Shown: positions 1 through 64,000 of the stretch, one piece after another
How positions within the stretch are numbered: the stretch's first letter is position 1
How the letters are laid out: every line of letters begins with the position of its first letter
NCBI GenBank assembly: GCA_036567965.1
Contig: DATCTN010000015.1
Location: 1 to 64,000, forward strand
DNA from: Candidatus Kryptoniota bacterium
GTDB lineage: Bacteria > Bacteroidota > Ignavibacteria > Kryptoniales > JAKASW01
Length of the DNA stretch: 64,000 nt
Direction: 5' to 3'
Program-made: the position numbers and the translations under genes
The notes under the pieces: model-generated
Seen by the model: the letters and a program-made list of their open reading frames with translations, nothing else
Databases searched by the model: none
What the model was told of the DNA's origin: nothing

Positions 1-336
1 TTGAAATCGGGACAGGCGCCGGAAAGTACCAAAGTCCGCCGAAGGCGGATCCGTCCTCCGGCGGAGAAAAATCAAGCGTTCACTACGCGAAACGCTTCGT
101 GAAGTGTAGCTATCGGAAAAAACGGCTGGAAATTTCCACTCTGAAGAAACAAATGCCGCCTTGCGGCATCCCGCATTATCCGCAATTAATATTAATGAGC
201 GGGATAAACTAGGCGTCTAACGGCGCCGTCGGACAGTATTTGTTTCCAAATCCGACCCTGGAAATTTCCTAATCGCCATTTTTTCCGAAGGCCATATCTG
301 GAATTCGTCATTCTTAATTCGAAGTGAGACACTGCC
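1..336. repeat. Dispersed hairpin-rich repeat, copy A
   Basis: Non-coding stretch that closely matches 13571-14047. Shared landmarks in the same order are: a GGGACAGGC block (8-17 here, 13591-13600 there), the hairpin TCCGCCGAAGGCGGA (35-49), hairpin ATGCCGCCTTGCGGCAT (153-169), a block running through GCAATTAATATTAATGAGCGG, the palindromic GGCGCC region near 212-228, the word GGACAGTATTTGTTT, and the block AATCGCCATTTTTTCCGAAG (271-290). The left end is cut by the window. No plausible gene lies inside. It sits just past the 3' end of the minus-strand MFS gene. Function unknown; it could be a REP/MITE-like element. Confidence 0.75.
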
Positions 337-397
337 CAAACTTCAAGCACAGGGTTGTCGGTCATCGCAAAGGTTCACGGTTTCAGACGGAAGCAAA

Positions 398-1639
398 TCA
401 TAATTTCAGCGTTCTCAGTTCCGGTGCCGCGACGCGGACAGCCGCCACTGTCACGAGTGTCATACTCCCTCCGAACACGACTGAAGGAACGAGGCCGAGG
501 AGTTTGGCGGCGACTCCCGATTCGAACGAGCCGAGCCCGTCGGAAGTACCCGTGAAGATCCCATTCACTGCGGACACGCGCCCGCGCATTTCGTCGGGAG
601 TCAAAAGCTGAAGGATCGTGCTGCGAATAACGACACTCACATTATCGAACATGCCGCTCAAGAGGAGGAATGCGAGCGACAGATAGAAATTCCGCGATAG
701 CGCAAAGGCGATCACCATTACACCGTAGGCGAAAACACATGCGAAGAGATTTCTTCCCGCTTTTCTGAACATGGGATAGTTCGCCATCACGACTGATATT
801 ATGATCGCTCCCACCGCGGGCGAAGCTCTCAAGAGGCCGAGTCCTCTCGGGCCAACGTGGAGCACCTTATCTGCAAATATCGGGAGCACGGCAAAAGCTC
901 CGCCGAAGAAAACCGCAAACATGTCGAGAGTAACCGCGCTCAGGAGCGCCTGGTTACGAAATACAAATCGAACTCCAACCGAGAGGCTCTGCATTACAGT
1001 TTCTTGCCGGTTTCTCACCGGCATCGGCTTATTATGGATCAACGCGAAGAACGCAAATCCGATTGCGCTCAAGAGGATGACTGCGCCATAAGCGGTCCCG
1101 ATGTCCGCAAAGCTGTAAACCAATCCGCCCACAGCAGGTCCCACCACCTCCGATATCTGCCAGGAAACGGTTCCCCATGTGGAAGCATTCCCGTATAACG
1201 CGCGCGGTACCAGCTGGGACGAAAACGCCGCCTGAGCCGGCGACATGAATCCCCGAGTCAGTCCGATCACGAAAATGACCACGTAAATTGGAAACACGCC
1301 GTGCTGGAGGAGAATAAAGTGGAGCTCCGTGGAAATCAACAGAAGGGTCGCGGCGCACAGCGAGTAGACACCGCCAGTGACCAGGATTATCTTCTTCCTT
1401 GAGACAACATCCGCGACATGACCCGCAACTAGTGCGATTCCGAGAAAGGGCGCAGCTTCACAGAATCCAATCAGTCCGAGCGACAACGCATCGTGAGTTT
1501 CCTGGTACACCTGCCATCCCACAACAAGTGACTGCATCTGAATTGCGAATGTCTGAGCGAACCGTGCGAGCACAAACCATCGGAAGTCGCGAACCTTAAG
1601 AGATGCGTAAGGATCGGTATTGTCGAGGGATTCGATCAT
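398..1639 (-). CDS. MFS transporter, EntS/MFS_3-like permease
   Basis: A 413-residue integral membrane protein with about 12 hydrophobic segments across its length, as expected for a major facilitator permease. The loop after the second hydrophobic segment carries a charged DVVSRKK stretch like the MFS motif A (GxxxDRxGRR). The N-terminal DPYASLKVRDFRWFVLARF segment resembles the MFS_3 / enterobactin exporter (EntS) branch. It probably exports a small molecule through the inner membrane; the substrate cannot be read from sequence. ATG start. It is the last gene of a same-strand series reaching back to murB, separated from the upstream gene by 48 bp. Confidence 0.85.
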   Translation of the reverse strand: MIESLDNTDPYASLKVRDFRWFVLARFAQTFAIQMQSLVVGWQVYQETHDALSLGLIGFCEAAPFLGIALVAGHVADVVSRKKIILVTGGVYSLCAATLLLISTELHFILLQHGVFPIYVVIFVIGLTRGFMSPAQAAFSSQLVPRALYGNASTWGTVSWQISEVVGPAVGGLVYSFADIGTAYGAVILLSAIGFAFFALIHNKPMPVRNRQETVMQSLSVGVRFVFRNQALLSAVTLDMFAVFFGGAFAVLPIFADKVLHVGPRGLGLLRASPAVGAIIISVVMANYPMFRKAGRNLFACVFAYGVMVIAFALSRNFYLSLAFLLLSGMFDNVSVVIRSTILQLLTPDEMRGRVSAVNGIFTGTSDGLGSFESGVAAKLLGLVPSVVFGGSMTLVTVAAVRVAAPELRTLKL

Positions 1640-1687
1640 AAATAATCAGTGAAGATAACGACATGAAGGAAAGAAGAAAAACCCGAT

Positions 1688-3160
1688 TCAGTGAATGGAA
1701 AGATATACAGGGGGTTCGTCGAATAGACTTCTGGCAGCCGAGAATTTGAAGTACCCCTTTTCGCACTCCACCTTTCGCGGCGGGAGCGCAAACGATTCTA
1801 CATACGCAGCGATGAGGTTCCCGGTAAATAAATTGTAGATTGAAATGCCTGAACTGTCCGCGATTATCGAATACTTCTGTCCGGTGTACTCGCGAGAAGG
1901 AAAGAGCTCGCGGAACTTGTCGCTGCAGTAGATCGCAGGAGATGCGACCAGCGTTAGAAGTAGTGTGTCTTTAATCCAGAAATAGATCCGGGATGAATCC
2001 GAAACCATAAACCCCATCCTGCCGTTGCCAACGGCTGATGGAAACGGTTTTCTCACTGTAATCCCGACCGGGCTGCAGGAATCTTCGGTCCCGATAAATT
2101 CCATCCATTCTGTCGATGGAGGAAGCCGACTCGTGTCGATCCGCATTGTGCGAACTTCGTCTTCTGTTCCCGAGTAATCCCTGTAGAGTCTGATATAATT
2201 TCCGATCCCGACTCTTTCCATGAGAAATTTTGAATAGAGACCGGCAACGGGGTATGAGATGCTCGGGTCGTTCTTCTCAAATCCATCCTTCGACAGGAGT
2301 TCGCTGAAATCCAGCGATCCCGATTTTTCCAGGAAAATTCCTGCGTTCAGTACCACTCCGGGATCGAGTCCGCCGCGTCCGCCTAACGCTACCGCAAAAC
2401 CCTCCTGGAAGAAAGGATGAGCATAGAGCGGCAACATTCTGAGCTTATAGTTCATCAAGAGATGGAGAAGCTCGTGGAAATGGCAGGGATAAGTGCTCAC
2501 GACGCAGTCGTAGGCAAGATTGTAAATTCCTCGGGTATTGAATCCGGTCATTGATCTGATTTCGTCCTGGTTCTTACACAGATAATAAAAGATTTTCTCA
2601 CGCTTCAACAGTACATTCGAGACAGAGTCGATCCCGAGGAAGTCGACCATTCTTTCGATAAACCTGTCAAGAACCGAGATGCAGTATGTATTGGTGCTGA
2701 CCGTATCGCTGACCACAAATGTGAAGAACTTGCTATCGATTCGTTTCCACTTACGCGAGAAGTAAGCAATGGGAGATACCAAATTCCCATTTCGGAAGTA
2801 ATAAGTCCGATGGAAATCCAATTGTGGAACAGCAAGATTCAGCCGACAGAACCCATCAGGAAGCGAATCGATTTCAGAAGCGAACGAACCGTTCAGGAAA
2901 GACGGCAGAACTTGCGCGGTGAGTCCGTACGAGATGAGAAATTTATTCTTGACCCCTTCGTATTTTATTCCAAGACGCGAGGACTGCTGCAGACCGGCCG
3001 GATCGATATCGTACCTCAGCGAATCGCTGTCGGAGACAAGATGGCGGATAAACCGCTCGATTCTCTGGCTCGTAACGATTTGTGCGACGGTCTCATCGGA
3101 AAACAGTACTGCTGACGCGATGAATATGAGCGTCAGCTGCAAGAAAGCTTTCAACGTCAT
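1688..3160 (-). CDS. Secreted HExxH metallopeptidase-like protein (peptidase MA-like)
   Basis: A 490-residue protein with an N-terminal hydrophobic signal segment (about residues 5-27). The centre has a zinc-peptidase signature HELLH (H229, E230, H233) followed by QEG with E253, i.e. HExxH then a downstream glutamate about 20 residues later, the gluzincin layout used by the peptidase MA-like group. The rest is beta-rich and not recognised. It is probably an exported, envelope-associated or secreted protein; activity is inferred only from the motif. It follows the Tricorn-like gene on the same strand, with a hairpin in the 64-bp gap, so the two may or may not share a transcript. Confidence 0.7.
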   Translation of the reverse strand: MTLKAFLQLTLIFIASAVLFSDETVAQIVTSQRIERFIRHLVSDSDSLRYDIDPAGLQQSSRLGIKYEGVKNKFLISYGLTAQVLPSFLNGSFASEIDSLPDGFCRLNLAVPQLDFHRTYYFRNGNLVSPIAYFSRKWKRIDSKFFTFVVSDTVSTNTYCISVLDRFIERMVDFLGIDSVSNVLLKREKIFYYLCKNQDEIRSMTGFNTRGIYNLAYDCVVSTYPCHFHELLHLLMNYKLRMLPLYAHPFFQEGFAVALGGRGGLDPGVVLNAGIFLEKSGSLDFSELLSKDGFEKNDPSISYPVAGLYSKFLMERVGIGNYIRLYRDYSGTEDEVRTMRIDTSRLPPSTEWMEFIGTEDSCSPVGITVRKPFPSAVGNGRMGFMVSDSSRIYFWIKDTLLLTLVASPAIYCSDKFRELFPSREYTGQKYSIIADSSGISIYNLFTGNLIAAYVESFALPPRKVECEKGYFKFSAARSLFDEPPVYLSIH

Positions 3161-3171
3161 TCTACTTTTAA

Positions 3172-3200
3172 TTGACCATCACCTTAAAGGTGACGGTCAA
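3172..3200 (-). terminator. Stem-loop downstream of the Tricorn-like gene
   Basis: A 29-bp inverted repeat with arms TTGACCATCACCTT and AAGGTGACGGTCAA (one mismatch) lies between the stop of the minus-strand Tricorn-like gene and the start of the next gene. The tract following it on the minus strand is only weakly U-rich, so it may be an attenuator or processing site rather than a full terminator. Confidence 0.4.
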
Positions 3201-3224
3201 TTAGCAATTAGTACATTAGTCAGG

Positions 3225-6200
3225 CTACTTCGCCTTCATGGGATAAGGCGGAGTTTCGGGGAACGTCGCAGGACTTTCCTTTACCTCCTTCAAGGCTTCC
3301 TGGATCGCCGCCTCGAGTTGCGGATCCCTTCCGGCCATCACCGACGCCGGATCATTGTCGACATATATGTCCGGGTCACCGCCATGGTTCTCGATCCACC
3401 ATTTGTCCTGCTCGCCGAAGAAACCGTTGTTGGATTGTTCGACGTGTCCATTGTCGATAGTCGTCTGGGTATTGACGATCCCTGTAAGCCCGCCCCATGA
3501 AAGCGTTCCTACAATCTTTCCGAGATTACGTGCCTTGAAGTCCATGAGGAATGCCTCTCCATCGGATCCGTTATACTCATTCGAGACGACGACATATTTT
3601 CCCGTCGACGTGCTTCCCGGATATCTAAACGGTACCATGTTTGCCAGGACGTTGTGTGCCACCATCTGCCTCTCCAGCTTGTCGATGAGGAAGTATTCCG
3701 TCCATCCTCCTGAATTCCGGCGGACATCTATTATGATTCCCTTTTTGTACCGGAAAGCCCTCCAGAATTTATCGAACTCGCCGATATTATCGGAACCCAT
3801 CGCATTAATGTGCATGTAGCCGAGATCGCCGTTGCTCTCTTTCAATACTTTATGAATGTTGTCAGTCAGCCATTTAAAATACCTGAGATTGGAACCGCCA
3901 TTCAGAGGCGTTACTTCGTATGTCCTGGCTCCTTCTTCAGTCGGTTCGCTGTTGACGGTGACCTTCACCTTCTGGTCCTTCACCACCTGCAGATATTTGA
4001 AATAATCATCAGGCGTTTTTATAACATGACCATCAATCGCGATGAGAAAATTGCCTTCTTTGAGATTGATGTCGGGCCTGACGAGAGGCGACTTGAGGTC
4101 GAGGTCATATTCTGTCGGTCCATAAATTGTCGAGAATCTATAGTATCCCGACTTGTCCGGGACAACATCCGCGCCGAGCCAGCCGGTGTAGACTTTGGAT
4201 TTCGGCGGGTCGACAGGTCCAAAGTCGCCGCCGCTTATGTATGTATGCGAGACGCTCAGTTCGCCGACCATCTGCTGCATCACCCAGTTGAGTTGAGCCC
4301 GCGAAGTTATATATGGAATGTACGAGCGGTATCTTTCTCCGATCGCCTTCCAGTTCAGTCCGAACATACTCGGGTCGAAGAAGAAATCCCTGTACCAGCG
4401 CCACGTGTCGTCGAATATTTGCAACCATTCTTTCTGCGGGTCGACAGTGTAAGTCATCCCGTCCAGGTTAAGTTTCTCTCCGAGGCTCTTGGTCTTAAAG
4501 GCATCTCCCCATGTTGTGGTATAAATGTCCTTGTCTTTGCTGATTATAAGATTATCGCCGTTCAGTGAAGTACCGAAGTCCGCGATCTTGTCGGGGAGGA
4601 CAACTTCTTTTTTCGTTTTCATATCGAAAATATGGAAATCCCATTTTGTTTCGCCGCCCGGTTCGAAGATCTCGCCGTACTCGTCTTCGGTAAATTTCGG
4701 AACGGAGCACCACCCGACCATGTCCGTCGCCGCCTTCAAGAAGAAATAGTTACCCGACTCGACCGGGAGAGGACATGTCCGCTGACCGATGCCATCGAGA
4801 TCGATTCTGAACGAAGCGGATGCGGCCGGCTCATCTTTCTCAACCGGGTCCGAGAAGGGAGGCTCCAGACCCGACTGCAGCTGTACCACCATAACTTGTT
4901 GCGGGACGTCTATGACATGGTTGTCCTCGTAAAAATCCATCTGCACATGAAAATTCCTGCTGGACAAGTAGTACAGATACTTTCCGTCCGCATCAAAAAC
5001 AGGATTAATGTTGTCGAAAAAATCGTCAGTGATTGAGAAGCTCTTGTTTTGTTCGAGGCTGTAAAGATAAATGACGCTGTTCTTGTTGTAATTGACAAAA
5101 GAATATGCGATCCATTTGCTGTCGGGAGACCAGGAGTAATCGCTTATCTGCCAGTAGAACTCGTCATTTTTCAACTGGTCCGATGAGGCGAATTTATAAA
5201 GTTGCTTCGTCGCGACATCGATGTAATAGATATCGAAATTCTTGTTTCCGAAGAGAATTTTCTTGCCGTCAGGGGACCATAGGAGGTGGTAGCCGGTTCT
5301 GTCCAGAGAAGTGGTCAGAGGTATCCAATCTCCGCCGTCAAGTTTTTGGGTATACAGCTCGTATTCCCCGGTCTTATCCGAGAAGAATGCGACCCATTTC
5401 CCGTCGGGTGAGATTTCGGGGTACATCTCTCGCGTACCCGGAGTGTTGGAAAGATTCACGGGTTGTCCTTTTTCAGTTGGGACCATGTACACATCGCCTC
5501 TGGCCTCGAGCGCGATAGCTTTTCCGTCATCCGAAATATTGAAAGAGTGAATATAGTCTTTCGGATTGATGACGCGGTTCCTGATCTCCCATCTATCCGA
5601 CGGGATATTCACATTGATTTGCTTTGAGAGACCGGTTGAAGGATCGAGAACATTCAGGTATCCGTCATGAACGTACACAATCTCCTTCCGGTCCGTCGAC
5701 GGCGTCATTACGTCAACATCGGAGTAATTCGTGACGGGCGTAATTGTCATACCGGATAAATCTTCTTTGCACAAATTCGATATTCCATTCGTGCTGTCGC
5801 AAACGAAGTACATTTCGTTCCCGATCCACATCGGGTAGGCATTCACGCCTACGTAGCTGCTGATCGGGGTAAACTGATTAGATTTGAAATCATACATCCA
5901 GATATCGGAGTGCCATCCGCCTTTATATCTTTTCCAGTAATATGCTTCAGGACCTTTTCTCACATAGACCATCTTATTACCGTCCGGAGAAAAACTGCAA
6001 TCGACTCCGCGATCGATCGGAAACCTATCGGGTGCGGATCCGTCTTTGTCCACGAAGTAGAGATTCGGATCCCTTGCTATGAAGTCCTCCCAATACGAGC
6101 GGAACACAACGCGCTTACCATCGGGAGTCCAAGTTACCGTTTCGTCGCCGCCGGGATTGTATGTTATGCGTGTGGGTGCACCGCCTCCGGACGGCATTAC

Positions 6201-6470
6201 ATAGATCGCCGGCGTGCCGTCGTAACTTGCCGTGAACGCAATTTGTTTGCCGTCGGGGGAGAACCTTGCTCTGTACTCAACTCCAGGAAAAGTAGTGAGG
6301 CGGATCGCGGTGCCGCCGTCCGAAGCGACAAGCCAAAGATCGCCCTCGTAAGTGAACACGATTTTATTTCCATAGATGTCGGGATCGGTCATGAACCTTC
6401 CTTCTTGCTGCGCGAAGCTGACCGCCGTAACCAACAGACAGAATAAAGAGAAAAGCGTGAACGTTTTCAT
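3225..6470 (-). CDS. Tricorn protease homologue (S41 family)
   Basis: A 1081-residue exported protein with the full Tricorn architecture. A signal peptide (about 1-20) is followed by two beta-propeller-like sections rich in SPDGK repeats (about 25-650), a Tricorn C1 helical domain, a PDZ domain (about 770-840), and an S41 serine-protease core. The nucleophile lies in the YNGSDGEAF motif (Ser969) with His742 in SVSHTY and an acidic residue near 1020, closely paralleling the archaeal enzyme (His746/Ser965/Glu1023). It should degrade peptides, here outside the cytoplasm because of the signal peptide. ATG start with a strong GGAGG upstream. No Tricorn interacting factors are seen nearby. Confidence 0.93.
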   Translation of the reverse strand: MKTFTLFSLFCLLVTAVSFAQQEGRFMTDPDIYGNKIVFTYEGDLWLVASDGGTAIRLTTFPGVEYRARFSPDGKQIAFTASYDGTPAIYVMPSGGGAPTRITYNPGGDETVTWTPDGKRVVFRSYWEDFIARDPNLYFVDKDGSAPDRFPIDRGVDCSFSPDGNKMVYVRKGPEAYYWKRYKGGWHSDIWMYDFKSNQFTPISSYVGVNAYPMWIGNEMYFVCDSTNGISNLCKEDLSGMTITPVTNYSDVDVMTPSTDRKEIVYVHDGYLNVLDPSTGLSKQINVNIPSDRWEIRNRVINPKDYIHSFNISDDGKAIALEARGDVYMVPTEKGQPVNLSNTPGTREMYPEISPDGKWVAFFSDKTGEYELYTQKLDGGDWIPLTTSLDRTGYHLLWSPDGKKILFGNKNFDIYYIDVATKQLYKFASSDQLKNDEFYWQISDYSWSPDSKWIAYSFVNYNKNSVIYLYSLEQNKSFSITDDFFDNINPVFDADGKYLYYLSSRNFHVQMDFYEDNHVIDVPQQVMVVQLQSGLEPPFSDPVEKDEPAASASFRIDLDGIGQRTCPLPVESGNYFFLKAATDMVGWCSVPKFTEDEYGEIFEPGGETKWDFHIFDMKTKKEVVLPDKIADFGTSLNGDNLIISKDKDIYTTTWGDAFKTKSLGEKLNLDGMTYTVDPQKEWLQIFDDTWRWYRDFFFDPSMFGLNWKAIGERYRSYIPYITSRAQLNWVMQQMVGELSVSHTYISGGDFGPVDPPKSKVYTGWLGADVVPDKSGYYRFSTIYGPTEYDLDLKSPLVRPDINLKEGNFLIAIDGHVIKTPDDYFKYLQVVKDQKVKVTVNSEPTEEGARTYEVTPLNGGSNLRYFKWLTDNIHKVLKESNGDLGYMHINAMGSDNIGEFDKFWRAFRYKKGIIIDVRRNSGGWTEYFLIDKLERQMVAHNVLANMVPFRYPGSTSTGKYVVVSNEYNGSDGEAFLMDFKARNLGKIVGTLSWGGLTGIVNTQTTIDNGHVEQSNNGFFGEQDKWWIENHGGDPDIYVDNDPASVMAGRDPQLEAAIQEALKEVKESPATFPETPPYPMKAK

Positions 6471-6572
6471 GTTTTATTCCTCCGACCCTTTCTTATAAAT
6501 GAGACAAGTGAATTGGTTTCGCAGATCAAAGGGATTGCGACTGGCTTTGCACCACCATCTTTGCCGGGCTGA

Positions 6573-7313
6573 TTATTCTTTCCAATCCACCATCGCCCGA
6601 CAGACTTCAGCTCCGTCGCCTTCCCGCCCGATCTCGCAATAATATTTTCCGTTTGATTCGACCGAAGACACAATCATCTTCTCGCCGAGCTGTGCTTCGG
6701 ACAAGAAATTAATCTCAAACGATTTCAGAGTTTTAGTTTCGAGTATGTCACGCGGAAAGCTATCGAGTATCCATGTCATGTATTTCGAGGAATTGACATG
6801 CCTGTTAACATCGATGTCCCCATATCTAACGACCTGCTCGAAATCTGTTTTATGGGCATCAAGCTTCTCAATCTTGTCGAGTCTTGTCTCGATCTCGTTC
6901 TTGTCAACTTGATGGGGAAAATTACTTTTAAGCAGATCGATTCTTTGAATCCTCGATGTCTTTCTGTCAATCACGAGCCAGGCTGACGTTGCTGAAACGA
7001 GCTTTTCTTTTTTATCGGACCAGATCACAAAGTCTCTAAGACCGAAAAGCTTGTCCGTCCCCTTTCCCCAGGTTTCGACGTGTACATCCTGATCCCACAT
7101 GGGAAACTTATGGAACAATGCCAGGAATCTGGAGAGGACCCACAGCTGCCCCTCCGCTTTGAGTGCATCGTAGCTGAATTCGGATTTATTGGCGTGAGCC
7201 CAGGCGCTATCCATCAGGAAACAAAAGAGGACATCGGGCTTCGCCCTTCCCCGCTGATCGACTTCATGAGAATGGAGATGGAATGTTCGCTCGAGAACAG
7301 GTGGTACTGTCAT
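6573..7313 (-). CDS. Acyl-ACP thioesterase (FatA/FatB-like)
   Basis: A 246-residue protein with two hot-dog folds in the arrangement of plant-type acyl-ACP thioesterases. The second half carries the segment RYGDIDVNRHVNSSKY (around residues 163-178), matching the DxNxHVNN active-site region of FatA/FatB, with Asp, Asn and His present. It should hydrolyse acyl-ACP to release free fatty acid, drawing on the fatty-acid pathway encoded at 34-41 kb. ATG start with GGAG 6-7 bases upstream. Neighbours on both sides are proteases, so context gives no extra clue. Confidence 0.88.
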   Translation of the reverse strand: MTVPPVLERTFHLHSHEVDQRGRAKPDVLFCFLMDSAWAHANKSEFSYDALKAEGQLWVLSRFLALFHKFPMWDQDVHVETWGKGTDKLFGLRDFVIWSDKKEKLVSATSAWLVIDRKTSRIQRIDLLKSNFPHQVDKNEIETRLDKIEKLDAHKTDFEQVVRYGDIDVNRHVNSSKYMTWILDSFPRDILETKTLKSFEINFLSEAQLGEKMIVSSVESNGKYYCEIGREGDGAEVCRAMVDWKE

Positions 7314-7391
7314 GACGCTCCTTCAATGCGAAGACAGAGTTGAAAAAACGAGGAACCGGCGCATCCGCACACCGGCGGATTCATCCACTTA

Positions 7392-10109
7392 TTATTTCGG
7401 TTCCGGACCTTCCGTTACCTCAACGAGGTCATCAGGACGGAGCCACTTTGCAAAGGCATCCTTCACGTCTTTCGCCGTGAGCTTGAGATAAATATGTGCA
7501 GCCCTTATGGGTTCGTCGAGCGGAAGATCGTGCGCGGCCCTCGATAGTAATCCTCCTGCGATACTGTTAACGCTGGATTCCGAGAGTGGTATCTCCCTCA
7601 TGAGAAGTGCTTTTGCCTGCTTTAGTTCGTCATGAGTCACTTCCTCATCCTGCATCTGCTTCAGGTCCCTGATGATAATCGTGCGGGCGAGTGTGACTTT
7701 GTCCGGGTCGCAGGCATAACTCGCTTCATACATACCGCGAGTTTTCGAAACGTCGAAGCTGGAGCCGACATAGTAAACCAATCCTTCATTCTCACGGAGG
7801 TCGCGGTACAATCTTGTCGCGTAAAACGCACCGCCTAGGACGTGATTACCGAGTTGAAGTGAATAATAATCGGGATCCGAACGTTTAACCCCGAGCATCT
7901 CGGCAAGATAGACTTTGTCCTGGACCCGGCTCTTGTCCGGGACGCTGGCATTCGCGGTCTTATTCAGCGGGACAGATGGAAGTTCTGTTTCGGGTTTCGG
8001 TCCCGACGTCTTCCATGTTCCGAAGTATTTGGATACAACTTCTTTTGCGGAATCCGCCGAGACATTCCCTATGACCACAATAGTGGTCATGTCCGGGCGA
8101 AACGCGGCCGAGTAATAGCTCTTTACATCCTGAAGTGTCAGGGAATCCACTGTCGAGGGAGTCGTCTCACGAAGTGCCGGATCATTTTTCGGTAATATCG
8201 TGGAATGAATCGCACGGGTAGTGAGATAATCTGGACTTTCAAGCCGCCCCGCGAGAGTTGCGGACGTCTGTCGCTGGATTGTCTTGAAAGCTGATTCAGG
8301 AAATGCCGGATTGAGTTCGTCGTCAGCGAGGAGTTGGACACCGCGGTCGAACCTTCCCGCAAGAACGCTGAGTGAAAAGTTCGCGCCTCCCGAAGCGTTG
8401 GCGCCTATATCGTCAAGCGATTTCTGAAACGCGATTCTATCAAGAGTTGTGGATCCGTATTCGAAAAGTTGATTCAGGATTCCTGCCGTTCCTTCCTTTC
8501 CCGCGGGTTCCTGCAGCTCGGGATTGTTCTTGACATAGCCAGAGACGGTAATCGTATTGCTGATTGTCTCCGGCTGGATAATAAGTTTCAGTCCGTTCGC
8601 CAGCGTAAAAACTTTCGGTTTCACAGTTGAATTAGGGACGGTGACCCGACCGACTGCAACTTCGGCCCACTCCGGCAGCTTGACTCCCTTGACTTCCTTC
8701 GGGGTGAACGATTCAGCTCCTCCGAATCCGCTCGAGGACACGGGTTTACCCGATGCTTCGGGCGTCAGCACTGCCACGATGGCATGCTCACGGTCAATAT
8801 ATTTTCTCGCAACCCTGTTGACATCCTCGACGGTTACGCTCTCCATCATTTTTAGATCGTCATCAGGAGAATTCCTTCCTTCAATCGCGACGGCGTCTGA
8901 CCACGCCGACGCCAATCCGGACACGGAGTTCTTTTGGAATTCGGCGTCGGATATTTCGTGACGCTTCGATGCTTCGACAAGCTCAGGGGAGACTCCATTT
9001 TTCAGCTCGTTGGAAATTATGTCGTCCATCAAATGAACGATGTTCAGTCCATCAAATGATTTCGGGAAAGCAGCGACAGCAAATCCCAGGCTTGATTTCG
9101 GCATTGGGTCCAACTCGAAGCCGGCAAACAGCGCGCGGCCTTCCGGAACCAATCCATACAGTCTACCCCGCTGATTACTGAGGACATCGGACAACACTTG
9201 CGTCGCGGCGTAATCCGGACTATCAGTTCCGGGAAATCTATAGGCGATCACGGAAAATCCGTATGGCAGGTCGGTCGTCGAGCTCAGCGTGTCAGTTCTT
9301 ACTCCGTTGAAATCGAACGCCGGCTTCGACGGTAATTCGCGGGCGGGAATGTCTTCGAAGAGTTTTTTCGCCTCCCTGAGCGCTTCGTTTGGATTTACAT
9401 CGCCGACGATAACGAGTACCGCGTTATTCGGTACATACCATGTCCTGTGAAACTGTTCGAGCATGTCGGCGGTGGTACTGTCGAAAGACGGTCGCGTGCC
9501 AAGCGCGTCGTGAGCGTATGGCGTACCCTTGAACATCGCCTCGAGCAATTTAGTGAAGAAGACGTACTGCGGATTCGATAGGTCAGCCGCGACCTCTTGT
9601 TCTATTGCCCCGCGCTCCTTGTCCCAGAGGCTATCGCTGTCGAGAATATTCTTCATCCTGATCGCCTCGATGCGTAACGCGACGTCCAGGTCTTCTGACG
9701 GGACCGTGAAAAAGTACTGCGTCACCATTTGCTGAGTATCGGCGTTGTAGTCTCCGCCCATCGCCGCTGTCACGTCGGCAAGCTGAGCCGCCGAGAGACC
9801 CGGACTTCCGCGGAACATCATATGTTCAAGCGCGTGCGCTGTTCCGGGAAACCCCTGTGGTGCTTCGTCTGATCCGACCAGGTAGTTGATCTCGGTCGTC
9901 ACAACAGGAGCGAGTGGATTTCGGACTATGACGACTTTCAGCCCATTCTTAAGAGTCGATCTCAAGACTGTCTCAGTGCCGGCGTTGCTCTTTCCGTAAA
10001 CGTTGCCTGCATTAACCACTGCAACTGTCGCTGCAAAAAGTAGTGCGATCGTTGCCGAAATCGATCTGGCAATTTCGCCAAGATCTTTTTGAAATAAATT
10101 CCTCAACAT
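7392..10109 (-). CDS. Tandem M16 (pitrilysin-family) zinc protease
   Basis: A 905-residue exported protein with an N-terminal hydrophobic segment (about 17-35) and two M16 halves. The first half is active-type: inverted zinc motif HALEH (H92, E95, H96) and the distal ligand Glu172 in EQEVAADL. The second half (about 480-905) has the same fold signature, including the conserved YYVGSSF segment, but lacks HxxEH, as usual for the inactive partner domain. Such enzymes clip oligopeptides or exported proteins in the periplasm. ATG start preceded by GGAGG. It lies 41 bp downstream of the helicase gene. Confidence 0.92.
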   Translation of the reverse strand: MLRNLFQKDLGEIARSISATIALLFAATVAVVNAGNVYGKSNAGTETVLRSTLKNGLKVVIVRNPLAPVVTTEINYLVGSDEAPQGFPGTAHALEHMMFRGSPGLSAAQLADVTAAMGGDYNADTQQMVTQYFFTVPSEDLDVALRIEAIRMKNILDSDSLWDKERGAIEQEVAADLSNPQYVFFTKLLEAMFKGTPYAHDALGTRPSFDSTTADMLEQFHRTWYVPNNAVLVIVGDVNPNEALREAKKLFEDIPARELPSKPAFDFNGVRTDTLSSTTDLPYGFSVIAYRFPGTDSPDYAATQVLSDVLSNQRGRLYGLVPEGRALFAGFELDPMPKSSLGFAVAAFPKSFDGLNIVHLMDDIISNELKNGVSPELVEASKRHEISDAEFQKNSVSGLASAWSDAVAIEGRNSPDDDLKMMESVTVEDVNRVARKYIDREHAIVAVLTPEASGKPVSSSGFGGAESFTPKEVKGVKLPEWAEVAVGRVTVPNSTVKPKVFTLANGLKLIIQPETISNTITVSGYVKNNPELQEPAGKEGTAGILNQLFEYGSTTLDRIAFQKSLDDIGANASGGANFSLSVLAGRFDRGVQLLADDELNPAFPESAFKTIQRQTSATLAGRLESPDYLTTRAIHSTILPKNDPALRETTPSTVDSLTLQDVKSYYSAAFRPDMTTIVVIGNVSADSAKEVVSKYFGTWKTSGPKPETELPSVPLNKTANASVPDKSRVQDKVYLAEMLGVKRSDPDYYSLQLGNHVLGGAFYATRLYRDLRENEGLVYYVGSSFDVSKTRGMYEASYACDPDKVTLARTIIIRDLKQMQDEEVTHDELKQAKALLMREIPLSESSVNSIAGGLLSRAAHDLPLDEPIRAAHIYLKLTAKDVKDAFAKWLRPDDLVEVTEGPEPK

Positions 10110-10150
10110 TATTCCTCCATGAGTATTGATCGTTCTGATTTTGAAAGTCG

Positions 10151-11833
10151 TTATGAATGGCTTTGCCTGCCGCGAGGCCGCCTGTGATCGTGACCGCCTC
10201 CCCGATCACGACCATAGCCCCGGTTTCCTGAGAATCGCTTTCTGTGGATATCTTTCCTGGAAGGAAGAGGAGACTTCGGCTCGGGTAGCGGCGTCAGCAA
10301 ATCGTCCTCCGGATAAATTGACGGGATATCCTCACCAAGGAATTGCTTTATCGCGGGCACGAAGTAAGCGTCGGTCTCGCTCGCAAAACTTATCGAGACC
10401 CCCTCCGCGCCCGCTCTCCCTGTCCGTCCAATCCTGTGTACGTAGTCCTCTGGATTTTCAGGCAAAGTATAATTGACTACGTGACTTATTCCCTCGACAT
10501 GAAGTCCCCTGGCGGCGACGTCGGTGGCAACCAGGACTTTTATCTTCCCCTCCCTGAAGTCTTCGAGCCGTTTGATCCTCCTCGTCTGCTCCACATCGCC
10601 CGACATAAGAGTACAACTTATTCCATACGCAGAGAGGTAATCTTTGAGATCCCTCGCGATGTCTTTCCTGTTCGCGAAAACAAGAACACGCTGCAGTCCT
10701 CTGACCATTATCAGGTTGTAAAGTATCTTGAATTTCTCCAGGTCTGTCGTCAGGTAGAAAATCTGCTTTATGGTCTTTACGACGACACTTTCCGGTTCTA
10801 TTTCAACCAGCTCGTGTTCGCGAGTCCACCTCGAAGCAAGTCGGTTGATCTCCGGTGTAAGAGTTGCGCTGAAAAGCACCGTCTGTCTTTTGTTTTTCGG
10901 CGGGGTACTTTCTATTATTCTCCGCACATCCGGAATGAATCCCATATCGAGCATTCGGTCGGCTTCGTCGATGACGAGAATTTCGACTTTGTCGAGATGG
11001 ACGTTGCCTTGCTTTTTAAAGTCAAGGAGTCGTCCGGGCGTCGCGACTACTATATCGATGTCGTCGGCTGAAAGCAGTTCTCTCTGTTCTTTATAATCGA
11101 TTCCTCCAAGAACTTCGAGGACTTTCAGTCCGGTGTATTTTTTCAACCCGTCCGCATCTTTTTTAATCTGCATCGCGAGCTCTCTTGTAGGCGCGAGTAT
11201 CAGAACTCGCGGCGACTTCCGACCCGGCTGCGGCCTGGGATTTCTCAAGAGGTAATTAAGAATCGCGATAAGGAATGCTGCGGTCTTTCCCGTACCGGTT
11301 TGCGCGCGGCCCGCGGCGTCCAGCCCGGCGAGAAGCTTGGGAAGAATCCCCGCCTGGATCGGAGTGCAGTATTGAAATCCAAGGTCGGCAATCGCGTGCA
11401 TGACCTCCGACGGCAGATCGAAATCGTGGAAGCGCACTTTGCCTTCCGAGGGAGGGACGGCATAACTCGACGGATCCCATCGTGCGTGATCATCTTTGAA
11501 ACTAACCGCCGCCTGACCGGCCTGTCGCGCGGCGCCTCCTTGTTCCTTGCCCGTGGACCTCGGCGGGCGATTTTGTCCGCCTGGCCGCTGCTGCCTCTCG
11601 TACTTCGGTCTTCCGCCTTGAAAATTCTTTCTATCGTGAGCGTGATCCCGCTCCTCGCCAACTCTCTGCTCCCGCCGACCCTCCTGCCTTGCTCCCTGTT
11701 GGCCCGTCTGAACCGGTCTGGATTCCGTCTGACGCACCGGACCCGGTTCGCTCTTTGGTCTTTGCTCGACCGCCTTGTTCTCCTTTGGAGTCTTTGACCG
11801 GCCGAAAAGTTTCTTTAATATCTCTCTTAACAA
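10151..11833 (-). CDS. DEAD-box RNA helicase (RhlB/RhlE-like)
   Basis: A 560-residue ATP-dependent RNA helicase. Residues 1-125 are a basic, Gln/Arg/Gly-rich disordered extension. The core follows: Q motif with Gln160, Walker A AQTGTGKT (177-184), APTRELA, TPGR, DEAD (289-292), SAT (322-324), then the second RecA lobe with HRIGRTGRAG. The tail (about 520-560) is again Arg/Gly-rich and presumably binds RNA. It likely acts in RNA unwinding, mRNA turnover or ribosome assembly. The start is TTG; no in-frame ATG gives a better start before the conserved region. Confidence 0.93.
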   Translation of the reverse strand: MLREILKKLFGRSKTPKENKAVEQRPKSEPGPVRQTESRPVQTGQQGARQEGRREQRVGEERDHAHDRKNFQGGRPKYERQQRPGGQNRPPRSTGKEQGGAARQAGQAAVSFKDDHARWDPSSYAVPPSEGKVRFHDFDLPSEVMHAIADLGFQYCTPIQAGILPKLLAGLDAAGRAQTGTGKTAAFLIAILNYLLRNPRPQPGRKSPRVLILAPTRELAMQIKKDADGLKKYTGLKVLEVLGGIDYKEQRELLSADDIDIVVATPGRLLDFKKQGNVHLDKVEILVIDEADRMLDMGFIPDVRRIIESTPPKNKRQTVLFSATLTPEINRLASRWTREHELVEIEPESVVVKTIKQIFYLTTDLEKFKILYNLIMVRGLQRVLVFANRKDIARDLKDYLSAYGISCTLMSGDVEQTRRIKRLEDFREGKIKVLVATDVAARGLHVEGISHVVNYTLPENPEDYVHRIGRTGRAGAEGVSISFASETDAYFVPAIKQFLGEDIPSIYPEDDLLTPLPEPKSPLPSRKDIHRKRFSGNRGYGRDRGGGHDHRRPRGRQSHS

Positions 11834-11927
11834 ATTACTTCCACCATTCCTTCATTTATATGTGACTAATCTTCTTCGCCGTAAGTTTTGTTTGATCGGC
11901 AAAGCAAAAATTTCACGGACGCTGGTT

Positions 11928-12995
11928 TCAAATAACCACCGCCTCTCTTTCCAGATTGATACCGAATTTCTTTGAAACGGCAGATTCGATATCTTGTGCG
12001 AGCGATAGGATCCCTGCCGACGTACCAGAATAATTCACAAGGGCAAGCGCGTGATTCGATGAAATACCGACCCCGTTTCTTTTGTACCCCTTCCTGAAAC
12101 CGGAATTCTCGACGAGCCACGCTGCCGGTATCTTGATTCCTCCGTCGCTCTTGAATCCGGGAGCTCGATCGATGTTGTTCGCTTTCAATCTCTCGGCAAA
12201 TTTTGAGAACTCCATTTCAGAAAGGACGGGATTTACAAAAAACGACCCGACAGATCTGGAGTTTGGATCGTTCTCATCAATGAGCATGGATTTTTTTCTT
12301 CTCAACTCAAGCACCGCATTCCGAGCGTCAGCTAGGGAACATTTATCGGCTGCTATGGATTCGGCTTCGAGGTAATTCATTAACTCGGCGTACCTGACCA
12401 CAGCAACATCCGATCTCCTGAATTTATATGTCACCTCAACGATTACAAATCTCTCTTTGTCTTCGGATTTGAACCTACTTTTGCGGTAACCGAAGCCACA
12501 CTCAGCGGAACTAATCTCAACGAGCTCACCGGAATGTCTGTCAATCGCTTTTACAGATTCGATAACATCCTTCACTTCTTGCCCGTATGCGCCGACATTC
12601 TGGATGGGCGTCGCGCCGACAGAACCGGGTATACCCGACAGGCATTCCACTCCGGCAAACTTATTCGCGACGCAGAGCCCTACAAGGTTGTCCCAGACTT
12701 CGCCTGCACCAGCATGGACACTCGCATAATCGCTTCCGTCTTCGATCGATATTCCTCTCAGGTCGATTTTGATAACCAGGCCATCAACGCCTCCGTCGGA
12801 AAACACGATATTGCTCCCGCCTCCCATAATTATTACTCGAAGCCTCTCGGCATTTGCGAAATGGAGAGCGGAAGAAAGTTCATCAACCGTTTGACAAGAC
12901 AGGAAAAACTTCGCTTCTCCGCCAAGTCTGATGGTAGTATACCCGGCGAGAGGGACTCGTGTCTGCAATCCGATCAGATTTTGGGACGAAACCAT
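11928..12995 (-). CDS. UDP-N-acetylmuramate dehydrogenase (type I MurB)
   Basis: About 355 residues. It reduces UDP-GlcNAc-enolpyruvate to UDP-MurNAc with NADPH and FAD in peptidoglycan synthesis. The FAD-binding segment GGGSNIVFSD, the GSVGATPIQNVGAYG block, the catalytic serine region SVGSFFVNP and the C-terminal substrate-binding segment are all present; the tail after SFFVNP has the longer E. coli type I layout. The frame stays open 25 codons further upstream, but MVSSQNLIG at 12995 is preferred because conserved sequence (GYTTIRLGGEA) begins just after it. It is first in the minus-strand series and faces a 1.1-kb repeat-filled gap. Confidence 0.93.
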   Translation of the reverse strand: MVSSQNLIGLQTRVPLAGYTTIRLGGEAKFFLSCQTVDELSSALHFANAERLRVIIMGGGSNIVFSDGGVDGLVIKIDLRGISIEDGSDYASVHAGAGEVWDNLVGLCVANKFAGVECLSGIPGSVGATPIQNVGAYGQEVKDVIESVKAIDRHSGELVEISSAECGFGYRKSRFKSEDKERFVIVEVTYKFRRSDVAVVRYAELMNYLEAESIAADKCSLADARNAVLELRRKKSMLIDENDPNSRSVGSFFVNPVLSEMEFSKFAERLKANNIDRAPGFKSDGGIKIPAAWLVENSGFRKGYKRNGVGISSNHALALVNYSGTSAGILSLAQDIESAVSKKFGINLEREAVVI

Positions 12996-14161
12996 TACTA
13001 TTGAGTAAAGATAACCAATTCCGATGAGATAATAAGCGGAAGAGAGGGTAAGGTAGTGCATCAAGTTCAACTGCGTCTATCCCCTTGCGAAAATGTCCCG
13101 CTCCGAAGGAGTCCCTTAGGGAAAGGGATCCCTTCGGGAGAGTCCCGTGGGGTAGGAAGAACTTCTCTTCGGCTTGATGTCTGGTTATTGCGATTTTTTG
13201 TCGGGCGGATGAATGGGAGTAGATATTCAAAAAATCGCGTACAGCTGAGCACGGGACGATCCCGATGCCGCCTTGCGGCATCCCGACATATAAATATTTG
13301 GACGGGACGCTAGTCGGGACCATTTTCGCGGGCACCCTTTTTGCGCCTCCAATTATTGTATATGCGGCGCATCCGCTTCTGGCGGACTTTCGGTTCACTT
13401 TTCCCGTTCAGAAACAACCATACGATGAACGGGATCCCGTAGAGCGGGACTTTTGGGTGAGCAAAAGTCCGCCTTGCGGATCGCGCGCATTTGTAGACAC
13501 AAATGGAGCGCGAAAAGTGAACAGCAGGGGATATACAAGATATGTAGGAATTAACAGTACTTTCTTTTGTCTTGACATCCCGACGAAGGTCGGGACAGGC
13601 TCCAGAGAGTACCAAAGTCCGCCAGAGGCGGATCCGTCCTCCGGCGGAAAAAAGTCAAGGTCGATGACTCGACTCGTCGAGCTTACGGAAAAAATGGTTG
13701 ACAACTCAACTCGTTGAGTTGGAAATTTCCCCTTGGAAGAAAAAAATGCCGCCTTGCGGCATCCCGCATTATCCGCAATTAATATTAATGAGCGGGATAA
13801 ACTAGGCGCCTTTGGCGCCGTCGGACAGTATTTGTTTTGCCGCTTCGTCATTATAGGTGTCAATAATGATGCGGCATCCCGCATGGCGGGACTTAAACCC
13901 GCTCTGGAAATTTCTGCCGCTTCTACATTATGGTTTTATTTATGATGCGGCATCCTCGATCCCGCAGGCCGGGATCGGGACTAATCGCCATTTTTTCCGA
14001 AGGCCCTATATAGAGTCCTTCTTTCCGATTCAATGTGAGCCACTACCGACGGCAATCTGGCTAGAACGACCCATCAGCATGACCGGTTGCAATGAGTGTC
14101 ATTGACAGTGTAATAGGGGTGCTTTAAGTTCTTGCGGGATAACAAATGTCGGGATGATCAA
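12996..14161. repeat. Hairpin-dense intergenic region
   Basis: A stretch of over 1 kb between murB (minus) and the first PorV-like gene (plus) with no credible gene. It is a chain of stem-loops: IR arms 13190-13200 and 13228-13238 (GCGATTTTTTG and its complement), ATGCCGCCTTGCGGCAT at 13265-13281, an outer 11-bp IR 13393-13403/13512-13522 (GTTCACTTTTC) enclosing several further hairpins, TCCCGACGAAGGTCGGGA at 13578-13595, ATGCGGCATCCCGCAT at 13869-13884 and GATCCCGCAGGCCGGGATC at 13958-13976. Repeat copy B occupies the right half. Promoters for the two divergent operons must also lie here but no clear -35/-10 pair was identified. Confidence 0.7.
13571..14047. repeat. Dispersed hairpin-rich repeat, copy B
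   Basis: Second copy of the repeat at 1-336, in the same orientation. It shares the ordered landmarks GGGACAGGC, ACCAAAGTCCGCC, ATGCCGCCTTGCGGCAT (13746-13762), the GCAATTAATATTAATGAGCGG block, GGACAGTATTTGTTT (13822-13836) and AATCGCCATTTTTTCCGAAG (13983-14002). Between the last two landmarks this copy has about 150 bp that replace roughly 30 bp in copy A, and the insert is itself made of hairpins (13869-13884, 13958-13976). Similarity seems to fade near 14047 (GTGAGCCACTACC here, GTGAGACACTGCC in copy A). Confidence 0.75.
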
Positions 14162-15463
14162 ATGAATAAGAAATCCTGGTTGATTCTGTTCATGGTCTTC
14201 TTCGCCAAAGCGGTAGACGTCCACGCGCAGGTAGAAACAGGCGTGCCCTTCATGACGATACCCACGTCGGCGCAGGGAAACGGAATGGGCGGGATCGCGG
14301 CGTCGCTCATAACCGACGACGCTATATCGAACATCGCGAACCCGGCGCAATCAGGAATTTTCGGTCTCGACAGAACGCTCAGTCTCAGCTTTTATGCTCC
14401 GAGAACTGCATGGCTCCCTTACTTCACATCCGATATGAGCATTGACGCGACGGCACTGAGCATAGGGAGCAGACTTGACAGGGCTCTCGACCTTCCGATG
14501 CCCGTGGGACTCGGAGTAACTTATTCACGTGTGTATTTCGATCTCGGTGTTTTCGACCTGACTTCATCCGAAGGCCCGACAATTATCGGGCAGTATCATC
14601 CGTATGAGAAGACAGACAACCTTACAATTGGTCTCGGCGTCGACTACGTTGTCAAATTCGGAGCCGGGTTCACGCTGAAGTGGATCGATTCCGAGCTTGC
14701 GCCTTCCGGAAGCGGACAGGAGACCAACTCAGCTTCTGCCAAAGTGCTTGCACATGACTTCGGTGCAATCGCCCAGGTTCCTCTCGTCGACTTGTATGGG
14801 GCAATTCTTGACGACCGGCCGACATTCGGAAACGGCGTTGAACCATTTCTCGATCTGACATTCGGCTACGCGCGACGAAATATCGGACCGCTGGTCTCGT
14901 ACGGCAATGCTTCGCAGGGAGATCCGCTTCCGAGACAGGCCGTCCTCGGATGGAACTTCGAGATCGGATTGAGAACGGATTTGAACGGCAATAAGTTGGA
15001 CCTCATGTCTTTCATGTGGGGTCGGGAAGCCGAGGACTTAATCGTGAACGTCACGACGGATTCGGTCCCTTCTCCCGGAGGCATAATTTATTCCAACTCG
15101 ATAGCATACCAGAGCGGCCTCGGTGATTTAAGGCCGTGGAGCAACCTTATCCTGGGAAAAACGTTTAACAAGATCGATCTTCAGACCGGGTGGCAGTTCC
15201 AGATAGGGGAATGTCTGTATATCCGCGGAGGGTGGTGCAATGGGGTCGAAAACTGGAGCTACAATAGTCGTGGCGCGACATTCAAGTTGAATGGATTCCT
15301 CCGCATGCTCAAATATATCGGTCTCCTCGGTCACGAGGGAGCCATGGAATCATTTTTGTTGAACCATCTCGATATTCAATACAGCATGAGTAACTTCACC
15401 AGCAATGTGAATGCAGCTTTGAACGGCACACAATTCAGCTCGCTCAACTTTGTCGTCAGGTAG
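14162..15463 (+). CDS. PorV/FadL-like outer-membrane beta-barrel, paralogue 1
   Basis: About 433 residues with a signal peptide ending ...VHAQ. The mature start (PTSAQGNGMGG...SNIANPAQSGIF) matches the N-terminal pattern of PorV/PorQ and other OMPP1-type barrels, in which an ANPAG-like turn follows the first strands. The rest alternates polar and aromatic residues typical of outer-membrane strands and ends in a C-terminal FVVR. ATG at 14162 is chosen over an ATG ten codons upstream because the signal peptide MNKKSWLILF begins there. First of three tandem paralogues. Possible roles are T9SS cargo handling (PorV-like) or small-molecule passage. Confidence 0.75.
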   Translation: MNKKSWLILFMVFFAKAVDVHAQVETGVPFMTIPTSAQGNGMGGIAASLITDDAISNIANPAQSGIFGLDRTLSLSFYAPRTAWLPYFTSDMSIDATALSIGSRLDRALDLPMPVGLGVTYSRVYFDLGVFDLTSSEGPTIIGQYHPYEKTDNLTIGLGVDYVVKFGAGFTLKWIDSELAPSGSGQETNSASAKVLAHDFGAIAQVPLVDLYGAILDDRPTFGNGVEPFLDLTFGYARRNIGPLVSYGNASQGDPLPRQAVLGWNFEIGLRTDLNGNKLDLMSFMWGREAEDLIVNVTTDSVPSPGGIIYSNSIAYQSGLGDLRPWSNLILGKTFNKIDLQTGWQFQIGECLYIRGGWCNGVENWSYNSRGATFKLNGFLRMLKYIGLLGHEGAMESFLLNHLDIQYSMSNFTSNVNAALNGTQFSSLNFVVR

Positions 15464-15487
15464 TATACCTAATCAGGAGGGACTGGC

Positions 15488-16744
15488 ATGGCACGATTAT
15501 TTTTCTATGCTGGATTGATTGCACTCGTTGCGGCTCCTCAATTATCCCGCTGCCAGGAAATCAGTGAAATTCCGGTAATGTCGGTTCCAGTCTCTGCGGA
15601 AGCGAACGGAATGGGAGGCGTATCAGGATCTGTCATCTCTGAAAACTCGATGGCGACGATTTCTAATCCTGCTCAGCTCGGAATTTTTACTCTCCACAAC
15701 ATTTTTAATGCCGGCACTTATCTCATGAGCACTCCATACAGTGACGGCTTCAGCGGCTACGATATCAATCTGACTGCCTCGTCACTGAACATCGGCACAA
15801 GCTTCGGCGAAGAAATCGGATTGCCTTTCGATTTCAGCCTGGGAGGTGGTTACTCAAGACTCAATCTCGACGAAAACTCTGGTTACACTCACATCCTTGA
15901 TTGGTGGGAACACGAAGACAATTACACAATCGCGATCGGTTTCAAATGGTTCGCGAGTTTGGGATTGGGATACACACGGAGCACTCTCAATTCCGAGATC
16001 CACAATTGGGGCCCCACCGAAAATATAAATACGGCCAGCTCCAATTACGGCGTCATCCTCGAAATACCGGTTTTCGATTTCCTGTCGCTCGTCCGCGGCG
16101 AGGAACTTTCTATTTCGGGAAAAATCAAACCCGTTTTAGATTTTACGCTTGCGTCGGCCATAAGAAATGTGGGGAGCGACACTGGGCTCATGACTCCTTA
16201 CGGCGGGTCCAATCTCCCACGCGAAGCGATGCTCGGACTGAATTTGAACTTCAAGCTGAGAACAATTTTCAACGGCCGACCGTGGGATGTTTTTTCATTT
16301 ATCTGGGCAAGAGAAGCAGGCGACAACCTGACGCAGGTGAATTCATATATCGATCCGCTATCGGGAATCGTAAGATATCAACCCGGGTACAGGAGTGGAC
16401 TAGGAAATATTTCGTTCCTCGATAACCTGATCTTCGGAAGAAATGACGGGAATGTCGATTTGAAAAAGGGCTGGCAGGTACAGGTTGCGGAATTCGTGTA
16501 TGTCAGGGGCGGTTCATTCCAGGGTGAAATTCTTCCGGGTTACACGACATTCGGAATAGGGTTAAGATTGGATGGAATGGTAAACCTCCTTGCTGCCTGT
16601 AATCTTGTGGATGCCGACGACGATGTCTTCGGATTTCTCCTGGACCACGTTGACGTGCAATATGATCATGCCGAATACTCAAGCGCTACAAATCCGGTAG
16701 TGAGCGGCACAACCTTCAACACGATAAATGTGGTATTCAAGTAA
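15488..16744 (+). CDS. PorV/FadL-like outer-membrane beta-barrel, paralogue 2
   Basis: 418 residues, homologous along its length to the flanking genes: signal peptide ending near SRCQ, PVSAEANGMGG, ATISNPAQLGIF, a central EIPVFDFLSLVRG segment, the SFIWAREA motif and an SGLGN segment, ending with INVVFK. It sits 24 bp after paralogue 1 and has a strong AGGAGG upstream of the ATG, so it is cotranscribed. Family-level role is an outer-membrane barrel; specific function cannot be assigned. Confidence 0.75.
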   Translation: MARLFFYAGLIALVAAPQLSRCQEISEIPVMSVPVSAEANGMGGVSGSVISENSMATISNPAQLGIFTLHNIFNAGTYLMSTPYSDGFSGYDINLTASSLNIGTSFGEEIGLPFDFSLGGGYSRLNLDENSGYTHILDWWEHEDNYTIAIGFKWFASLGLGYTRSTLNSEIHNWGPTENINTASSNYGVILEIPVFDFLSLVRGEELSISGKIKPVLDFTLASAIRNVGSDTGLMTPYGGSNLPREAMLGLNLNFKLRTIFNGRPWDVFSFIWAREAGDNLTQVNSYIDPLSGIVRYQPGYRSGLGNISFLDNLIFGRNDGNVDLKKGWQVQVAEFVYVRGGSFQGEILPGYTTFGIGLRLDGMVNLLAACNLVDADDDVFGFLLDHVDVQYDHAEYSSATNPVVSGTTFNTINVVFK

Positions 16745-16795
16745 TCATCGGTGGCAATAAAGTCTTAGAGCAAACTCAAAACAGGGACCGGGAAG

Positions 16796-18040
16796 TTGAA
16801 GCCACATTATCTTATTTTGTTTGCTTTTCTTCTTGTGCAGAGTATAGCCAGCGCGCAAGATTTGATTATGCAATTACCGACTTCTGCGGATGCAAATGGA
16901 ATGGGTGCAATTGCCGCATCATTCGCATCGGATAATGCAACGGCAACTATCGCTAATCCCGCCCAGCTCGGTATGTTCAGCCTCAATGGAATTCTTAACG
17001 CGAGCACTTACTTGACGAAGACAAATTGGTCATCCAGCCCTTACATGTCGTTGAACGCTTCCGCGCTCAATGTCGGTATCAATCTCAGCAATTTTTTTTC
17101 AATGCCGTTTCAGGCGAGTGTAGGTCTCGGCTATTCCACGGTGTTCTTTGATTTAGGATCAATTGAAACTGAGTACGGCATCTCCCCATGGAAGGAGAAC
17201 CAGGAGTGCTACACGATTGGAGCCGGCTTTGATTGGATCGTACGCTTAGGAATGGGATACAGTTTGAAGATCGGAAACTCGATCGAGCCCGGATCGGATG
17301 TATTCAACACTTCCTCACAGAACTCAAGAGTATATACTCACGACTATGGGGTGATGATGCAATTACCCCTCAGTGAAATCGTGTCGCGACTTTCGGGAAA
17401 ACCGATCATGTTGTTTCCTGCCGTCAAGCCATTTGTCGATATTAATTTGGGCTACTCCAAAAGGAATATAGGTGGTTACGCGATCTATCCGCTCCTGTCG
17501 GATTCTTTTCCGCAGCCACGAACGGCGACGCTCGGACTTAATTTTGAGTTGGGCCTTCGAACGCAAGTGGGTAACAAGGAGTGGACTCTTCTCTCATTCG
17601 TCTGGGCACGCGAAGCAGAAAACACCATGGTGAAGGCGACAGCTGTTGATGATACCTCGATGGATTATCCCTTCTACGAATACGGATACGCCAGCGGGTT
17701 CGGAACATTCAAACCAATCGCCAACCTCATTCTCGGAAAGATTTATGGCGTGGACGAATTGCATAAGGGTTGGCAGATCGGGGCGGCTGAATTTATCTAC
17801 ATCCGCGGCGGTTCGGTGGAGAACTTCGTATTCACTTACTATACTTTCGGCACGAGCATAAAGCTGAACGGGTTTATCAGACTTCTTTCCGTTTGCGGAA
17901 TAGTCAATCCTGGGACAGGATTCACGCGGTTTTTCCTCGATCATATCGACCTGCAGTATCATTCCAGCGTCTACAAATCGGGTTACGAGCCCGGACTCGA
18001 TGGGACAAAGTTCCAGGCGATCAATTTGGTCGTTCGGTGA
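16796..18040 (+). CDS. PorV/FadL-like outer-membrane beta-barrel, paralogue 3
   Basis: 414 residues, third member of the tandem array, with the same block order: signal peptide ending IASAQ, PTSADANGMGAIA, ATIANPAQLGMF, MQLPLSEIVSRLSG, SFVWAREA, a YIRGGS segment and the terminal INLVVR. It is 51 bp downstream of paralogue 2. The start is TTG (the signal peptide KPHYLILFAFLL follows at once) with a GGGACCGGGA purine stretch upstream. Function as for its neighbours. Confidence 0.75.
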   Translation: MKPHYLILFAFLLVQSIASAQDLIMQLPTSADANGMGAIAASFASDNATATIANPAQLGMFSLNGILNASTYLTKTNWSSSPYMSLNASALNVGINLSNFFSMPFQASVGLGYSTVFFDLGSIETEYGISPWKENQECYTIGAGFDWIVRLGMGYSLKIGNSIEPGSDVFNTSSQNSRVYTHDYGVMMQLPLSEIVSRLSGKPIMLFPAVKPFVDINLGYSKRNIGGYAIYPLLSDSFPQPRTATLGLNFELGLRTQVGNKEWTLLSFVWAREAENTMVKATAVDDTSMDYPFYEYGYASGFGTFKPIANLILGKIYGVDELHKGWQIGAAEFIYIRGGSVENFVFTYYTFGTSIKLNGFIRLLSVCGIVNPGTGFTRFFLDHIDLQYHSSVYKSGYEPGLDGTKFQAINLVVR

Positions 18041-18213
18041 GAAGAGAATGGACGATCATTATATGATGTGAAAACGACAAAATCGAGAATCGACCAGAAA
18101 TAGAAAAAAGCCTTTCATATTCCCATCCTTCGCGCTTCGTCAATAATTTATTATTCCCCATTCATCACCACTGGCTCTCAACTTTTTCCTATTTACTCTT
18201 CACCTTTCACTCT

Positions 18214-19482
18214 TCACTCCAAACTGCTCATCAAGATCCCCGAAAGCAGCTTCGGGTAGAAATAAGTCGACTTCTGCGGCATGACAGCTCCCGCGTCAGC
18301 AACTTCGCGGACCTGCTCGACTTTCGTCGCGTTGAGTATGAATCCCACCTGACCCTTTCCTGACTGGACGGCAGCGTCCACCTCGTCCTTGTCTATTGTG
18401 TAGTTGATGTTCAACTTTTTCTCCTGCGCCTCTTTGGAGATACCGAGCTTCTGACGCAGCACATAGTCGTGAAGGAGCGTTACATCCAGTCTCTTCACAG
18501 GTACCGGTAGATTTTCTTTAACGATCGATTGCACATCCGAAGTCGGCTTTAGTTTCATTATATGATACTCTTTTTCGGAGAGGACAAGTCCGAATGAATG
18601 ATCTCCTGACGACTGGAGTGAATTAGCGAGCGAGTTGATATCATCCTTCCGGGTCAAATCAAAATATTCGCCGACCCCGGTTTTCAGTTGTGCAGGATTG
18701 AAACCATTCAGGCTGTGTATGATCCTGTGTGTCGGATAAACAATCAGCCCGGAATCGAACATGTTCGTGAAATACATCATTATATAATCAAATGCTTCCT
18801 CGCCCGAGCTTTTCCTCTCGAGCATGAGCCGTTGATATTCCAGCGCGGTCTCGTATCTGTGGTGGCCGTCGGCAATGTAAACGGGAAGCTTTGACATCAC
18901 CGTCTGGAAGACCTTCACCACAGCTGGATCTGCAATCCGGTGAATCACATTTTTGATTCCATCATAATCTGCTTCGAGGTACGGCTTTGTCCGGTTGAGC
19001 TTTTCGTACTCCTTCTCGAGGGTCCTTCCTTCCTCGCCGTAGATCCCGAATATCTGGCTGAATGTCGCTTTCGTCGCTTGCATGAGCTGGAGTCGATCCA
19101 ACTTAGGCCCTGACAGAGTGTGTTCATGAGGAAGGACAACACCCGCTTCGAACGGTTCGAGCTTGATCCACGATACGAACCCCCTCCTCATGACTGACCT
19201 TCCGGCCTGCGTCTTGAATGTCTGGAAGTATGGATAGATCGCCGGCTCAGTATCCTGGACCAATATCTTCTCTTTGATCATCCGCTGCATCTCTGATGCG
19301 GCGACGGGATAAGGATTCGATTCTCTGTTGAGATCGAGCCTGATGATATTGTTTTGACTCCTCCTGTAGAGCTCAGCTTGAAGATCTTTGCTTATAATGT
19401 CATATGGTGGTGCAACTACTTCTGAAAGATTTGTCGATTGTGTGTTGTAATGGATTGCCTTGAAGGGCATGATCAGCGCCAT
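18214..19482 (-). CDS. DUF1015 family protein
   Basis: About 422 residues with the whole-length signature of DUF1015: N-terminal PFKAIHYN and VVAPPYDIIS, the HEHTLSGPKLDRL block, an IADGHHRYETALEYQ segment (around 210-225) and a C-terminal region ending near MPQKSTYFYPKLLSGI. The family is widespread but its biochemical role is not established; the conserved His/Asp cluster suggests an enzyme. Start at 19482 (MALIMPFKAI) is preferred over an upstream start because AGGAG lies 8 bases before it. It is convergent with the PorV-like array. Confidence 0.9.
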   Translation of the reverse strand: MALIMPFKAIHYNTQSTNLSEVVAPPYDIISKDLQAELYRRSQNNIIRLDLNRESNPYPVAASEMQRMIKEKILVQDTEPAIYPYFQTFKTQAGRSVMRRGFVSWIKLEPFEAGVVLPHEHTLSGPKLDRLQLMQATKATFSQIFGIYGEEGRTLEKEYEKLNRTKPYLEADYDGIKNVIHRIADPAVVKVFQTVMSKLPVYIADGHHRYETALEYQRLMLERKSSGEEAFDYIMMYFTNMFDSGLIVYPTHRIIHSLNGFNPAQLKTGVGEYFDLTRKDDINSLANSLQSSGDHSFGLVLSEKEYHIMKLKPTSDVQSIVKENLPVPVKRLDVTLLHDYVLRQKLGISKEAQEKKLNINYTIDKDEVDAAVQSGKGQVGFILNATKVEQVREVADAGAVMPQKSTYFYPKLLSGILMSSLE

Positions 19483-19663
19483 GGTTTTCTCCTGTTTGCC
19501 GAAATCATAATAACAATTGAAGGTTTCGACTTGCAAGGGGGAATTGCATCGCAACTTACGATGCTCCGAAGATCAAAGGGACTCCCTTCCGGCGGAATCA
19601 TCTGGATCGGAAGCTCCGAACGAGCCGGGATACTCTCGGGTTTTACGATTCTAAGGGAATCGT

Positions 19664-20128
19664 CTATTTCCCCAGCGTCTTCTTCGCCATCGCTATTTGT
19701 GCGCTGTGGTAAACGTTATGATAAATTACTCCCTGGAGCATAAACCTGACTCCATGGTCCCGGCCGGGCGCCGTCTGCTCGAGCCTGTTCTCGTTCAGCT
19801 TCGATACCGCTTCTTCCAGTTTTTTCTCCCGCGAGTCGAGCTGCTTAATCGTCCTGTTCCATGCTTCCTTGCTCGTCTCTTTCACAGCGGGCCAGTCCTG
19901 TTCAGGCGGCGGCTCGACTGCGATTCCCCCGAGTCGTTGAGTTGAAATGTCGATCCACGAGGAGATGTGAAGCACCATCTCCCAGATCGAGTGTCCCCCG
20001 TTAGCCTGCTTGTCCGCGGCCATTGTGTGCGTCACGCCCGAAAGAATTTCTTTGACCGAAGATCCATGCCACGGTTTCCCCTCGTACATCTCACGAAGTT
20101 CCTTGACAATTCTATTTACTTCATTCAT
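19664..20128 (-). CDS. DinB-like four-helix-bundle protein
   Basis: About 154 residues with the DinB/YfiT pattern: an early H in GGHSIWEMVLHISSW (around residues 46-60) and a late HNVYHSAQIAM segment (around 135-145), supplying the three histidines that bind a metal in this fold. Family members include thiol transferases and DNA-damage-induced proteins; the role here is unknown. The start at 20128 follows GGGAGGAATTCCAG. A 7-bp hairpin (19645-19663) immediately follows the stop codon. It lies between DUF1015 and era on the same strand. Confidence 0.8.
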   Translation of the reverse strand: MNEVNRIVKELREMYEGKPWHGSSVKEILSGVTHTMAADKQANGGHSIWEMVLHISSWIDISTQRLGGIAVEPPPEQDWPAVKETSKEAWNRTIKQLDSREKKLEEAVSKLNENRLEQTAPGRDHGVRFMLQGVIYHNVYHSAQIAMAKKTLGK

Positions 20129-20270
20129 CTGGAATTCCTCCCGGAAATTGATTCTTGAATAGGAGTTTTTTCCCTGAGGCCTCAATATCGTTAACCGAAT
20201 TTCCCCGTTTTGAGTTTCACCCCCCGACATCCCCGCGCATCCGGAAGTTCCAACTTCTCCAGGCCGGATC

Positions 20271-21203
20271 TTAGCGGTACCCGAGCCTTCTTATCTTTGC
20301 CGCGTCGTCACGCCACTCCTTTTCGACCTTCACAAAAAGTTCTAGAAAAATCTCATGCCCGATCATTTTCTCGATCTGTCTTCTCGATGACTGGCCGATC
20401 TGCTTGAGCGCGGAACCGGATCTCCCGATCAATATTCCCTTCTGAGAGTCCTTCTCCACGTAGATTACTGCCCGGATGTATGTTTTTCGCTCAGTGTCGC
20501 TATCCCTGAATTCCTCGATCTCGACAGTGGTGGAGTACGGGACTTCCTCCCTGAACATTTTAAATATCTCCTCGCGGATGATTTCGCTCACGAAGAACCT
20601 CTCGTCCCTGTCGCTCATATAGTCTTCCGGATAGAACTGCTCGCCCTCGGGAAGATAGTCGACGAGGCACTTCTTTAATTCGTCGAGATTGTCTCCCTTT
20701 ACCGCCGACACGGGGAAGATATCTTTGAACGGATAGATTTCACTCGCCTTCTGGATCATTGGAAGTATTTCGGACTTCTTCACAAGATCCACTTTATTCA
20801 ACGCGAGGAGCACCGGTCTCTTCTCTTTCTCGCCGGATAATTGACGAACGATCGCCGAATGCCTGAGAGAATCTGCCGCCGCACTCCCGCTCGCGTCAAC
20901 CATGAGCACGATAATGTCCGCCTCGCCGATCGCTTCTTCTGTGGACGACATCATCACTTCTTGCAGCGCGTATCTCGGATTTATGATACCCGGTGTATCG
21001 AGGAAGACGACCTGGTAATTTTCGCCGGTGAGTATTCCCGCTATCTTATGCCGGGTGGTCTGTGGTTTAGGAGTTACGATGGAAAGTTTCTGACCCAGAA
21101 GCGCATTCAGCAGAGTCGACTTGCCTACATTTGGTTCCCCGATGAGGGCGACATAACCCGAACGGTACGGCTTCCCCTCTTTGGATTTTGCTCCCATCCC
21201 CAC
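20271..21203 (-). CDS. GTPase Era
   Basis: 310 residues. N-terminal GTPase domain with G1 GEPNVGKST, G2 PQTTRHK, G3 DTPG and G4 NKVD, an SAVKG G5, then a C-terminal KH RNA-binding domain with the GILIGRSGSALKQIG loop. Era binds the 3' end of 16S rRNA and is needed for small-subunit maturation at the membrane. ATG at 21203, with another ATG two codons in. It precedes the DinB-like gene and follows glnB on the same strand. Confidence 0.96.
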   Translation of the reverse strand: MGMGAKSKEGKPYRSGYVALIGEPNVGKSTLLNALLGQKLSIVTPKPQTTRHKIAGILTGENYQVVFLDTPGIINPRYALQEVMMSSTEEAIGEADIIVLMVDASGSAAADSLRHSAIVRQLSGEKEKRPVLLALNKVDLVKKSEILPMIQKASEIYPFKDIFPVSAVKGDNLDELKKCLVDYLPEGEQFYPEDYMSDRDERFFVSEIIREEIFKMFREEVPYSTTVEIEEFRDSDTERKTYIRAVIYVEKDSQKGILIGRSGSALKQIGQSSRRQIEKMIGHEIFLELFVKVEKEWRDDAAKIRRLGYR

Positions 21204-21271
21204 TCGTGCTACGGGTTCTGAGCGGTCACGATTCTATTCAAATCAGTACCGGTCCTTCCGACAGAAGCTCG

Positions 21272-21739
<468 letters not shown>

Positions 21740-21805
21740 TCAACACCGGCAATTGTAACGGAAACCGATGTGTGTTAAATTTTACGTACAGCAATCGGAG
21801 CAGAA

Positions 21806-22915
21806 TTGATCGCAAAACTGGCATTGGCCGACGGAACGGTTTTCACCGGACAATCATTCGGCGCGGCGGGAGAGACCGCGGGTGAAGTTGTTTTCAATAC
21901 AAGCATGATCGGTTACCAGGAAGTCCTTACCGATCCATCTTATTGCGGGCAAATCGTAACGATGACGTATCCTCAAATCGGCAATTACGGGATTAATCCT
22001 GAAGATGTCGAGTCATCCAAACCGCAGGTGGCAGGTTTCGTAGTCAGAGAATACAGCAAGTTCTACAGCAACTTCCGCGCGACCGAAAGCCTCGGCGACT
22101 ACCTCCGCAGAAACAACATTGTCGGCATAGAAGCCATCGACACAAGGAAGCTCACGAGAATAATCAGGACCGTCGGCGCGATGAATGCCGTCATATCGAC
22201 AGTCGATCCCGATGATTCCTCCCTTGTTCAGAAGGCGCGCGAATTTCCATCGATGTCGGGACTCGATCTCGCAAAAGTCGTCACCACGAAGACTCCCTAT
22301 AAATTCTCGACGAACGGAAAGTCGGGAAAGAAATTCAGGGTCGTCGCGTACGATTACGGGATCAAGACGAATATTCTGAGGAAGCTATACGAACGCGGCT
22401 GCGACGTGACTGTCGTGCCTGCAGGTTATTCCGCAGAAGAGGTTCTAAACGACGATCCTGACGGCATTTTCCTCTCAAACGGGCCCGGTGATCCGGCCGC
22501 CGTGACTTATGCAATTTCGAATGTGAGAAAACTGATAGGTAAGAAGCCGATGTTCGGGATTTGTCTGGGTCATCAGATCATCGCACTTGCCGCGGGCGCT
22601 AAGACATTCAAGATGAAATTCGGCCACCGTGGTGCAAACCATCCGGTCAAGAACCTCATGAACGCGACGGTGGAGGTTACTTCACACAACCACGGATTTG
22701 CCGTCGACCCGGATAGTTTACCCTCCGATTATGAAGTCACGCACATCGACCTGAACGATAACATACTCGAAGGTTACAGGCACAAGAGCCTCCCGCTTTT
22801 CTGCGTGCAATATCATCCTGAAGCGTCACCCGGACCCCACGACAGCGATTATCTTTTCGATGAGTTCATGGCGATGATGGAGACCGTCGCACCCGTGAGA
22901 GCAAGAGAAATATAA
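21806..22915 (+). CDS. Carbamoyl-phosphate synthase small subunit
   Basis: 369 residues. The glutaminase subunit supplies ammonia to CarB for carbamoyl phosphate, feeding pyrimidine and arginine synthesis. N-terminal CPSase domain (LALADGTVFTGQSFG, GYQEVLTDPSY) is followed by a class I amidotransferase domain with nucleophile Cys253 (FGICLGHQ) and the His337/Glu339 pair (QYHPEAS). Start is TTG at 21806 with CGGAG upstream. carB is not adjacent, so the subunits are encoded apart, as in many FCB bacteria. Confidence 0.95.
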   Translation: MIAKLALADGTVFTGQSFGAAGETAGEVVFNTSMIGYQEVLTDPSYCGQIVTMTYPQIGNYGINPEDVESSKPQVAGFVVREYSKFYSNFRATESLGDYLRRNNIVGIEAIDTRKLTRIIRTVGAMNAVISTVDPDDSSLVQKAREFPSMSGLDLAKVVTTKTPYKFSTNGKSGKKFRVVAYDYGIKTNILRKLYERGCDVTVVPAGYSAEEVLNDDPDGIFLSNGPGDPAAVTYAISNVRKLIGKKPMFGICLGHQIIALAAGAKTFKMKFGHRGANHPVKNLMNATVEVTSHNHGFAVDPDSLPSDYEVTHIDLNDNILEGYRHKSLPLFCVQYHPEASPGPHDSDYLFDEFMAMMETVAPVRAREI

Positions 22916-23299
22916 ATTCCAAAAGATGACTACAGCAGTTGTGACTTCCGCGTTAATGAAGTTCTGGCGCGCACTCAGAGAATTCATTACCGGCGTTTTT
23001 TCCGATCGCGGGTCCGGCCCGAGATGCTGCTGAGCTGAATCACTCAATTTCCAAATTCAAAAAATTCCGCTGGGTTTACTCCAGCGAATGGTTGCAATCA
23101 TTTTCTGCGACAGACTGTAAAGATCTGACACGATCTAGCGGTCGGAGCATATCCCATTTCCATTACCCGGGTGCAAGACTAGCGCGTATGGTCGCAGAAG
23201 TTGCACTCCCTTCGAATCAGACGGAAGAAATTTCTCCCGTTTCGATATTCTGTTTTGGCACAGCAAATGAGTCATTTCAGGAAAAAGGGAGATGACAAG
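22916..23299. other. Intergenic region with one possible 35-residue ORF
   Basis: Between carA and the lipoprotein gene. The only candidate is a plus-strand ORF at 22926-23033 that begins 11 bp after carA, encodes 35 residues and ends in PRCC. It has no convincing ribosome-binding site, so coding status is doubtful. A 6-bp hairpin (CGCTGG/CCAGCG, 23068-23086) lies further on without a U-tract. No promoter was recognised. Confidence 0.35.
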
Positions 23300-24103
23300 T
23301 TGATTCGGAAAACCTTAGGAATGTTGATCATTTCCGCCTTGATGTTCGGCTGCACGAAATCCACGAACCCGATTTCAGCGGGATCATCTGGAGACGTGAC
23401 GATGTCGGTAGCATTTTCGGACAACGGCAGCCAGATCGGCATGCGCAAAGTCGGAAATATAACCGGCGCGACTTCGATACGGATCGACAGCGCGATTGTT
23501 GTATTTGCAAGAATAAAATTTGAATCTAATATAGACGCAGTACAGGTCGATACATCAAACGGCAGCACTACGATCACCGTTAATGACAGCGACTCGAGTG
23601 TAATATTCCGCGGGCCCTTCACTGTACACGTGCGTGACACATCCACAATAGATTTCGCGAATCAAACGCTGCCGGCAGGCACTTATAACGGAATTTCATT
23701 CTTCATTCACAGGATGGAACCGGGCGAGGGGTTTGAAGACAGCGACGGTTTCAACCATCGTGACAGCACTTCGAATGGCGACAGCGCAGTGACAAATTAT
23801 AGCATTGTCGTTTGGGGCGCGGTACTTAAAGACAGCGTGTGGGTGCCGTTCGAATACAAGGACAATGAGAACATAGAGTTCAAAGTGAGAGGCACGTTCA
23901 CGATTCCGACCTCGACGTCGTCTATCGACATCGCTCTTAATTTCAACATGGGATCGTGGTTCACAAATCCGTTCAACGGCACAGCGATCGATCCCACGGA
24001 CCAGTCGTTTCAGAACCAGCTCATGATCCGGCACGCGATACGGCTGTCGTTACAAGATGGCCGCTGCGGGCGATGGGATCATTCGAGGCATGATTTCTTT
24101 TAA
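23300..24103 (+). CDS. Lipoprotein of unknown function
   Basis: About 267 residues. The start TTG at 23300 gives a lipoprotein signal (basic start, hydrophobic LGMLIISALMFG, lipobox cysteine), with GGGAG 8 bases upstream; this is preferred over an ATG 33 codons earlier that would spoil the signal peptide. The mature part is beta-rich with repeated Ser/Thr/Asn and a central segment (LPAGTYNGISFFIHRMEPGEG) reminiscent of DUF4382-type surface lipoproteins; the match is weak. The last 15 residues are unusually rich in Arg, His and Asp. A terminator follows. Confidence 0.65.
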   Translation: MIRKTLGMLIISALMFGCTKSTNPISAGSSGDVTMSVAFSDNGSQIGMRKVGNITGATSIRIDSAIVVFARIKFESNIDAVQVDTSNGSTTITVNDSDSSVIFRGPFTVHVRDTSTIDFANQTLPAGTYNGISFFIHRMEPGEGFEDSDGFNHRDSTSNGDSAVTNYSIVVWGAVLKDSVWVPFEYKDNENIEFKVRGTFTIPTSTSSIDIALNFNMGSWFTNPFNGTAIDPTDQSFQNQLMIRHAIRLSLQDGRCGRWDHSRHDFF

Positions 24104-24174
24104 GTCCCATAATTACCTCCCGGAAGGTTGACGGGAAGACCCCCGGGAGAGAGTTGACGCTACATGAGACACAG

Positions 24175-24213
24175 CGAGGCTTGCCGTGGCACGACGGCGG
24201 GCCTCGTTTTTTA
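24175..24213 (+). terminator. Rho-independent terminator
   Basis: Stem CGAGGC...GCCTCG (24175-24180/24201-24206) extended inward by GCCG/CGGC pairing, followed at once by a run of T (24207-24212). It ends transcription of the plus-strand lipoprotein gene and lies against the stop codon of the convergent TonB-like gene. Confidence 0.8.
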
Positions 24214-24906
24214 TTTGCCTGCACCTGACTCGCCTGATGAATATTTCTTCATGATTATCCTCGCGTGCCTGATCATTTCCTTCGGGCTGTTTCGAAAGTT
24301 TTCCGACTTCTTGACGAATTCCTCGTAAGACTTGACCGCTTCTTTGTATTTCTTTGTTCGCTCATAGTACATCGCGAGATCATATGTGTTTATCATTTGT
24401 TCATATGATTGATAGCTCATGGCTTGATCTATCATCTCCTTGCGGTATTTCACCGCAGCGGAATCATCAGTTGCATTCGCGGTCGAGTCGGGTTTCATCT
24501 TGAATGTGAAAGGAATCATGACCCACACATCGACAGGACTGTCCCTGTATATCGCGGGGCTGAACCTGTACTTCATCGCCGCATCGAGAGAAGGTTTGTC
24601 AAAAATTTCGTTGTCGCTCTTGACCACATAAGCTTTCCTCACACTCCCTTTCTTGTCGACCCACATTTTCACGATGACGCGGCCTTCGATCCCTGCCCTT
24701 ATCGCGAGCCCTGGATACTGCGGAAAGGATTGTGAAACAATTTCCGGCTCCCTGTCGACATTTACGTAATCAGCCGGTGCCTTTTCAGATGTAGTGTCCA
24801 TGATCTCCGCTGCGATTCGCGGCATTTCTTCTGTCTGTGCCAGGACCGGTGCAAACGGGACAAGTAAGAGGTAGATCCCTGCCAAAGTTACTTTCGCCTT
24901 ACTCAT
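24211..24906 (-). CDS. TonB-domain energy-transducer-like protein
   Basis: 231 residues with a signal peptide (about 1-23) and a TonB C-terminal domain at about 55-135 (SFPQYPGLAIRAGIEGRVIVKMWVDKKGSVRKA, then a YRFSPA motif). The tail (about 150-225) is helical and repeat-like (YDLAMYYERTKKYKEAVKSYEEFVKK), resembling one TPR pair. There is no proline-rich periplasm-spanning arm, so it may be a periplasmic TonB-domain protein rather than a classical transducer. It overlaps the anti-sigma gene by 4 bp and is therefore cotranscribed with the ECF sigma/anti-sigma pair. Confidence 0.82.
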   Translation of the reverse strand: MSKAKVTLAGIYLLLVPFAPVLAQTEEMPRIAAEIMDTTSEKAPADYVNVDREPEIVSQSFPQYPGLAIRAGIEGRVIVKMWVDKKGSVRKAYVVKSDNEIFDKPSLDAAMKYRFSPAIYRDSPVDVWVMIPFTFKMKPDSTANATDDSAAVKYRKEMIDQAMSYQSYEQMINTYDLAMYYERTKKYKEAVKSYEEFVKKSENFRNSPKEMIRHARIIMKKYSSGESGAGK

Positions 24907-25349
24907 CTTTTGTCTCCTTCTCGACCATGATTCATCACAGGGTAAACCGTTACCGCATTCATTCCGTAAACGACATGCGAGGGCGGCGCCTGCATAAGCA
25001 TTTTTAGTTCTTTCTCATAGGACTCCCTTTGTTCCAGGTACCCGAACATAAAAGAAAGAACCATCAGCATGACGGCGGCTGCCGATACTGCGTATGCAGG
25101 GAGCCTGAAGCGATACCGTAACAAGGATGACTTCCTTTTTCTTGCTGCTGCAGACGGAACACGTTCGTCGATTCCTTGCGGAAAAGGTAGCGCATCCTCC
25201 TTAGCAAGCGACCGGACTCTTGCAGCCGAGACAAAGAAGGCCTGGCAATTCTGGCAACCGTAAAGATGGCTGAGCGCCGGGCCGATATCTCCTGACACCT
25301 CGTTGTCGAGGAAAGCGCTCAACAATTCCTGTGCGTTATCGCAGTTCAT
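24903..25349 (-). CDS. Anti-sigma factor with zf-HC2 domain
   Basis: About 148 residues. N-terminal zinc-binding anti-sigma domain with the motif HLYGCQNC (H-x3-C-x2-C) preceded by an early Cys, a Lys/Arg-rich linker, one transmembrane helix (about residues 85-105) and a short periplasmic tail. It should hold the upstream ECF sigma factor at the membrane until a signal is received. ATG at 25349 lies just after the sigma stop codon, and the ribosome-binding site GGAGAG is inside the end of the sigma gene. A start five codons earlier is possible. Confidence 0.85.
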   Translation of the reverse strand: MNCDNAQELLSAFLDNEVSGDIGPALSHLYGCQNCQAFFVSAARVRSLAKEDALPFPQGIDERVPSAAARKRKSSLLRYRFRLPAYAVSAAAVMLMVLSFMFGYLEQRESYEKELKMLMQAPPSHVVYGMNAVTVYPVMNHGREGDKR

Positions 25350-25350
25350 A

Positions 25351-25854
25351 TTATTTCTCTCCATACAACTTCTCGTAAATTTCTCTTGCTTTCTTTCTTG
25401 CTTTGAATATCTTCGACTTCACCGATGAGGCGGTGGTATCGAGTGCTTCCGCAATCTCATCGTAGCTCAGCTCGCTCCACTCGCGCATTATGAGAATTTC
25501 CCGGTACTCGAGAGGCATCTTATCGAGGAGAGCTTTGACAACCGTATCCGTATCGTTGAATTCGCGATTCTCGGCGGGGGCGGTCTCATCGTCAGCCGCG
25601 AGTGTAAATTTCTCCTTGTCCCGGATTACATTGAGACATCTGTTCCTCGCAGCTTTGAAGAGCCAGCCCTTCACGCGGGCGTCACCGTCATAAGAGAATG
25701 GAGTCTCAAGAAATTTCATGAATATCTCCTGGACGATATCCTTTGCGTCATCATCGTTGAGCATCCTGCGGCAGAATCGGTAGACAGCTGTCTTATACCG
25801 GTTGTAGACCACTTCAAAATCAATGTCGCTCCCTGACGTCAGCAAGTCTTTCAT
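25351..25854 (-). CDS. ECF-type RNA polymerase sigma factor
   Basis: 167 residues with sigma-70 region 2 (YRFCRRMLNDDDAKDIVQEIFMKF, about 25-50; the DAKDIVQE core binds RNA polymerase) and region 4 (LEYREILIMREWSELSYDEIAEAL, about 113-137, a helix-turn-helix for the -35 element). No regions 1.1 or 3, as in extracytoplasmic-function sigma factors. First gene of a three-gene unit with its anti-sigma and a TonB-domain protein, divergent from the Lon-type protease across a 266-bp gap that must hold its promoter. Confidence 0.92.
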   Translation of the reverse strand: MKDLLTSGSDIDFEVVYNRYKTAVYRFCRRMLNDDDAKDIVQEIFMKFLETPFSYDGDARVKGWLFKAARNRCLNVIRDKEKFTLAADDETAPAENREFNDTDTVVKALLDKMPLEYREILIMREWSELSYDEIAEALDTTASSVKSKIFKARKKAREIYEKLYGEK

Positions 25855-26120
25855 TCCAATCTGTCTTAGATCGTTTTGCTCTTCACGATTACCGAGCCAT
25901 CATAGGTAGAACCCGCGAGCACGACAAAAGTTGCTGTCGAGTAATATTCCCGGATGGACGCTTAATTGCAAATCCCTGAATCTCAAACTCCCGTTCTGGT
26001 CATTTCTCCCATTCACCTTTTCCCTTATCGCCTCTGTGCGTGTGTCCTTTCTTGCCTTTGAACTTCCCCCTTTCCTTTTCCCCCTGTCCCCGATAAATTG
26101 GTAAAAAGGCAGGGCTTGAT

Positions 26121-28601
26121 TTGAAAACAAGAAAGAAGACTTCAAAGCAGACTGCGGCGTGTCGTGAATTGTCTCCGGAACAACTCACGTGGCGATGTCC
26201 GGAAAGCGAGCTGAAATTCAAATCCACGGCGGAGCTCGAACCCATCGATTCCGTCATAGGTCAGGAAAGAGCGGTGAAAGCGCTTCGCTTCGGAGTCGAA
26301 ATAAAAAGTCCGGGCTACAATGTGTTCGTGAGCGGACTTGCGGGCACGGGGAGACTGACCACTATCAAGCGCCTCCTCGAAGAAATCCAGGTCGAGTGCA
26401 CACCATCGCCCGACAGATGCTACGTCCATAATCTCAGGACGCCGGACAATCCGCACCTTCTTGAATTTGAGCGCGGCCACGGACGAAAATTCCAGGATGA
26501 CCTCGAAGCGACAGTTCGTTATCTCAGAAAGAAGATTCCGGAGCTCCTCGCGGGAGAATCTTATACGGACGCACGAAATAAGATCGTGGAGACCTACGAG
26601 AAAAGAGAGAAATCTCTTCTTGTAGAATTTCAGAAGAAGCTTGAGGCGGATGGGTTTGCATTGGTGCCGGTGCAGATAGGCCCGGTTACACAGCCGCAGG
26701 TCTTTCCGACATTGAGCGGGAAGCCGGTAAACATAGAAGAGCTCGAGCAAATGGCGAAGGAAGGAAAGATCGCCGCGAAGGAATACACGGAAGCCGACCA
26801 CAAACTTCAGGAATTCAGGAAGGAACTCTCGTCCGTGGTCAGGAAAGGTACCGCGCTTGCCGGTGAGATGATGCGCAAGGTCGAAGAAATGGAACGCCAG
26901 TCTGTCGTCGGTGTCGTATCGCTGATCTTCGAAGAGCTCGAGAGCCGCTATAAGGAAAACGCGAACGTCCTCGAATACCTGAAGCTGGTCCAGGAGTATA
27001 CGCTCGGCAACATCCAGATCTTCAAGCGGAACGAAGACCAGGACACGGAATCACAAATTCCGCCCGGATCGATGAAATACGAAAGCGATCCGTTTATCGT
27101 ATATAAAGTCAACCTTATCCAGGACAACACTGACCGGGAACTCTGTCCGGTCGTCATCGAAACCAGTCCGACTTATACTAACCTTTTCGGGACAATAGAA
27201 CGGACGATAGACGCGCGCGGTTTTTACCAGACAGATCACACAAAGATTAAAGGAGGCGCACTTCTTCGCGCGGACGGGGGGTACATTGTTTTGAACGCGC
27301 TCGACGCACTTACCGAACCCGGAGTCTGGAAAGCGCTCAAGCGCACATTGATGTACAGGAAACTTGAGATCCAGCCGCTCGACACTTTCTTCCAGATCAG
27401 CCAGCTCGCTATCAAACCGGAACCGATAGATCTCAATGTCAAGGTGATTCTCATCGGTGATCCATACATTTACGACATTCTCTACGACGCGGAAGAGGAT
27501 TTTAAAAAAATTTTCAAGGTGAAAGCGGATTTCGACAGCGAGGTGAAATTGGACTCGACCAAGATCGGCGAGTACGCAAGATTCGTCGCGAGAATCTGCG
27601 GAGTCGAAAAGCTGATGCACTTTGACAAATCCGGAGTTGCAGCTGTTATCGAATTCGCGTCGCGGCGGGCAGGAAAGCAGGATAAACTCTGGACAAGGTT
27701 CAGCGATATCGCGGACCTGCTGCGCGAAGCAAACTTCTGGGCGAGCAAGAACGGTCATAAACTTGTGAACCGGGAGGACGTGCTTAAAAGTCTTGACTCG
27801 CTCATTGAAAGAAACAGCTTGTTTGAAGACAAGGTGCAGGAAGCAATCGAGCAGGACGTGCTGATGATCGACACAGACGGCGAGCGTGTCGGTCAGGTGA
27901 ACGGGCTGTCCGTTTACGATATCGGTTATCATTCATTTGGCAGGCCGACGCGCATCACCGCGGCAGTCAGCGCCGGAAAGGCGGACATCACGAGCATCGA
28001 GCGCGAGGCCAACATGTCGGGCAAGATACACAACAAGGGAGTGATGACACTCTCCGGCTACCTCCGCGAGAAGTTTGCGAGCGAGAAGCCGCTCTCACTT
28101 TCGGCAAGCATTGCGTTCGAGCAGTCATACAGCGGTGTGGACGGCGACAGCGCATCCTCGACAGAACTCTACGCGATACTCTCGAGCCTCAGCGGGCTCC
28201 CGATAAAACAAGGAATTGCCGTTACCGGAAGCGTGAATCAGAAGGGCGACATACAACCCATCGGCGGAGTGAACCAGAAGATCGAAGGATTTTACCAGGT
28301 CTGCAAGGCGAAAGGACTAACGGGCAAACAGGGTGTCATCATACCAAAGCGCAACATCAAAGACCTGGTACTGAGGAACGAAGTCATAGAAGCTGTCAAG
28401 GCAAAGAAGTTTCACGTTTATCCGGTTGAAAGGATTGAAGAAGGGATCGAGCTTCTGACGGGGAGGACTGCGGGAGTACCGGACAAGAAGGGCGCCTATC
28501 CGAAAGGTTCTCTCTTCAGTCTTGTCGAGAAGAGGCTGAAGTCAATGTCGGGAGAGAAGAAGAAGACTGGAAGCAGGAGAAAGAGGAAAGCGAAAAGGTA
28601 A
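26121..28601 (+). CDS. LonB-like ATP-dependent protease (AAA_32/Lon_C)
   Basis: 826 residues. An AAA+ region (about 40-560) contains a Walker A-like GLAGTGRLTT at 72-81 with Arg in place of the usual Lys, and a long insertion. The C-terminal Lon protease domain has the Ser677/Lys720 dyad in GDSASSTEL and GGVNQKIEGF; the 43-residue spacing equals that of E. coli Lon. This is the YcbZ/Lon-related group, presumed cytoplasmic protein quality control. The extreme C-terminus is a Lys/Arg-rich tail. Start is TTG at 26121. Confidence 0.9.
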   Translation: MKTRKKTSKQTAACRELSPEQLTWRCPESELKFKSTAELEPIDSVIGQERAVKALRFGVEIKSPGYNVFVSGLAGTGRLTTIKRLLEEIQVECTPSPDRCYVHNLRTPDNPHLLEFERGHGRKFQDDLEATVRYLRKKIPELLAGESYTDARNKIVETYEKREKSLLVEFQKKLEADGFALVPVQIGPVTQPQVFPTLSGKPVNIEELEQMAKEGKIAAKEYTEADHKLQEFRKELSSVVRKGTALAGEMMRKVEEMERQSVVGVVSLIFEELESRYKENANVLEYLKLVQEYTLGNIQIFKRNEDQDTESQIPPGSMKYESDPFIVYKVNLIQDNTDRELCPVVIETSPTYTNLFGTIERTIDARGFYQTDHTKIKGGALLRADGGYIVLNALDALTEPGVWKALKRTLMYRKLEIQPLDTFFQISQLAIKPEPIDLNVKVILIGDPYIYDILYDAEEDFKKIFKVKADFDSEVKLDSTKIGEYARFVARICGVEKLMHFDKSGVAAVIEFASRRAGKQDKLWTRFSDIADLLREANFWASKNGHKLVNREDVLKSLDSLIERNSLFEDKVQEAIEQDVLMIDTDGERVGQVNGLSVYDIGYHSFGRPTRITAAVSAGKADITSIEREANMSGKIHNKGVMTLSGYLREKFASEKPLSLSASIAFEQSYSGVDGDSASSTELYAILSSLSGLPIKQGIAVTGSVNQKGDIQPIGGVNQKIEGFYQVCKAKGLTGKQGVIIPKRNIKDLVLRNEVIEAVKAKKFHVYPVERIEEGIELLTGRTAGVPDKKGAYPKGSLFSLVEKRLKSMSGEKKKTGSRRKRKAKR

Positions 28602-28615
28602 AAGTAAACCTTCTT

Positions 28616-28666
28616 AACCTTGCGAAGGTTTGCATGGTTGTATAAAATGAACCTTCGCGAGGTTCA
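28616..28666. terminator. Twin palindromes between convergent genes
   Basis: Two adjacent palindromes, AACCTTGCGAAGGTT (28616-28630) and TGAACCTTCGCGAGGTTCA (28648-28666), lie between the lon-like gene and the convergent GH2 gene. They are also nearly complementary to each other. There is no strong T-run, so they may act as a bidirectional mRNA-end structure or be a small repeat unit. Confidence 0.45.
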
Positions 28667-28690
28667 TGAATCCATTGCGAAATTCCCGTG

Positions 28691-31600
28691 TTACTTCAAA
28701 TTAATCCCTTCCGCTACCACCACCGGCTTCTCTCCGCGCGTGTCCGCATTTTCCAGCTCAATCTCGACAGCACGCTTCTCGCCGGGCATGAGTGAAATAT
28801 AATTGTCACTGAATATCAGAGGCAGGATCCGCATTTCACTTTTGCTGCCGACGACTTTCAATCTTACCATCAACGCAGGCATCTTCGTGTTGTTGACAAG
28901 CGTTGTCGTAAGATGCCAGCTGCTTCCTTTCTTTACGGACTTCGTCCGGACTTTCAATTTCACCTTCGGCAGTTCCGTAATCGCCTTCAGATCGCTTTCC
29001 TTGTTGCCCTCCCAGTAGAAATTCTCGGAGATGAGTTTGCTGTTCCTCGTCAATTTCAGTCTGATGAAGTGAACATCGGTCAGATCGGCCGGCCGCTGCA
29101 CAGCGAAAACTCTCACCGTGCTATCCTCCGGACAACTTACCGATGCCTGTTTTCGAAATTTCACTTTTCCATCGAGGCCGAGAAGTTCCATCGCGGCTGT
29201 GAGCCCCGCTCCGTTTGGAACGCTGTAGTTCACGACTTCGATACTGTCCGTCAAAGCGTTCCATTGAATGTGGAGCGGCTCGCATGCTTTCTTGCTGCCG
29301 AAATAAGCAGCGGTCGGCTCGAAGTAGTAATCGTAAGTTTGCCACACCATCGACGGCCATGCCGGATGGCTCATCCAGAGAAGCACACCCATCCTGTTCC
29401 TGCTCTGCGCCTCGAACATCGCCCGGTATCCCTGGTAGTTTATCCATTGCGCAAGTGTCAGCCACTCACGGAGCGAATCGACGCTGCCGAAGTCGTCCGT
29501 TATCATCTTCAAAAACGAATCGGCGTACTGCGCGCTTTCGAGATTGAAATCGTGTATCCCCCACATCGTGTTGATCGGCCAGAGTGAGCTATCGGGCATC
29601 ATTCTCTTCAGACTTTCGAACGAGACGACATTCGGCATTCCCATCTCGCTATGCAATTTCGTAGTTGCCCGCTGCTCGAAATAGAATTTCACAGGCATTG
29701 CCCTGTATGGTCCGCCGCCGCTCACCACTCCGAAGGCGGAATTCGAGATATAGTGGATACCCGGATGTATTTCAGGAAGAAATTTTCTTATCGACGAGTC
29801 TATTGCTGCCGGCGGATTACCTTCGTTCCGGCCTACGTACAAACCGATCGACGGATGATTCCGTATCCGTTTTACGAAATCATTTACATTGTCCAAGAAC
29901 ATTTTGTTATCGCTCGGGTTCGGACCGTCAAGCGGGTTAGCCAGCCAGAAATCCTGCCACACCATGATCCCGTATTTGTCGCACGCATCGTAGAAGGCGT
30001 CGTCGGCTGTCTGACCGACCCAGTTCCTTATCATCGTGAAATTCATTTCCTTTTGATAGCGGACCGCAATGTCGTATTCGCGCTTCCGGTATCTGAGCAT
30101 TGATTCGGAAAATCCCCAGTTGCCGCCTCTGGCGATAAACCTTCTTCCGTTGACCCAGATCCTGAGCACGCCTCCATCTTCCGAGTAAGACATTTCCCTG
30201 ATGCCGGTCTTGAAACTCTTCGAGTCCGATCGATCGCCGTCCGCGGTCACGAATTCCAATTTCACATCGTAAAGATTCTGCGCGCCATAACCGTTCGGCC
30301 ACCAAAGATGCGGATCGCGGACCCTCAGCGACGCGTTTGTCAAGGGGTCGAGAGTGATCGTTTTCGTCTCTGATGGTTCAAGATCTACTTCCCGCTCGAA
30401 CTCAGCATCTCCGAATTTTCCTTTCAGAAGACCGGCAACTTTGCCGGCCGTATGGTTTGTAAGCGCGGCGGTGATCGTTATGTCGGCACTGGTCGTGTCA
30501 GGAAGGGGGAGTGCAGCCGACACAAACGGTTCGTCGATTGTCACCGGACCGGATTCAGAAAGGTACACTTTGTTCCATATGCCGGTGTTTCTGCCTCGGA
30601 TAGTCGGTATCCAGTCCCAACCGACCGATGCATGAAATGTCGGATTGTCCGTGCCTAGCTCGCCGCCGTTCGAGTCGTGGCTGTATTTGGTCTGTTCCTT
30701 CACAAACCCAGGCGCGTCGTTCTTAATTATCCGAACTGCAAGCACATTCTCTTTTCCGGGCATAAGTATGTCTGTGACATCGAACTTGCCGCGAATGAAT
30801 GCGCCGTCGATGTCGCCGAGCTTTTTGCCATTCAAATAGACTTCCGCTTTCCAATTTATTCCGTCGAAGTTCAGGTACGTTTGCTTTCCCTGATAATCAG
30901 CCGGCGCCATAAAAACGTCACGGTACCAGAAGTCAGAATAGAAATACGAATCTGAAATGAGGAACTGGTTGTCTCCATAATTCGGATCGGGCAGCGCGCC
31001 GTCGTTCAGATAGCTTACGAGAACCGTGGCTGGTACTGTCGCAATCATCCAGCCGGTATCGGCAAAACCCGGACGCGAGAGACTCTCACCATCAGAATTC
31101 ACAAGTGACTGACGTTCGAGCTTCCATGAACCACCGGAAAGATTCATCACGCCGTCTTTTTGAATTGGATCCTTCTCATGCGATACCGCTACCGGTCCGC
31201 CTGTACCGTAGATTTGCAGCTCGCTTAGGATGTAGCCGTCGTCCGACGAGGGTTTCGCCATCAGGATTCGAACATATCTTGCTTTTACATCTTCCTTAAG
31301 TCTTACGTCGACTGTGTCTCCCGAATTCCCGGGAAGTGGAGCGACGTTAGACCAAGTCGAAGCGTCGTTCGACACCTCTACACTTCCCTCGAGTGCGCGT
31401 CTTATCCAGTACAGTTCGACGCGATTGAATGAACAGATATCTCCGAGATCGACATAGATCCATTCTTCTCCATTGTCCCCGCTCTTCCAAGCGCTCGTAA
31501 AGTGGTACGGTCCACCAATCGCAGCGTGCTTACCGTCATGGTACATTCCGAGCTCCCCGATGCTCCAGCTTTCCGCGTTGGGAGAGTTCATAAAGCAACG

Positions 31601-32287
31601 GTAATATTTATAGCGATAGTCCTTTTTCAATCCGAGTGGAAATCCGAACGCCCTCAGGTTCTGAGGAAAGAATCTCCTGAAGAAACCTGTAAGCGTATCG
31701 CCGGGAAGCCCGCCGCCCCCGACCGTCCCGAGAGTGTCCCACTTTGTGCCGTCATTTGAACCACCTATGGTTATGGTCCACGGTTTAGGCGGCAGGCTGT
31801 CGACAAGAAGAGTCCCTGCCACATTGAAACTGTCCACATCAGGAATCTCATAACCGCCCGCCAATTCAACCTGTATCCATGCATTAGAACCCTCAATACT
31901 TTTCCTTGTCATCGGGTTTCTGTCGAGAATCCATTCCCTCTCGTTTCGCGGAACGATACCGTTTGATGTCGAAATAACTATCCATCCGGGAAGCTTCGAA
32001 TCTATGATGCCGTCGGTAACCAGTTGAGCGGTGAGATTGAAATCGTACGCGCTCGATTGATACACGGGTCGATGGAGCGCGATGTTTCGATAGTGGACCG
32101 AATCGATTTGCATGAGCGGCGAAAAATCTTCGGCGGGATCGCCCGGGTAGACTCCGATTCCGCGCGTGTATCTCTGAGCATCCGCAAAATGGAACGACAG
32201 AAAAAGAACAGCCGCTGTAACGAGCAGCACGCTGCTGAGCGTCCGTTTCCTGACCGTGAATCGAAACCATATTGTGAGAAAGTTCAT
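28691..32287 (-). CDS. Glycoside hydrolase family 2, exo-beta-D-glucosaminidase/mannosidase-like
   Basis: 1198-residue exported enzyme. Signal segment (about 17-37), two discoidin (F5/8 type C)-like carbohydrate-binding stretches (about 65-250 and 255-362), then GH2 modules: jelly-roll (about 375-580), immunoglobulin-like (580-700), TIM barrel (about 700-1010) and C-terminal beta domains. Acid/base Glu822 is in GRNEGN and the nucleophile is Glu881 in HSEMG; these contexts resemble exo-beta-glucosaminidases more than galactosidases. It should remove terminal sugars from an extracellular beta-glycan. A GHL10 gene follows on the upstream side of the same strand. Confidence 0.85.
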   Translation of the reverse strand: MNFLTIWFRFTVRKRTLSSVLLVTAAVLFLSFHFADAQRYTRGIGVYPGDPAEDFSPLMQIDSVHYRNIALHRPVYQSSAYDFNLTAQLVTDGIIDSKLPGWIVISTSNGIVPRNEREWILDRNPMTRKSIEGSNAWIQVELAGGYEIPDVDSFNVAGTLLVDSLPPKPWTITIGGSNDGTKWDTLGTVGGGGLPGDTLTGFFRRFFPQNLRAFGFPLGLKKDYRYKYYRCFMNSPNAESWSIGELGMYHDGKHAAIGGPYHFTSAWKSGDNGEEWIYVDLGDICSFNRVELYWIRRALEGSVEVSNDASTWSNVAPLPGNSGDTVDVRLKEDVKARYVRILMAKPSSDDGYILSELQIYGTGGPVAVSHEKDPIQKDGVMNLSGGSWKLERQSLVNSDGESLSRPGFADTGWMIATVPATVLVSYLNDGALPDPNYGDNQFLISDSYFYSDFWYRDVFMAPADYQGKQTYLNFDGINWKAEVYLNGKKLGDIDGAFIRGKFDVTDILMPGKENVLAVRIIKNDAPGFVKEQTKYSHDSNGGELGTDNPTFHASVGWDWIPTIRGRNTGIWNKVYLSESGPVTIDEPFVSAALPLPDTTSADITITAALTNHTAGKVAGLLKGKFGDAEFEREVDLEPSETKTITLDPLTNASLRVRDPHLWWPNGYGAQNLYDVKLEFVTADGDRSDSKSFKTGIREMSYSEDGGVLRIWVNGRRFIARGGNWGFSESMLRYRKREYDIAVRYQKEMNFTMIRNWVGQTADDAFYDACDKYGIMVWQDFWLANPLDGPNPSDNKMFLDNVNDFVKRIRNHPSIGLYVGRNEGNPPAAIDSSIRKFLPEIHPGIHYISNSAFGVVSGGGPYRAMPVKFYFEQRATTKLHSEMGMPNVVSFESLKRMMPDSSLWPINTMWGIHDFNLESAQYADSFLKMITDDFGSVDSLREWLTLAQWINYQGYRAMFEAQSRNRMGVLLWMSHPAWPSMVWQTYDYYFEPTAAYFGSKKACEPLHIQWNALTDSIEVVNYSVPNGAGLTAAMELLGLDGKVKFRKQASVSCPEDSTVRVFAVQRPADLTDVHFIRLKLTRNSKLISENFYWEGNKESDLKAITELPKVKLKVRTKSVKKGSSWHLTTTLVNNTKMPALMVRLKVVGSKSEMRILPLIFSDNYISLMPGEKRAVEIELENADTRGEKPVVVAEGINLK

Positions 32288-32498
32288 TTCAACCTCAAAT
32301 TGAAAATGGGTTTTTTAATCTGATCGACCGTGCCATGATCACGAACCTGAAGAGATTTGCCAAGTTAGTCTGAATATTCATGAATGACAAGAAGTCCGGC
32401 ATTAGATCGTGTCTCAACTAAATCCGAAGGAAGAGCAAGAATTCACGTCCCATTATTCAGGCGTGACATTCGGCAACTCAGGATGAAGGGCGACAGGC

Positions 32499-33635
32499 TT
32501 ACCCTTTGGTCACGACCGCTGATTTGAAAGCGGACCACTTCTCATCGGACATACTCTCTCCTGAGAAAAGGGATACGCCCGCAGCTCCGGCAGTGACTGC
32601 TGCGTTGACCGCCTTCACCAGGTCATCGGGTTTCAGTTGTGGCACCATCAATCCGCTGTAAAGGGGAATGCGGCCATTCAAAGATTTCACCTCGAGTGCG
32701 GTCTGGTCTGCTATCCAGTCGACGCCTTCGTTGTAAAAGCCGGCGTACAGCATGGGAATGACCGCATCCAGATTCCATGCGGGCCATTCCTGTCTGACGT
32801 TTTTCCAGTTCGGGAATACTGCCGCTGAAATCTTTTTGCCGTGATTATGTGCAGCCGGTACGAGCGCATCATTCACGAGATGCGTAATCCTGTCATACCT
32901 GAACTGCAACCATGCCTGGTTCGATGATGGATCGTCGATTGTTCTCGGATCAATTCCCGATGCCTCTTTGAAATCATGGCAGCACAGATCGCAATAACAA
33001 TAATCAAACTGCGGGTACTCGCGATCCTGGTGCAGATGGTAATTTGGTTGGAGACCTTCCGGCAAAATCACATCCGGGTACCTGATATAGTCCAGGTGAA
33101 TTCCGTCAAGTTCGCGGATCGCGGACAGCTCCTCTACGGTATCCCGCACAAACTCACGGACTTCAGGGTGCGATGGACACAAAAACTTGTAATATGGTAC
33201 ATAAGCGGGTTTTGCTGCGGCTGAATCGCCGTGCCTGTTCACCACGAACCAGTCGGGATGACCGTTCACAATATCATCAAGATTGCAGGGCATGGACCAC
33301 ATCCAGGCGTGAACCTCAAGGCCTTCGGCTTTCGCGAGCGGCAGTATTCTCTCCAGCCATGCGTCGGCAACCGGAAGCCTCGTGCTTGAGTAGAACGCTT
33401 TGCGGCTATTGTAAATCTCGGGAAGGATTGCATTGATGCCGGCGTCACGCATGTTGGCAAAACGTGATTTCCAATCATCGATCGAGGTCTTTGTATCGTT
33501 TGAGAGCCAGGCCCAATTCTTCCTTTTGTCTTCGTATCGGCCGCGAAAGAGGAACGGACTCTTTCGGATGAATCGATTTCCCGCAAGGCTTACAGCCGCG
33601 AGACTAGCCAACTTCAAGAATTCTCTTTTGTTCAT
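32499..33635 (-). CDS. GHL10 family glycosyl-hydrolase-like protein
   Basis: 378 residues. N-terminal MNKREFLKLASLAAVS resembles a Tat-type or exported signal peptide, though the twin arginine is KR. The remainder matches the GHL10 (DUF187) TIM barrel: RFANMRDAGINAILPEIYNSRKAFY, the HAWMW block, the DGIHLDYIRYP motif (around 175-185) with conserved Asp, and AVIPMLYAGF. The family is thought to hydrolyse glycosidic bonds, possibly cell-wall or exopolysaccharide. A YCYCDLCCHDF cysteine cluster (about 212-222) is present, as in other members. It lies 211 bp upstream of the GH2 gene on the same strand. Confidence 0.83.
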   Translation of the reverse strand: MNKREFLKLASLAAVSLAGNRFIRKSPFLFRGRYEDKRKNWAWLSNDTKTSIDDWKSRFANMRDAGINAILPEIYNSRKAFYSSTRLPVADAWLERILPLAKAEGLEVHAWMWSMPCNLDDIVNGHPDWFVVNRHGDSAAAKPAYVPYYKFLCPSHPEVREFVRDTVEELSAIRELDGIHLDYIRYPDVILPEGLQPNYHLHQDREYPQFDYCYCDLCCHDFKEASGIDPRTIDDPSSNQAWLQFRYDRITHLVNDALVPAAHNHGKKISAAVFPNWKNVRQEWPAWNLDAVIPMLYAGFYNEGVDWIADQTALEVKSLNGRIPLYSGLMVPQLKPDDLVKAVNAAVTAGAAGVSLFSGESMSDEKWSAFKSAVVTKG

Positions 33636-33956
33636 CGGAATCTCTTTGGATCAGTACATCAAATCTTTTTTCAAGAAGATAGCACACGGCCTACTCGGAC
33701 GGAACAGACGCACGCGTTTTTTTACGAGATAAAATTTTTTCGGTTAGAATCCGAATTGCTCGAGCCGCCGATGTTTTATGTCCTGGAGGAGATTAATAAA
33801 GAGTTTCAGGAATGATTAGAGGTCTTTTCCGCGCGTAATCCTCCCGCGAGTCGACGCCCATCAAAGCAGGCGGAGGTTTACGTAGGAAAGATACGGGACG
33901 AGGCACGGGCAACGCCTGTAAGATTCAGATGTTAATTTTACGCTGACCGGACTCAA
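33636..33956. other. Intergenic region, nothing recognised
   Basis: About 320 bp between the GHL10 gene and rnc. Both strands were read for short genes, repeats and terminators; no ORF with a ribosome-binding site, no strong hairpin with a U-tract and no promoter was convincing. It begins with an A/T-rich tract (33720-33745). Confidence 0.6.
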
Positions 33957-34754
33957 TCATCCCGCTCGCGAGTCAACTGCACCGTCTTCTTCGGGGAGTT
34001 CCCGTTTCAGCTTTTCATAAGCTTCTTCCGCGGCGGATTGTTCCGCAGCTTTCTTGGTTTTGCCGGATCCGATCCCTTTACTGGACTCACCGATCAGGAC
34101 CTCTACAGTGAACGTTCTGTCGTGGTCCGGGCCTTCTTCCTTGAGGAGATTATATTTCGGCGCGCCCAGTCCCCGCCCCTGGGCGAATTCCAACAGGGCG
34201 CTCTTGAAATTTCTATCGAGTGCATTAAACATTTCGCCTTCCGCACGCAGCTCTTTTTGCATTACTTTTTCACTCACGAATTTCCTTGCAGCATTTATGC
34301 CGCCATCCATGTAAATAGCAGCTATGACCGCCTCGAAGGCATCCGATATAATCGTCTCGTAACCTTTGTCGATGGCCTGCTGGGCGCTGCTGCTCATGGT
34401 GAGAAATGTCGAGAGGTTCAATCCGGCAGCGACCTCGGCAAGCGCGTGTTGATTTACAAGAAGGCTCCTCATGCGTGTAAGCTGCCCCTCGTCCGTATCT
34501 GGATATCTCCCGAACAGGATCTCCGCGACAACGAGATTCAGCACCGCGTCGCCAAGAAATTCCATCCTCTCATTCGACTTCTTGTCTCCGTTCGAGGGAA
34601 TTGAAAGAGCGGACCTATGAGTAAGCGCCTCGACAAAATATTCTTCGTGTTCAATCCTGATCCCTAAGGTTCGCTCCAGATCCTTCTTGTTCCTTAAGAG
34701 ATGACCCCGTGTCAGGCCCAGTATGTCGAGAATCTTTTTCGGCGAAAAAGACAT
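33957..34754 (-). CDS. Ribonuclease III
   Basis: 265 residues. RNase III catalytic domain with the signature NERMEFLGDAVLNL (around 62-75) and the downstream DAFEAVIAAIY helix carrying the second set of acidic metal ligands, followed by a dsRNA-binding domain (about 185-255, ending GSGKTKKAAEQSAAEEAY). It cleaves double-stranded RNA in rRNA maturation and mRNA decay. ATG at 34754; a GTG directly before it (34757) is also possible. It is the last gene of the fab operon, 168 bp after fabF. Confidence 0.95.
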   Translation of the reverse strand: MSFSPKKILDILGLTRGHLLRNKKDLERTLGIRIEHEEYFVEALTHRSALSIPSNGDKKSNERMEFLGDAVLNLVVAEILFGRYPDTDEGQLTRMRSLLVNQHALAEVAAGLNLSTFLTMSSSAQQAIDKGYETIISDAFEAVIAAIYMDGGINAARKFVSEKVMQKELRAEGEMFNALDRNFKSALLEFAQGRGLGAPKYNLLKEEGPDHDRTFTVEVLIGESSKGIGSGKTKKAAEQSAAEEAYEKLKRELPEEDGAVDSRAG

Positions 34755-34925
34755 CACTTGAATGAATTTCTAATTTCCGGACTTCAATTTCAACTGTAAA
34801 TCCATCCGGTATGCAGCAGAGCACTCGCTGACATTGCCTTTCGAAATTCCTTTGGTGGGACGACTTGAGTCATTGCGTCATCAGCTCCTCCGGGTAACCG
34901 ACAAGAATACTTCCCTGCCGAGTGT

Positions 34926-36176
34926 CTATCCCCGGAATTTGGTGAACAGCAGGGTCGCGTTGTGTCCGCCAAATCCGAAAGTATTGCTTATGGCCGCATT
35001 GACGCTCTTCTTGATCGGCTTATTCGGAACATAGCTGAGATCGCATTCCGGATCGGGGCATTCGTAGTTTATGGTTGGCGGGAGAGTGTCGTTCAATATT
35101 GCCATGATGGTGGCAACAGCTTCCACGCTGCCGGCGGCACCGAGCTGGTGCCCAGTCATGGACTTGGTGGAGCTCACATGCAATTTGCGGGCGTGTTCCC
35201 CGAAAACTGTTTTTATCGCTTCGGTCTCGGTTTTGTCGTTATACGGAGTGGAAGTCCCGTGCGCATTGATGTAGTCGATATCTTCAGGAGAAAGTCCAGC
35301 ATCTTTGATCGCCAGTTTCATTGCCCTTACTGCACCTTCTCCTCCCGGAGCAGGCTGCGTGATATGATAAGCGTCGGCAGTCAGGCCGAACCCGGCGAGT
35401 TCGCCGAGGATCTGCGCGCCGCGCTTTACCGCATGATCCAGGCTTTCAAGTACCAGTATGCCGCCGCCTTCACCCATAACGAAACCGTCCCGTTTCGCGT
35501 CGAACGGCCGGCTCGCGTGAAGGGGATCGCCGTTGTTGGTGGAAAGTGCCTTCATAGAGTTGAATCCGCCGATTCCCATCGGGCAGATTGCCGCCTCTGC
35601 GCCGCCGGTTATCATCATGTCGGCGTCACCGCGCTGGATCAGCATTGCGGCATCGGCAATTGCGTGACTGGAGGTGGCGCAAGCGGATGTGGTCGCGTAA
35701 TTCGGACCTTTAACCCTGTAGCGCATGGAAATATATCCTGCCGCGATATTTGAAATCATCATCGGTACGAAGAACGGGCTGATTCTGTCCGGACCTCCTG
35801 TCGCAAAGACAGTTTCCTGCTGCCTCTGGTAGGTCCACATTCCGCCGATTCCGCTGCCGACGACGACACCGATGCGTTCTCTGTCGGCTTTCTCGAAATC
35901 GATACCGCATTGTTCGATCGCCTGTACGGCCGCGGCCATCGCGTACTGGGTGAACAGATCCATGCGCTGTACGCTCTTCTTATCGAGATACTTGAGCGGA
36001 TCGAATCCTTTTACCTCGCAGGCAAACTTCGTGTCGTACTTCGAGACATCGAAATATGTTATTGGGCCGGCGCCGCTTTTTCCTTCCATCATCCCGTTCC
36101 AGAACTCACCGACGGTAAGCCCGATCGGCGTGACTGCGCCAAGCCCGGTAACCACGACTCGTCTTCCGCTCTTCAT
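34926..36176 (-). CDS. Beta-ketoacyl-ACP synthase II
   Basis: 416 residues. Condenses malonyl-ACP with growing acyl-ACP. Active-site Cys166 in TTSACATSS, with the two histidines in INAHGTSTP and TGHQLGAAG and the KAS lysine region STKSMTGH. Start MKSGRRVVVTGLG is standard. It follows acpP by 13 bp, the usual acpP-fabF pairing. Confidence 0.96.
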   Translation of the reverse strand: MKSGRRVVVTGLGAVTPIGLTVGEFWNGMMEGKSGAGPITYFDVSKYDTKFACEVKGFDPLKYLDKKSVQRMDLFTQYAMAAAVQAIEQCGIDFEKADRERIGVVVGSGIGGMWTYQRQQETVFATGGPDRISPFFVPMMISNIAAGYISMRYRVKGPNYATTSACATSSHAIADAAMLIQRGDADMMITGGAEAAICPMGIGGFNSMKALSTNNGDPLHASRPFDAKRDGFVMGEGGGILVLESLDHAVKRGAQILGELAGFGLTADAYHITQPAPGGEGAVRAMKLAIKDAGLSPEDIDYINAHGTSTPYNDKTETEAIKTVFGEHARKLHVSSTKSMTGHQLGAAGSVEAVATIMAILNDTLPPTINYECPDPECDLSYVPNKPIKKSVNAAISNTFGFGGHNATLLFTKFRG

Positions 36177-36189
36177 GTTCGCCTTGTAT

Positions 36190-36429
36190 TTAGCTAGCCT
36201 TTTGCTTCAGATAATTAATCGCATCTCCGACAGTCCGGATCTTCTCTGCATCCTGGTCGGGGATTTGAATGTTGAACGCCTTTTCAAATTCCATGACGAG
36301 TTCAACGGTATCTAATGAATCGGCTCCGAGATCGTTCGTAAACGAAGCTTCAGGTTTCACCTGCGACTCCTCAGCGCCGAGTTTGTTTACGATTATTTCT
36401 TTTACCTTGGCTTCGACATCTACTGCCAT
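36190..36429 (-). CDS. Acyl carrier protein
   Basis: 79 residues, acidic, with the phosphopantetheine-attachment serine Ser38 in the [15 protein letters not shown] motif. It carries the growing acyl chain for the enzymes encoded around it and is the substrate donor for PlsX and the thioesterase at 6573-7313. It lies between fabG (23 bp) and fabF (13 bp). Confidence 0.97.
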
Positions 36430-36452
36430 GATTCTACCTCCATTAATTTGAT

Positions 36453-37196
36453 TTAGACAGACATCCCGCCGTCTACAGCGATCACCTGGCCCGTAATGTA
36501 GTCGGACTCAGGTGAGGCGAGAAAACGGACGACTTTTGCAACTTCTTCCGGCTTCGCAACCCGCTTCAACGGAATCGCATCGAGAACAGCTTTCCGCTGA
36601 TCGTCGTTCAAGGATGCGGTCATATCGGTGTCAATATAACCAGGGGCCACAGCATTGACAAGTATGTTCCTGCTCGCAAGTTCCTTGGACATTGATTTAG
36701 TAAACCCGATGATGCCCGCTTTTGAAGCAGCATAATTCGATTGTCCTGCATTGCCTCTTAACCCGACGACAGAGCTTAGATTTATGATCTTACCGTATCT
36801 CTGTCCCATCATCGTTTTGATCGCGGCCTTCGTATAATTGAAAACACTCTTCAGATTCGTCTGGATAACGGCGTCCCAATCTTGCTCCTGCATTCGAAGG
36901 AGAAGATTGTCCCTGGTAATTCCCGCATTGTTAACGAGGATGTCCAGACGCTTGAAGTCAGCCAGGACTTTCTCCACTACTTCAGACGCCGACTTCGACG
37001 ACGTGGCGTCCGCCTCGATCGCAAGGACTCTTCTTCCGATCGACTTCACCTCGCCCGCGAGAGTCTGCGCATGGCTGGAGGAGCTCCTGTATGTGAATGC
37101 AACATCAGCACCCGCCCTCGCGAGCTCGAGCGTTATGGCACGACCGATCCCGCGGGAGCCGCCCGTCACCAGCGCGACCTTATTTTCCAGTTCCAA
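36453..37196 (-). CDS. 3-oxoacyl-ACP reductase
   Basis: 247 residues, short-chain dehydrogenase. NADPH-binding GGSRGIG near the N-terminus, NNAGITRDN, and the catalytic Ser-Tyr-Lys set (LSSVVG ... SNYAASKAG). It reduces beta-ketoacyl-ACP. The start is TTG at 37196 (ELENKVALV follows) with AAAGGA upstream; the frame is open 64 codons further but that segment has no FabG homology. With this start the gene overlaps the end of the Cys-rich upstream gene by 17 bp, suggesting coupled translation. Confidence 0.93.
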
Positions 37197-37812
37197 CGAA
37201 ATCCTTTCCCACTTTGTTCGAAATCTCTTTCGCCCTATGAAACGTCGAATGATAATACTCGAGCACTTCTCTGTACTTAGAAGGACCAAGAGCATGCTCG
37301 AGCTCGACGGAGCATGTTTCCACCATGGGACATGGATCCTCGGGAGAAGCAGTGCAGCAAGGCGACTCTCCTGAGCAAAAATCGTCATACTCGATGACGC
37401 CGTTGACTTTCACCAGAGGAAACAGAACACAGTAGTAAGGCTTAAGTGAGAACCTTTCCAGCTTTTCTTCCTTTTCCGCTACCTGCAGTGAACATCTTCC
37501 ATGTTTGTCGAGGAATGCACACTTGTCGTTGTAGACCTCAGTGCTCACACATTTTCCTGAGGGAAAATCGGGATCTTCCTCTTCGGAATTGTCGAACCAT
37601 TTCGAACGGTCCTTTGTCTGTGTTTCATCGAGGTACTTCTCAATAATTTCAGCATGTGCCAGTATGCGGTTTTTCTCAACCGGGTCAAGATAAACCCCGT
37701 GCCTGCAGCATTGCGACGTACACGAATTCGGGCCGCCTGCAGACTGGAAGCCTTCAGTAAATATTTTCCCATCGAACTTCAGCCCGGATATCTCGATCGT
37801 TTTTTCGCTCAT
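37180..37812 (-). CDS. Cysteine-rich DUF3109/YkgJ-like protein in the fab operon
   Basis: 210 residues with about a dozen cysteines arranged C-x3-CC (CTSQCCRHG, 31-39), then VYLDPVEKNRI, a KCAFLDKHGRCS block, KPYYCVLFP, and a SPCC ... CPMVETC cluster. This order resembles DUF3109/YkgJ-type putative zinc or iron-sulfur proteins. The function is unknown. It overlaps fabD by 4 bp (ATGA) and fabG by 17 bp, so it is translated as part of the fatty-acid operon; a role in lipid metabolism is an inference from that position only. Confidence 0.75.
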   Translation of the reverse strand: MSEKTIEISGLKFDGKIFTEGFQSAGGPNSCTSQCCRHGVYLDPVEKNRILAHAEIIEKYLDETQTKDRSKWFDNSEEEDPDFPSGKCVSTEVYNDKCAFLDKHGRCSLQVAEKEEKLERFSLKPYYCVLFPLVKVNGVIEYDDFCSGESPCCTASPEDPCPMVETCSVELEHALGPSKYREVLEYYHSTFHRAKEISNKVGKDFVGTGK

Positions 37813-38744
37813 CGACTTAATACGCCTGCTTCACTGATCTTGTCAATTCCGGTTACCTCGGCAGTGGACACAATCCTCTTCACAAGTCCCTGAAGGACCT
37901 TGCCGGGTCCTATTTCCACGAATTTCGTGACGCCTGCGGTCGACATCCGGGTAATAGATTCCTGCCATCTCACCGGGCTGGTCAACTGTCTCACAAGCGC
38001 TTCCTTGATTTCTGTCAGGTCAATCACCGGCCGGGCAGTCACATTCACATATACCGGCACCGTCGCGTCGGTCAGTGGCGCCACATCGATCGCTTTTTTC
38101 AATTCCTCGCGGGCCGCATCCATGAGAGGGGAATGGAACGCCCCGCTGACGACGAGCTCCTTCACGATTTTTGCTCCTCTCGCTTTCGCGAACTGCATCG
38201 CTTTGTGGACGGCGTCGACATCGCCGGAAATGACTATCTGACCGGGAGAATTATAGTTCGCCGGCTGAACAATTCCATCGCCGCAAGCCTTCTCGCAAAT
38301 CTCCTCGACAATCTTCTCATCGAGACCGACGACAGCAGCCATGGTTCCCGGCCGGACATTGCCGGCGTTTTGCATAAGCTTCCCGCGGAGTCCGACCAAC
38401 CTCAACGCATGTTCGAAATCGAGCGCGCCCGCGGCGTACAAAGCGGAATATTCACCGAGCGAGTGACCCGCAGTGGCATCAAACTTCTTGATTTCAAGTA
38501 GAGTGAAGGCCACCGCGCTGTGAAGGAAAATCGCAGGCTGGGTGACGGCAGTCTGCCGGAGCTCCTCCTCCGGTCCGTCAAAACAAATCCTGGCGATGTC
38601 GAAACCGAGAATCTCATTCGCACGTTCGAACATCGCTCTGGCCTTCGGGCCCGACTCGTACCAGTCCTTCCCCATGCCGACATATTGCGATCCCTGTCCG
38701 GGAAATAGAAAAGCGACCTTATTCCTGCGCTGAGTGTCGGGCAT
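37809..38744 (-). CDS. Malonyl-CoA:ACP transacylase
   Basis: About 311 residues. Loads malonyl groups on ACP. Features: FLFPGQGSQ near the N-terminus, nucleophile serine in GHSLGEYSAL (about residue 95), an Arg-containing LRGKLMQ region, and the His of GAFHSPLM. ATG at 38744 is the conventional start; a TTG two codons upstream overlaps the fabH stop (TTGA) and has AGGA at better spacing, so that start is equally possible. Confidence 0.95.
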   Translation of the reverse strand: MPDTQRRNKVAFLFPGQGSQYVGMGKDWYESGPKARAMFERANEILGFDIARICFDGPEEELRQTAVTQPAIFLHSAVAFTLLEIKKFDATAGHSLGEYSALYAAGALDFEHALRLVGLRGKLMQNAGNVRPGTMAAVVGLDEKIVEEICEKACGDGIVQPANYNSPGQIVISGDVDAVHKAMQFAKARGAKIVKELVVSGAFHSPLMDAAREELKKAIDVAPLTDATVPVYVNVTARPVIDLTEIKEALVRQLTSPVRWQESITRMSTAGVTKFVEIGPGKVLQGLVKRIVSTAEVTGIDKISEAGVLSR

Positions 38745-38746
38745 GG

Positions 38747-39757
38747 TCAATCAAGATTCCTGCAATTGTCCATAGACCACTTCACAAGTATTGCGCCCCA
38801 TGTATATCCCGCGCCAAACGAGGAGAGAACAAGAGTCTGACCCTTCTTCAGCTGACCGCTTTGATAATATTCGGACAAGCAAAGTGGTATGGTGGCGGCC
38901 GTTGTATTGCCGTAGCGATCTATGTTCAGCATGACTTTTGATGAATCGAGTTCCATCCGATTTGCCGTCGCGTCGATGATGCGCTTGTTAGCCTGATGTG
39001 GTACGAGCCAATCGACGTCCTTACCGGTCAGGTTGTTCTTTTTCATTATTTCGTACGAGATATCTGCCATGCCGACGACAGCTACTTTAAAGACCGCTTT
39101 CCCGTCCTGATACAGGAAATGCATTTTCCTGTCGACAGTTTCATGAGTGGGCGGATTGAGGCTTCCTCCGCCTGTCAAATTGAGATACGGAGCGCCTGAT
39201 CCGTCGCAGTGCAATATGTAGTCGATAATTCCTTCGTCTCTATTCTCCGAGGGCTCAAGCAGCACTGCGGCACCCGCATCTCCGAAGAGGATGCAGTTCG
39301 AACGGTCGGTATAGTCAGTGATGGACGACATTTTATCCGCACCGACCACGATCACTTTCTTGTATGCGCCGGTTTGCACGAACTGCGCGCCCGTCACGAG
39401 GGCGAAAATAAACCCCGAGCACGCCGCTGACAGGTCGAACCCCCACGCGTTCTTTGCACCGATCTTGTCCTGGACTAGACAGGCGGTCGATGGGAAGAAC
39501 ATATCGGGCGTGATCGTAGCGACGATGATCAGACCGATTTCTTCAGCAGACATTTTCCTTTTTACAAGAAGATCATTTATTGCGCCGGCCGCGAGGTCGC
39601 TCGTGGCACCGTTCTTTATAATCCTTCTCTCAACTATTCCGGTCCTGGCTCTTATCCATTCGTCGGTCGTGTCGACCATTTTTTCAAGGTCCGCATTGGT
39701 AAGCTTAGTTTCCGGTGCATAATGGCCCACTCCGGTAATCGCAGCACGTTTGAGCAT
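38747..39757 (-). CDS. Beta-ketoacyl-ACP synthase III
   Basis: 336 residues. Starts fatty-acid synthesis by condensing acyl-CoA with malonyl-ACP. Cys113 lies in DLSAACSGF, His in VPHQANKRI, Asn in the GNTTAATIPLCL region. Start MLKRAAITGVG; it follows plsX with only 3 bp between. Confidence 0.96.
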   Translation of the reverse strand: MLKRAAITGVGHYAPETKLTNADLEKMVDTTDEWIRARTGIVERRIIKNGATSDLAAGAINDLLVKRKMSAEEIGLIIVATITPDMFFPSTACLVQDKIGAKNAWGFDLSAACSGFIFALVTGAQFVQTGAYKKVIVVGADKMSSITDYTDRSNCILFGDAGAAVLLEPSENRDEGIIDYILHCDGSGAPYLNLTGGGSLNPPTHETVDRKMHFLYQDGKAVFKVAVVGMADISYEIMKKNNLTGKDVDWLVPHQANKRIIDATANRMELDSSKVMLNIDRYGNTTAATIPLCLSEYYQSGQLKKGQTLVLSSFGAGYTWGAILVKWSMDNCRNLD

Positions 39758-39760
39758 CGT

Positions 39761-40768
39761 TCAGGCTTTCGTCTCTAATTTCAATATGGAGCTCTCGATG
39801 AGCTTACTGATGTTATGGTTAATCATTTCTTCAGCCCGCAATACCATGTTCTTCACTGCGAGCGCAGTGGAGCCCCCGTGCCCTATTATTGAAACGCCGT
39901 TCACGCCGAGGAGCGGGGCGCCGCCCTGGGCTTCATAGCTGAATCCGCGCAGGACGTTCTTCAAAGTGCCAGCAGCAATCACCGCACGGATTGCCCGGAA
40001 AATATTTCCAGATGCATATGACTGGAATCTCTGCCTCAATGCGGGAAGAATGCTTTCCGCAAATTTCAAGACGATATTTCCTACGAAGCCGTCTGATAGT
40101 ATGACATCGGCTTTTCCCATCAGAATATCACGGCCTTCGACATTTCCTATGAAATTCAAGCCGCTTTCTTCCAGGAGCGGGTAAGCGGCCTGGGCTAGCT
40201 CGTTTCCCTTCGAACTCTCTTCCCCGATATTCAGAAGGGCGACCGAAGGGTTGTCTTTCTTTAAAATCTCGGCGGCATATATCGCTCCCATCGTACCGAA
40301 TTCAACGAGATGTTGCGGACGGCTATCTGAGTTCGCGCCTGAATCAATGAGGAAACAAACATCCTTCACTGTCGGGAGAGGTGTCCCGACCGCCGGGCGG
40401 CTCACGCCTTTGACACGACCGAGTATCAAAGTTGACGCTGTCATGAACGCTCCAGTATTGCCGGCGCTTATCACGGCGTCCACCTTTCGCTCTTTGTGAA
40501 GATTGAGTGCCACTACCATCGAGGCATCGCGCTTTTGCTTGATCGCGATGCTGGGGGTTTCCTGCATTTCGATCACTTCAGAAGCGTCGACAACGGAATA
40601 ATTTAACCCGGAGCCGGAAGTGCGGACGACCTCACTTTCTATCTGGTCTTTCCGGCCGACAAGGACGAGCTCGAATCTGTTGTTCGACTCCCTGAGAGCG
40701 TCCAGTCCCCCTTCGACGATTTTGAGCGGCGCCTCATCACCGCCCATCGCATCGAGCGCTATTCGCAT
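39761..40768 (-). CDS. Phosphate acyltransferase PlsX
   Basis: 335 residues. Converts acyl-ACP to acyl-phosphate for phosphatidic acid synthesis through PlsY. The start MRIALDAMGGDEAP, the GNTGAFM block, IDSGANSDSRPQHLVEF and LSDGFVGNIVLK are characteristic. It follows rpmF by 81 bp in the typical rpmF-plsX-fabH order. Confidence 0.96.
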   Translation of the reverse strand: MRIALDAMGGDEAPLKIVEGGLDALRESNNRFELVLVGRKDQIESEVVRTSGSGLNYSVVDASEVIEMQETPSIAIKQKRDASMVVALNLHKERKVDAVISAGNTGAFMTASTLILGRVKGVSRPAVGTPLPTVKDVCFLIDSGANSDSRPQHLVEFGTMGAIYAAEILKKDNPSVALLNIGEESSKGNELAQAAYPLLEESGLNFIGNVEGRDILMGKADVILSDGFVGNIVLKFAESILPALRQRFQSYASGNIFRAIRAVIAAGTLKNVLRGFSYEAQGGAPLLGVNGVSIIGHGGSTALAVKNMVLRAEEMINHNISKLIESSILKLETKA

Positions 40769-40849
40769 TTCTTGGATCAGTTCGGAAAGTTGGTTTCGAT
40801 ACTTCTCACAAAAGCCCGCGGGAATCTGTGATCAGATGCTACCGTTTTA

Positions 40850-41032
40850 TTATGCGCTCTTCGGGATGAAGGCGACTCTTCCGCTGTAGTATCCGCAATT
40901 AGGGCAAGCGCGGTGCGGAAGTTTTGGTTCGTGGCAATGTGGACATTCGGAAATGGTCGGAGTCGCGGCCTTGTAGTGAGTCCGTCTCTTTGCACCTCTT
41001 GACTTCGAATGTCTGCGTTTCGGGTTCGGCAT
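40850..41032 (-). CDS. 50S ribosomal protein bL32
   Basis: 60 residues, very basic, with the standard [12 protein letters not shown] start and a zinc ribbon (CPHCH ... CPNCG) typical of the zinc-binding C+ form. It follows the yceD-like gene by 15 bp, the conserved yceD-rpmF pair. Confidence 0.96.
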
Positions 41033-41047
41033 ATCTGCTCCTTAAAC

Positions 41048-41548
41048 CTAATTATTATTCACCATCTTTTTCAGCTGTTCCCATCTCGGATCAATATCTC
41101 TCTTCGGACAGTTACAATTTCCGTGATTCAGGTTCGCGCCGCAGCTTGGGCAAAGGCCCGCACAATCATCTCTACACAAAAGCTTCAGCGGGACCGCGAG
41201 GAGAATGTACTCTCTGACATCCTCATCTATTTCTATTTCGTTCGTGCTCGCATGAATAACAGTTATCTCGTCCTTGTCCATCTCCCCGGCATCGTGTTCG
41301 TTGTAGAGATAAGCCATCCTGTAATCAAGCTTGATCTCTTTACGGAAATCATCAAGACATCTGTCGCACGAAAATCTTCCTGCGGTCCTGACTTGTCCGG
41401 TCAAAAAAAGCTGTCTGCTGCGCTTCTCCAGTTTAACGTGTACTGTGACCGTTCCGGAAAAACGCTCATCCAGCTTGAATGAGGAAGGTTCTTCTGCAAA
41501 GTCGTATTCATGTACACCTTCCGAGAGGTTCGAAATATTTATCTTCAT
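41048..41548 (-). CDS. YceD/DUF177 family protein
   Basis: 166 residues. The central GRFSCDRCLDDF and the C-terminal CRDDCAGLCPSCGANLN-type cysteine clusters, plus the NCPKRDIDPRWEQLKKM end, are the DUF177 hallmark. The family is linked to 23S rRNA accumulation and is almost always encoded before rpmF. First gene of the fab operon; its upstream region is now bordered by the transposon at 41721, so any promoter must lie in 41549-41720 or read through from the sigma/anti-sigma genes. Confidence 0.9.
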   Translation of the reverse strand: MKINISNLSEGVHEYDFAEEPSSFKLDERFSGTVTVHVKLEKRSRQLFLTGQVRTAGRFSCDRCLDDFRKEIKLDYRMAYLYNEHDAGEMDKDEITVIHASTNEIEIDEDVREYILLAVPLKLLCRDDCAGLCPSCGANLNHGNCNCPKRDIDPRWEQLKKMVNNN

Positions 41549-41712
41549 GCGTCACCATCTCTTTATAATGCCGCATGGCAGGTCATCTATGTTGATTATG
41601 GACTGCCATTCGAATTCCTCGCTCAACGTTTTGAAATAACACAATAAACGCGGAATCTGAGAAAAAAAAGCGTATCAATATAACAGGAGAGAGGAAGTTA
41701 AGCAAGAAAGAC

Positions 41713-41720
41713 GAATTTCA
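41713..41720. repeat. 8-bp target-site duplication, left
   Basis: GAATTTCA directly before the left inverted repeat, repeated at 45260-45267 directly after the right one. Eight to ten base pairs is the normal range for IS1-family insertion. Confidence 0.85.
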
Positions 41721-41737
41721 GGTAGTGTCCTAATTTG
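41721..41737. repeat. Transposon terminal inverted repeat, left
   Basis: GGTAGTGTCCTAATTTG; exact reverse complement of 45243-45259. Weak similarity continues inward for roughly 25 bp at both ends (a GGTTGG-like and a G-rich stretch). Confidence 0.9.
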
Positions 41738-41759
41738 GATTGGTCGAGAAAGGTGGGGC

Positions 41760-42371
41760 TTATATTTTCAGTAGATCGATTTTCTCCGACTTCAGACGCC
41801 TTGAAATAACTCCCGCGGAAACCACAAATCTTTTGGAGATTTCGCCTGACACAAACTCTGCGAGTTCATCATTAAGTAGATTCTTGACTTGCCGTTTTGC
41901 CTCGTCAATCATCGGCTTCATTGATTTTACAGCACTAATGAGATCGGGTAGGGGAACCAGCAATCTTCCGGCGAATTCTCTGGCTTGGTATTCCGCGGTT
42001 CCCCACATGGCTCCAGGCAAATCCGCAATGGTTGTATGCCATTCGGTGAATGATCCCGAACGTAACGCCTTAATCTGCGTGGGGTGAAGAACAAAATGCC
42101 CGATCTCGTGTGCAATTGAAAACCGAAGTCGAAAGCTATAAGCGTTTGGGTCGTAATCAATTTCCTTAAGGTCTCCAGTCAAATATGCTTCGGCGCTAAC
42201 TTGAGCGAGCAATCCGACTATCGGAACCAGCTCCAACTCAAGCTCTTTTTCTGCGATTAAATCTACATTCACCGGAATAGAAGAATCCCAACAAGCATTT
42301 CTAATCACTTCCGCCATCTTCCAGATGTCGGCTTCGGATTTCCGCGGTACGGTTAATGAGCTGGGTATCAA
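41760..42371 (-). CDS. ImmA/IrrE-family metallopeptidase (transposon cargo)
   Basis: 203 residues with the zinc site HEIGHFVLH (H88, E89, H92) and a third-ligand candidate Glu132 in YQAREFAGRLLVP, the ImmA/IrrE (COG2856) pattern. ImmA cleaves a phage/ICE repressor and IrrE-type proteins control stress regulators; COG2856 proteins paired with Xre regulators have also been described as toxin-antitoxin-like modules. Here the partner is the Xre gene ending 2 bp upstream. Start is TTG at 42371 with AGGT upstream. The stop is 22 bp inside the left inverted repeat. Confidence 0.88.
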   Translation of the reverse strand: MIPSSLTVPRKSEADIWKMAEVIRNACWDSSIPVNVDLIAEKELELELVPIVGLLAQVSAEAYLTGDLKEIDYDPNAYSFRLRFSIAHEIGHFVLHPTQIKALRSGSFTEWHTTIADLPGAMWGTAEYQAREFAGRLLVPLPDLISAVKSMKPMIDEAKRQVKNLLNDELAEFVSGEISKRFVVSAGVISRRLKSEKIDLLKI

Positions 42372-42373
42372 GT

Positions 42374-42736
42374 CTACCTGTTCTTTAGAAGAGTGATGAG
42401 TTTATCCAATTCCTCTGGCGTTGGCTTGTCTCCCCGAATTGTTCTGAAAAATACCGGTAAGACCTCTAAGACTTCGGCATCTGAATAAGCTTCTTCCGGA
42501 AGCTTCATTTGGGAAATGGACGCCAAATCAAAGAATTTTTGCCACTCGGAAGAGCCATTCTTAAGCTGCAACACCGCAACAATTTCGTTCAGCTTTTCTC
42601 GATCATCGGTCACGCCAAGTCTATTCCTTTCAATTTTACTCCAATTGCTTGGGTCTACCTTTGCCAACAGGCAAAACTCCCTCAATCCGATGTTCAAAGA
42701 AAGCCTCCTCTGTTTAACGAATTCTCCGAACGTCAT
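42374..42736 (-). CDS. Xre-family helix-turn-helix regulator (transposon cargo)
   Basis: 120 residues. N-terminal HTH_3 domain: FGEFVKQRRLSLNIGLREFCLLAKVDPSNWSKIERN (about 3-38), i.e. helix 2-turn-helix 3 followed by the SKIER motif. The C-terminal half is helical and may contact the ImmA-like protease. Strong AAAGGAG before the ATG. It is divergent from the unknown gene at 42910 and presumably binds palindromes in the 173-bp shared regulatory region. Confidence 0.88.
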   Translation of the reverse strand: MTFGEFVKQRRLSLNIGLREFCLLAKVDPSNWSKIERNRLGVTDDREKLNEIVAVLQLKNGSSEWQKFFDLASISQMKLPEEAYSDAEVLEVLPVFFRTIRGDKPTPEELDKLITLLKNR

Positions 42737-42909
42737 AATATTCTCCTTTCAATAGTATTGAGAGGAAATAGCACAGTATGCTATTTGTTACGTGGTAAAG
42801 ATATACCACCAAATATTCAGGCGCAAACCACGATTTTCACGATTCGTGAAATTTCTCTTGACTTTTGGTTTTTCGTGTTGTAACTTTGAATCGAAAGGAG
42901 AAATGACTA
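42737..42909. promoter_or_regulatory. Divergent control region with three palindromes
   Basis: Between the Xre gene (minus) and the unknown cargo gene (plus). Palindromes: ATAGCACAGTATGCTAT (42768-42784, 6-5-6), GTGGTA/TACCAC (42792-42809) and perfect TTCACGATTCGTGAA (42836-42850). A plus-strand promoter candidate is TTGACT (42859-42864), 16-bp spacer, TAACTT (42881-42886), followed by AAAGGAG at 42895-42901. The last palindrome ends 8 bp before the -35, a sensible operator position for the Xre protein. Binding is inferred, not shown. Confidence 0.55.
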
Positions 42910-43563
42910 ATGGCTACTAAATATCCTCCCGCTTTGTCGTTTAGTGAGGCTCTTGTCGTCATCAAGAAGATGAAGGTAGATCATGGCAACGAAACTTCGG
43001 TAGAACTCATGCCCAAAGTTCTGAACATCTCCCCTAATAGCAGTTATCTTCCCCGCAAGATCGCTGCCCTCCAAGCTTTTGGATTGGTTGAGAAAACACC
43101 AAGCGACGATCTTGCTCTTACTGAATTAGCCCTTCAAATCATTAAGCCGATTGGAGATGAAGACAAAGAGGCAATATTAAAGGCATTCCAAAAGAATGAC
43201 GTCTTATCCGATCTATGGAACAAATATTCTGATGGCAAGTTACCCTCCGCAGAACAGACGCAACAAATCTTGATGAAGAACTACCAAATTCCAAGAGAAA
43301 CGGTTAAGCAGTGGTATGAATTCGTTATTGATTCCTTCCGGGCAATAGGAGGTGTTCAAACAGAAGATTGGCTTAAAGAAGCTAATGCGGTTCTTGATGC
43401 AAGAACTCCCCTCAGACAACACTATCAAAATTTTCTATTACCTACAGGAAGCAAATTTGAATTCAGTCTTCCTGACAATGTAACGATTGACGATTTCGAT
43501 TTTATTATTGGATTCTTTGAATTGAAGAAAAAGACGATAAGCAAAAATGCAGTTACAAAATGA
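42910..43563 (+). CDS. Unknown cargo protein, winged-helix-like, possibly DUF5343-related
   Basis: 217 residues, no signal peptide or membrane segment. The first half (about 8-90) reads like winged-helix DNA-binding or DUF5343-type sequence: SYLPRKIAALQAFGLVEK, then LALTELALQIIKPIGDEDKEAILKAF, a wing-type segment seen in plasmid and defence-linked proteins. The second half (95-217) is helical and unrecognised. ATG with AAAGGAG. It is divergent from the Xre/ImmA pair and precedes a hairpin-rich segment. It might be a toxin, effector or regulator; none is demonstrated. Confidence 0.7.
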   Translation: MATKYPPALSFSEALVVIKKMKVDHGNETSVELMPKVLNISPNSSYLPRKIAALQAFGLVEKTPSDDLALTELALQIIKPIGDEDKEAILKAFQKNDVLSDLWNKYSDGKLPSAEQTQQILMKNYQIPRETVKQWYEFVIDSFRAIGGVQTEDWLKEANAVLDARTPLRQHYQNFLLPTGSKFEFSLPDNVTIDDFDFIIGFFELKKKTISKNAVTK

Positions 43564-43568
43564 AATGA

Positions 43569-43795
43569 GCGGTCTTTCGACCGCCCAAACCAAATTGAAA
43601 GGAGGTGATTCTATGCGTTCCACCTGGGGCGAAGTCGTTGACTTCTTTGCGGGATTCACGACTTGCGCCCGTGCTATAATATAGAACCGCCCGCTTAAGG
43701 GCGGGCTTCATAGGTGCTGATACACCTACAAAGCCCTAATTCAGTTGCCCGCGTGAACGGACAATGACCTAATCGAATATAACGTTCATTGCGGG
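43569..43795 (+). other. Chain of four stem-loops inside the transposon
   Basis: Successive inverted repeats in a 265-bp gap: GCGGTC-TTTC-GACCGC (43569-43584), GCCCGC/GCGGGC (43689-43706), TAGGTG/CACCTA (43711-43728), and a longer bulged one with arms CCCGCGTGAACG (43748-43759) and CGTTCATTGCGGG (43783-43795). The last ends 33 bp before the transposase start. This could be a structured leader RNA limiting transposase expression, a small RNA, or terminators plus a regulatory site. Evidence is only the sequence symmetry. Confidence 0.5.
43613..43684 (+). CDS. Possible 23-residue peptide with consensus ribosome-binding site
   Basis: ATG at 43613 is preceded by AAAGGAGGTGATT, a full match to the anti-Shine-Dalgarno, with ideal spacing. 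The ORF has 23 codons (starting MRSTWGEVVDFFAGF) and stops at 43684, between hairpins one and two. It may be a leader peptide or a small toxin-like peptide. No family is recognised; the main support is the exceptionally strong ribosome-binding site. Confidence 0.4.
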   Translation: MRSTWGEVVDFFAGFTTCARAII

Positions 43796-43828
43796 AATTT
43801 CAAACTCCAAACTTGAAAGGCACTCGCA

Positions 43829-44668
43829 ATGAACACACTCTCACTCGAAAAGAAAAACTCAATTCTCTCCCTTCTCGCTGAAGGAAACTCAATTCGATCA
43901 ATCGAAAGAATTACAGGCGTTCACCGTGATACTATCATGCGTTTGCTCGTCCGGGCGGGAAAACAAGCGAAGGAGATCATGGAGGCACAAATGGTAAATC
44001 TACAATGCCGTTATGTTCAAGTCGATGAGCTGTGGGGCTTCGTAATGAAAAAACAGAAGCAATGCACCGATGAAGAAAAAAGAATCGGAAGATGGGGCGA
44101 TCAATATGTTTTTGTGGCTATGGATTCAGAAACAAAACTCGTCCCCGCTTTCAGTGTTGGAAAGAGAAATGCCGATATGGCTTATGACTTTATGAGAGAA
44201 TTGAAAATGAGAATTACAAACCGATTTCAGCTTTCCACGGATAAGTTCGCACCTTACTTCGATTGTGTTGACGAAGTATTTCACGACAATATTGATTACG
44301 GTCAAGTTCTGAAAATGTACGGCGAAGAAGGAAAGGGCGAAAAGCGGTATAGCCCCGCAAAGATAATAAAAGTCGAAATAACCCCCATGATCGGAAACCC
44401 CAAGAAAAGTCGAATCTCAACATCACACATTGAACGCCAAAATCTTACAATGCGTATGCAAATGAGAAGGTTCACAAGGCTTACAAATGCTTTCTCTAAG
44501 AAGCTGACAAACCTAAAATGTGCTGTTGCCCTTCACTTTTTCTACTACAATTTTATCCGCATTCATCAAACGCTTAGAGTAACCCCCGCTATGCAAGCCA
44601 AGGTTACTAATAGATTGTGGGATTGGAACGATTTGTTGAATTACGGGAAGGAGAGAATAGCGGCTTAA
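43829..44668 (+). CDS. IS1-like family DDE transposase
   Basis: 279 residues. N-terminal helix-turn-helix (about 3-45; EGNSIRSIERITGVHRDTIMRLL), then a DDE catalytic domain with Asp66 (VQVDELWG), Asp138 (STDKFAPY) and Glu202 (SHIERQNLTMRM). The RFTRLTNAFSKKL and YYNFIRIHQTLRVTPAMQA segments match the single-ORF transposases classed with IS1. It should move the 3.5-kb unit bounded by the inverted repeats. ATG with AAAGG upstream. No internal pair of inverted repeats closer to this gene was found. Confidence 0.92.
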   Translation: MNTLSLEKKNSILSLLAEGNSIRSIERITGVHRDTIMRLLVRAGKQAKEIMEAQMVNLQCRYVQVDELWGFVMKKQKQCTDEEKRIGRWGDQYVFVAMDSETKLVPAFSVGKRNADMAYDFMRELKMRITNRFQLSTDKFAPYFDCVDEVFHDNIDYGQVLKMYGEEGKGEKRYSPAKIIKVEITPMIGNPKKSRISTSHIERQNLTMRMQMRRFTRLTNAFSKKLTNLKCAVALHFFYYNFIRIHQTLRVTPAMQAKVTNRLWDWNDLLNYGKERIAA

Positions 44669-44734
44669 ATGTACCATGATGCTTGACATTTGTTTCCCGA
44701 TCTTGTTTATTTGTCTTCCGAAAGGAAACATAAA

Positions 44735-44989
44735 ATGATACCCTATGAACGTGATGAAGTTGCGGGAGTGTTAATGCATCTCCATGCGATTGCGAGCGAA
44801 GCCAAGTCCACAAAAGAAGTTGCAGACTATATCAAGAGGCTGTTACACTTTCATTCCTCTGGTGATTGGCGTAACATTCTTGAGAAGAAGGTTTTGTCTC
44901 CCCCTAAAAAAGATAAGTCGTCTTTTATTGCGATTGGTGGCTCGCATGGAATGGGCGAAAAAATCAAAAGTATGAAGTCCATTTCTTGA
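44735..44989 (+). CDS. Small cargo protein, unknown
   Basis: 84 residues. Start ATG at 44735 with AAAGGA 8 bases upstream; an in-frame start 15 codons earlier is less likely. The first half is helical (YERDEVAGVLMHLHAIASEAKSTKE); the tail is Lys/Ser/Gly-rich. It lies 66 bp after the transposase and its last 139 bp overlap the convergent gene at 44851-45183. No family recognised. Confidence 0.5.
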   Translation: MIPYERDEVAGVLMHLHAIASEAKSTKEVADYIKRLLHFHSSGDWRNILEKKVLSPPKKDKSSFIAIGGSHGMGEKIKSMKSIS

Positions 44990-45183
44990 ACAAATTTCGG
45001 GGTAAAGTACATTTCGTATGACCCATCATGTTTGACATAGCCGTAAATTGCAATGTCGCTGCTATCGTTAGCCTTATGTAAAAGCACCCATTGCCAAGCC
45101 CGTTGTTGAATTAATTCAGGAATTCCCTCTCGCATTTGAGCGAATGTAATTTCAATCTTGTACCATTGATTTCGTTTCAACAT
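44851..45183 (-). CDS. Small cargo protein, unknown
   Basis: 110 residues. ATG at 45183 with GGGAGG 7 bases upstream, a good signal. The first 70 residues read like a compact globular domain (QWYKIEITFAQMREGIPELIQQRAW... then alternating strands); the C-terminal part overlaps the convergent plus-strand gene in antisense. It begins 60 bp inside the right inverted repeat. No family recognised. Confidence 0.55.
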   Translation of the reverse strand: MLKRNQWYKIEITFAQMREGIPELIQQRAWQWVLLHKANDSSDIAIYGYVKHDGSYEMYFTPKFVQEMDFILLIFSPIPCEPPIAIKDDLSFLGGDKTFFSRMLRQSPEE

Positions 45184-45242
45184 TGATTAGCCTCCCATTG
45201 CCTCCCTTAAAATAGTTCCCCAAACCTTGAATTGCCAACCTT

Positions 45243-45259
45243 CAAATTAGGACACTACC
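45243..45259. repeat. Transposon terminal inverted repeat, right
   Basis: CAAATTAGGACACTACC, exact reverse complement of the left end at 41721-41737. Confidence 0.9.
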
Positions 45260-45267
45260 GAATTTCA
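45260..45267. repeat. 8-bp target-site duplication, right
   Basis: GAATTTCA, identical to 41713-41720. On the minus strand it contains the TGA stop codon of the small anti-sigma-like gene that starts at 45504. Confidence 0.85.
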
Positions 45268-45504
45268 GGTCTTATTCCTCATTAAGTCTTCCAATTTCTT
45301 CTTCTCTTCTTCCGTTAGACGAATCTCAGAGAAGGGCTCTCTGGCTTGTGTGGAAATGATTTGAGTCTGCAATCTGAACAATCGACAGAACTTACATATG
45401 AGGAGATGGATCCAGAGTTCGATGCGTTCACCCGGCGATAAAACGCCTTCTTCCTGTTTTGAAATGTAAAATGTCGCTTCTCTACAACTTATCAGCAACT
45501 TCAT
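45265..45504 (-). CDS. Small anti-sigma-factor-like zinc-finger protein
   Basis: 79 residues with the short zf-HC2 pattern C-R-E-A-T ... ER-x2-L-x2-H-x3-C-x2-CR (SCREATF at 6-12, then ERIELWIHLLICKFCRLF). No transmembrane helix. Such proteins pair with the sigma factor encoded just upstream (11 bp away). Its stop codon lies within the 8-bp transposon target duplication, so the transposon landed at the very end of the gene without altering the protein. Confidence 0.8.
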   Translation of the reverse strand: MKLLISCREATFYISKQEEGVLSPGERIELWIHLLICKFCRLFRLQTQIISTQAREPFSEIRLTEEEKKKLEDLMRNKT

Positions 45505-45515
45505 TCATTCAGCCT

Positions 45516-46091
45516 TCAAACTTCCAACCAATTCTTTTCAAGACAGCTCCTTAACTGGAGCTTAGCCCGGTGCACTATTACCCAGTAATTTGACGCAGAT
45601 ATTCCCAACTCCTTACAGATTTCGTCGGACTCCAATTCTTCCAGATATTTCAGTATAAAGACACTTCTGGCCTGCTCAACCAGTCTGGCGAGGCATTTTT
45701 TCAGAACTTCTTTGAATTCTTTGGAACGAAACTCATCTGCAAGTGCACTCGACCAGTCCCGCGGCTGCTCGCTCACTGTCCATTCTCCTCTCTCGTCAAA
45801 GTAGGGACTGTCGCCATCATAGGCGGTTAATTGGGATACAGGAAGGGACTTGTCATTCGCGCTCCTGCGGAAGTAATCGACAATTTTGTTCTTCAGAATC
45901 GAGAACAGCCAGGTTTTTTCTGAGCTTTCGCCCCTGAACGCGTTCCGACTTTCGAAAGCAGAAAGAAGTGTTTCCTGCATCAGATCCTTCGCTGTCTCCC
46001 GGCTACCGACTCTCGCAGCCGCATAATTAAAAAGTGAATCCGCATAGCTGCGGACCCATTCTGAAGGAGCCAGTTTAATTATATCAGGCAT
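45516..46091 (-). CDS. ECF-type RNA polymerase sigma factor
   Basis: 191 residues. Region 2 (LFNYAAARVGSRETAKDLMQETLLSAFESRNAF, about 20-52, and the TWLFSILKNKIVDYFRR stretch) and region 4 (ARSVFILKYLEELESDEICKELGISASNYWVIVHRAKLQLR, about 140-180) are both clear. It is followed by a small zinc-finger anti-sigma-like gene. Before the transposon arrived, this pair stood just upstream of the yceD-rpmF-fab operon. Confidence 0.9.
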   Translation of the reverse strand: MPDIIKLAPSEWVRSYADSLFNYAAARVGSRETAKDLMQETLLSAFESRNAFRGESSEKTWLFSILKNKIVDYFRRSANDKSLPVSQLTAYDGDSPYFDERGEWTVSEQPRDWSSALADEFRSKEFKEVLKKCLARLVEQARSVFILKYLEELESDEICKELGISASNYWVIVHRAKLQLRSCLEKNWLEV

Positions 46092-46171
46092 AATTGACCA
46101 AACATACGATGGCCATTAATAATTTGACCGAATAAAATTCAATCAAGAAAAATTATCCGTCAGATTAATCA

Positions 46172-47449
46172 CTACTTCAATCCACTCCTCCCAATTGACC
46201 ATTTCAATAGGGGCGGCGTCATAAAAGTGGTCACCACCACCATAAGGACAATTGCGGAGAAGATCGCGTCGTCAATCACTCCAAGAGTTCTTCCTATGCT
46301 CGCGAAGATCAATTCGACTTCCCCGCGCGGTATCATCCCGAGCCCGACAGCGAGCCGGTTGATTCCTTTCCCTCGCACCACAAGTCCGCAGAGTTGTTTT
46401 CCCAATACCCCGGCAATTATCAATCCCAAAGATATCACGGCTACAGAAGGGACGAGGAGGCTTTCAAGGTGAACCTGAATGCCCATCTCAACGAAAAAGA
46501 GGGGAACAAAAAGTGTTGCGATCGGTTGGAGAAGGCGCTTGACGTTTACCTCGCTGGCAAAATCCTTGAAATGGATTTCCTCCAGAATCAGGCCGGCAGA
46601 AAACGCACCGACGATTGGCGCGAGCCCGGCGGATCCTGCGAGAGCCGACAGAGCAAAGCAGATTATCAGGGCGGAGATAAGCATCAGCCCCCGGGTTCTA
46701 AACTTCGCCGCCGCCTTGATCAGCTGCGGAGCTATCGCGGTGCCGATGATCAATGCTCCGGCGAGGAAGACTACCGCGATCAACGCAAGGCGCGCAATTC
46801 CCCCAAATGAAATCACCCTTCCCGCCTCGGCAGACGACACGACCGCTGTGACAGTCGCCAGAATGATCAAACCCAGGACATCATCTATAACGGCCGCCCC
46901 CAGAACGACCCGCGCCTCCCGAGTCTGGATTTTTCCCAAGTCCTCAAAGACTCGTGCGGTAATCCCCACGCTCGTCGCGCATAGTGTTGCACCAATGAAC
47001 ATGTGTATGTTCCGAATGCTGAAGCCAGGGGAAATCGCGAGGAGGGCCTTCGGGACTTCGTGCACGCACGCCGCCGAGACGAGATAGCCGAGCACAAACG
47101 ACATAACAACTCCAACAGCCGCGACAAGAAGCGAGGAGCTACCGATCTGTCTCATTTCACTAAGGCTGGACTCAAGTCCCACCTGGAAAAGGAGGAGAAT
47201 TATGCCGATCCTGGCAAGGATATCGATTCCTATGGCAGCGTGATCTGTGAGCCCCGCCGCCCTGAGAGGCTCGAAAAAGGTCCAACTGCCATTTACAAGG
47301 ATGAGGTTTCCAAGGAACACTCCGGCTACAAGCTCGCCAAGTACCGCAGGCTGCTTCATTCTCTCGAACAACTCCGCACCGATCTTTGCTGCGGCAAGCA
47401 TGAGGATAAGATAGGTCAGTACTTTGACTGAGGGATCAATTCCGGTCAT
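46172..47449 (-). CDS. CPA2-type cation:proton antiporter
   Basis: 425 residues with about 12 hydrophobic segments. The ion-binding double aspartate is in GAAVIDDVLGLI (around 185-196), and ATLCATSVGITARVFEDLG upstream of it matches the Kef/GerN/NapA branch. It exchanges Na+ or K+ for protons at the inner membrane. No C-terminal TrkA/RCK domain, so it is a short, unregulated-type member. Downstream of the BtpA gene on the same strand, 160 bp away. Confidence 0.92.
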   Translation of the reverse strand: MTGIDPSVKVLTYLILMLAAAKIGAELFERMKQPAVLGELVAGVFLGNLILVNGSWTFFEPLRAAGLTDHAAIGIDILARIGIILLLFQVGLESSLSEMRQIGSSSLLVAAVGVVMSFVLGYLVSAACVHEVPKALLAISPGFSIRNIHMFIGATLCATSVGITARVFEDLGKIQTREARVVLGAAVIDDVLGLIILATVTAVVSSAEAGRVISFGGIARLALIAVVFLAGALIIGTAIAPQLIKAAAKFRTRGLMLISALIICFALSALAGSAGLAPIVGAFSAGLILEEIHFKDFASEVNVKRLLQPIATLFVPLFFVEMGIQVHLESLLVPSVAVISLGLIIAGVLGKQLCGLVVRGKGINRLAVGLGMIPRGEVELIFASIGRTLGVIDDAIFSAIVLMVVVTTFMTPPLLKWSIGRSGLK

Positions 47450-47609
47450 CTGGGTCGTCCGACTCCGACGATATGATACAGGTCCATTTCAGACAAAAAT
47501 AGAAACAATAGAAAGGATACACAAGAAATTTCGGTTCACATTAATTGGAAGGAACCACTATGTTAATCTCCCGGTCAAAGAGGAGTCGCGGACCGGCGAC
47601 GAGGTCCAC

Positions 47610-48392
47610 TCAGCTTTTTGCAGCTCTCACGAATTCTCTGAGCATGCGCGGATCAAATGGGTTCGCCGTAACACGGTCTTTTTTTACGGAGGTCCCCACT
47701 ATTACGCTATCAGCAAATCTCATAAGATGTCTGACATTCCGGTAATTTGCTCCACTTCCGATAATTATTCTGGCGTGAGAGAATTTCTTTCTTATGTCTT
47801 TCAACTGGGAAAGTTCCACTGGCGACCCGGTTCTTTGCCCGCTCAGAATGATGGCATCGGCGAGACCTCTTTCAAGCGCATCCGCGGCCTGCGCCAAAAT
47901 ACCGTAATCCCCGATCCCCGCAGAATGTTTTACATCGACATCGGCAAATATTTTCACGCTCGCATCAAGGTTCTTCCTGAGCCGAAGTGTTTCGTATGCT
48001 TTTCCCTGAATGATTCCCTGGTCCGCCAGGACAGCACCGACATGAACATTTACACGGATAAACTCTGCGCTCACGGCCGAGGCAATGCTCAACGCTGAGA
48101 CGGCATCGTTTCGCAAAACATTTATGCCGAATCTCAAATTTGGGAAATTTCTTTTGAGCTCGTACGCAACCGCCGTCATAGCTGCAACGGTGACTGGCTC
48201 AACCCTGTCGGCTGAAAACGGGGCGTCTCCGAAATTCTCCACGATGGCGCCATCGACGCCGCATTCTTCGCAGGTCTCGCAGTCTGCCGACGCTCTTTGA
48301 ATAACCTCATCCATCGTCGCGCGGTACATCGGCGACCCTGGAAGCGGTAGAAGATGGATTACGCCGATTATCCCCGGGATAGCGGAGTCCAC
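47610..48392 (-). CDS. BtpA/SgcQ family protein
   Basis: 260 residues, TIM-barrel style, matching the BtpA family: IGVIHLLPLPGSP near the N-terminus, ASADCETCEECGVDGAIVENFGDAPF, INVLRNDAVSAL and the ...IIIGSGANYRNVRHLMRFADSVIVGTSVKKD end. Members stabilise photosystem I in cyanobacteria or occur in sugar-catabolic loci; the general activity is unknown. The start is GTG at 48392, sharing its G with the TAG stop of the upstream small gene, so translation is coupled. Confidence 0.9.
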   Translation of the reverse strand: MDSAIPGIIGVIHLLPLPGSPMYRATMDEVIQRASADCETCEECGVDGAIVENFGDAPFSADRVEPVTVAAMTAVAYELKRNFPNLRFGINVLRNDAVSALSIASAVSAEFIRVNVHVGAVLADQGIIQGKAYETLRLRKNLDASVKIFADVDVKHSAGIGDYGILAQAADALERGLADAIILSGQRTGSPVELSQLKDIRKKFSHARIIIGSGANYRNVRHLMRFADSVIVGTSVKKDRVTANPFDPRMLREFVRAAKS

Positions 48393-48544
48393 TATTCGTG
48401 CTCGAGAAGTTGTGCCTCGATATCTTCTGAAGTCAATTCGTCATCCTCGTCTTCAAACTGCATTTCCTCCACAGCTTTTGTCACGACGTAGGCCACGCCC
48501 AGGGCGAGCGCTACGGCAGTCGCGATAAGAAATAATTTTTTCAT
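48392..48544 (-). CDS. 50-residue single-pass membrane peptide
   Basis: Starts MKKLFLIATAVALALGVAYVV, one transmembrane or signal helix (about 3-21), followed by a strongly acidic tail (EDEDDELTSEDIEAQLLEHE). ATG at 48544 with GGGAGAG 9 bases upstream. The stop TAG overlaps the GTG of the BtpA-family gene (TAGTG), so both are translated from one message. No family recognised; it may tether or regulate the BtpA-like protein. Confidence 0.75.
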   Translation of the reverse strand: MKKLFLIATAVALALGVAYVVTKAVEEMQFEDEDDELTSEDIEAQLLEHE

Positions 48545-48575
48545 GCCCAAACTCTCCCGGATTTCTCCGTTTGAA

Positions 48576-49784
48576 TTAAGAACCTTTTGCTGATTTGACT
48601 ATTCTCATCGTATCGAGAGCGATAACCAGCTCTTCATTCGTAGGCAACGCAAACACTTTCACTTTTGATGCATCGGAACTTATGAGTTTCTCCTTCTCGG
48701 CAGAATTGTTCCTCTCATTATCGGTCACAATTCCAAGAAACTCAAGTCCGCTGCAGCTTGCAGCCCGAACGTCAGGGCTGTTCTCGCCGATCCCACCGGT
48801 AAAGACAATCGCGTCAACTCCTCCCATGGCTGCTGCATACGAACCTATGTATTTTTTCACGCGATACGTGAACACTTTAAATGCGAGATCTGCCTGTTTA
48901 TTGCCTGCTTTCATCTCCGAAATAATTTCACGCATGTCGCTCGTCAGTCCGGAAATCCCGAGGAGGCCGCTGTGCTTGTTCAACAGCGTGTTTGCTTCGG
49001 CAAGCGAGAGTCCTTCCCTTCCCACGATGTGGAGTATCAGGTACGGATCCAGGTCGCCGCTGCGCGTCCCCATCACGAGTCCTTCGAGAGGAGTGAATCC
49101 CATCGACGTGTCGACTGAAACTCCTCTGTCCACGGCTGCCATGCTGCATCCGTTTCCGAGATGGATCGTGATGATCTTGAGCTCTTCCACGCGCTTTCCT
49201 AAAATGTCCGCGGCCCGATGAGACACGTAAGAGTGTGAAGTGCCGTGAAATCCGTATCGCCGGATCTTGTAACGCCTGTAGAGGAGATAAGGTATCGCGT
49301 ACAGGAAAGCATGCGGCGGCATTTTCTGGTGGAACGCGGTGTCGAAGACGGCTACTTGCGGTGTGCCCGGCAGATGCTTGAGGACGGCCTGGACTCCACG
49401 AAGATTGTGAGGGTTGTGGAGCGGAGCAAGCTCAATGTTCTCGCGAATCTCTTCCATCACACTGTCGTCGATCAGAACACTTTCCGAAAAACTCTCGCCC
49501 CCGTGAACTATTCTATGGCCGACCGCATCTATTTCGGATTTATCCTGAATGACACCATGATTCTTGCTTAAGAGAACCGCAAGAACATATTCTATTGCGG
49601 TCTGGTGATCGAGCACCTCGGCGCTCATCTTTACCTTATCACCATCGAAACGTTCGTGAGTCACGACCGAATCGCTCATCCCAACGCGGTCGATTATGCC
49701 TTTCGCGAGGACTTCGCGCCTTTCTGCGTCTATAAATTGATATTTTACGGACGAGCTTCCCGAATTTATTACGAGGACTTTCAT
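48576..49784 (-). CDS. Acetate kinase
   Basis: 402 residues. Makes ATP from acetyl phosphate. Characteristic blocks: VLVINSGSSSVKY at the N-terminus, GHRIVHGGE, VAVFDTAFHQ, the RYGFHGTSHSYV motif with the active-site Arg/His, HLGNGCSM and FTGGIGEN. No pta gene adjacent. ATG start. It lies between the small membrane peptide and a 3-hydroxyacyl-CoA dehydrogenase on the same strand. Confidence 0.96.
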   Translation of the reverse strand: MKVLVINSGSSSVKYQFIDAERREVLAKGIIDRVGMSDSVVTHERFDGDKVKMSAEVLDHQTAIEYVLAVLLSKNHGVIQDKSEIDAVGHRIVHGGESFSESVLIDDSVMEEIRENIELAPLHNPHNLRGVQAVLKHLPGTPQVAVFDTAFHQKMPPHAFLYAIPYLLYRRYKIRRYGFHGTSHSYVSHRAADILGKRVEELKIITIHLGNGCSMAAVDRGVSVDTSMGFTPLEGLVMGTRSGDLDPYLILHIVGREGLSLAEANTLLNKHSGLLGISGLTSDMREIISEMKAGNKQADLAFKVFTYRVKKYIGSYAAAMGGVDAIVFTGGIGENSPDVRAASCSGLEFLGIVTDNERNNSAEKEKLISSDASKVKVFALPTNEELVIALDTMRIVKSAKGS

Positions 49785-49811
49785 TCTAGGGTCTTTTCCT
49801 GGTAAGAATTT

Positions 49812-50747
49812 CTATTGGTGGTTTTCTTTCTTCTTGCCGGATTCGTCGTACTTGAAGAATCCTTCGCCCGTCTTCTTCCCGAGGTTACCCTCGCGGACTT
49901 TCCTGCGCAAGATGGGACTTGCTCTGTACTGCGGCTCGCCCAGCTCCCGATATAATGTATCGAGCCAGGTCAGGACCTCATCCAGCCCCATCGAGTCCGC
50001 CATCTCGAGCGGCCCGACGTTCAAACCGTATCCGAGTTTTATCGCCGTGTCGATTCCGTCTGCGGTGGCAATTCCCTCGAGAAGAACCTGCATGGCCTGG
50101 TTGAGCATCGGCAGGATGACCCGCGTCGTCACGAAGCCGGGGTATTCATAAACCTCAACCACAGTCTTCCCGAGGTCTTCGGCAAATCTTTTTATTTTTC
50201 GAAAGGTGTCATCGCTCGTCCTTAGCGCACGGACAACTTCGACCAGTGGAACCCGGGGAACGGGATTGAGAAAATGCATGCCGATAATTTTGTCGGGCCG
50301 CGTAGTCGCGTCGGCAAGCTTCGTAAGACTGAGAGTCGCAGTGTTTGATACGAATACGGTAGCCGGGTCGCAGATCTTGTCGAGCTGCTTGAAGATCGCC
50401 TTCTTTGAAGCGAAGTCCTCGTCGATCGCTTCAACGACGAGATCGCACTCGGAAACTTCGGAGAGCTCCGTGGAAAATTTTGTGCGCGCGAGGATCGCTC
50501 GTTTCTCTCCCTTTGTGAGAGCCCACCTGTCGATTTCCACGTCGAGCATCTCCGCCAGACGCTGCTTCGACTTCTCGGAAGATTCGTCGTCTCTCTCGAT
50601 GATGAGAACGTTTATTCCCGCTGCAGCCGTGGTCTGGGCGATTCCTCTCCCCATGAGTCCACCGCCGACGATTGCGATGTAACCTGCCCGGTCCGAATCG
50701 GTCGGCGTAACGTTAAAAACTTCATTGAATGTTTCTTCTCGCGCCAT
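49812..50747 (-). CDS. 3-hydroxybutyryl-CoA dehydrogenase
   Basis: 311 residues. NAD-binding GGGLMGRGIA (about 28-37), the VEAIDEDFASKKAIFKQLD block, GMHFLNPVPRVPLVEVV (catalytic His around 160) and the C-terminal dimer domain with GPLEMADSMGLD and KTGEGFFKY. The first 20 residues are a short extension. It reduces acetoacetyl-CoA or oxidises 3-hydroxyacyl-CoA; with ackA 28 bp away it fits short-chain acyl metabolism. Confidence 0.93.
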   Translation of the reverse strand: MAREETFNEVFNVTPTDSDRAGYIAIVGGGLMGRGIAQTTAAAGINVLIIERDDESSEKSKQRLAEMLDVEIDRWALTKGEKRAILARTKFSTELSEVSECDLVVEAIDEDFASKKAIFKQLDKICDPATVFVSNTATLSLTKLADATTRPDKIIGMHFLNPVPRVPLVEVVRALRTSDDTFRKIKRFAEDLGKTVVEVYEYPGFVTTRVILPMLNQAMQVLLEGIATADGIDTAIKLGYGLNVGPLEMADSMGLDEVLTWLDTLYRELGEPQYRASPILRRKVREGNLGKKTGEGFFKYDESGKKKENHQ

Positions 50748-50879
50748 AATGCCCTATTAAATTAGATAACGGGGTTCAGTTTTTCAAGAAATCGCAAATT
50801 GTGAATGGTATTGTAAAAACGTATCAGTTCAAAGGAATAGAAACAAGGTAATTACTTGAGACCGGTCTGAACGAGTGAT

Positions 50880-51390
50880 TCAGACGACAGTAGCCCCGAC
50901 TTGCGCTCTCGCGGCTTGTATGAATTTTTTCGCACGTTCGTTCGCCGGATCCACTCGCAGCAGTCCGGTCAGCGTATCGATGGCAGATGAAAATTTTCCG
51001 AATCTGAACTGGACAAGCCCGTAAAACTCCATGGCCTGCGGATCGTCCAGCCCGAGACGCGATGCACGCGAATAGGCTTCCTTCAGCACCTTCGAAGTCG
51101 CCGAGCTACATTCTGCAGCCAGCGAGACTCGACAGCGAAACGTTATCGTACTGGGAAATCTTCTCGAGGTATCCAATCGCTTTGGAGAACTCGCCGAGCT
51201 CGATCATAGCTGCAGAGGTCAACCGGCGGTACCAGTCCTGGTCTTCGAGAGAACGGAACCTCGCTGCAAATATCGCGAGTACGAAGTAAATCTTTTTGAC
51301 TTCATCACTCCTTTGTGCGTACATACTTTTCAATGCTTGTGCCGGCACAAACACACAGAATAGACAGATTTTCGATGAGCACATCAGCAA
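50880..51390 (-). pseudogene. Frameshifted TPR-containing protein
   Basis: Two overlapping minus-strand frames together make one TPR-like protein of about 165 residues. The first part (51390 to about 51115) has a hydrophobic start and a YRRLTSAAMIELGEFSKAIGYLEKI repeat; the second (from about 51140 to 50880) continues as KVLKEAYSRASRLGLDDPQAMEFYGLVQFRFGKFSSAIDTL. Passing from one frame to the other needs a +1 shift near 51115-51150, where frame one meets a stop. It may be a decayed gene, a sequencing error, or less likely programmed frameshifting. Confidence 0.7.
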
Positions 51391-51673
51391 GCATGCTTAA
51401 TATTCTCCAACGTTGATCTCTATTCGCCATTCGATCTGGTCACTCACCTGAATTCATATGACACCGGGTTGAGCCTGAGGCAAAAGTGTTCCGATGTGAT
51501 GTAGTAACTCGTCGGTTTTGTTGATCGTTTTCGCCGGGAATACTGGTGACTATTATTCATGCACGTGGCCAATATTCCCCATCTGAGGGGATGTAACTGT
51601 TGGAAAGTGCAAATGGGACTGGAAAAATCAACACCCGACGTGGCACATCAGTTGTCGGACGATACACAGGAAA

Positions 51674-52060
51674 ATGAAAACAGTACTAATACAGGAAAAA
51701 GAGCGGGGAGTCGAAAATGACTGGGCCAGCTACCTTTCACAGCGTGGATTTGTGGTATTTACAACCGCAGACTCCCTTGAAACTGCCGAAATTGTGTCGG
51801 CGATCAACATAGGTGCGATTGTTGTCTCATCGAGTGATCCAGGCAGTTTGCTTCTTCTTGGAAAGGTTCTCAAATTAAGGAACCAGTACGCGAGAATCGT
51901 CGTGGTTTCCACGCTTGACCCTGCTACACTCTCGATCCTCGTTGAGGCAGAGAACCTCGTCGTGCTGGAGGCTCCTTTCACATTCAGCAAGTTGACTGGA
52001 GCGGTGGCAGGAGCGCGTTCAACTTCAGAGGTGCCGCAAGATGTTCTTGTTCAAGGCTAA
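51674..52060 (+). CDS. Pseudo-receiver domain protein
   Basis: 128 residues with the length and alternating beta/alpha pattern of a response-regulator receiver (TVLIQEKER; GFVVFTTADSLETA; GAIVVSSSDPGS; ARIVVVSTLD; LVVLEAPFTFSKL). It lacks the acidic pair (QEKE in its place) and a clear phospho-acceptor Asp (the beta-3 end is VVSSSD), so it is probably not phosphorylated in the normal way. AGGAAA precedes the ATG. First gene of the chemosensory operon; the next gene overlaps it by 20 bp. Confidence 0.65.
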   Translation: MKTVLIQEKERGVENDWASYLSQRGFVVFTTADSLETAEIVSAINIGAIVVSSSDPGSLLLLGKVLKLRNQYARIVVVSTLDPATLSILVEAENLVVLEAPFTFSKLTGAVAGARSTSEVPQDVLVQG

Positions 52061-52610
52061 GGCGTCGGGCTTGGTTTGGGGGGTTGTAATCACACTGATA
52101 GCGTTCGGATCACCTAGTGCGCTAGAATCAAACGCGTCGCCGCAGCAACAATTATTTCTGGTGAAGGAACTCGCTCCAAATGCTAAAACGGTGGGAGTTC
52201 TGCTGGATGTATCCTATAATCCCCAAGCTGATCTTGAAACCAAGATTCAGCGGGCTTCAGGACAATTGAATATCAAAGTTGTGGTTGAGGAAATATCTCA
52301 ACTGAATGAGGTTGCCGAAAAATTCCGTGACCTGAGAGAGAACTATCACATTCAGGCCCTGTGGATTCCACAGAACGAAAGGCTCATCGGGAGTCAGATA
52401 AGCCGGGACTACTTGATTAAGAATTGTACCCTGAATGGAATACCTCTATTCGCACCAAATACTGATTGGGTTTCAGAAGGAGCTTGCGTTGCACTGACTG
52501 TGGATGACGGCGAAGTAACGCTTCATGTCAATCAGAAGACTCTGAACGCGCTGAACCTGAAGATACCCGACAAATACATCGCCAACACACAGTTTATCGC
52601 ATCAAACTGA
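52041..52610 (+). CDS. Half-size ABC_sub_bind-like periplasmic protein
   Basis: 189 residues with a signal peptide (about 1-30). The body matches one lobe of the ABC_sub_bind family: FLVKELAPNAKTVGVLLD, then IQALWIPQNERLIGSQISRDYLIKN, GIPLFAPNTDWVSEGACVALTVDD and the usual ending NQKTLNALNLKIPDKY. Full family members are about twice as long, so the first lobe is missing. ATG with GAGGTG upstream. It is encoded directly before a methyl-accepting protein, suggesting it presents a ligand to that receptor; this is an inference. Confidence 0.72.
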   Translation: MFLFKAKASGLVWGVVITLIAFGSPSALESNASPQQQLFLVKELAPNAKTVGVLLDVSYNPQADLETKIQRASGQLNIKVVVEEISQLNEVAEKFRDLRENYHIQALWIPQNERLIGSQISRDYLIKNCTLNGIPLFAPNTDWVSEGACVALTVDDGEVTLHVNQKTLNALNLKIPDKYIANTQFIASN

Positions 52611-52619
52611 GGAGTTGTG

Positions 52620-54527
52620 ATGAGTACGAATCGAAGAATTTCAAACATGAAGCTTCGCAGGAAGTTCGCGATTTTGTTAAGTGCCATATTGTTCTTCGCG
52701 TGGGCGCTGGTCTTTATTTACTCGAGGTACTCGCTCAGCATGACCGAAGCCGAGTTCAAGGACAGAGCTACGCTTATGGCGAAGACCATGGGTGCTCAAT
52801 CGCAGTACAGTCTCATGATGGGCGACTCCGGAGGTTTGACCGAATCGCTGAAGAACATAATCGCAGCGGGCGACGCGCTCGCGGGAGCATTCTGCGACCA
52901 GAACGGCAAGTTGATCGCACAGGTCAATTTCAGTCAGGTGAATTGGTCCCAACCTGATTTCTCGAAGCTGACTTCCTCGCAGGAATCGTCCAGCATGAGA
53001 GACGGCATGCCCATCACGATTGCCGTCATGAAGATCGACAACCAGGCGACCGGTCAGGTTCTCGGATTTGTTTTTGTTGCGATATCGGCTCAGGCACTCC
53101 AGGCGGAGAAGACAAACTGCATGCTGGCGACGATCGTGGCATTTGTCTTTTTCGCTCTTTTTGGTGCGCTCGCGCTCACATTGATCAGAAAGGAAGTCGT
53201 CAGGCCGGTTGAAACACTCAAAAAATCCGCCCAGAGAGTTGCAGGTGGAGACTTCGATGTCAGGGTCGAGTTGAATCAGATGGATGAAATTGGTGAACTC
53301 GCTTCGGCGTTTAACACGATGGTAGAAAACAACAAGCGGGTTCTGGACGAAATAAACCAGAAGACGCAACAGGCCGAAGAAGCGCGAGTGTTCGCCGAAA
53401 CGATGAAGCGCGAGTCCGATGAACAGCAGGAGTATCTCAGGACGCAATTTGCAAAAATCTCCGAAGTGATCGAAGCGGTAACGAAAGGTGACCTGAGAAA
53501 AGATCTCCAGATCGAAGACAATAATGATGAAGTCGCGGCTCTCATGCATAAGATTAACCAAATGATCCACGACCTCGGATCTCTGATCGGAGAGGTTCAC
53601 GACGCAGGAGATTCACTTGCGCAGTCTTCGACCCAGATTTCTACGGCGGCAGAAGAGATGTCGGCTGGTGCCTCCGAACAGGCAGGTCAAACCCGGGAAG
53701 TCGCCGCGGCAGTCGAACAAATGTCGAAAACGGTTTTAGAGTCATCGAAGAGCGCCAGTGAAGCCGCCGAAATGGCGAAGAAAGCTTCGACACTGGCGAA
53801 CGTCGGAGAAAAGGTTTTCAAGGAGACGATCGGCGGCATGACGAAGATTGCCCACCTGGTCAAAAAATCGGCGGACATAGTCGATACCCTCGGAAAGTCG
53901 AGCGCACAGATCGGGGAAATAATACAGGTAATTAACGATATCGCGGATCAGACAAATCTTCTCGCTCTCAATGCTGCGATCGAAGCCGCCCGCGCGGGCG
54001 AACAAGGCCGGGGATTTGCAGTGGTCGCGGACGAAGTAAGGAAACTCGCAGAACGCACTACCGCCGCCACCAAAGAAATTGCCGGCATGATAAAGCGTAT
54101 CCAGCAGGAAACCACTCAAGTAGTTGTAGCAATGACCGAAGGAAATACTGAGGCAGAAAATGGACTGAGGCTGGCGGACAAAGCTGCCGACTCACTGACA
54201 GAAATCGTGACATCGGTGAACGGTGTCGTAAACATGATAAACCAGATAGCGGCGGCGAGCCAGGAACAGTCGTCGACGAGCGAACAGATATCGCACAACG
54301 TCGACAGCATATCGTCAGCCGCAGGAAATGTTTCGAACGCCACGGTCGATCTCGCGCACACGGCTGAAAAGCTCGGCAACCTGACCGAACACCTGAAGAG
54401 TCTCATCCAAAGGTTCCAGATAAATGCGAGTGGCGACGGGAGAGGAAGTTTCGGAGTGCAGGAAAATGGCAGGATTGTCTCAATGAAAGGCGCCAAGAAT
54501 AACGACCACAACAGGAGGCTCAAATGA
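52620..54527 (+). CDS. Methyl-accepting chemotaxis protein
   Basis: 635 residues. Transmembrane helices at about 17-35 and 166-187 enclose a roughly 130-residue periplasmic domain that looks sCache-like ([32 protein letters not shown]). A HAMP domain follows (about 188-240), a second HAMP-like section (about 278-330), then a long signalling coiled coil whose tip [20 protein letters not shown] contacts CheA/CheW. ATG at 52620 follows GAGGAG; a GTG one codon earlier is possible. It overlaps cheW by 4 bp. The C-terminus ends in a Lys/Arg-rich tail without a CheR-binding pentapeptide. Confidence 0.94.
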
Positions 54528-55015
54528 ACGCTGTCAATCAGTCGACCGACACAATTTACCAACTGGTGAGCTTCGTGGTCGAGCATGAAGAGTTCGGTGT
54601 CGACATCCTGAAGGTTCAGGAAATAATACGGACCGTGGACATAACCCGGGTGCCTAAAGCGCCCGCTTTCGTGGAAGGCGTGATCAATTTGAGAGGCAAG
54701 ATCGTGCCTGTCATAGATCTTAGGAAAAGATTTGGAATAGACGCAAAGGAAAAGGACAACGAAACACGAATAATCGTCGTGGAATTGACAGATAAAGTGG
54801 TCGGATTCCTCGTCGATAAGGTCAAGGAAGTCATCAGAGTCGAAAAGAGCATAATCGAACCGCCTCCGGAGTTGACGACGAGCGTCAGCGCAAATTATAT
54901 CACGGGTGTGGCAAAACTTCAGGACCGACTCCTCATCCTGCTTGACCTGGACAAGGTCCTTTCATCCGACGAGCAGGAACATCTGTCCGAAGTGAACACG
55001 GGGTCAAACGCATGA
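54524..55015 (+). CDS. Chemotaxis coupling protein CheW
   Basis: 163 residues. SH3-like CheW fold: [55 protein letters not shown], and LIDLDKVL-type ending. It links the MCP to CheA. The ATG overlaps the MCP stop (ATGA), so synthesis is coupled. Confidence 0.95.
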
Positions 55016-55091
55016 TCCATCTCAATGTTAGTGGGCAGGGGACTTCAGCCAATATCCATACGGCAGGAATCCTTCGTTAGCAGGTCCCCCG

Positions 55092-55496
55092 ATGTCCGAA
55101 CTTGTATCAACCAGAATAAGTGTCGAGGTCGCCGCCATCGACAAGGAAATTGAAATTCAAACGAAGACTTTGAATGAAATGAAGAACGAGGTATACCTTC
55201 TAGTTCGCGACAGGAGCGATGGAAAAAACTTTACCGAAGAAAAACGCGAACGGCTGAAGTTCCTTCAGGACAAGCTACGCGAAATGGGCGACGCAATTAA
55301 AACTCTCGGTACTAGAAAACAGGAGACGGCAATCGAGTTAAAAAAGAAGAAGAGCGCCAAGCCGGCGGTCTTGGGAACTGCGCACCAGAGTGTTGTAATG
55401 GAAATTAACGGTGTCCGGCTCGCCCTCAAGCAGGCTTATAGTAACGCGACATTTGAAGTGACAAAGAACGAATTCATCCACACAAAGAATATCTGA
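55092..55496 (+). CDS. Coiled-coil protein, DUF342/FapA C-terminus-like
   Basis: 134 residues. Residues about 10-90 form a charged coiled coil (IDKEIEIQTKTLNEMKNEV; KRERLKFLQDKLREMG). The end (GVRLALKQAYSNATFEVTKNEFIH) resembles the C-terminal beta segment of DUF342/FapA proteins, a weak match. It is 76 bp after cheW and 6 bp before the HEAT-repeat gene. Function unknown; its place suggests a structural or assembly partner of the signalling complex. Confidence 0.6.
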   Translation: MSELVSTRISVEVAAIDKEIEIQTKTLNEMKNEVYLLVRDRSDGKNFTEEKRERLKFLQDKLREMGDAIKTLGTRKQETAIELKKKKSAKPAVLGTAHQSVVMEINGVRLALKQAYSNATFEVTKNEFIHTKNI

Positions 55497-55502
55497 GAGC
55501 AT

Positions 55503-56882
55503 ATGGTAGAGAAACTTCTGGAACAACTCAAAAATCAGGACCCATCGGAGCGTAGAAGCGCGCTCGAGAGCTTGTACGACTTCTCTTCCGATGAAAGAGT
55601 TCTGAAAGCCGCTGCGAATCTGATCACAGATGACGATAGGGGAGTGAGGGAGGCGGCTTCCCGCTTACTCGTTCTGTGCTCAAATGAACAGGCTGCAGTT
55701 CTGGTTGCCGTCCACATTTCGAGCGGAAACATCGCAGTGAGGAATCTCGCTGGCGATTCTCTTGTCCGGATGAAAGCTGCCGCGATCCCTGCCCTCATTC
55801 CATATGTCGATTCTTCCGACAAAGATCTCCGGAAGTTTGCCATCGACGTACTGGCACAGCTTCCTCCTAGCGACACATCGGTGGAAAAGATAGCGGGGCA
55901 CCTGGAAGATTCGGACCAGAATGTAGTAGGAGCGTGTATCGATGCTCTTGGCGCGCTCCACAGCGAGAAATACATAGATGCGCTTATGGAAATATACGGA
56001 AAGAACGAATCGCTCCGGCCAAATGTCGTCAATGCCCTCGCAGTTTTTTCGGAGCGCGTAGCTCTGGAATTTCTCGAAAAAGCACTCGACGACGCTGACC
56101 CGGTCGTCCAGCTTGCTGCCGCCGAAGCCCTGGCTTCAAGAAAGGACAGAGGACTTCTCGAAGTCTTGATAAGAAAAATGAACTCCGTTTCCGATCTCGC
56201 AAAACCAGTGGTTCTTCACTCAGTAATACAGCTCCTCGAATCGATCAACTGCCCTGTCGCTCTTCCCTCCGATCTAAGAAATACCCTGCTTGGAATGCTT
56301 GATGACGCAGACGCTTCTTATGTTCGCGCCGCGGTGAGAGGACTGAAGTACTTCGATGACAAAGAGACCATAGAAAGCCTGGTACATCACCTCGGGAGAT
56401 TTGAGATTGTAGACAACGCGATCTGCACGGCGCTCAAAGGCCGGGTTGAAGACACATTGAAATTTATTTGCTCTGCCGATGTGCCGGAAGACAAATACGC
56501 TCCCGTTCTGAAGCTTGTGCTGTCGCTCCTCTACGACTCGGGCTCCACCGATCCCGCCTTCACACATTCTACGATTTTCTCAGATGCGGCGGAGTTTATA
56601 GACGGCATCTTTGCAAAACTCAATGTCGATTCAAAAATGGCGGTCCTCAGTACATTCACGCATCTTGGACCTTCGAGTTCCACAGGAATCGTACGCAAGG
56701 CGCTGGAAGACGAGGAGTCGTCCGTAAAAACCTACGCGCTCGACCTTGCCGCAAGAATCGGTCCTCATTTCTTTGTGGAGCAGCTCCAGAGACTTACCAC
56801 CGATTACGATGAGGACATACGTTTTGCGGCTGCATCGATGCTCGGTGTATCCGATACACCCGAAGAAGACAGGAAAGAGTAG
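55503..56882 (+). CDS. HEAT-repeat protein
   Basis: 459 residues built from about ten HEAT-like helical repeats of roughly 30-38 residues (RSALESLYDFSSDERVLKAAANLITDDDRGVREAASRLLVL; KDLRKFAIDVLAQLP; DPVVQLAAAEALASRKD; SSVKTYALDLAARIG). No enzymatic motif and no signal peptide. HEAT repeats form protein-binding scaffolds; here between cheW and cheR it may organise the array or link it to an output. The stop codon abuts the cheR start. Confidence 0.85.
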   Translation: MVEKLLEQLKNQDPSERRSALESLYDFSSDERVLKAAANLITDDDRGVREAASRLLVLCSNEQAAVLVAVHISSGNIAVRNLAGDSLVRMKAAAIPALIPYVDSSDKDLRKFAIDVLAQLPPSDTSVEKIAGHLEDSDQNVVGACIDALGALHSEKYIDALMEIYGKNESLRPNVVNALAVFSERVALEFLEKALDDADPVVQLAAAEALASRKDRGLLEVLIRKMNSVSDLAKPVVLHSVIQLLESINCPVALPSDLRNTLLGMLDDADASYVRAAVRGLKYFDDKETIESLVHHLGRFEIVDNAICTALKGRVEDTLKFICSADVPEDKYAPVLKLVLSLLYDSGSTDPAFTHSTIFSDAAEFIDGIFAKLNVDSKMAVLSTFTHLGPSSSTGIVRKALEDEESSVKTYALDLAARIGPHFFVEQLQRLTTDYDEDIRFAAASMLGVSDTPEEDRKE

Positions 56883-57752
56883 ATGAGTTACACCCCGCAA
56901 TCAAATACATCACCTCAGGTTTCCAAGCTGGACGACGACGTATTCATACGTCTGAGAGACTTCATATACGAAAAGACCGGCATCTTTTTTGCCGAGAACA
57001 AAAAGTATCTCCTGGAAAGCAGGGTGAGCAAACGTCTCGCTGCCCTCGGCCTCGAGACCTACTCGCGGTACTTCAGTGAGCTGATGAATGGACGTGGCGC
57101 GATGGAGCTGTCGCACCTGATCAATTCAGTCACGATCAATGAAACGTTCTTCTTCAGGAACGAGCCGCAGTTCAAAGCGCTCGAAGAAATCGTTCTCCCC
57201 GAGCTTGCCGAAAGGAAAATGCAGGCCGGAGCAAATGCAATCAGGATCTGGAGTGCGGCTTGCTCAACCGGAGAAGAAGCCCATACAATCGCGCTCATCA
57301 TCCGGGAAAAGATCCGACCGAAATACCCGGGTGTGAAATTTGAAATCGTCGGAACAGATATAAACACGCATGTACTTGAGACCGCCGCCAAAGGGGTGTA
57401 CAAGGATTATGCTGTCAGGAACATTCCGAAAAACTATCTCGGGAAATATTTCAAACAAGATCAAGATAAATATCAGCTGGATCAGGAGGTAGCCGCCATG
57501 AGTGAATTCAGGCAGCTGAATCTCTTTGACCGGAACATGATGCGAACAATGAGGAACTACGACGTGGTTTTTGCCGCAAACGTACTGATCTATTTCGATT
57601 TCAAGTCCAAACAGACAGTTGTCTCTTCGATATATGATAGCCTGAACAAGGGCGGCTATTTCTTCATTGGCTATTCGGAGACACTCTACGGGTTGTCTCA
57701 AGCGTTCAAACCCGTTCACTTTGAAAAAACAATTGCTTACCGGAAGGAGTGA
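56883..57752 (+). CDS. Chemotaxis methyltransferase CheR
   Basis: 289 residues. N-terminal helical domain (FIRLRDFIYEKTGIFF) and a SAM-dependent methyltransferase domain with VTINETFFFRN, IWSAACSTGEEAHTIAL, FEIVGTDIN and VFAANVLIYFDF. It methylates MCP glutamates using S-adenosylmethionine. ATG immediately follows the HEAT-repeat stop. Confidence 0.96.
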   Translation: MSYTPQSNTSPQVSKLDDDVFIRLRDFIYEKTGIFFAENKKYLLESRVSKRLAALGLETYSRYFSELMNGRGAMELSHLINSVTINETFFFRNEPQFKALEEIVLPELAERKMQAGANAIRIWSAACSTGEEAHTIALIIREKIRPKYPGVKFEIVGTDINTHVLETAAKGVYKDYAVRNIPKNYLGKYFKQDQDKYQLDQEVAAMSEFRQLNLFDRNMMRTMRNYDVVFAANVLIYFDFKSKQTVVSSIYDSLNKGGYFFIGYSETLYGLSQAFKPVHFEKTIAYRKE

Positions 57753-57759
57753 GGCGACT

Positions 57760-58125
57760 TTGGCTAAAGCTGTAATGGTAGTCGATGACTCTGAATCCAT
57801 CAGAAAATTCCTTGTGTACGCACTTCGCTCACAGGGGATTTCTGTCGTGGCGGCGCGGGACGGCATGGAAGCGCTGGAGAAACTTTCACAAAACAAGGTC
57901 GACCTCGTCATCACCGATCTGAACATGCCGAACATGGACGGGTTCGAGTTCCTGAGGGCTCTCAGGGAAGATCGAGAATATTCGGAGGTTCCGGTAATCA
58001 TTCTATCTTCACTGAGCAACGAGCAGGACATTGCATTGGGACTCAAACTGGGGGCGAACTCATATCTCGTCAAGCCTTTCGACCAGAGACGCATCCAGTA
58101 TGAGGTAGCCAAATACATAAACTGA
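57760..58125 (+). CDS. CheY-type single-domain response regulator
   Basis: 121 residues. Acidic pair Asp9/Asp10 (VVDDSES), phospho-acceptor Asp53 (ITDLNMPNMDG), Ser83 and Lys105 (VKPF). Single receiver domain with no output domain. The start is TTG at 57760 with AAGGAG upstream, just 7 bp past the cheR stop; upstream codons have no receiver homology. Confidence 0.93.
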   Translation: MAKAVMVVDDSESIRKFLVYALRSQGISVVAARDGMEALEKLSQNKVDLVITDLNMPNMDGFEFLRALREDREYSEVPVIILSSLSNEQDIALGLKLGANSYLVKPFDQRRIQYEVAKYIN

Positions 58126-58135
58126 GGAGATAGAC

Positions 58136-58459
58136 GTGAACTTCCTGGTCGTTGACGATTCCCGAACAATGCGCCGAATCGTCAACAACTTAGAATCGGT
58201 GCACGGAAGACTGTCGGACTTAATTGAACGGTTCAAGATCAAGGGCGCCGACTTGGTGAGCGAGATGGTAAAAGTCGAGAAACATTCTTTCGATCCGGAT
58301 GCTGCGTATGACCGATCGGCGTCGCGACAGCGATCGGTTGACGAGATCATTCAACACGCGAGTGCGCTGAAACTCAATCCGGGCGACTTGAGTCAGCGCG
58401 GCACTCCAAATCCCGCCTCCCAGGACGAAATCGACAAATTATTCGGAAACGGAGCATGA
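58136..58459 (+). CDS. CheY-stub protein with FliM-like C-terminal tail
   Basis: 107 residues, GTG start. Residues 1-17 (NFLVVDDSRTMRRIVNN) are nearly a textbook CheY beginning, including the Asp pair, but the receiver then breaks off: there is no phospho-acceptor Asp, Thr/Ser or Lys. The middle (20-85) is helical and charged (SDLIERFKIKGADLVSEMVK). The end ASQDEIDKLFG closely resembles the SQAEIDALL peptide by which FliM binds CheY-phosphate. It may be a small CheY-P-binding adaptor. Between cheY and cheA with 7-10 bp gaps, so clearly part of the operon. Confidence 0.75.
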   Translation: MNFLVVDDSRTMRRIVNNLESVHGRLSDLIERFKIKGADLVSEMVKVEKHSFDPDAAYDRSASRQRSVDEIIQHASALKLNPGDLSQRGTPNPASQDEIDKLFGNGA

Positions 58460-58466
58460 GACATTT

Positions 58467-60293
58467 ATGAGCGAGCACCCGATGTTCGCCGAAGACATGA
58501 AGGAGATCGTCGACAGTTTCATTGTCGAGACAAACGAAATATTCGAAAAGCTGGACAACGAAATCCTTCAACTTGAGAAAAGGCCCGAAGACAAGGAACT
58601 TGTAAATTCCATCTTCAGGGCCGTCCACACAGTCAAAGGAACGTCCGGTTTTCTCAGTTTCGACCAGATGAGTATAGTGGCACACCGGTTTGAAGATGTG
58701 TTGAACAAGCTCCGCAGGGACGAATTGAAGTTCAGACCGGAGATGATGGACGGGATGCTCGAGGCGTTCGATCTGATGAAAACACTCCTGAAACAGGTGG
58801 TTGAACGCGACATCCAGCAGATAGATCTTTACTCGACAATAAGAAAACTTGAGATTCTTTCCAGCGGCAAGATTCCCGAAGCCTCAGGCAAGAAAGCCGG
58901 AGAGGAGAAGAAGTCAGTCCCGGCCCCGGAAGAGAAGTCGGCCGAGCTGATACTTCCGGCGAACGACGAAGAGTCTATTCCCGCCAATCAGGCTGAGCAC
59001 GGACAACAGAATGGATATTCTCCATCGCAGCAACCGTCACGGCAGGATCAGAAAGTTGAACGTGCCACCATCGACACGACAATCCGCGTCGAAGTGAACA
59101 GGCTGGATCAGCTGATGAATCTCGTAGGCGAACTCGTACTCGGCAGGAACAGGCTATCTCAGATTGTCAGTTCGATAAAGAACGAGGAGCGCGACGATCT
59201 TGAAGCGGAGCTTAGTGACACCGGCTCCCAGATCGACTTTATTACGACGGAGCTTCAGGCTGCAGTGATGCGAACAAGGATGGTTCCAATCGGAAGAACT
59301 TTCAACAGGTTTCCAAGACTCGTGCGAGACATAGCAAAAGAATACTCCAAGGAAATCGATCTCGTTACAAGCGGCGAGGAGACGGAGCTAGACAAGTCCA
59401 TTATCGAGGAGATAACCGACCCGCTTGTTCACCTGATACGGAATGCGGCAGACCACGGAATCGAGAGCGTTGAAACGAGGACGAAGCTTGGGAAACCTGC
59501 CCGAGGCACCATAACTCTTTCGGCCGGTCATGAGGGCAATCATGTGATGATTGAAATACGTGACGACGGAGCAGGTATTGATCCGGAGCGTCTTAAGGCG
59601 AAGGCGCTCGAGAAAGGATTAATAAGCTCCGAAGAAGCGCGGGAAATGAAAACTGAGGACACCTACGGCCTCATGTTTATACCCGGATTCACCACAGCAC
59701 AAAAAGTAAGTAATGTTTCCGGCCGCGGCGTCGGTTTGGACGTCGTCAAGACTAACATCACCAAGCTCAACGGGATGATATCTGTGGAATCCGCGGTCGG
59801 TGAAGGGACAAAGATAACTCTTAAGCTTCCGTTGACCCTCGCTATCATTCAGGGATTACTGGTGAGCGTCGGAAGTGAAACTTTTGCAGTCCCCCTCAGT
59901 TCTGTCCTGGAGGTCGTCCACACGCTTAAGAAGGACGTTGCGACAGTCCAGAGCCGCGATGTTATAAGATTAAGAGAATTTGTCCTTCCGTTGGTGGACA
60001 TTTCGGAAATTCTCGACGTACCTGGCCGAGACGAGGCGAGTAAGAGTTTTTACACTGTTGTGGTCGGAGTTGCGAACCAGAAGTTCGGGATAGTGGTCGA
60101 TCATCTGGTCGGACAGAAGGAAATTGTTATTAAACCCCTTGGGTCATATTTGAAGAACATTCACGGCATTGCAGGCTCGACTATCCTCGGTGACGGGAGA
60201 GTGATAATGATAATCGATACGGGAGAACTACTGCGGCTCGCGCAAAGAGCAAATGGGTCAAGGATAACCGCCGCGGGATCTTTGAGGGGCTGA
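58467..60293 (+). CDS. Chemotaxis histidine kinase CheA
   Basis: 608 residues. HPt domain with phosphorylated His54 (RAVHTVKGTSGFLSF), a Pro/Glu/Gln-rich linker (about 120-195) without a clear P2 domain, dimerisation helices (NRLDQLMNLVGELVLGRNRL), the HATPase domain with N box HLIRNAADHGIE, and GRGVGLDVVKTN, then a CheW-like P5 domain (about 470-600). It phosphorylates CheY and CheB. The missing P2 domain is notable, since it usually docks CheY. Confidence 0.95.
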   Translation: MSEHPMFAEDMKEIVDSFIVETNEIFEKLDNEILQLEKRPEDKELVNSIFRAVHTVKGTSGFLSFDQMSIVAHRFEDVLNKLRRDELKFRPEMMDGMLEAFDLMKTLLKQVVERDIQQIDLYSTIRKLEILSSGKIPEASGKKAGEEKKSVPAPEEKSAELILPANDEESIPANQAEHGQQNGYSPSQQPSRQDQKVERATIDTTIRVEVNRLDQLMNLVGELVLGRNRLSQIVSSIKNEERDDLEAELSDTGSQIDFITTELQAAVMRTRMVPIGRTFNRFPRLVRDIAKEYSKEIDLVTSGEETELDKSIIEEITDPLVHLIRNAADHGIESVETRTKLGKPARGTITLSAGHEGNHVMIEIRDDGAGIDPERLKAKALEKGLISSEEAREMKTEDTYGLMFIPGFTTAQKVSNVSGRGVGLDVVKTNITKLNGMISVESAVGEGTKITLKLPLTLAIIQGLLVSVGSETFAVPLSSVLEVVHTLKKDVATVQSRDVIRLREFVLPLVDISEILDVPGRDEASKSFYTVVVGVANQKFGIVVDHLVGQKEIVIKPLGSYLKNIHGIAGSTILGDGRVIMIIDTGELLRLAQRANGSRITAAGSLRG

Positions 60294-60294
60294 G

Positions 60295-61350
60295 ATGCCG
60301 ATTCGTGTGCTTGTAGTCGACGATTCCGCCTTTATGCGAAAGGCTTTATCGATGATGCTCGGAGGCGATCCCGAAATATCGGTTATCGCAACAGCGAGAG
60401 ACGGGGTCGAAGCTATCGAGAAGGTAAAGACTTTCAAGCCGGACTTGATGACGCTGGATGTCGAGATGCCGAGAATGGATGGCATCACAGCATTGAAAAT
60501 GATCATGAAAGAAAATCCTTTGCCCATTCTCATGGTGAGTTCTCTTACAATAGAGGGAGCAAAGGCGACGGTCGACGCGTTGTCTGCGGGGGCAGTAGAT
60601 TTTATACCGAAACAGCTGTCATATGTCTCCCTTGACATAACAAAAATCAAAGACGAGCTGATCTCAAAGGTGAAACTGATCGCGAGAAGTCGTTGCAGGT
60701 ATTTGTCCTCTGAGCCTTTGAAGGGCTCGAGGTCTTACAGAACCTCGAACACTCGACTCCCCGGCGCGCAGATTGTCACCGTAGGGATTTCAACCGGCGG
60801 TCCGTTTTCACTCCAGAAGGTAATTCCCTTTCTTAGGCAGGATTTTCCTGTCCCCGTCGCGATCGTGCAGCACATGCCGCCACATTTCACCAAGTCTCTT
60901 GCTGAACGGCTAGATGCAATCAGCCAGGTAAAGGTCTTCGAAGCGCAGGACGGAATGGAGTTGGACAAAGGGAAAGTGTTCATTGCTCCCGGCGGTTTGC
61001 ACATGAAGTTTGCAAGAGACGGCAGCCGGAATATCATAACTACTCCGAAGGAACCGCAAGATTCACTTCACCGTCCTTCGGTGGACGTAATGTTTACCTC
61101 TGCCTACGAGAACTACGGCGGAAGGATTCTTGCTTTGATAATGACCGGGATGGGCAAGGACGGCTTGGAAGGTGCGAAGTTAATCAAAAGCGCCGGAGGT
61201 AAACTTATTGCTCAGAACGAGGAGACGTGCGTGATCTACGGGATGCCGAAAGCTGTCGTGGATGCAGAACTTGCCGACGCAGTCCTGCCCTTGGAAGACA
61301 TAGCCACCGCCCTCAACACGGCCTTTGTGGCCGCACCTGTTCCCGCCTAG
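60295..61350 (+). CDS. Protein-glutamate methylesterase CheB
   Basis: 351 residues. Receiver domain (Asp10/Asp11, phospho-Asp55 in TLDVEMPRMDG) and a C-terminal methylesterase domain with the triad Ser166 (GISTGGP), His193 (VQHMPPHFT) and Asp289 (MTGMGKDG). It removes methyl groups from the MCP. Begins 1 bp after the cheA stop. Last gene of the operon; no CheC, CheX, CheZ or CheD follows. Confidence 0.96.
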   Translation: MPIRVLVVDDSAFMRKALSMMLGGDPEISVIATARDGVEAIEKVKTFKPDLMTLDVEMPRMDGITALKMIMKENPLPILMVSSLTIEGAKATVDALSAGAVDFIPKQLSYVSLDITKIKDELISKVKLIARSRCRYLSSEPLKGSRSYRTSNTRLPGAQIVTVGISTGGPFSLQKVIPFLRQDFPVPVAIVQHMPPHFTKSLAERLDAISQVKVFEAQDGMELDKGKVFIAPGGLHMKFARDGSRNIITTPKEPQDSLHRPSVDVMFTSAYENYGGRILALIMTGMGKDGLEGAKLIKSAGGKLIAQNEETCVIYGMPKAVVDAELADAVLPLEDIATALNTAFVAAPVPA

Positions 61351-61400
61351 AGCCCGCTACCACACGCGGTGTTTCCGAACCGGACTCCCGCCGCCAGAAA

Positions 61401-61766
61401 CTAAGGCAGGTTTTCCCCGCGAAAGGTTTCGACCGATGGATGCCTCGGGTTCAACAATCTTTCACAGTCGCCGCAAAACTTCACCAGCGGGTTCTCAATT
61501 AGTCTTCGAAATGCGATCTCGTTCCTGCAAAACAAGCACCGGCCGAAATTCCCATCGTAAATTTTCTTCAAGGCATCGAACAGGTCTATCAAGTCTTCGT
61601 CGGACCTGAAGGATTCAATTCTCGAGAACAGCGTGGTTATGTCCTCCTTGCTGCATTCATCCTCAATCAACGATGCTGGAACAAATTCCCCGTATCTATC
61701 ATCGAGTGCGCTGCGAATCCTCAAAAAGATTTCACTCCTGACTGCGGATAGTTCCTTCTTCTCCAT
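61401..61766 (-). CDS. DksA/TraR-like C4 zinc-finger protein
   Basis: 121 residues. C-terminal zinc finger with Cys77, Cys80, Cys98 and Cys101 in the DksA/TraR order (CLFCRNEIAFRRLIENPLVKFCGDC). The N-terminal part is helical, but it lacks the clear paired-Asp coiled-coil tip of true DksA, so it may be a related regulator rather than DksA itself. A TTGACA (61939-61944, minus strand) lies upstream but the -10 match is weak. It converges on cheB. Confidence 0.8.
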   Translation of the reverse strand: MEKKELSAVRSEIFLRIRSALDDRYGEFVPASLIEDECSKEDITTLFSRIESFRSDEDLIDLFDALKKIYDGNFGRCLFCRNEIAFRRLIENPLVKFCGDCERLLNPRHPSVETFRGENLP

Positions 61767-61948
61767 CGCTTACTCTCCTTCTCATCACGTCTGAACATCT
61801 TGAATTCCGGATCAGTACCAATCAACTTCGCATAGGGGCATTCACAACGATGGTCCGAGTCAAATTCTGCCGGGGAAAAATGGAAACGCTCTCCGGCAAC
61901 TACTTCTGCACTCGAAATCTCGGCAATTGATTTGAGAATGTCAACACG

Positions 61949-61981
61949 AAAAAAAAGGCGCCGGGTAGTTTTCCGGCGCCT
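61949..61981 (-). terminator. Rho-independent terminator of the M4 protease gene
   Basis: GGCGCCGG (61957-61964), an 8-base loop, then CCGGCGCC (61973-61980), flanked on the left by eight A, which read as a U-run after the hairpin on the minus strand. It is 26 bp past the stop codon of the M4 protease gene. Confidence 0.9.
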
Positions 61982-62006
61982 GAACAAATCCAACGGAAGC
62001 ATCGGT

Positions 62007-64000
62007 CTATTTCAGCAAAAGCATCTTGCGAATCGCGGAGTAGTTCCCCGCCCGGGCTACACATAAATAGAGACCGCTTGATAGGGCACCTCCTTCGAAC
62101 TTTACCGTGTAAGTTCCAGGTGATTGCTCTTCGTTGACTAAAGTCTCAACCACCTGCCCAAGAATGTCAAATACTTTCACGCTGACAATTTCCTTTTCCG
62201 GGACGGCGTAGGTTATGGTAGTTGAAGGATTGAACGGATTCGGGTAATTCTGCGACAAACTGAATTCAGCAGGTATACCTCCACCTCTCGTTTGCACACC
62301 AGTAACCCTGGTTCCGATGGCAAACCAGACAGGAAAAGCCGCATCAATGGAGTGTGATTGTGCGGTTCCGGAGCCCGTGAGCTGGTCGGACAGGAGCGGC
62401 ATCTTGTCTATTCCGTCATGCAAAGCCGACTGGTAATCGACCAATGTATGATACGCGATAGTATCGTCGTCCGATGAATATGTCGGAAACCCGAGAACAT
62501 TCTGCGGGCCGGAAACTATCCCCGAATTGCCTGTGTTGAAATCCGCTGCCATTACATAATCATTGCTGGCTTTCTCATCCAAGTAATCAAAAGTAAATCT
62601 ATTTGTCGATGTTTTGGCAAAAGCGGGGTTAGCAAGATCAATCCCGCTTTGCTGAGGAAATACGTTCACCATTTTTCCCGAAGTAACATCGAGCAAATCG
62701 ATATTCCAGTACCGTAGTGTGTCCCCTTGAGCTCCTGGAACTTGGTTGTAGCAATCGAAGAGCAACAGATTCCCGGTCGGATCAAACGACATTTCATCCG
62801 CGTATAGGGCCGTCTTCGCTGGCGGTCCGTCGTAGGACTGGGTAGCTATCTTGAAGTCCTGTGCTTGCTGGGTGTTGAAATTATAATAATAGATCGTCGT
62901 GTCGATATATATCGACGTCAATGCGATGCTGCTCAATCCAGGACCGATTGCCACGCTTTCCCAGACGCTGCTGGTATCTAAGAATGCCTCCTGGGGATTC
63001 CCGGGATTTGTATAGAGAGCACGAAGCTTGTGATCCCCATCGACAAAGATCACCAGGCTTCCGTCATCGGAAACTGCAGGACGATTTGACACCGTAGTGG
63101 TACTAAGAGCGGAGTAGTCGGAATTCGATTGGATGACTGTTTTCGCCATGTAAAGAGTGTTGGGGTCCGATGGTGAAGTATTCGTCACAAGGAGCCAATT
63201 GGGGCCCATGACTTGTGTCGGTGGAGGAGTCGGTGTGGCAACGCTGTCCGTTACTCCGACTGAACTCCAAGCGTTTTTTACCGCGGTGACCTGGCTGCTC
63301 GACTGACCGTAAAGCTCTCCCGCTGCGTTCACGGTCGCGATCCGCGCATCGACGAACTGCGAAGAACGTGTCAGATAATTTGTCAGCGCTTTATACCAGA
63401 TATGCGAGGCCGCCGACCTGCCAATTGAGCTCGCGACAAGGTACAGGGCATGATTCGGTATACCGCTGTTCGTATGCACGCCGCCATTGTCCTCTGTTGT
63501 GGATACGAACTCGCTCATCGCTGCAGGCTGCCAGCTCGCACTGCCGGCGCTTCCACCGTTATGAGGATTCGAAAGGTCGCGCAAAGCACCGGTCGGGTAA
63601 TCGACAAGGTCCTTCATTACCTGCTCACCGATTTGCCAATTGGATGTATCGACCATGACGGCAAACGCGTCGGAAATCGACTCGTTCAATGCGCCCGACT
63701 GATCGACATATTCCAGATTTGCGGAGTGCTGGGTGACACCGTGCGTCATTTCGTGTGCGGCAACATCAAGTCCGCCCGCGAGCGGATTGAACACCTGACC
63801 GCCGTCACCGTATGCCATCAGCCCACCGTTCCAGAAAGCGTTTGCCATCGAGGCTCCGTTCGACGTTACGTGTACCACGGAGTAGATGGTCATCCCGCTG
63901 TCGTCGATCGAGTTTCTTCCGAATGTCGTCCGGTAATAATTGTACGTGATCGCCGCGTTGAACTGCGCGGACACGGTAGACGCATCAGTCCACGTGTTAT
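62007..64000 (-). CDS. Thermolysin-like M4 metalloprotease with T9SS sorting domain (partial)
   Basis: At least 664 residues; the N-terminus (signal and propeptide) is past the window edge. Visible numbering from the codon at 63974: HEMTH zinc site at about 74-78, Glu98 (NESISDAF), and VHTNSGIPNHA with the catalytic His, all thermolysin hallmarks. A beta-propeller-like middle follows (about 270-560; SDDGSLVIF, SFDPTGNLLLFDC), then a C-terminal type A sorting domain (SQNYPNPFNPSTTI ... SGLYL ... KMLLLK). It is exported through T9SS to the surface or medium, where it cleaves proteins. Confidence 0.92.
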   Translation of the reverse strand, partial: NTWTDASTVSAQFNAAITYNYYRTTFGRNSIDDSGMTIYSVVHVTSNGASMANAFWNGGLMAYGDGGQVFNPLAGGLDVAAHEMTHGVTQHSANLEYVDQSGALNESISDAFAVMVDTSNWQIGEQVMKDLVDYPTGALRDLSNPHNGGSAGSASWQPAAMSEFVSTTEDNGGVHTNSGIPNHALYLVASSIGRSAASHIWYKALTNYLTRSSQFVDARIATVNAAGELYGQSSSQVTAVKNAWSSVGVTDSVATPTPPPTQVMGPNWLLVTNTSPSDPNTLYMAKTVIQSNSDYSALSTTTVSNRPAVSDDGSLVIFVDGDHKLRALYTNPGNPQEAFLDTSSVWESVAIGPGLSSIALTSIYIDTTIYYYNFNTQQAQDFKIATQSYDGPPAKTALYADEMSFDPTGNLLLFDCYNQVPGAQGDTLRYWNIDLLDVTSGKMVNVFPQQSGIDLANPAFAKTSTNRFTFDYLDEKASNDYVMAADFNTGNSGIVSGPQNVLGFPTYSSDDDTIAYHTLVDYQSALHDGIDKMPLLSDQLTGSGTAQSHSIDAAFPVWFAIGTRVTGVQTRGGGIPAEFSLSQNYPNPFNPSTTITYAVPEKEIVSVKVFDILGQVVETLVNEEQSPGTYTVKFEGGALSSGLYLCVARAGNYSAIRKMLLLK

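Follow-up and report, generated by a model that had tools for sequence, protein, structure and literature searches.

A passenger-carrying IS1-related transposon with exchangeable cargo and a conserved leader RNA in a Kryptoniota bacterium

Positions 41721-45259 of the window (the whole 64,000-nucleotide stretch of DNA analysed) are one transposon of 3,539 bp, bounded by perfect 17-bp terminal inverted repeats (TIRs) and inserted as a whole unit with an 8-bp duplication, as its anatomy, the target site duplication (TSD) and empty sites in sister genomes demonstrate. Very probably, the element is best explained as a passenger-carrying relative of IS1 with exchangeable cargo, in which a leader RNA would act as a switch on the transposase and an Xre/ImmA pair would control the cargo gene p217. 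We infer these control steps, along with transposition, RNA folding, leader-peptide translation and cleavage of Xre.

Insertion sequences with passengers are already known: transporter IS (tIS), in which passenger genes accompany an IS transposase, are established, as in IS1595 (Siguier 2009, via PMC3129680 and PMC7986276). They resemble our element in having one IS-type transposase and its passengers between one pair of ends; the element differs in its transposase family and in that every relative found in its clade has cargo. The clade that carries cargo by default and, above all, the leader RNA are absent from Rfam and did not turn up in the literature searched; the leader RNA is the part that we consider novel. 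Outside subscription papers, we found no article that deals with ISMhu11, with attenuation of an IS transposase by a leader peptide, or with Xre/ImmA or restriction-modification genes as cargo of IS1 elements.

Boundaries, insertion site and transposase family

The left TIR, GGTAGTGTCCTAATTTG (41721-41737, + strand), identified by end comparison and a genome-wide end search, is 100% complementary to the right TIR (45243-45259, - strand), and the 8-bp TSD GAATTTCA lies immediately outside each of them (41713-41720 and 45260-45267), which bears out the perfect repeats and duplication described in an earlier sequence-only reading of this DNA. Most relatives are likewise flanked by 8-bp TSDs. With up to two mismatches allowed, GGTAGTGTCCTAATTTG matches the 4.15-Mb genome solely at the element's two ends, and the host genome holds one transposase of this kind, so the element is single-copy. 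Its G+C content is 42.5% vs. 51% in the flanks. The insertion point is intergenic, with a DUF177-type gene on one side and an anti-sigma/sigma pair on the other (names read from the ORFs). In the congeneric genomes G010 and G009 these flanking genes are adjacent with no element between them, providing the empty site in sister genomes that the earlier reading had named as a check; the aligned point reads ...AATCAAGAAAGGC-CAAAATCC-GGTG... in G010 and ...AAGCAAGAAAGAC-GAATTTCA-element-GAATTTCA-GGTC... in the window. A tIS is recognised by unrelated passenger genes within one pair of IS ends that have moved as a unit, and here the TSD, the empty sites and the presence of the same cargo elsewhere in L027, an element of a congeneric genome, all agree with that definition.

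As first read, the element combines a single IS1-like transposase with about 2.5 kb of other DNA. The one intact transposase ORF (43829-44668, +) encodes a 279-aa IS1-type DDE enzyme with the motifs VQVDELWG, LSTDKF and SHIERQNL. It matches Pfam DDE_Tnp_IS1 (PF03400) at 25.4 bits, over the cut-off of 24.1; its best NCBIfam match is the IS1 model NF033558, at 71.8 bits and under that model's cut-off of 100, and no IS1595 model matched. With the IS1 family of ISfinder, including its long single-ORF members, the element has in common the DDE transposase, TIRs starting with GG and a TSD within the 8-9 bp usual for the family. It differs in its single ORF beginning at the helix-turn-helix (HTH), with neither the InsA zinc finger nor the InsA/InsB frameshift (CxxC motifs are encoded upstream in some relatives: L068, L079, L084), in its structured leader RNA, and in its 3.5 kb with cargo (relatives, 1.85-5.15 kb), IS1 elements being compact (~0.7-1.2 kb) and carrying transposase only. 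ISfinder lists ISMhu11, a subgroup of single-ORF IS1 elements that can reach several kb.

Cargo across the clade

One scan of 84,980 species genomes for transposase relatives yielded 195, of which 80 were kept. Complete transposase-bearing elements with both ends, found by script and counting the window's own and loci from genome searches, number 68. Nearly all have an 8-bp TSD, and their ends start with GGTAGTG or a one- or two-base variant, most being GGTAGTGTCCTAATTTGA. These elements measure 1,852-5,150 bp (median 3.1 kb), and none of the 68 is a transposase-only copy: cargo is the rule in this clade. The sequence-only reading had suggested passenger-bearing IS1 relatives and proposed looking for other copies with the same ends; such copies exist, every one with cargo, and neither of the findings that it considered fatal, short transposase-only copies or cargo at the same place without the transposase, was encountered among the relatives. 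Host metagenome-assembled genomes (MAGs) of the relatives are labelled as ~15 phyla, with one archaeal MAG among them, labels that may include binning errors. The clade is widespread yet little described.

The constant part of these elements is shown by comparison of relatives to be the ends and a core of ~1.2 kb (leader RNA plus transposase), with exchangeable cargo on either side. In L027, which lies at another locus, the order Xre-ImmA-p217-leader-transposase is identical to that of the window, with identities of 83% (Xre), 64% (ImmA), 47% (p217) and 70% (transposase); this copy has its own 8-bp TSD, decayed ends and a frameshifted transposase. The Xre/ImmA pair recurs in one further relative, L025, together with an N6/N4 methylase and a MvaI/BcnI-type endonuclease (type II restriction-modification). 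L023, whose transposase is 77% identical, has in common with the window only the ends, leader and transposase, and the twin elements E1 and E2 of L151, from one genome, have a 1.2-kb leader-plus-transposase core that is 92% identical and unrelated cargo. To the question raised by the earlier reading, whether cargo is conserved or swapped, the answer is both: conserved in L027 and L025, swapped in L023, L026 and L151 E1/E2.

The right end of the window's element holds an 85-aa ORF with a Shine-Dalgarno (SD) site (44733-44989, +; doubtful) and a 110-aa ORF with the SD GGAGG (44851-45183, -), both called by ORF reading. The two short genes reported here earlier do exist as ORFs with SD sites; they overlap by 139 nt, no relatives of either were detected, and they are unproven as genes. 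Their lack of relatives, together with the ~0.8 kb typical of classical IS1 members, would suit a chance capture of host DNA by an ordinary short IS1-like element, an isolated case that represents no passenger-bearing lineage. Against this, none of the 68 complete elements is shorter than 1.85 kb, Xre/ImmA and p217 recur within related elements, and the cargo genes of the congeneric copy stand in the same order. With cargo in every close relative, the capture reading is refuted, and we give it almost no credence.

A survey of 144 cargo proteins from 50 elements returned mostly proteins of unrecognised function. Those recognisable include RmrA/P63C, type II methyltransferases, MvaI/BcnI, Tsp45I, Mrr, SocA and M78/CapP (PADLOC for capP). 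Many of these have defence or maintenance functions, and any enrichment of such functions in the cargo is an impression. A broad lineage of small single-transposase elements routinely carries regulators, restriction-modification and other defence-type genes, and such genes can therefore spread without plasmids, phages or composite transposons.

Two further features were observed among the relatives. Related elements stand in tandem in two independent cases (L024:207-9367 and L151:3388-9666), in the order TSD-E1-TSD-E2-TSD, with an identical 8-bp sequence occurring three times (AAAATTTT in L024, AAATATTC in L151), an arrangement that we read as one element having inserted precisely next to the end of another already present. 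An accessory protein of ~100 aa (LHGC..ESVPV.E.F.G.TVW.G.VEVFDL.GHP...YAW), not found in the window's element, is conserved in 28 elements, over half (e.g., L097:9318-9635, L094:9347-9643, L041:5756-6043); its confident model (pLDDT 93) is alpha-beta4-alpha, and comparison with the PDB gave no match.

The Xre/ImmA pair and p217

The Xre/ImmA pair and divergent gene noted in the first reading are both real. An ImmA/IrrE-like metallopeptidase (41760-42371, -; Peptidase_M78, 44.1 bits, cut-off 22) with a HEIGH motif adjoins an Xre-type HTH repressor (42374-42736, -), which matches HTH_19 at E 5e-4, under the cut-off, and whose homologues are paired with ImmA in relatives. Upstream of xre lies a putative operator, the palindrome GTGGTAAAGATATACCAC (42792-42809), which is also found in L027, L143, L144, L145 and L147 and imperfectly in L025. 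Sequence inspection places a putative promoter, TTGACT-17-TAACTT (42858-42886, +), before the divergent gene p217 (42910-43563, +), which has a Shine-Dalgarno site and encodes a 217-aa protein of a recurrent cargo family. The p217 HMM family has members in at least 11 related elements, spread over several phyla, and the AlphaFold model (pLDDT 84) is winged-helix-like with a C-terminal hairpin-helix; PDB comparison of this fold gave weak winged-helix or MarR/DtxR-like matches, none of them significant.

An HTH repressor beside an M78 protease of the HExxH type, with a shared putative operator, is the arrangement of ImmR/ImmA-type systems, and homology and the conserved operator support a regulated pair here. 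ImmR/ImmA of ICEBs1 and CapH/CapP of CBASS are repressor/M78 protease pairs with a palindromic operator; like them, the element has an Xre-type repressor, an M78 protease and a predicted divergent promoter with such an operator, whereas its pair sits inside a transposon and would control a winged-helix-like gene. We suggest that the GTGGTA...TACCAC operator lets Xre repress both its own operon and the divergent p217 gene, and that ImmA would cleave Xre to relieve repression, as in ImmR/ImmA and CapH/CapP. The p217 protein would then be a regulated effector or adaptor, whose benefit is probably maintenance or defence.

Xre/ImmA and p217 might instead serve chiefly as a toxin-antitoxin or anti-phage module whose benefit offsets the cost of keeping the transposon, a serious alternative that we nevertheless lean against. 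The cargo of relatives includes restriction-modification, SocA, RmrA and CapP-type proteins, and in two homologues (L127:913-2052 and L128:916-2085) a p217-type N-terminal domain is joined to a C-terminal extension, that of L127 weakly resembling nucleoside deoxyribosyltransferase (E 1.7e-4, under the Pfam cut-off), which suggests an effector link. However, profile and defence searches matched p217 to no known toxin or defence family, none of the element's proteins matched known toxin families, p217 is predicted to be winged-helix-like with no significant structural match, and its homologues also occur without Xre/ImmA.

The leader RNA and its proposed function

The hairpin-rich stretch between p217 and the transposase (~43613-43834), which had been taken for cargo, is instead the leader RNA of the transposase; it can be aligned across relatives with different cargo and belongs to the transposition module. 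In order, it consists of an SD-led short ORF, helices H1 and H2, a small hairpin H3a, the loop strand CCCGCGTGAAC and the strand GTTCATTGCGGG. The upstream ORF (uORF), with a strong SD, encodes the candidate leader peptide MRSTWGEVVDFFAGFTTCARAII (43613-43684, +). H1 (GCCCGC/GCGGGC, 43689-43708, +), found by alignment and covariation, has its 3' strand overlapped by the 5' strand of H2 (outer GGGCTT/AAGCCC, inner TAGGTG/CACCTA; 43703-43736, +; covariation reached in 0/500 shuffles). The covarying helix H3 pairs CCCGCGTGAACG with CGTTCATTGCGGG as a predicted pseudoknot (43748-43795, +). Strand GTTCATTGCGGG (43784-43795) can pair either with loop CCCGCGTGAAC, in the pseudoknot, or with CTCGCAATGAAC (43823-43834) in the transposase start region, an alternative start-sequestering helix of 12 bp (43784-43834, +; 0/200 shuffles, covariation 0/500).

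Comparative analysis shows a conserved, covarying leader RNA of predicted pseudoknotted fold, with conserved pairing. When 19 sequences were aligned with MAFFT without regard to structure, covariation of H2 plus the start helix, of H1/H2/H3 and of H3a exceeded all 500 shuffles and every slid control; the shuffles leave relatedness in, and the slid controls keep relatedness but are biased towards a structure derived from those very sequences. Of 18 leaders, 13 showed complementarity to the start region at p<=0.03 relative to shuffles, and the two states of the window's leader are 1.4 kcal/mol apart (nested-only folding). Among 28 leaders, 14 have an SD-led mini-ORF that ends at the edge of the RNA, vs. 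2.0 expected, with MSKVLKLI and W-G...GF...AR-II as recurrent peptides; about half of the leaders are without one, and some of these have another ORF ending there. A covariance model, R1, gave 24 confident matches in 294 genomes of the class (E 1e-27 to 1e-4), and 23 of these immediately precede a transposase; a brief calibration makes the E-values approximate, and matches L172-L174 (E 0.004-0.005) were judged to be chance. On the transposase tree, elements with the same type of leader group together (0/500 shuffles); the position there of the frameshifted L078 is meaningless. Searching Rfam with the element gave no relevant match up to E 5, and a tRNA scan of the window found none.

We propose, from these pairings, that the leader is a translational switch for the transposase. 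A ribosome would translate the leader peptide and halt at the 5' boundary of the leader's structured part. Strand GUUCAUUGCGGG would then pair either with the upstream loop CCCGCGUGAAC, forming the pseudoknot and freeing the transposase start, or with CUCGCAAUGAAC, burying the start codon, so that transposase translation would normally be low and would open only in particular circumstances, perhaps set by where the ribosome stands on the uORF. The transposase would act on the GGTAGTG... ends and insert the whole 3.5-kb unit. In translational attenuators of the erm/cat type, a leader peptide precedes helices that compete to expose or hide a start site; the leader's anatomy and covariation fit this pattern of peptide and mutually exclusive helices at the start codon, and it would differ in controlling a transposase. 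Other insertion sequences silence read-through transcripts, and the switch would also silence those arriving from the insertion site, which may be a simpler alternative role of the same structure. In ISPpu9, IS10, IS50 and IS200, transposase translation is held down at the mRNA, in ISPpu9 by a 5'-UTR structure that buries the ribosome-binding site (PMC8450116). The role proposed here is alike in restraining translation at the mRNA; unlike those systems, the leader combines a predicted pseudoknot and a candidate leader peptide with helices that exclude one another, a design shared by different genera and families, and we found no sequence kinship with them.

The exception among the R1 matches, L140 (L140:3358-5039), is a non-autonomous element of 1,682 bp with perfect 16-bp ends and the TSD CAATAAAA, which keeps a p217 homologue, the uORF and the leader hairpins and has no transposase. 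Because it keeps the leader without a transposase, the RNA may have another function or be a relic. L140, and a pseudoknot exceeding the needs of simple SD sequestration, might point to a trans-acting or guide-like RNA for transposition or for p217 rather than a switch. We consider this unlikely, given that 23 of 24 confident matches abut the transposase start, that covariation links the start codon to the strand complementary to it, and that many leaders occur without p217. Compared by eye, the leader bore no noticeable relation to the ends or targets, and the guide-RNA idea was dropped. The preferred reading, a translational switch, makes the conserved leader a directly testable model of transposase silencing by the element.

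Directly upstream of the transposase, a tRNA-like structure replaces the window-type leader in L034, L036, L038, L041, L045, L062, L067 and L088; a similar one occurs in L060 and L063 and, by T-arm scan, in L033, L076 and L090. It has a 7-bp acceptor, the T-arm GGTTCGA, a D-loop GG and an anticodon-like loop that is mostly CTTTACA, corresponding to a stop anticodon (UUA or CUA) in ~8/10. Several end in a 3' CCACC complementary to the transposase SD, and the structure does not qualify as an Rfam tRNA by gathering score. ARAGORN tRNA-like genes with odd anticodon loops (2-nt, 4-nt, CTA) lie inside three elements (L082:3310-3399, L029:7495-7580, L080:7628-7717). Given the tRNA-like version, one may ask whether transposons can sense translation. 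Tentatively, and with our judgement almost evenly divided, we suggest an undescribed class of transposon leader RNAs, in which leader peptide, competing hairpins and pseudoknot would control a cargo-carrying IS1-like transposase by start-codon capture, sister lineages using a tRNA-like structure with a stop-codon-like anticodon loop. If so, these elements would read the translational state of the host to decide when to jump with defence-type cargo.

In elements of Acidobacteria and Verrucomicrobia (e.g., L058, L073, L094), a TTGACA/TAATAC promoter upstream of the transposase takes the place of a leader RNA. A palindrome of the TGTAA/TTACA type overlaps this promoter, which suggests that a protein represses the transposase.
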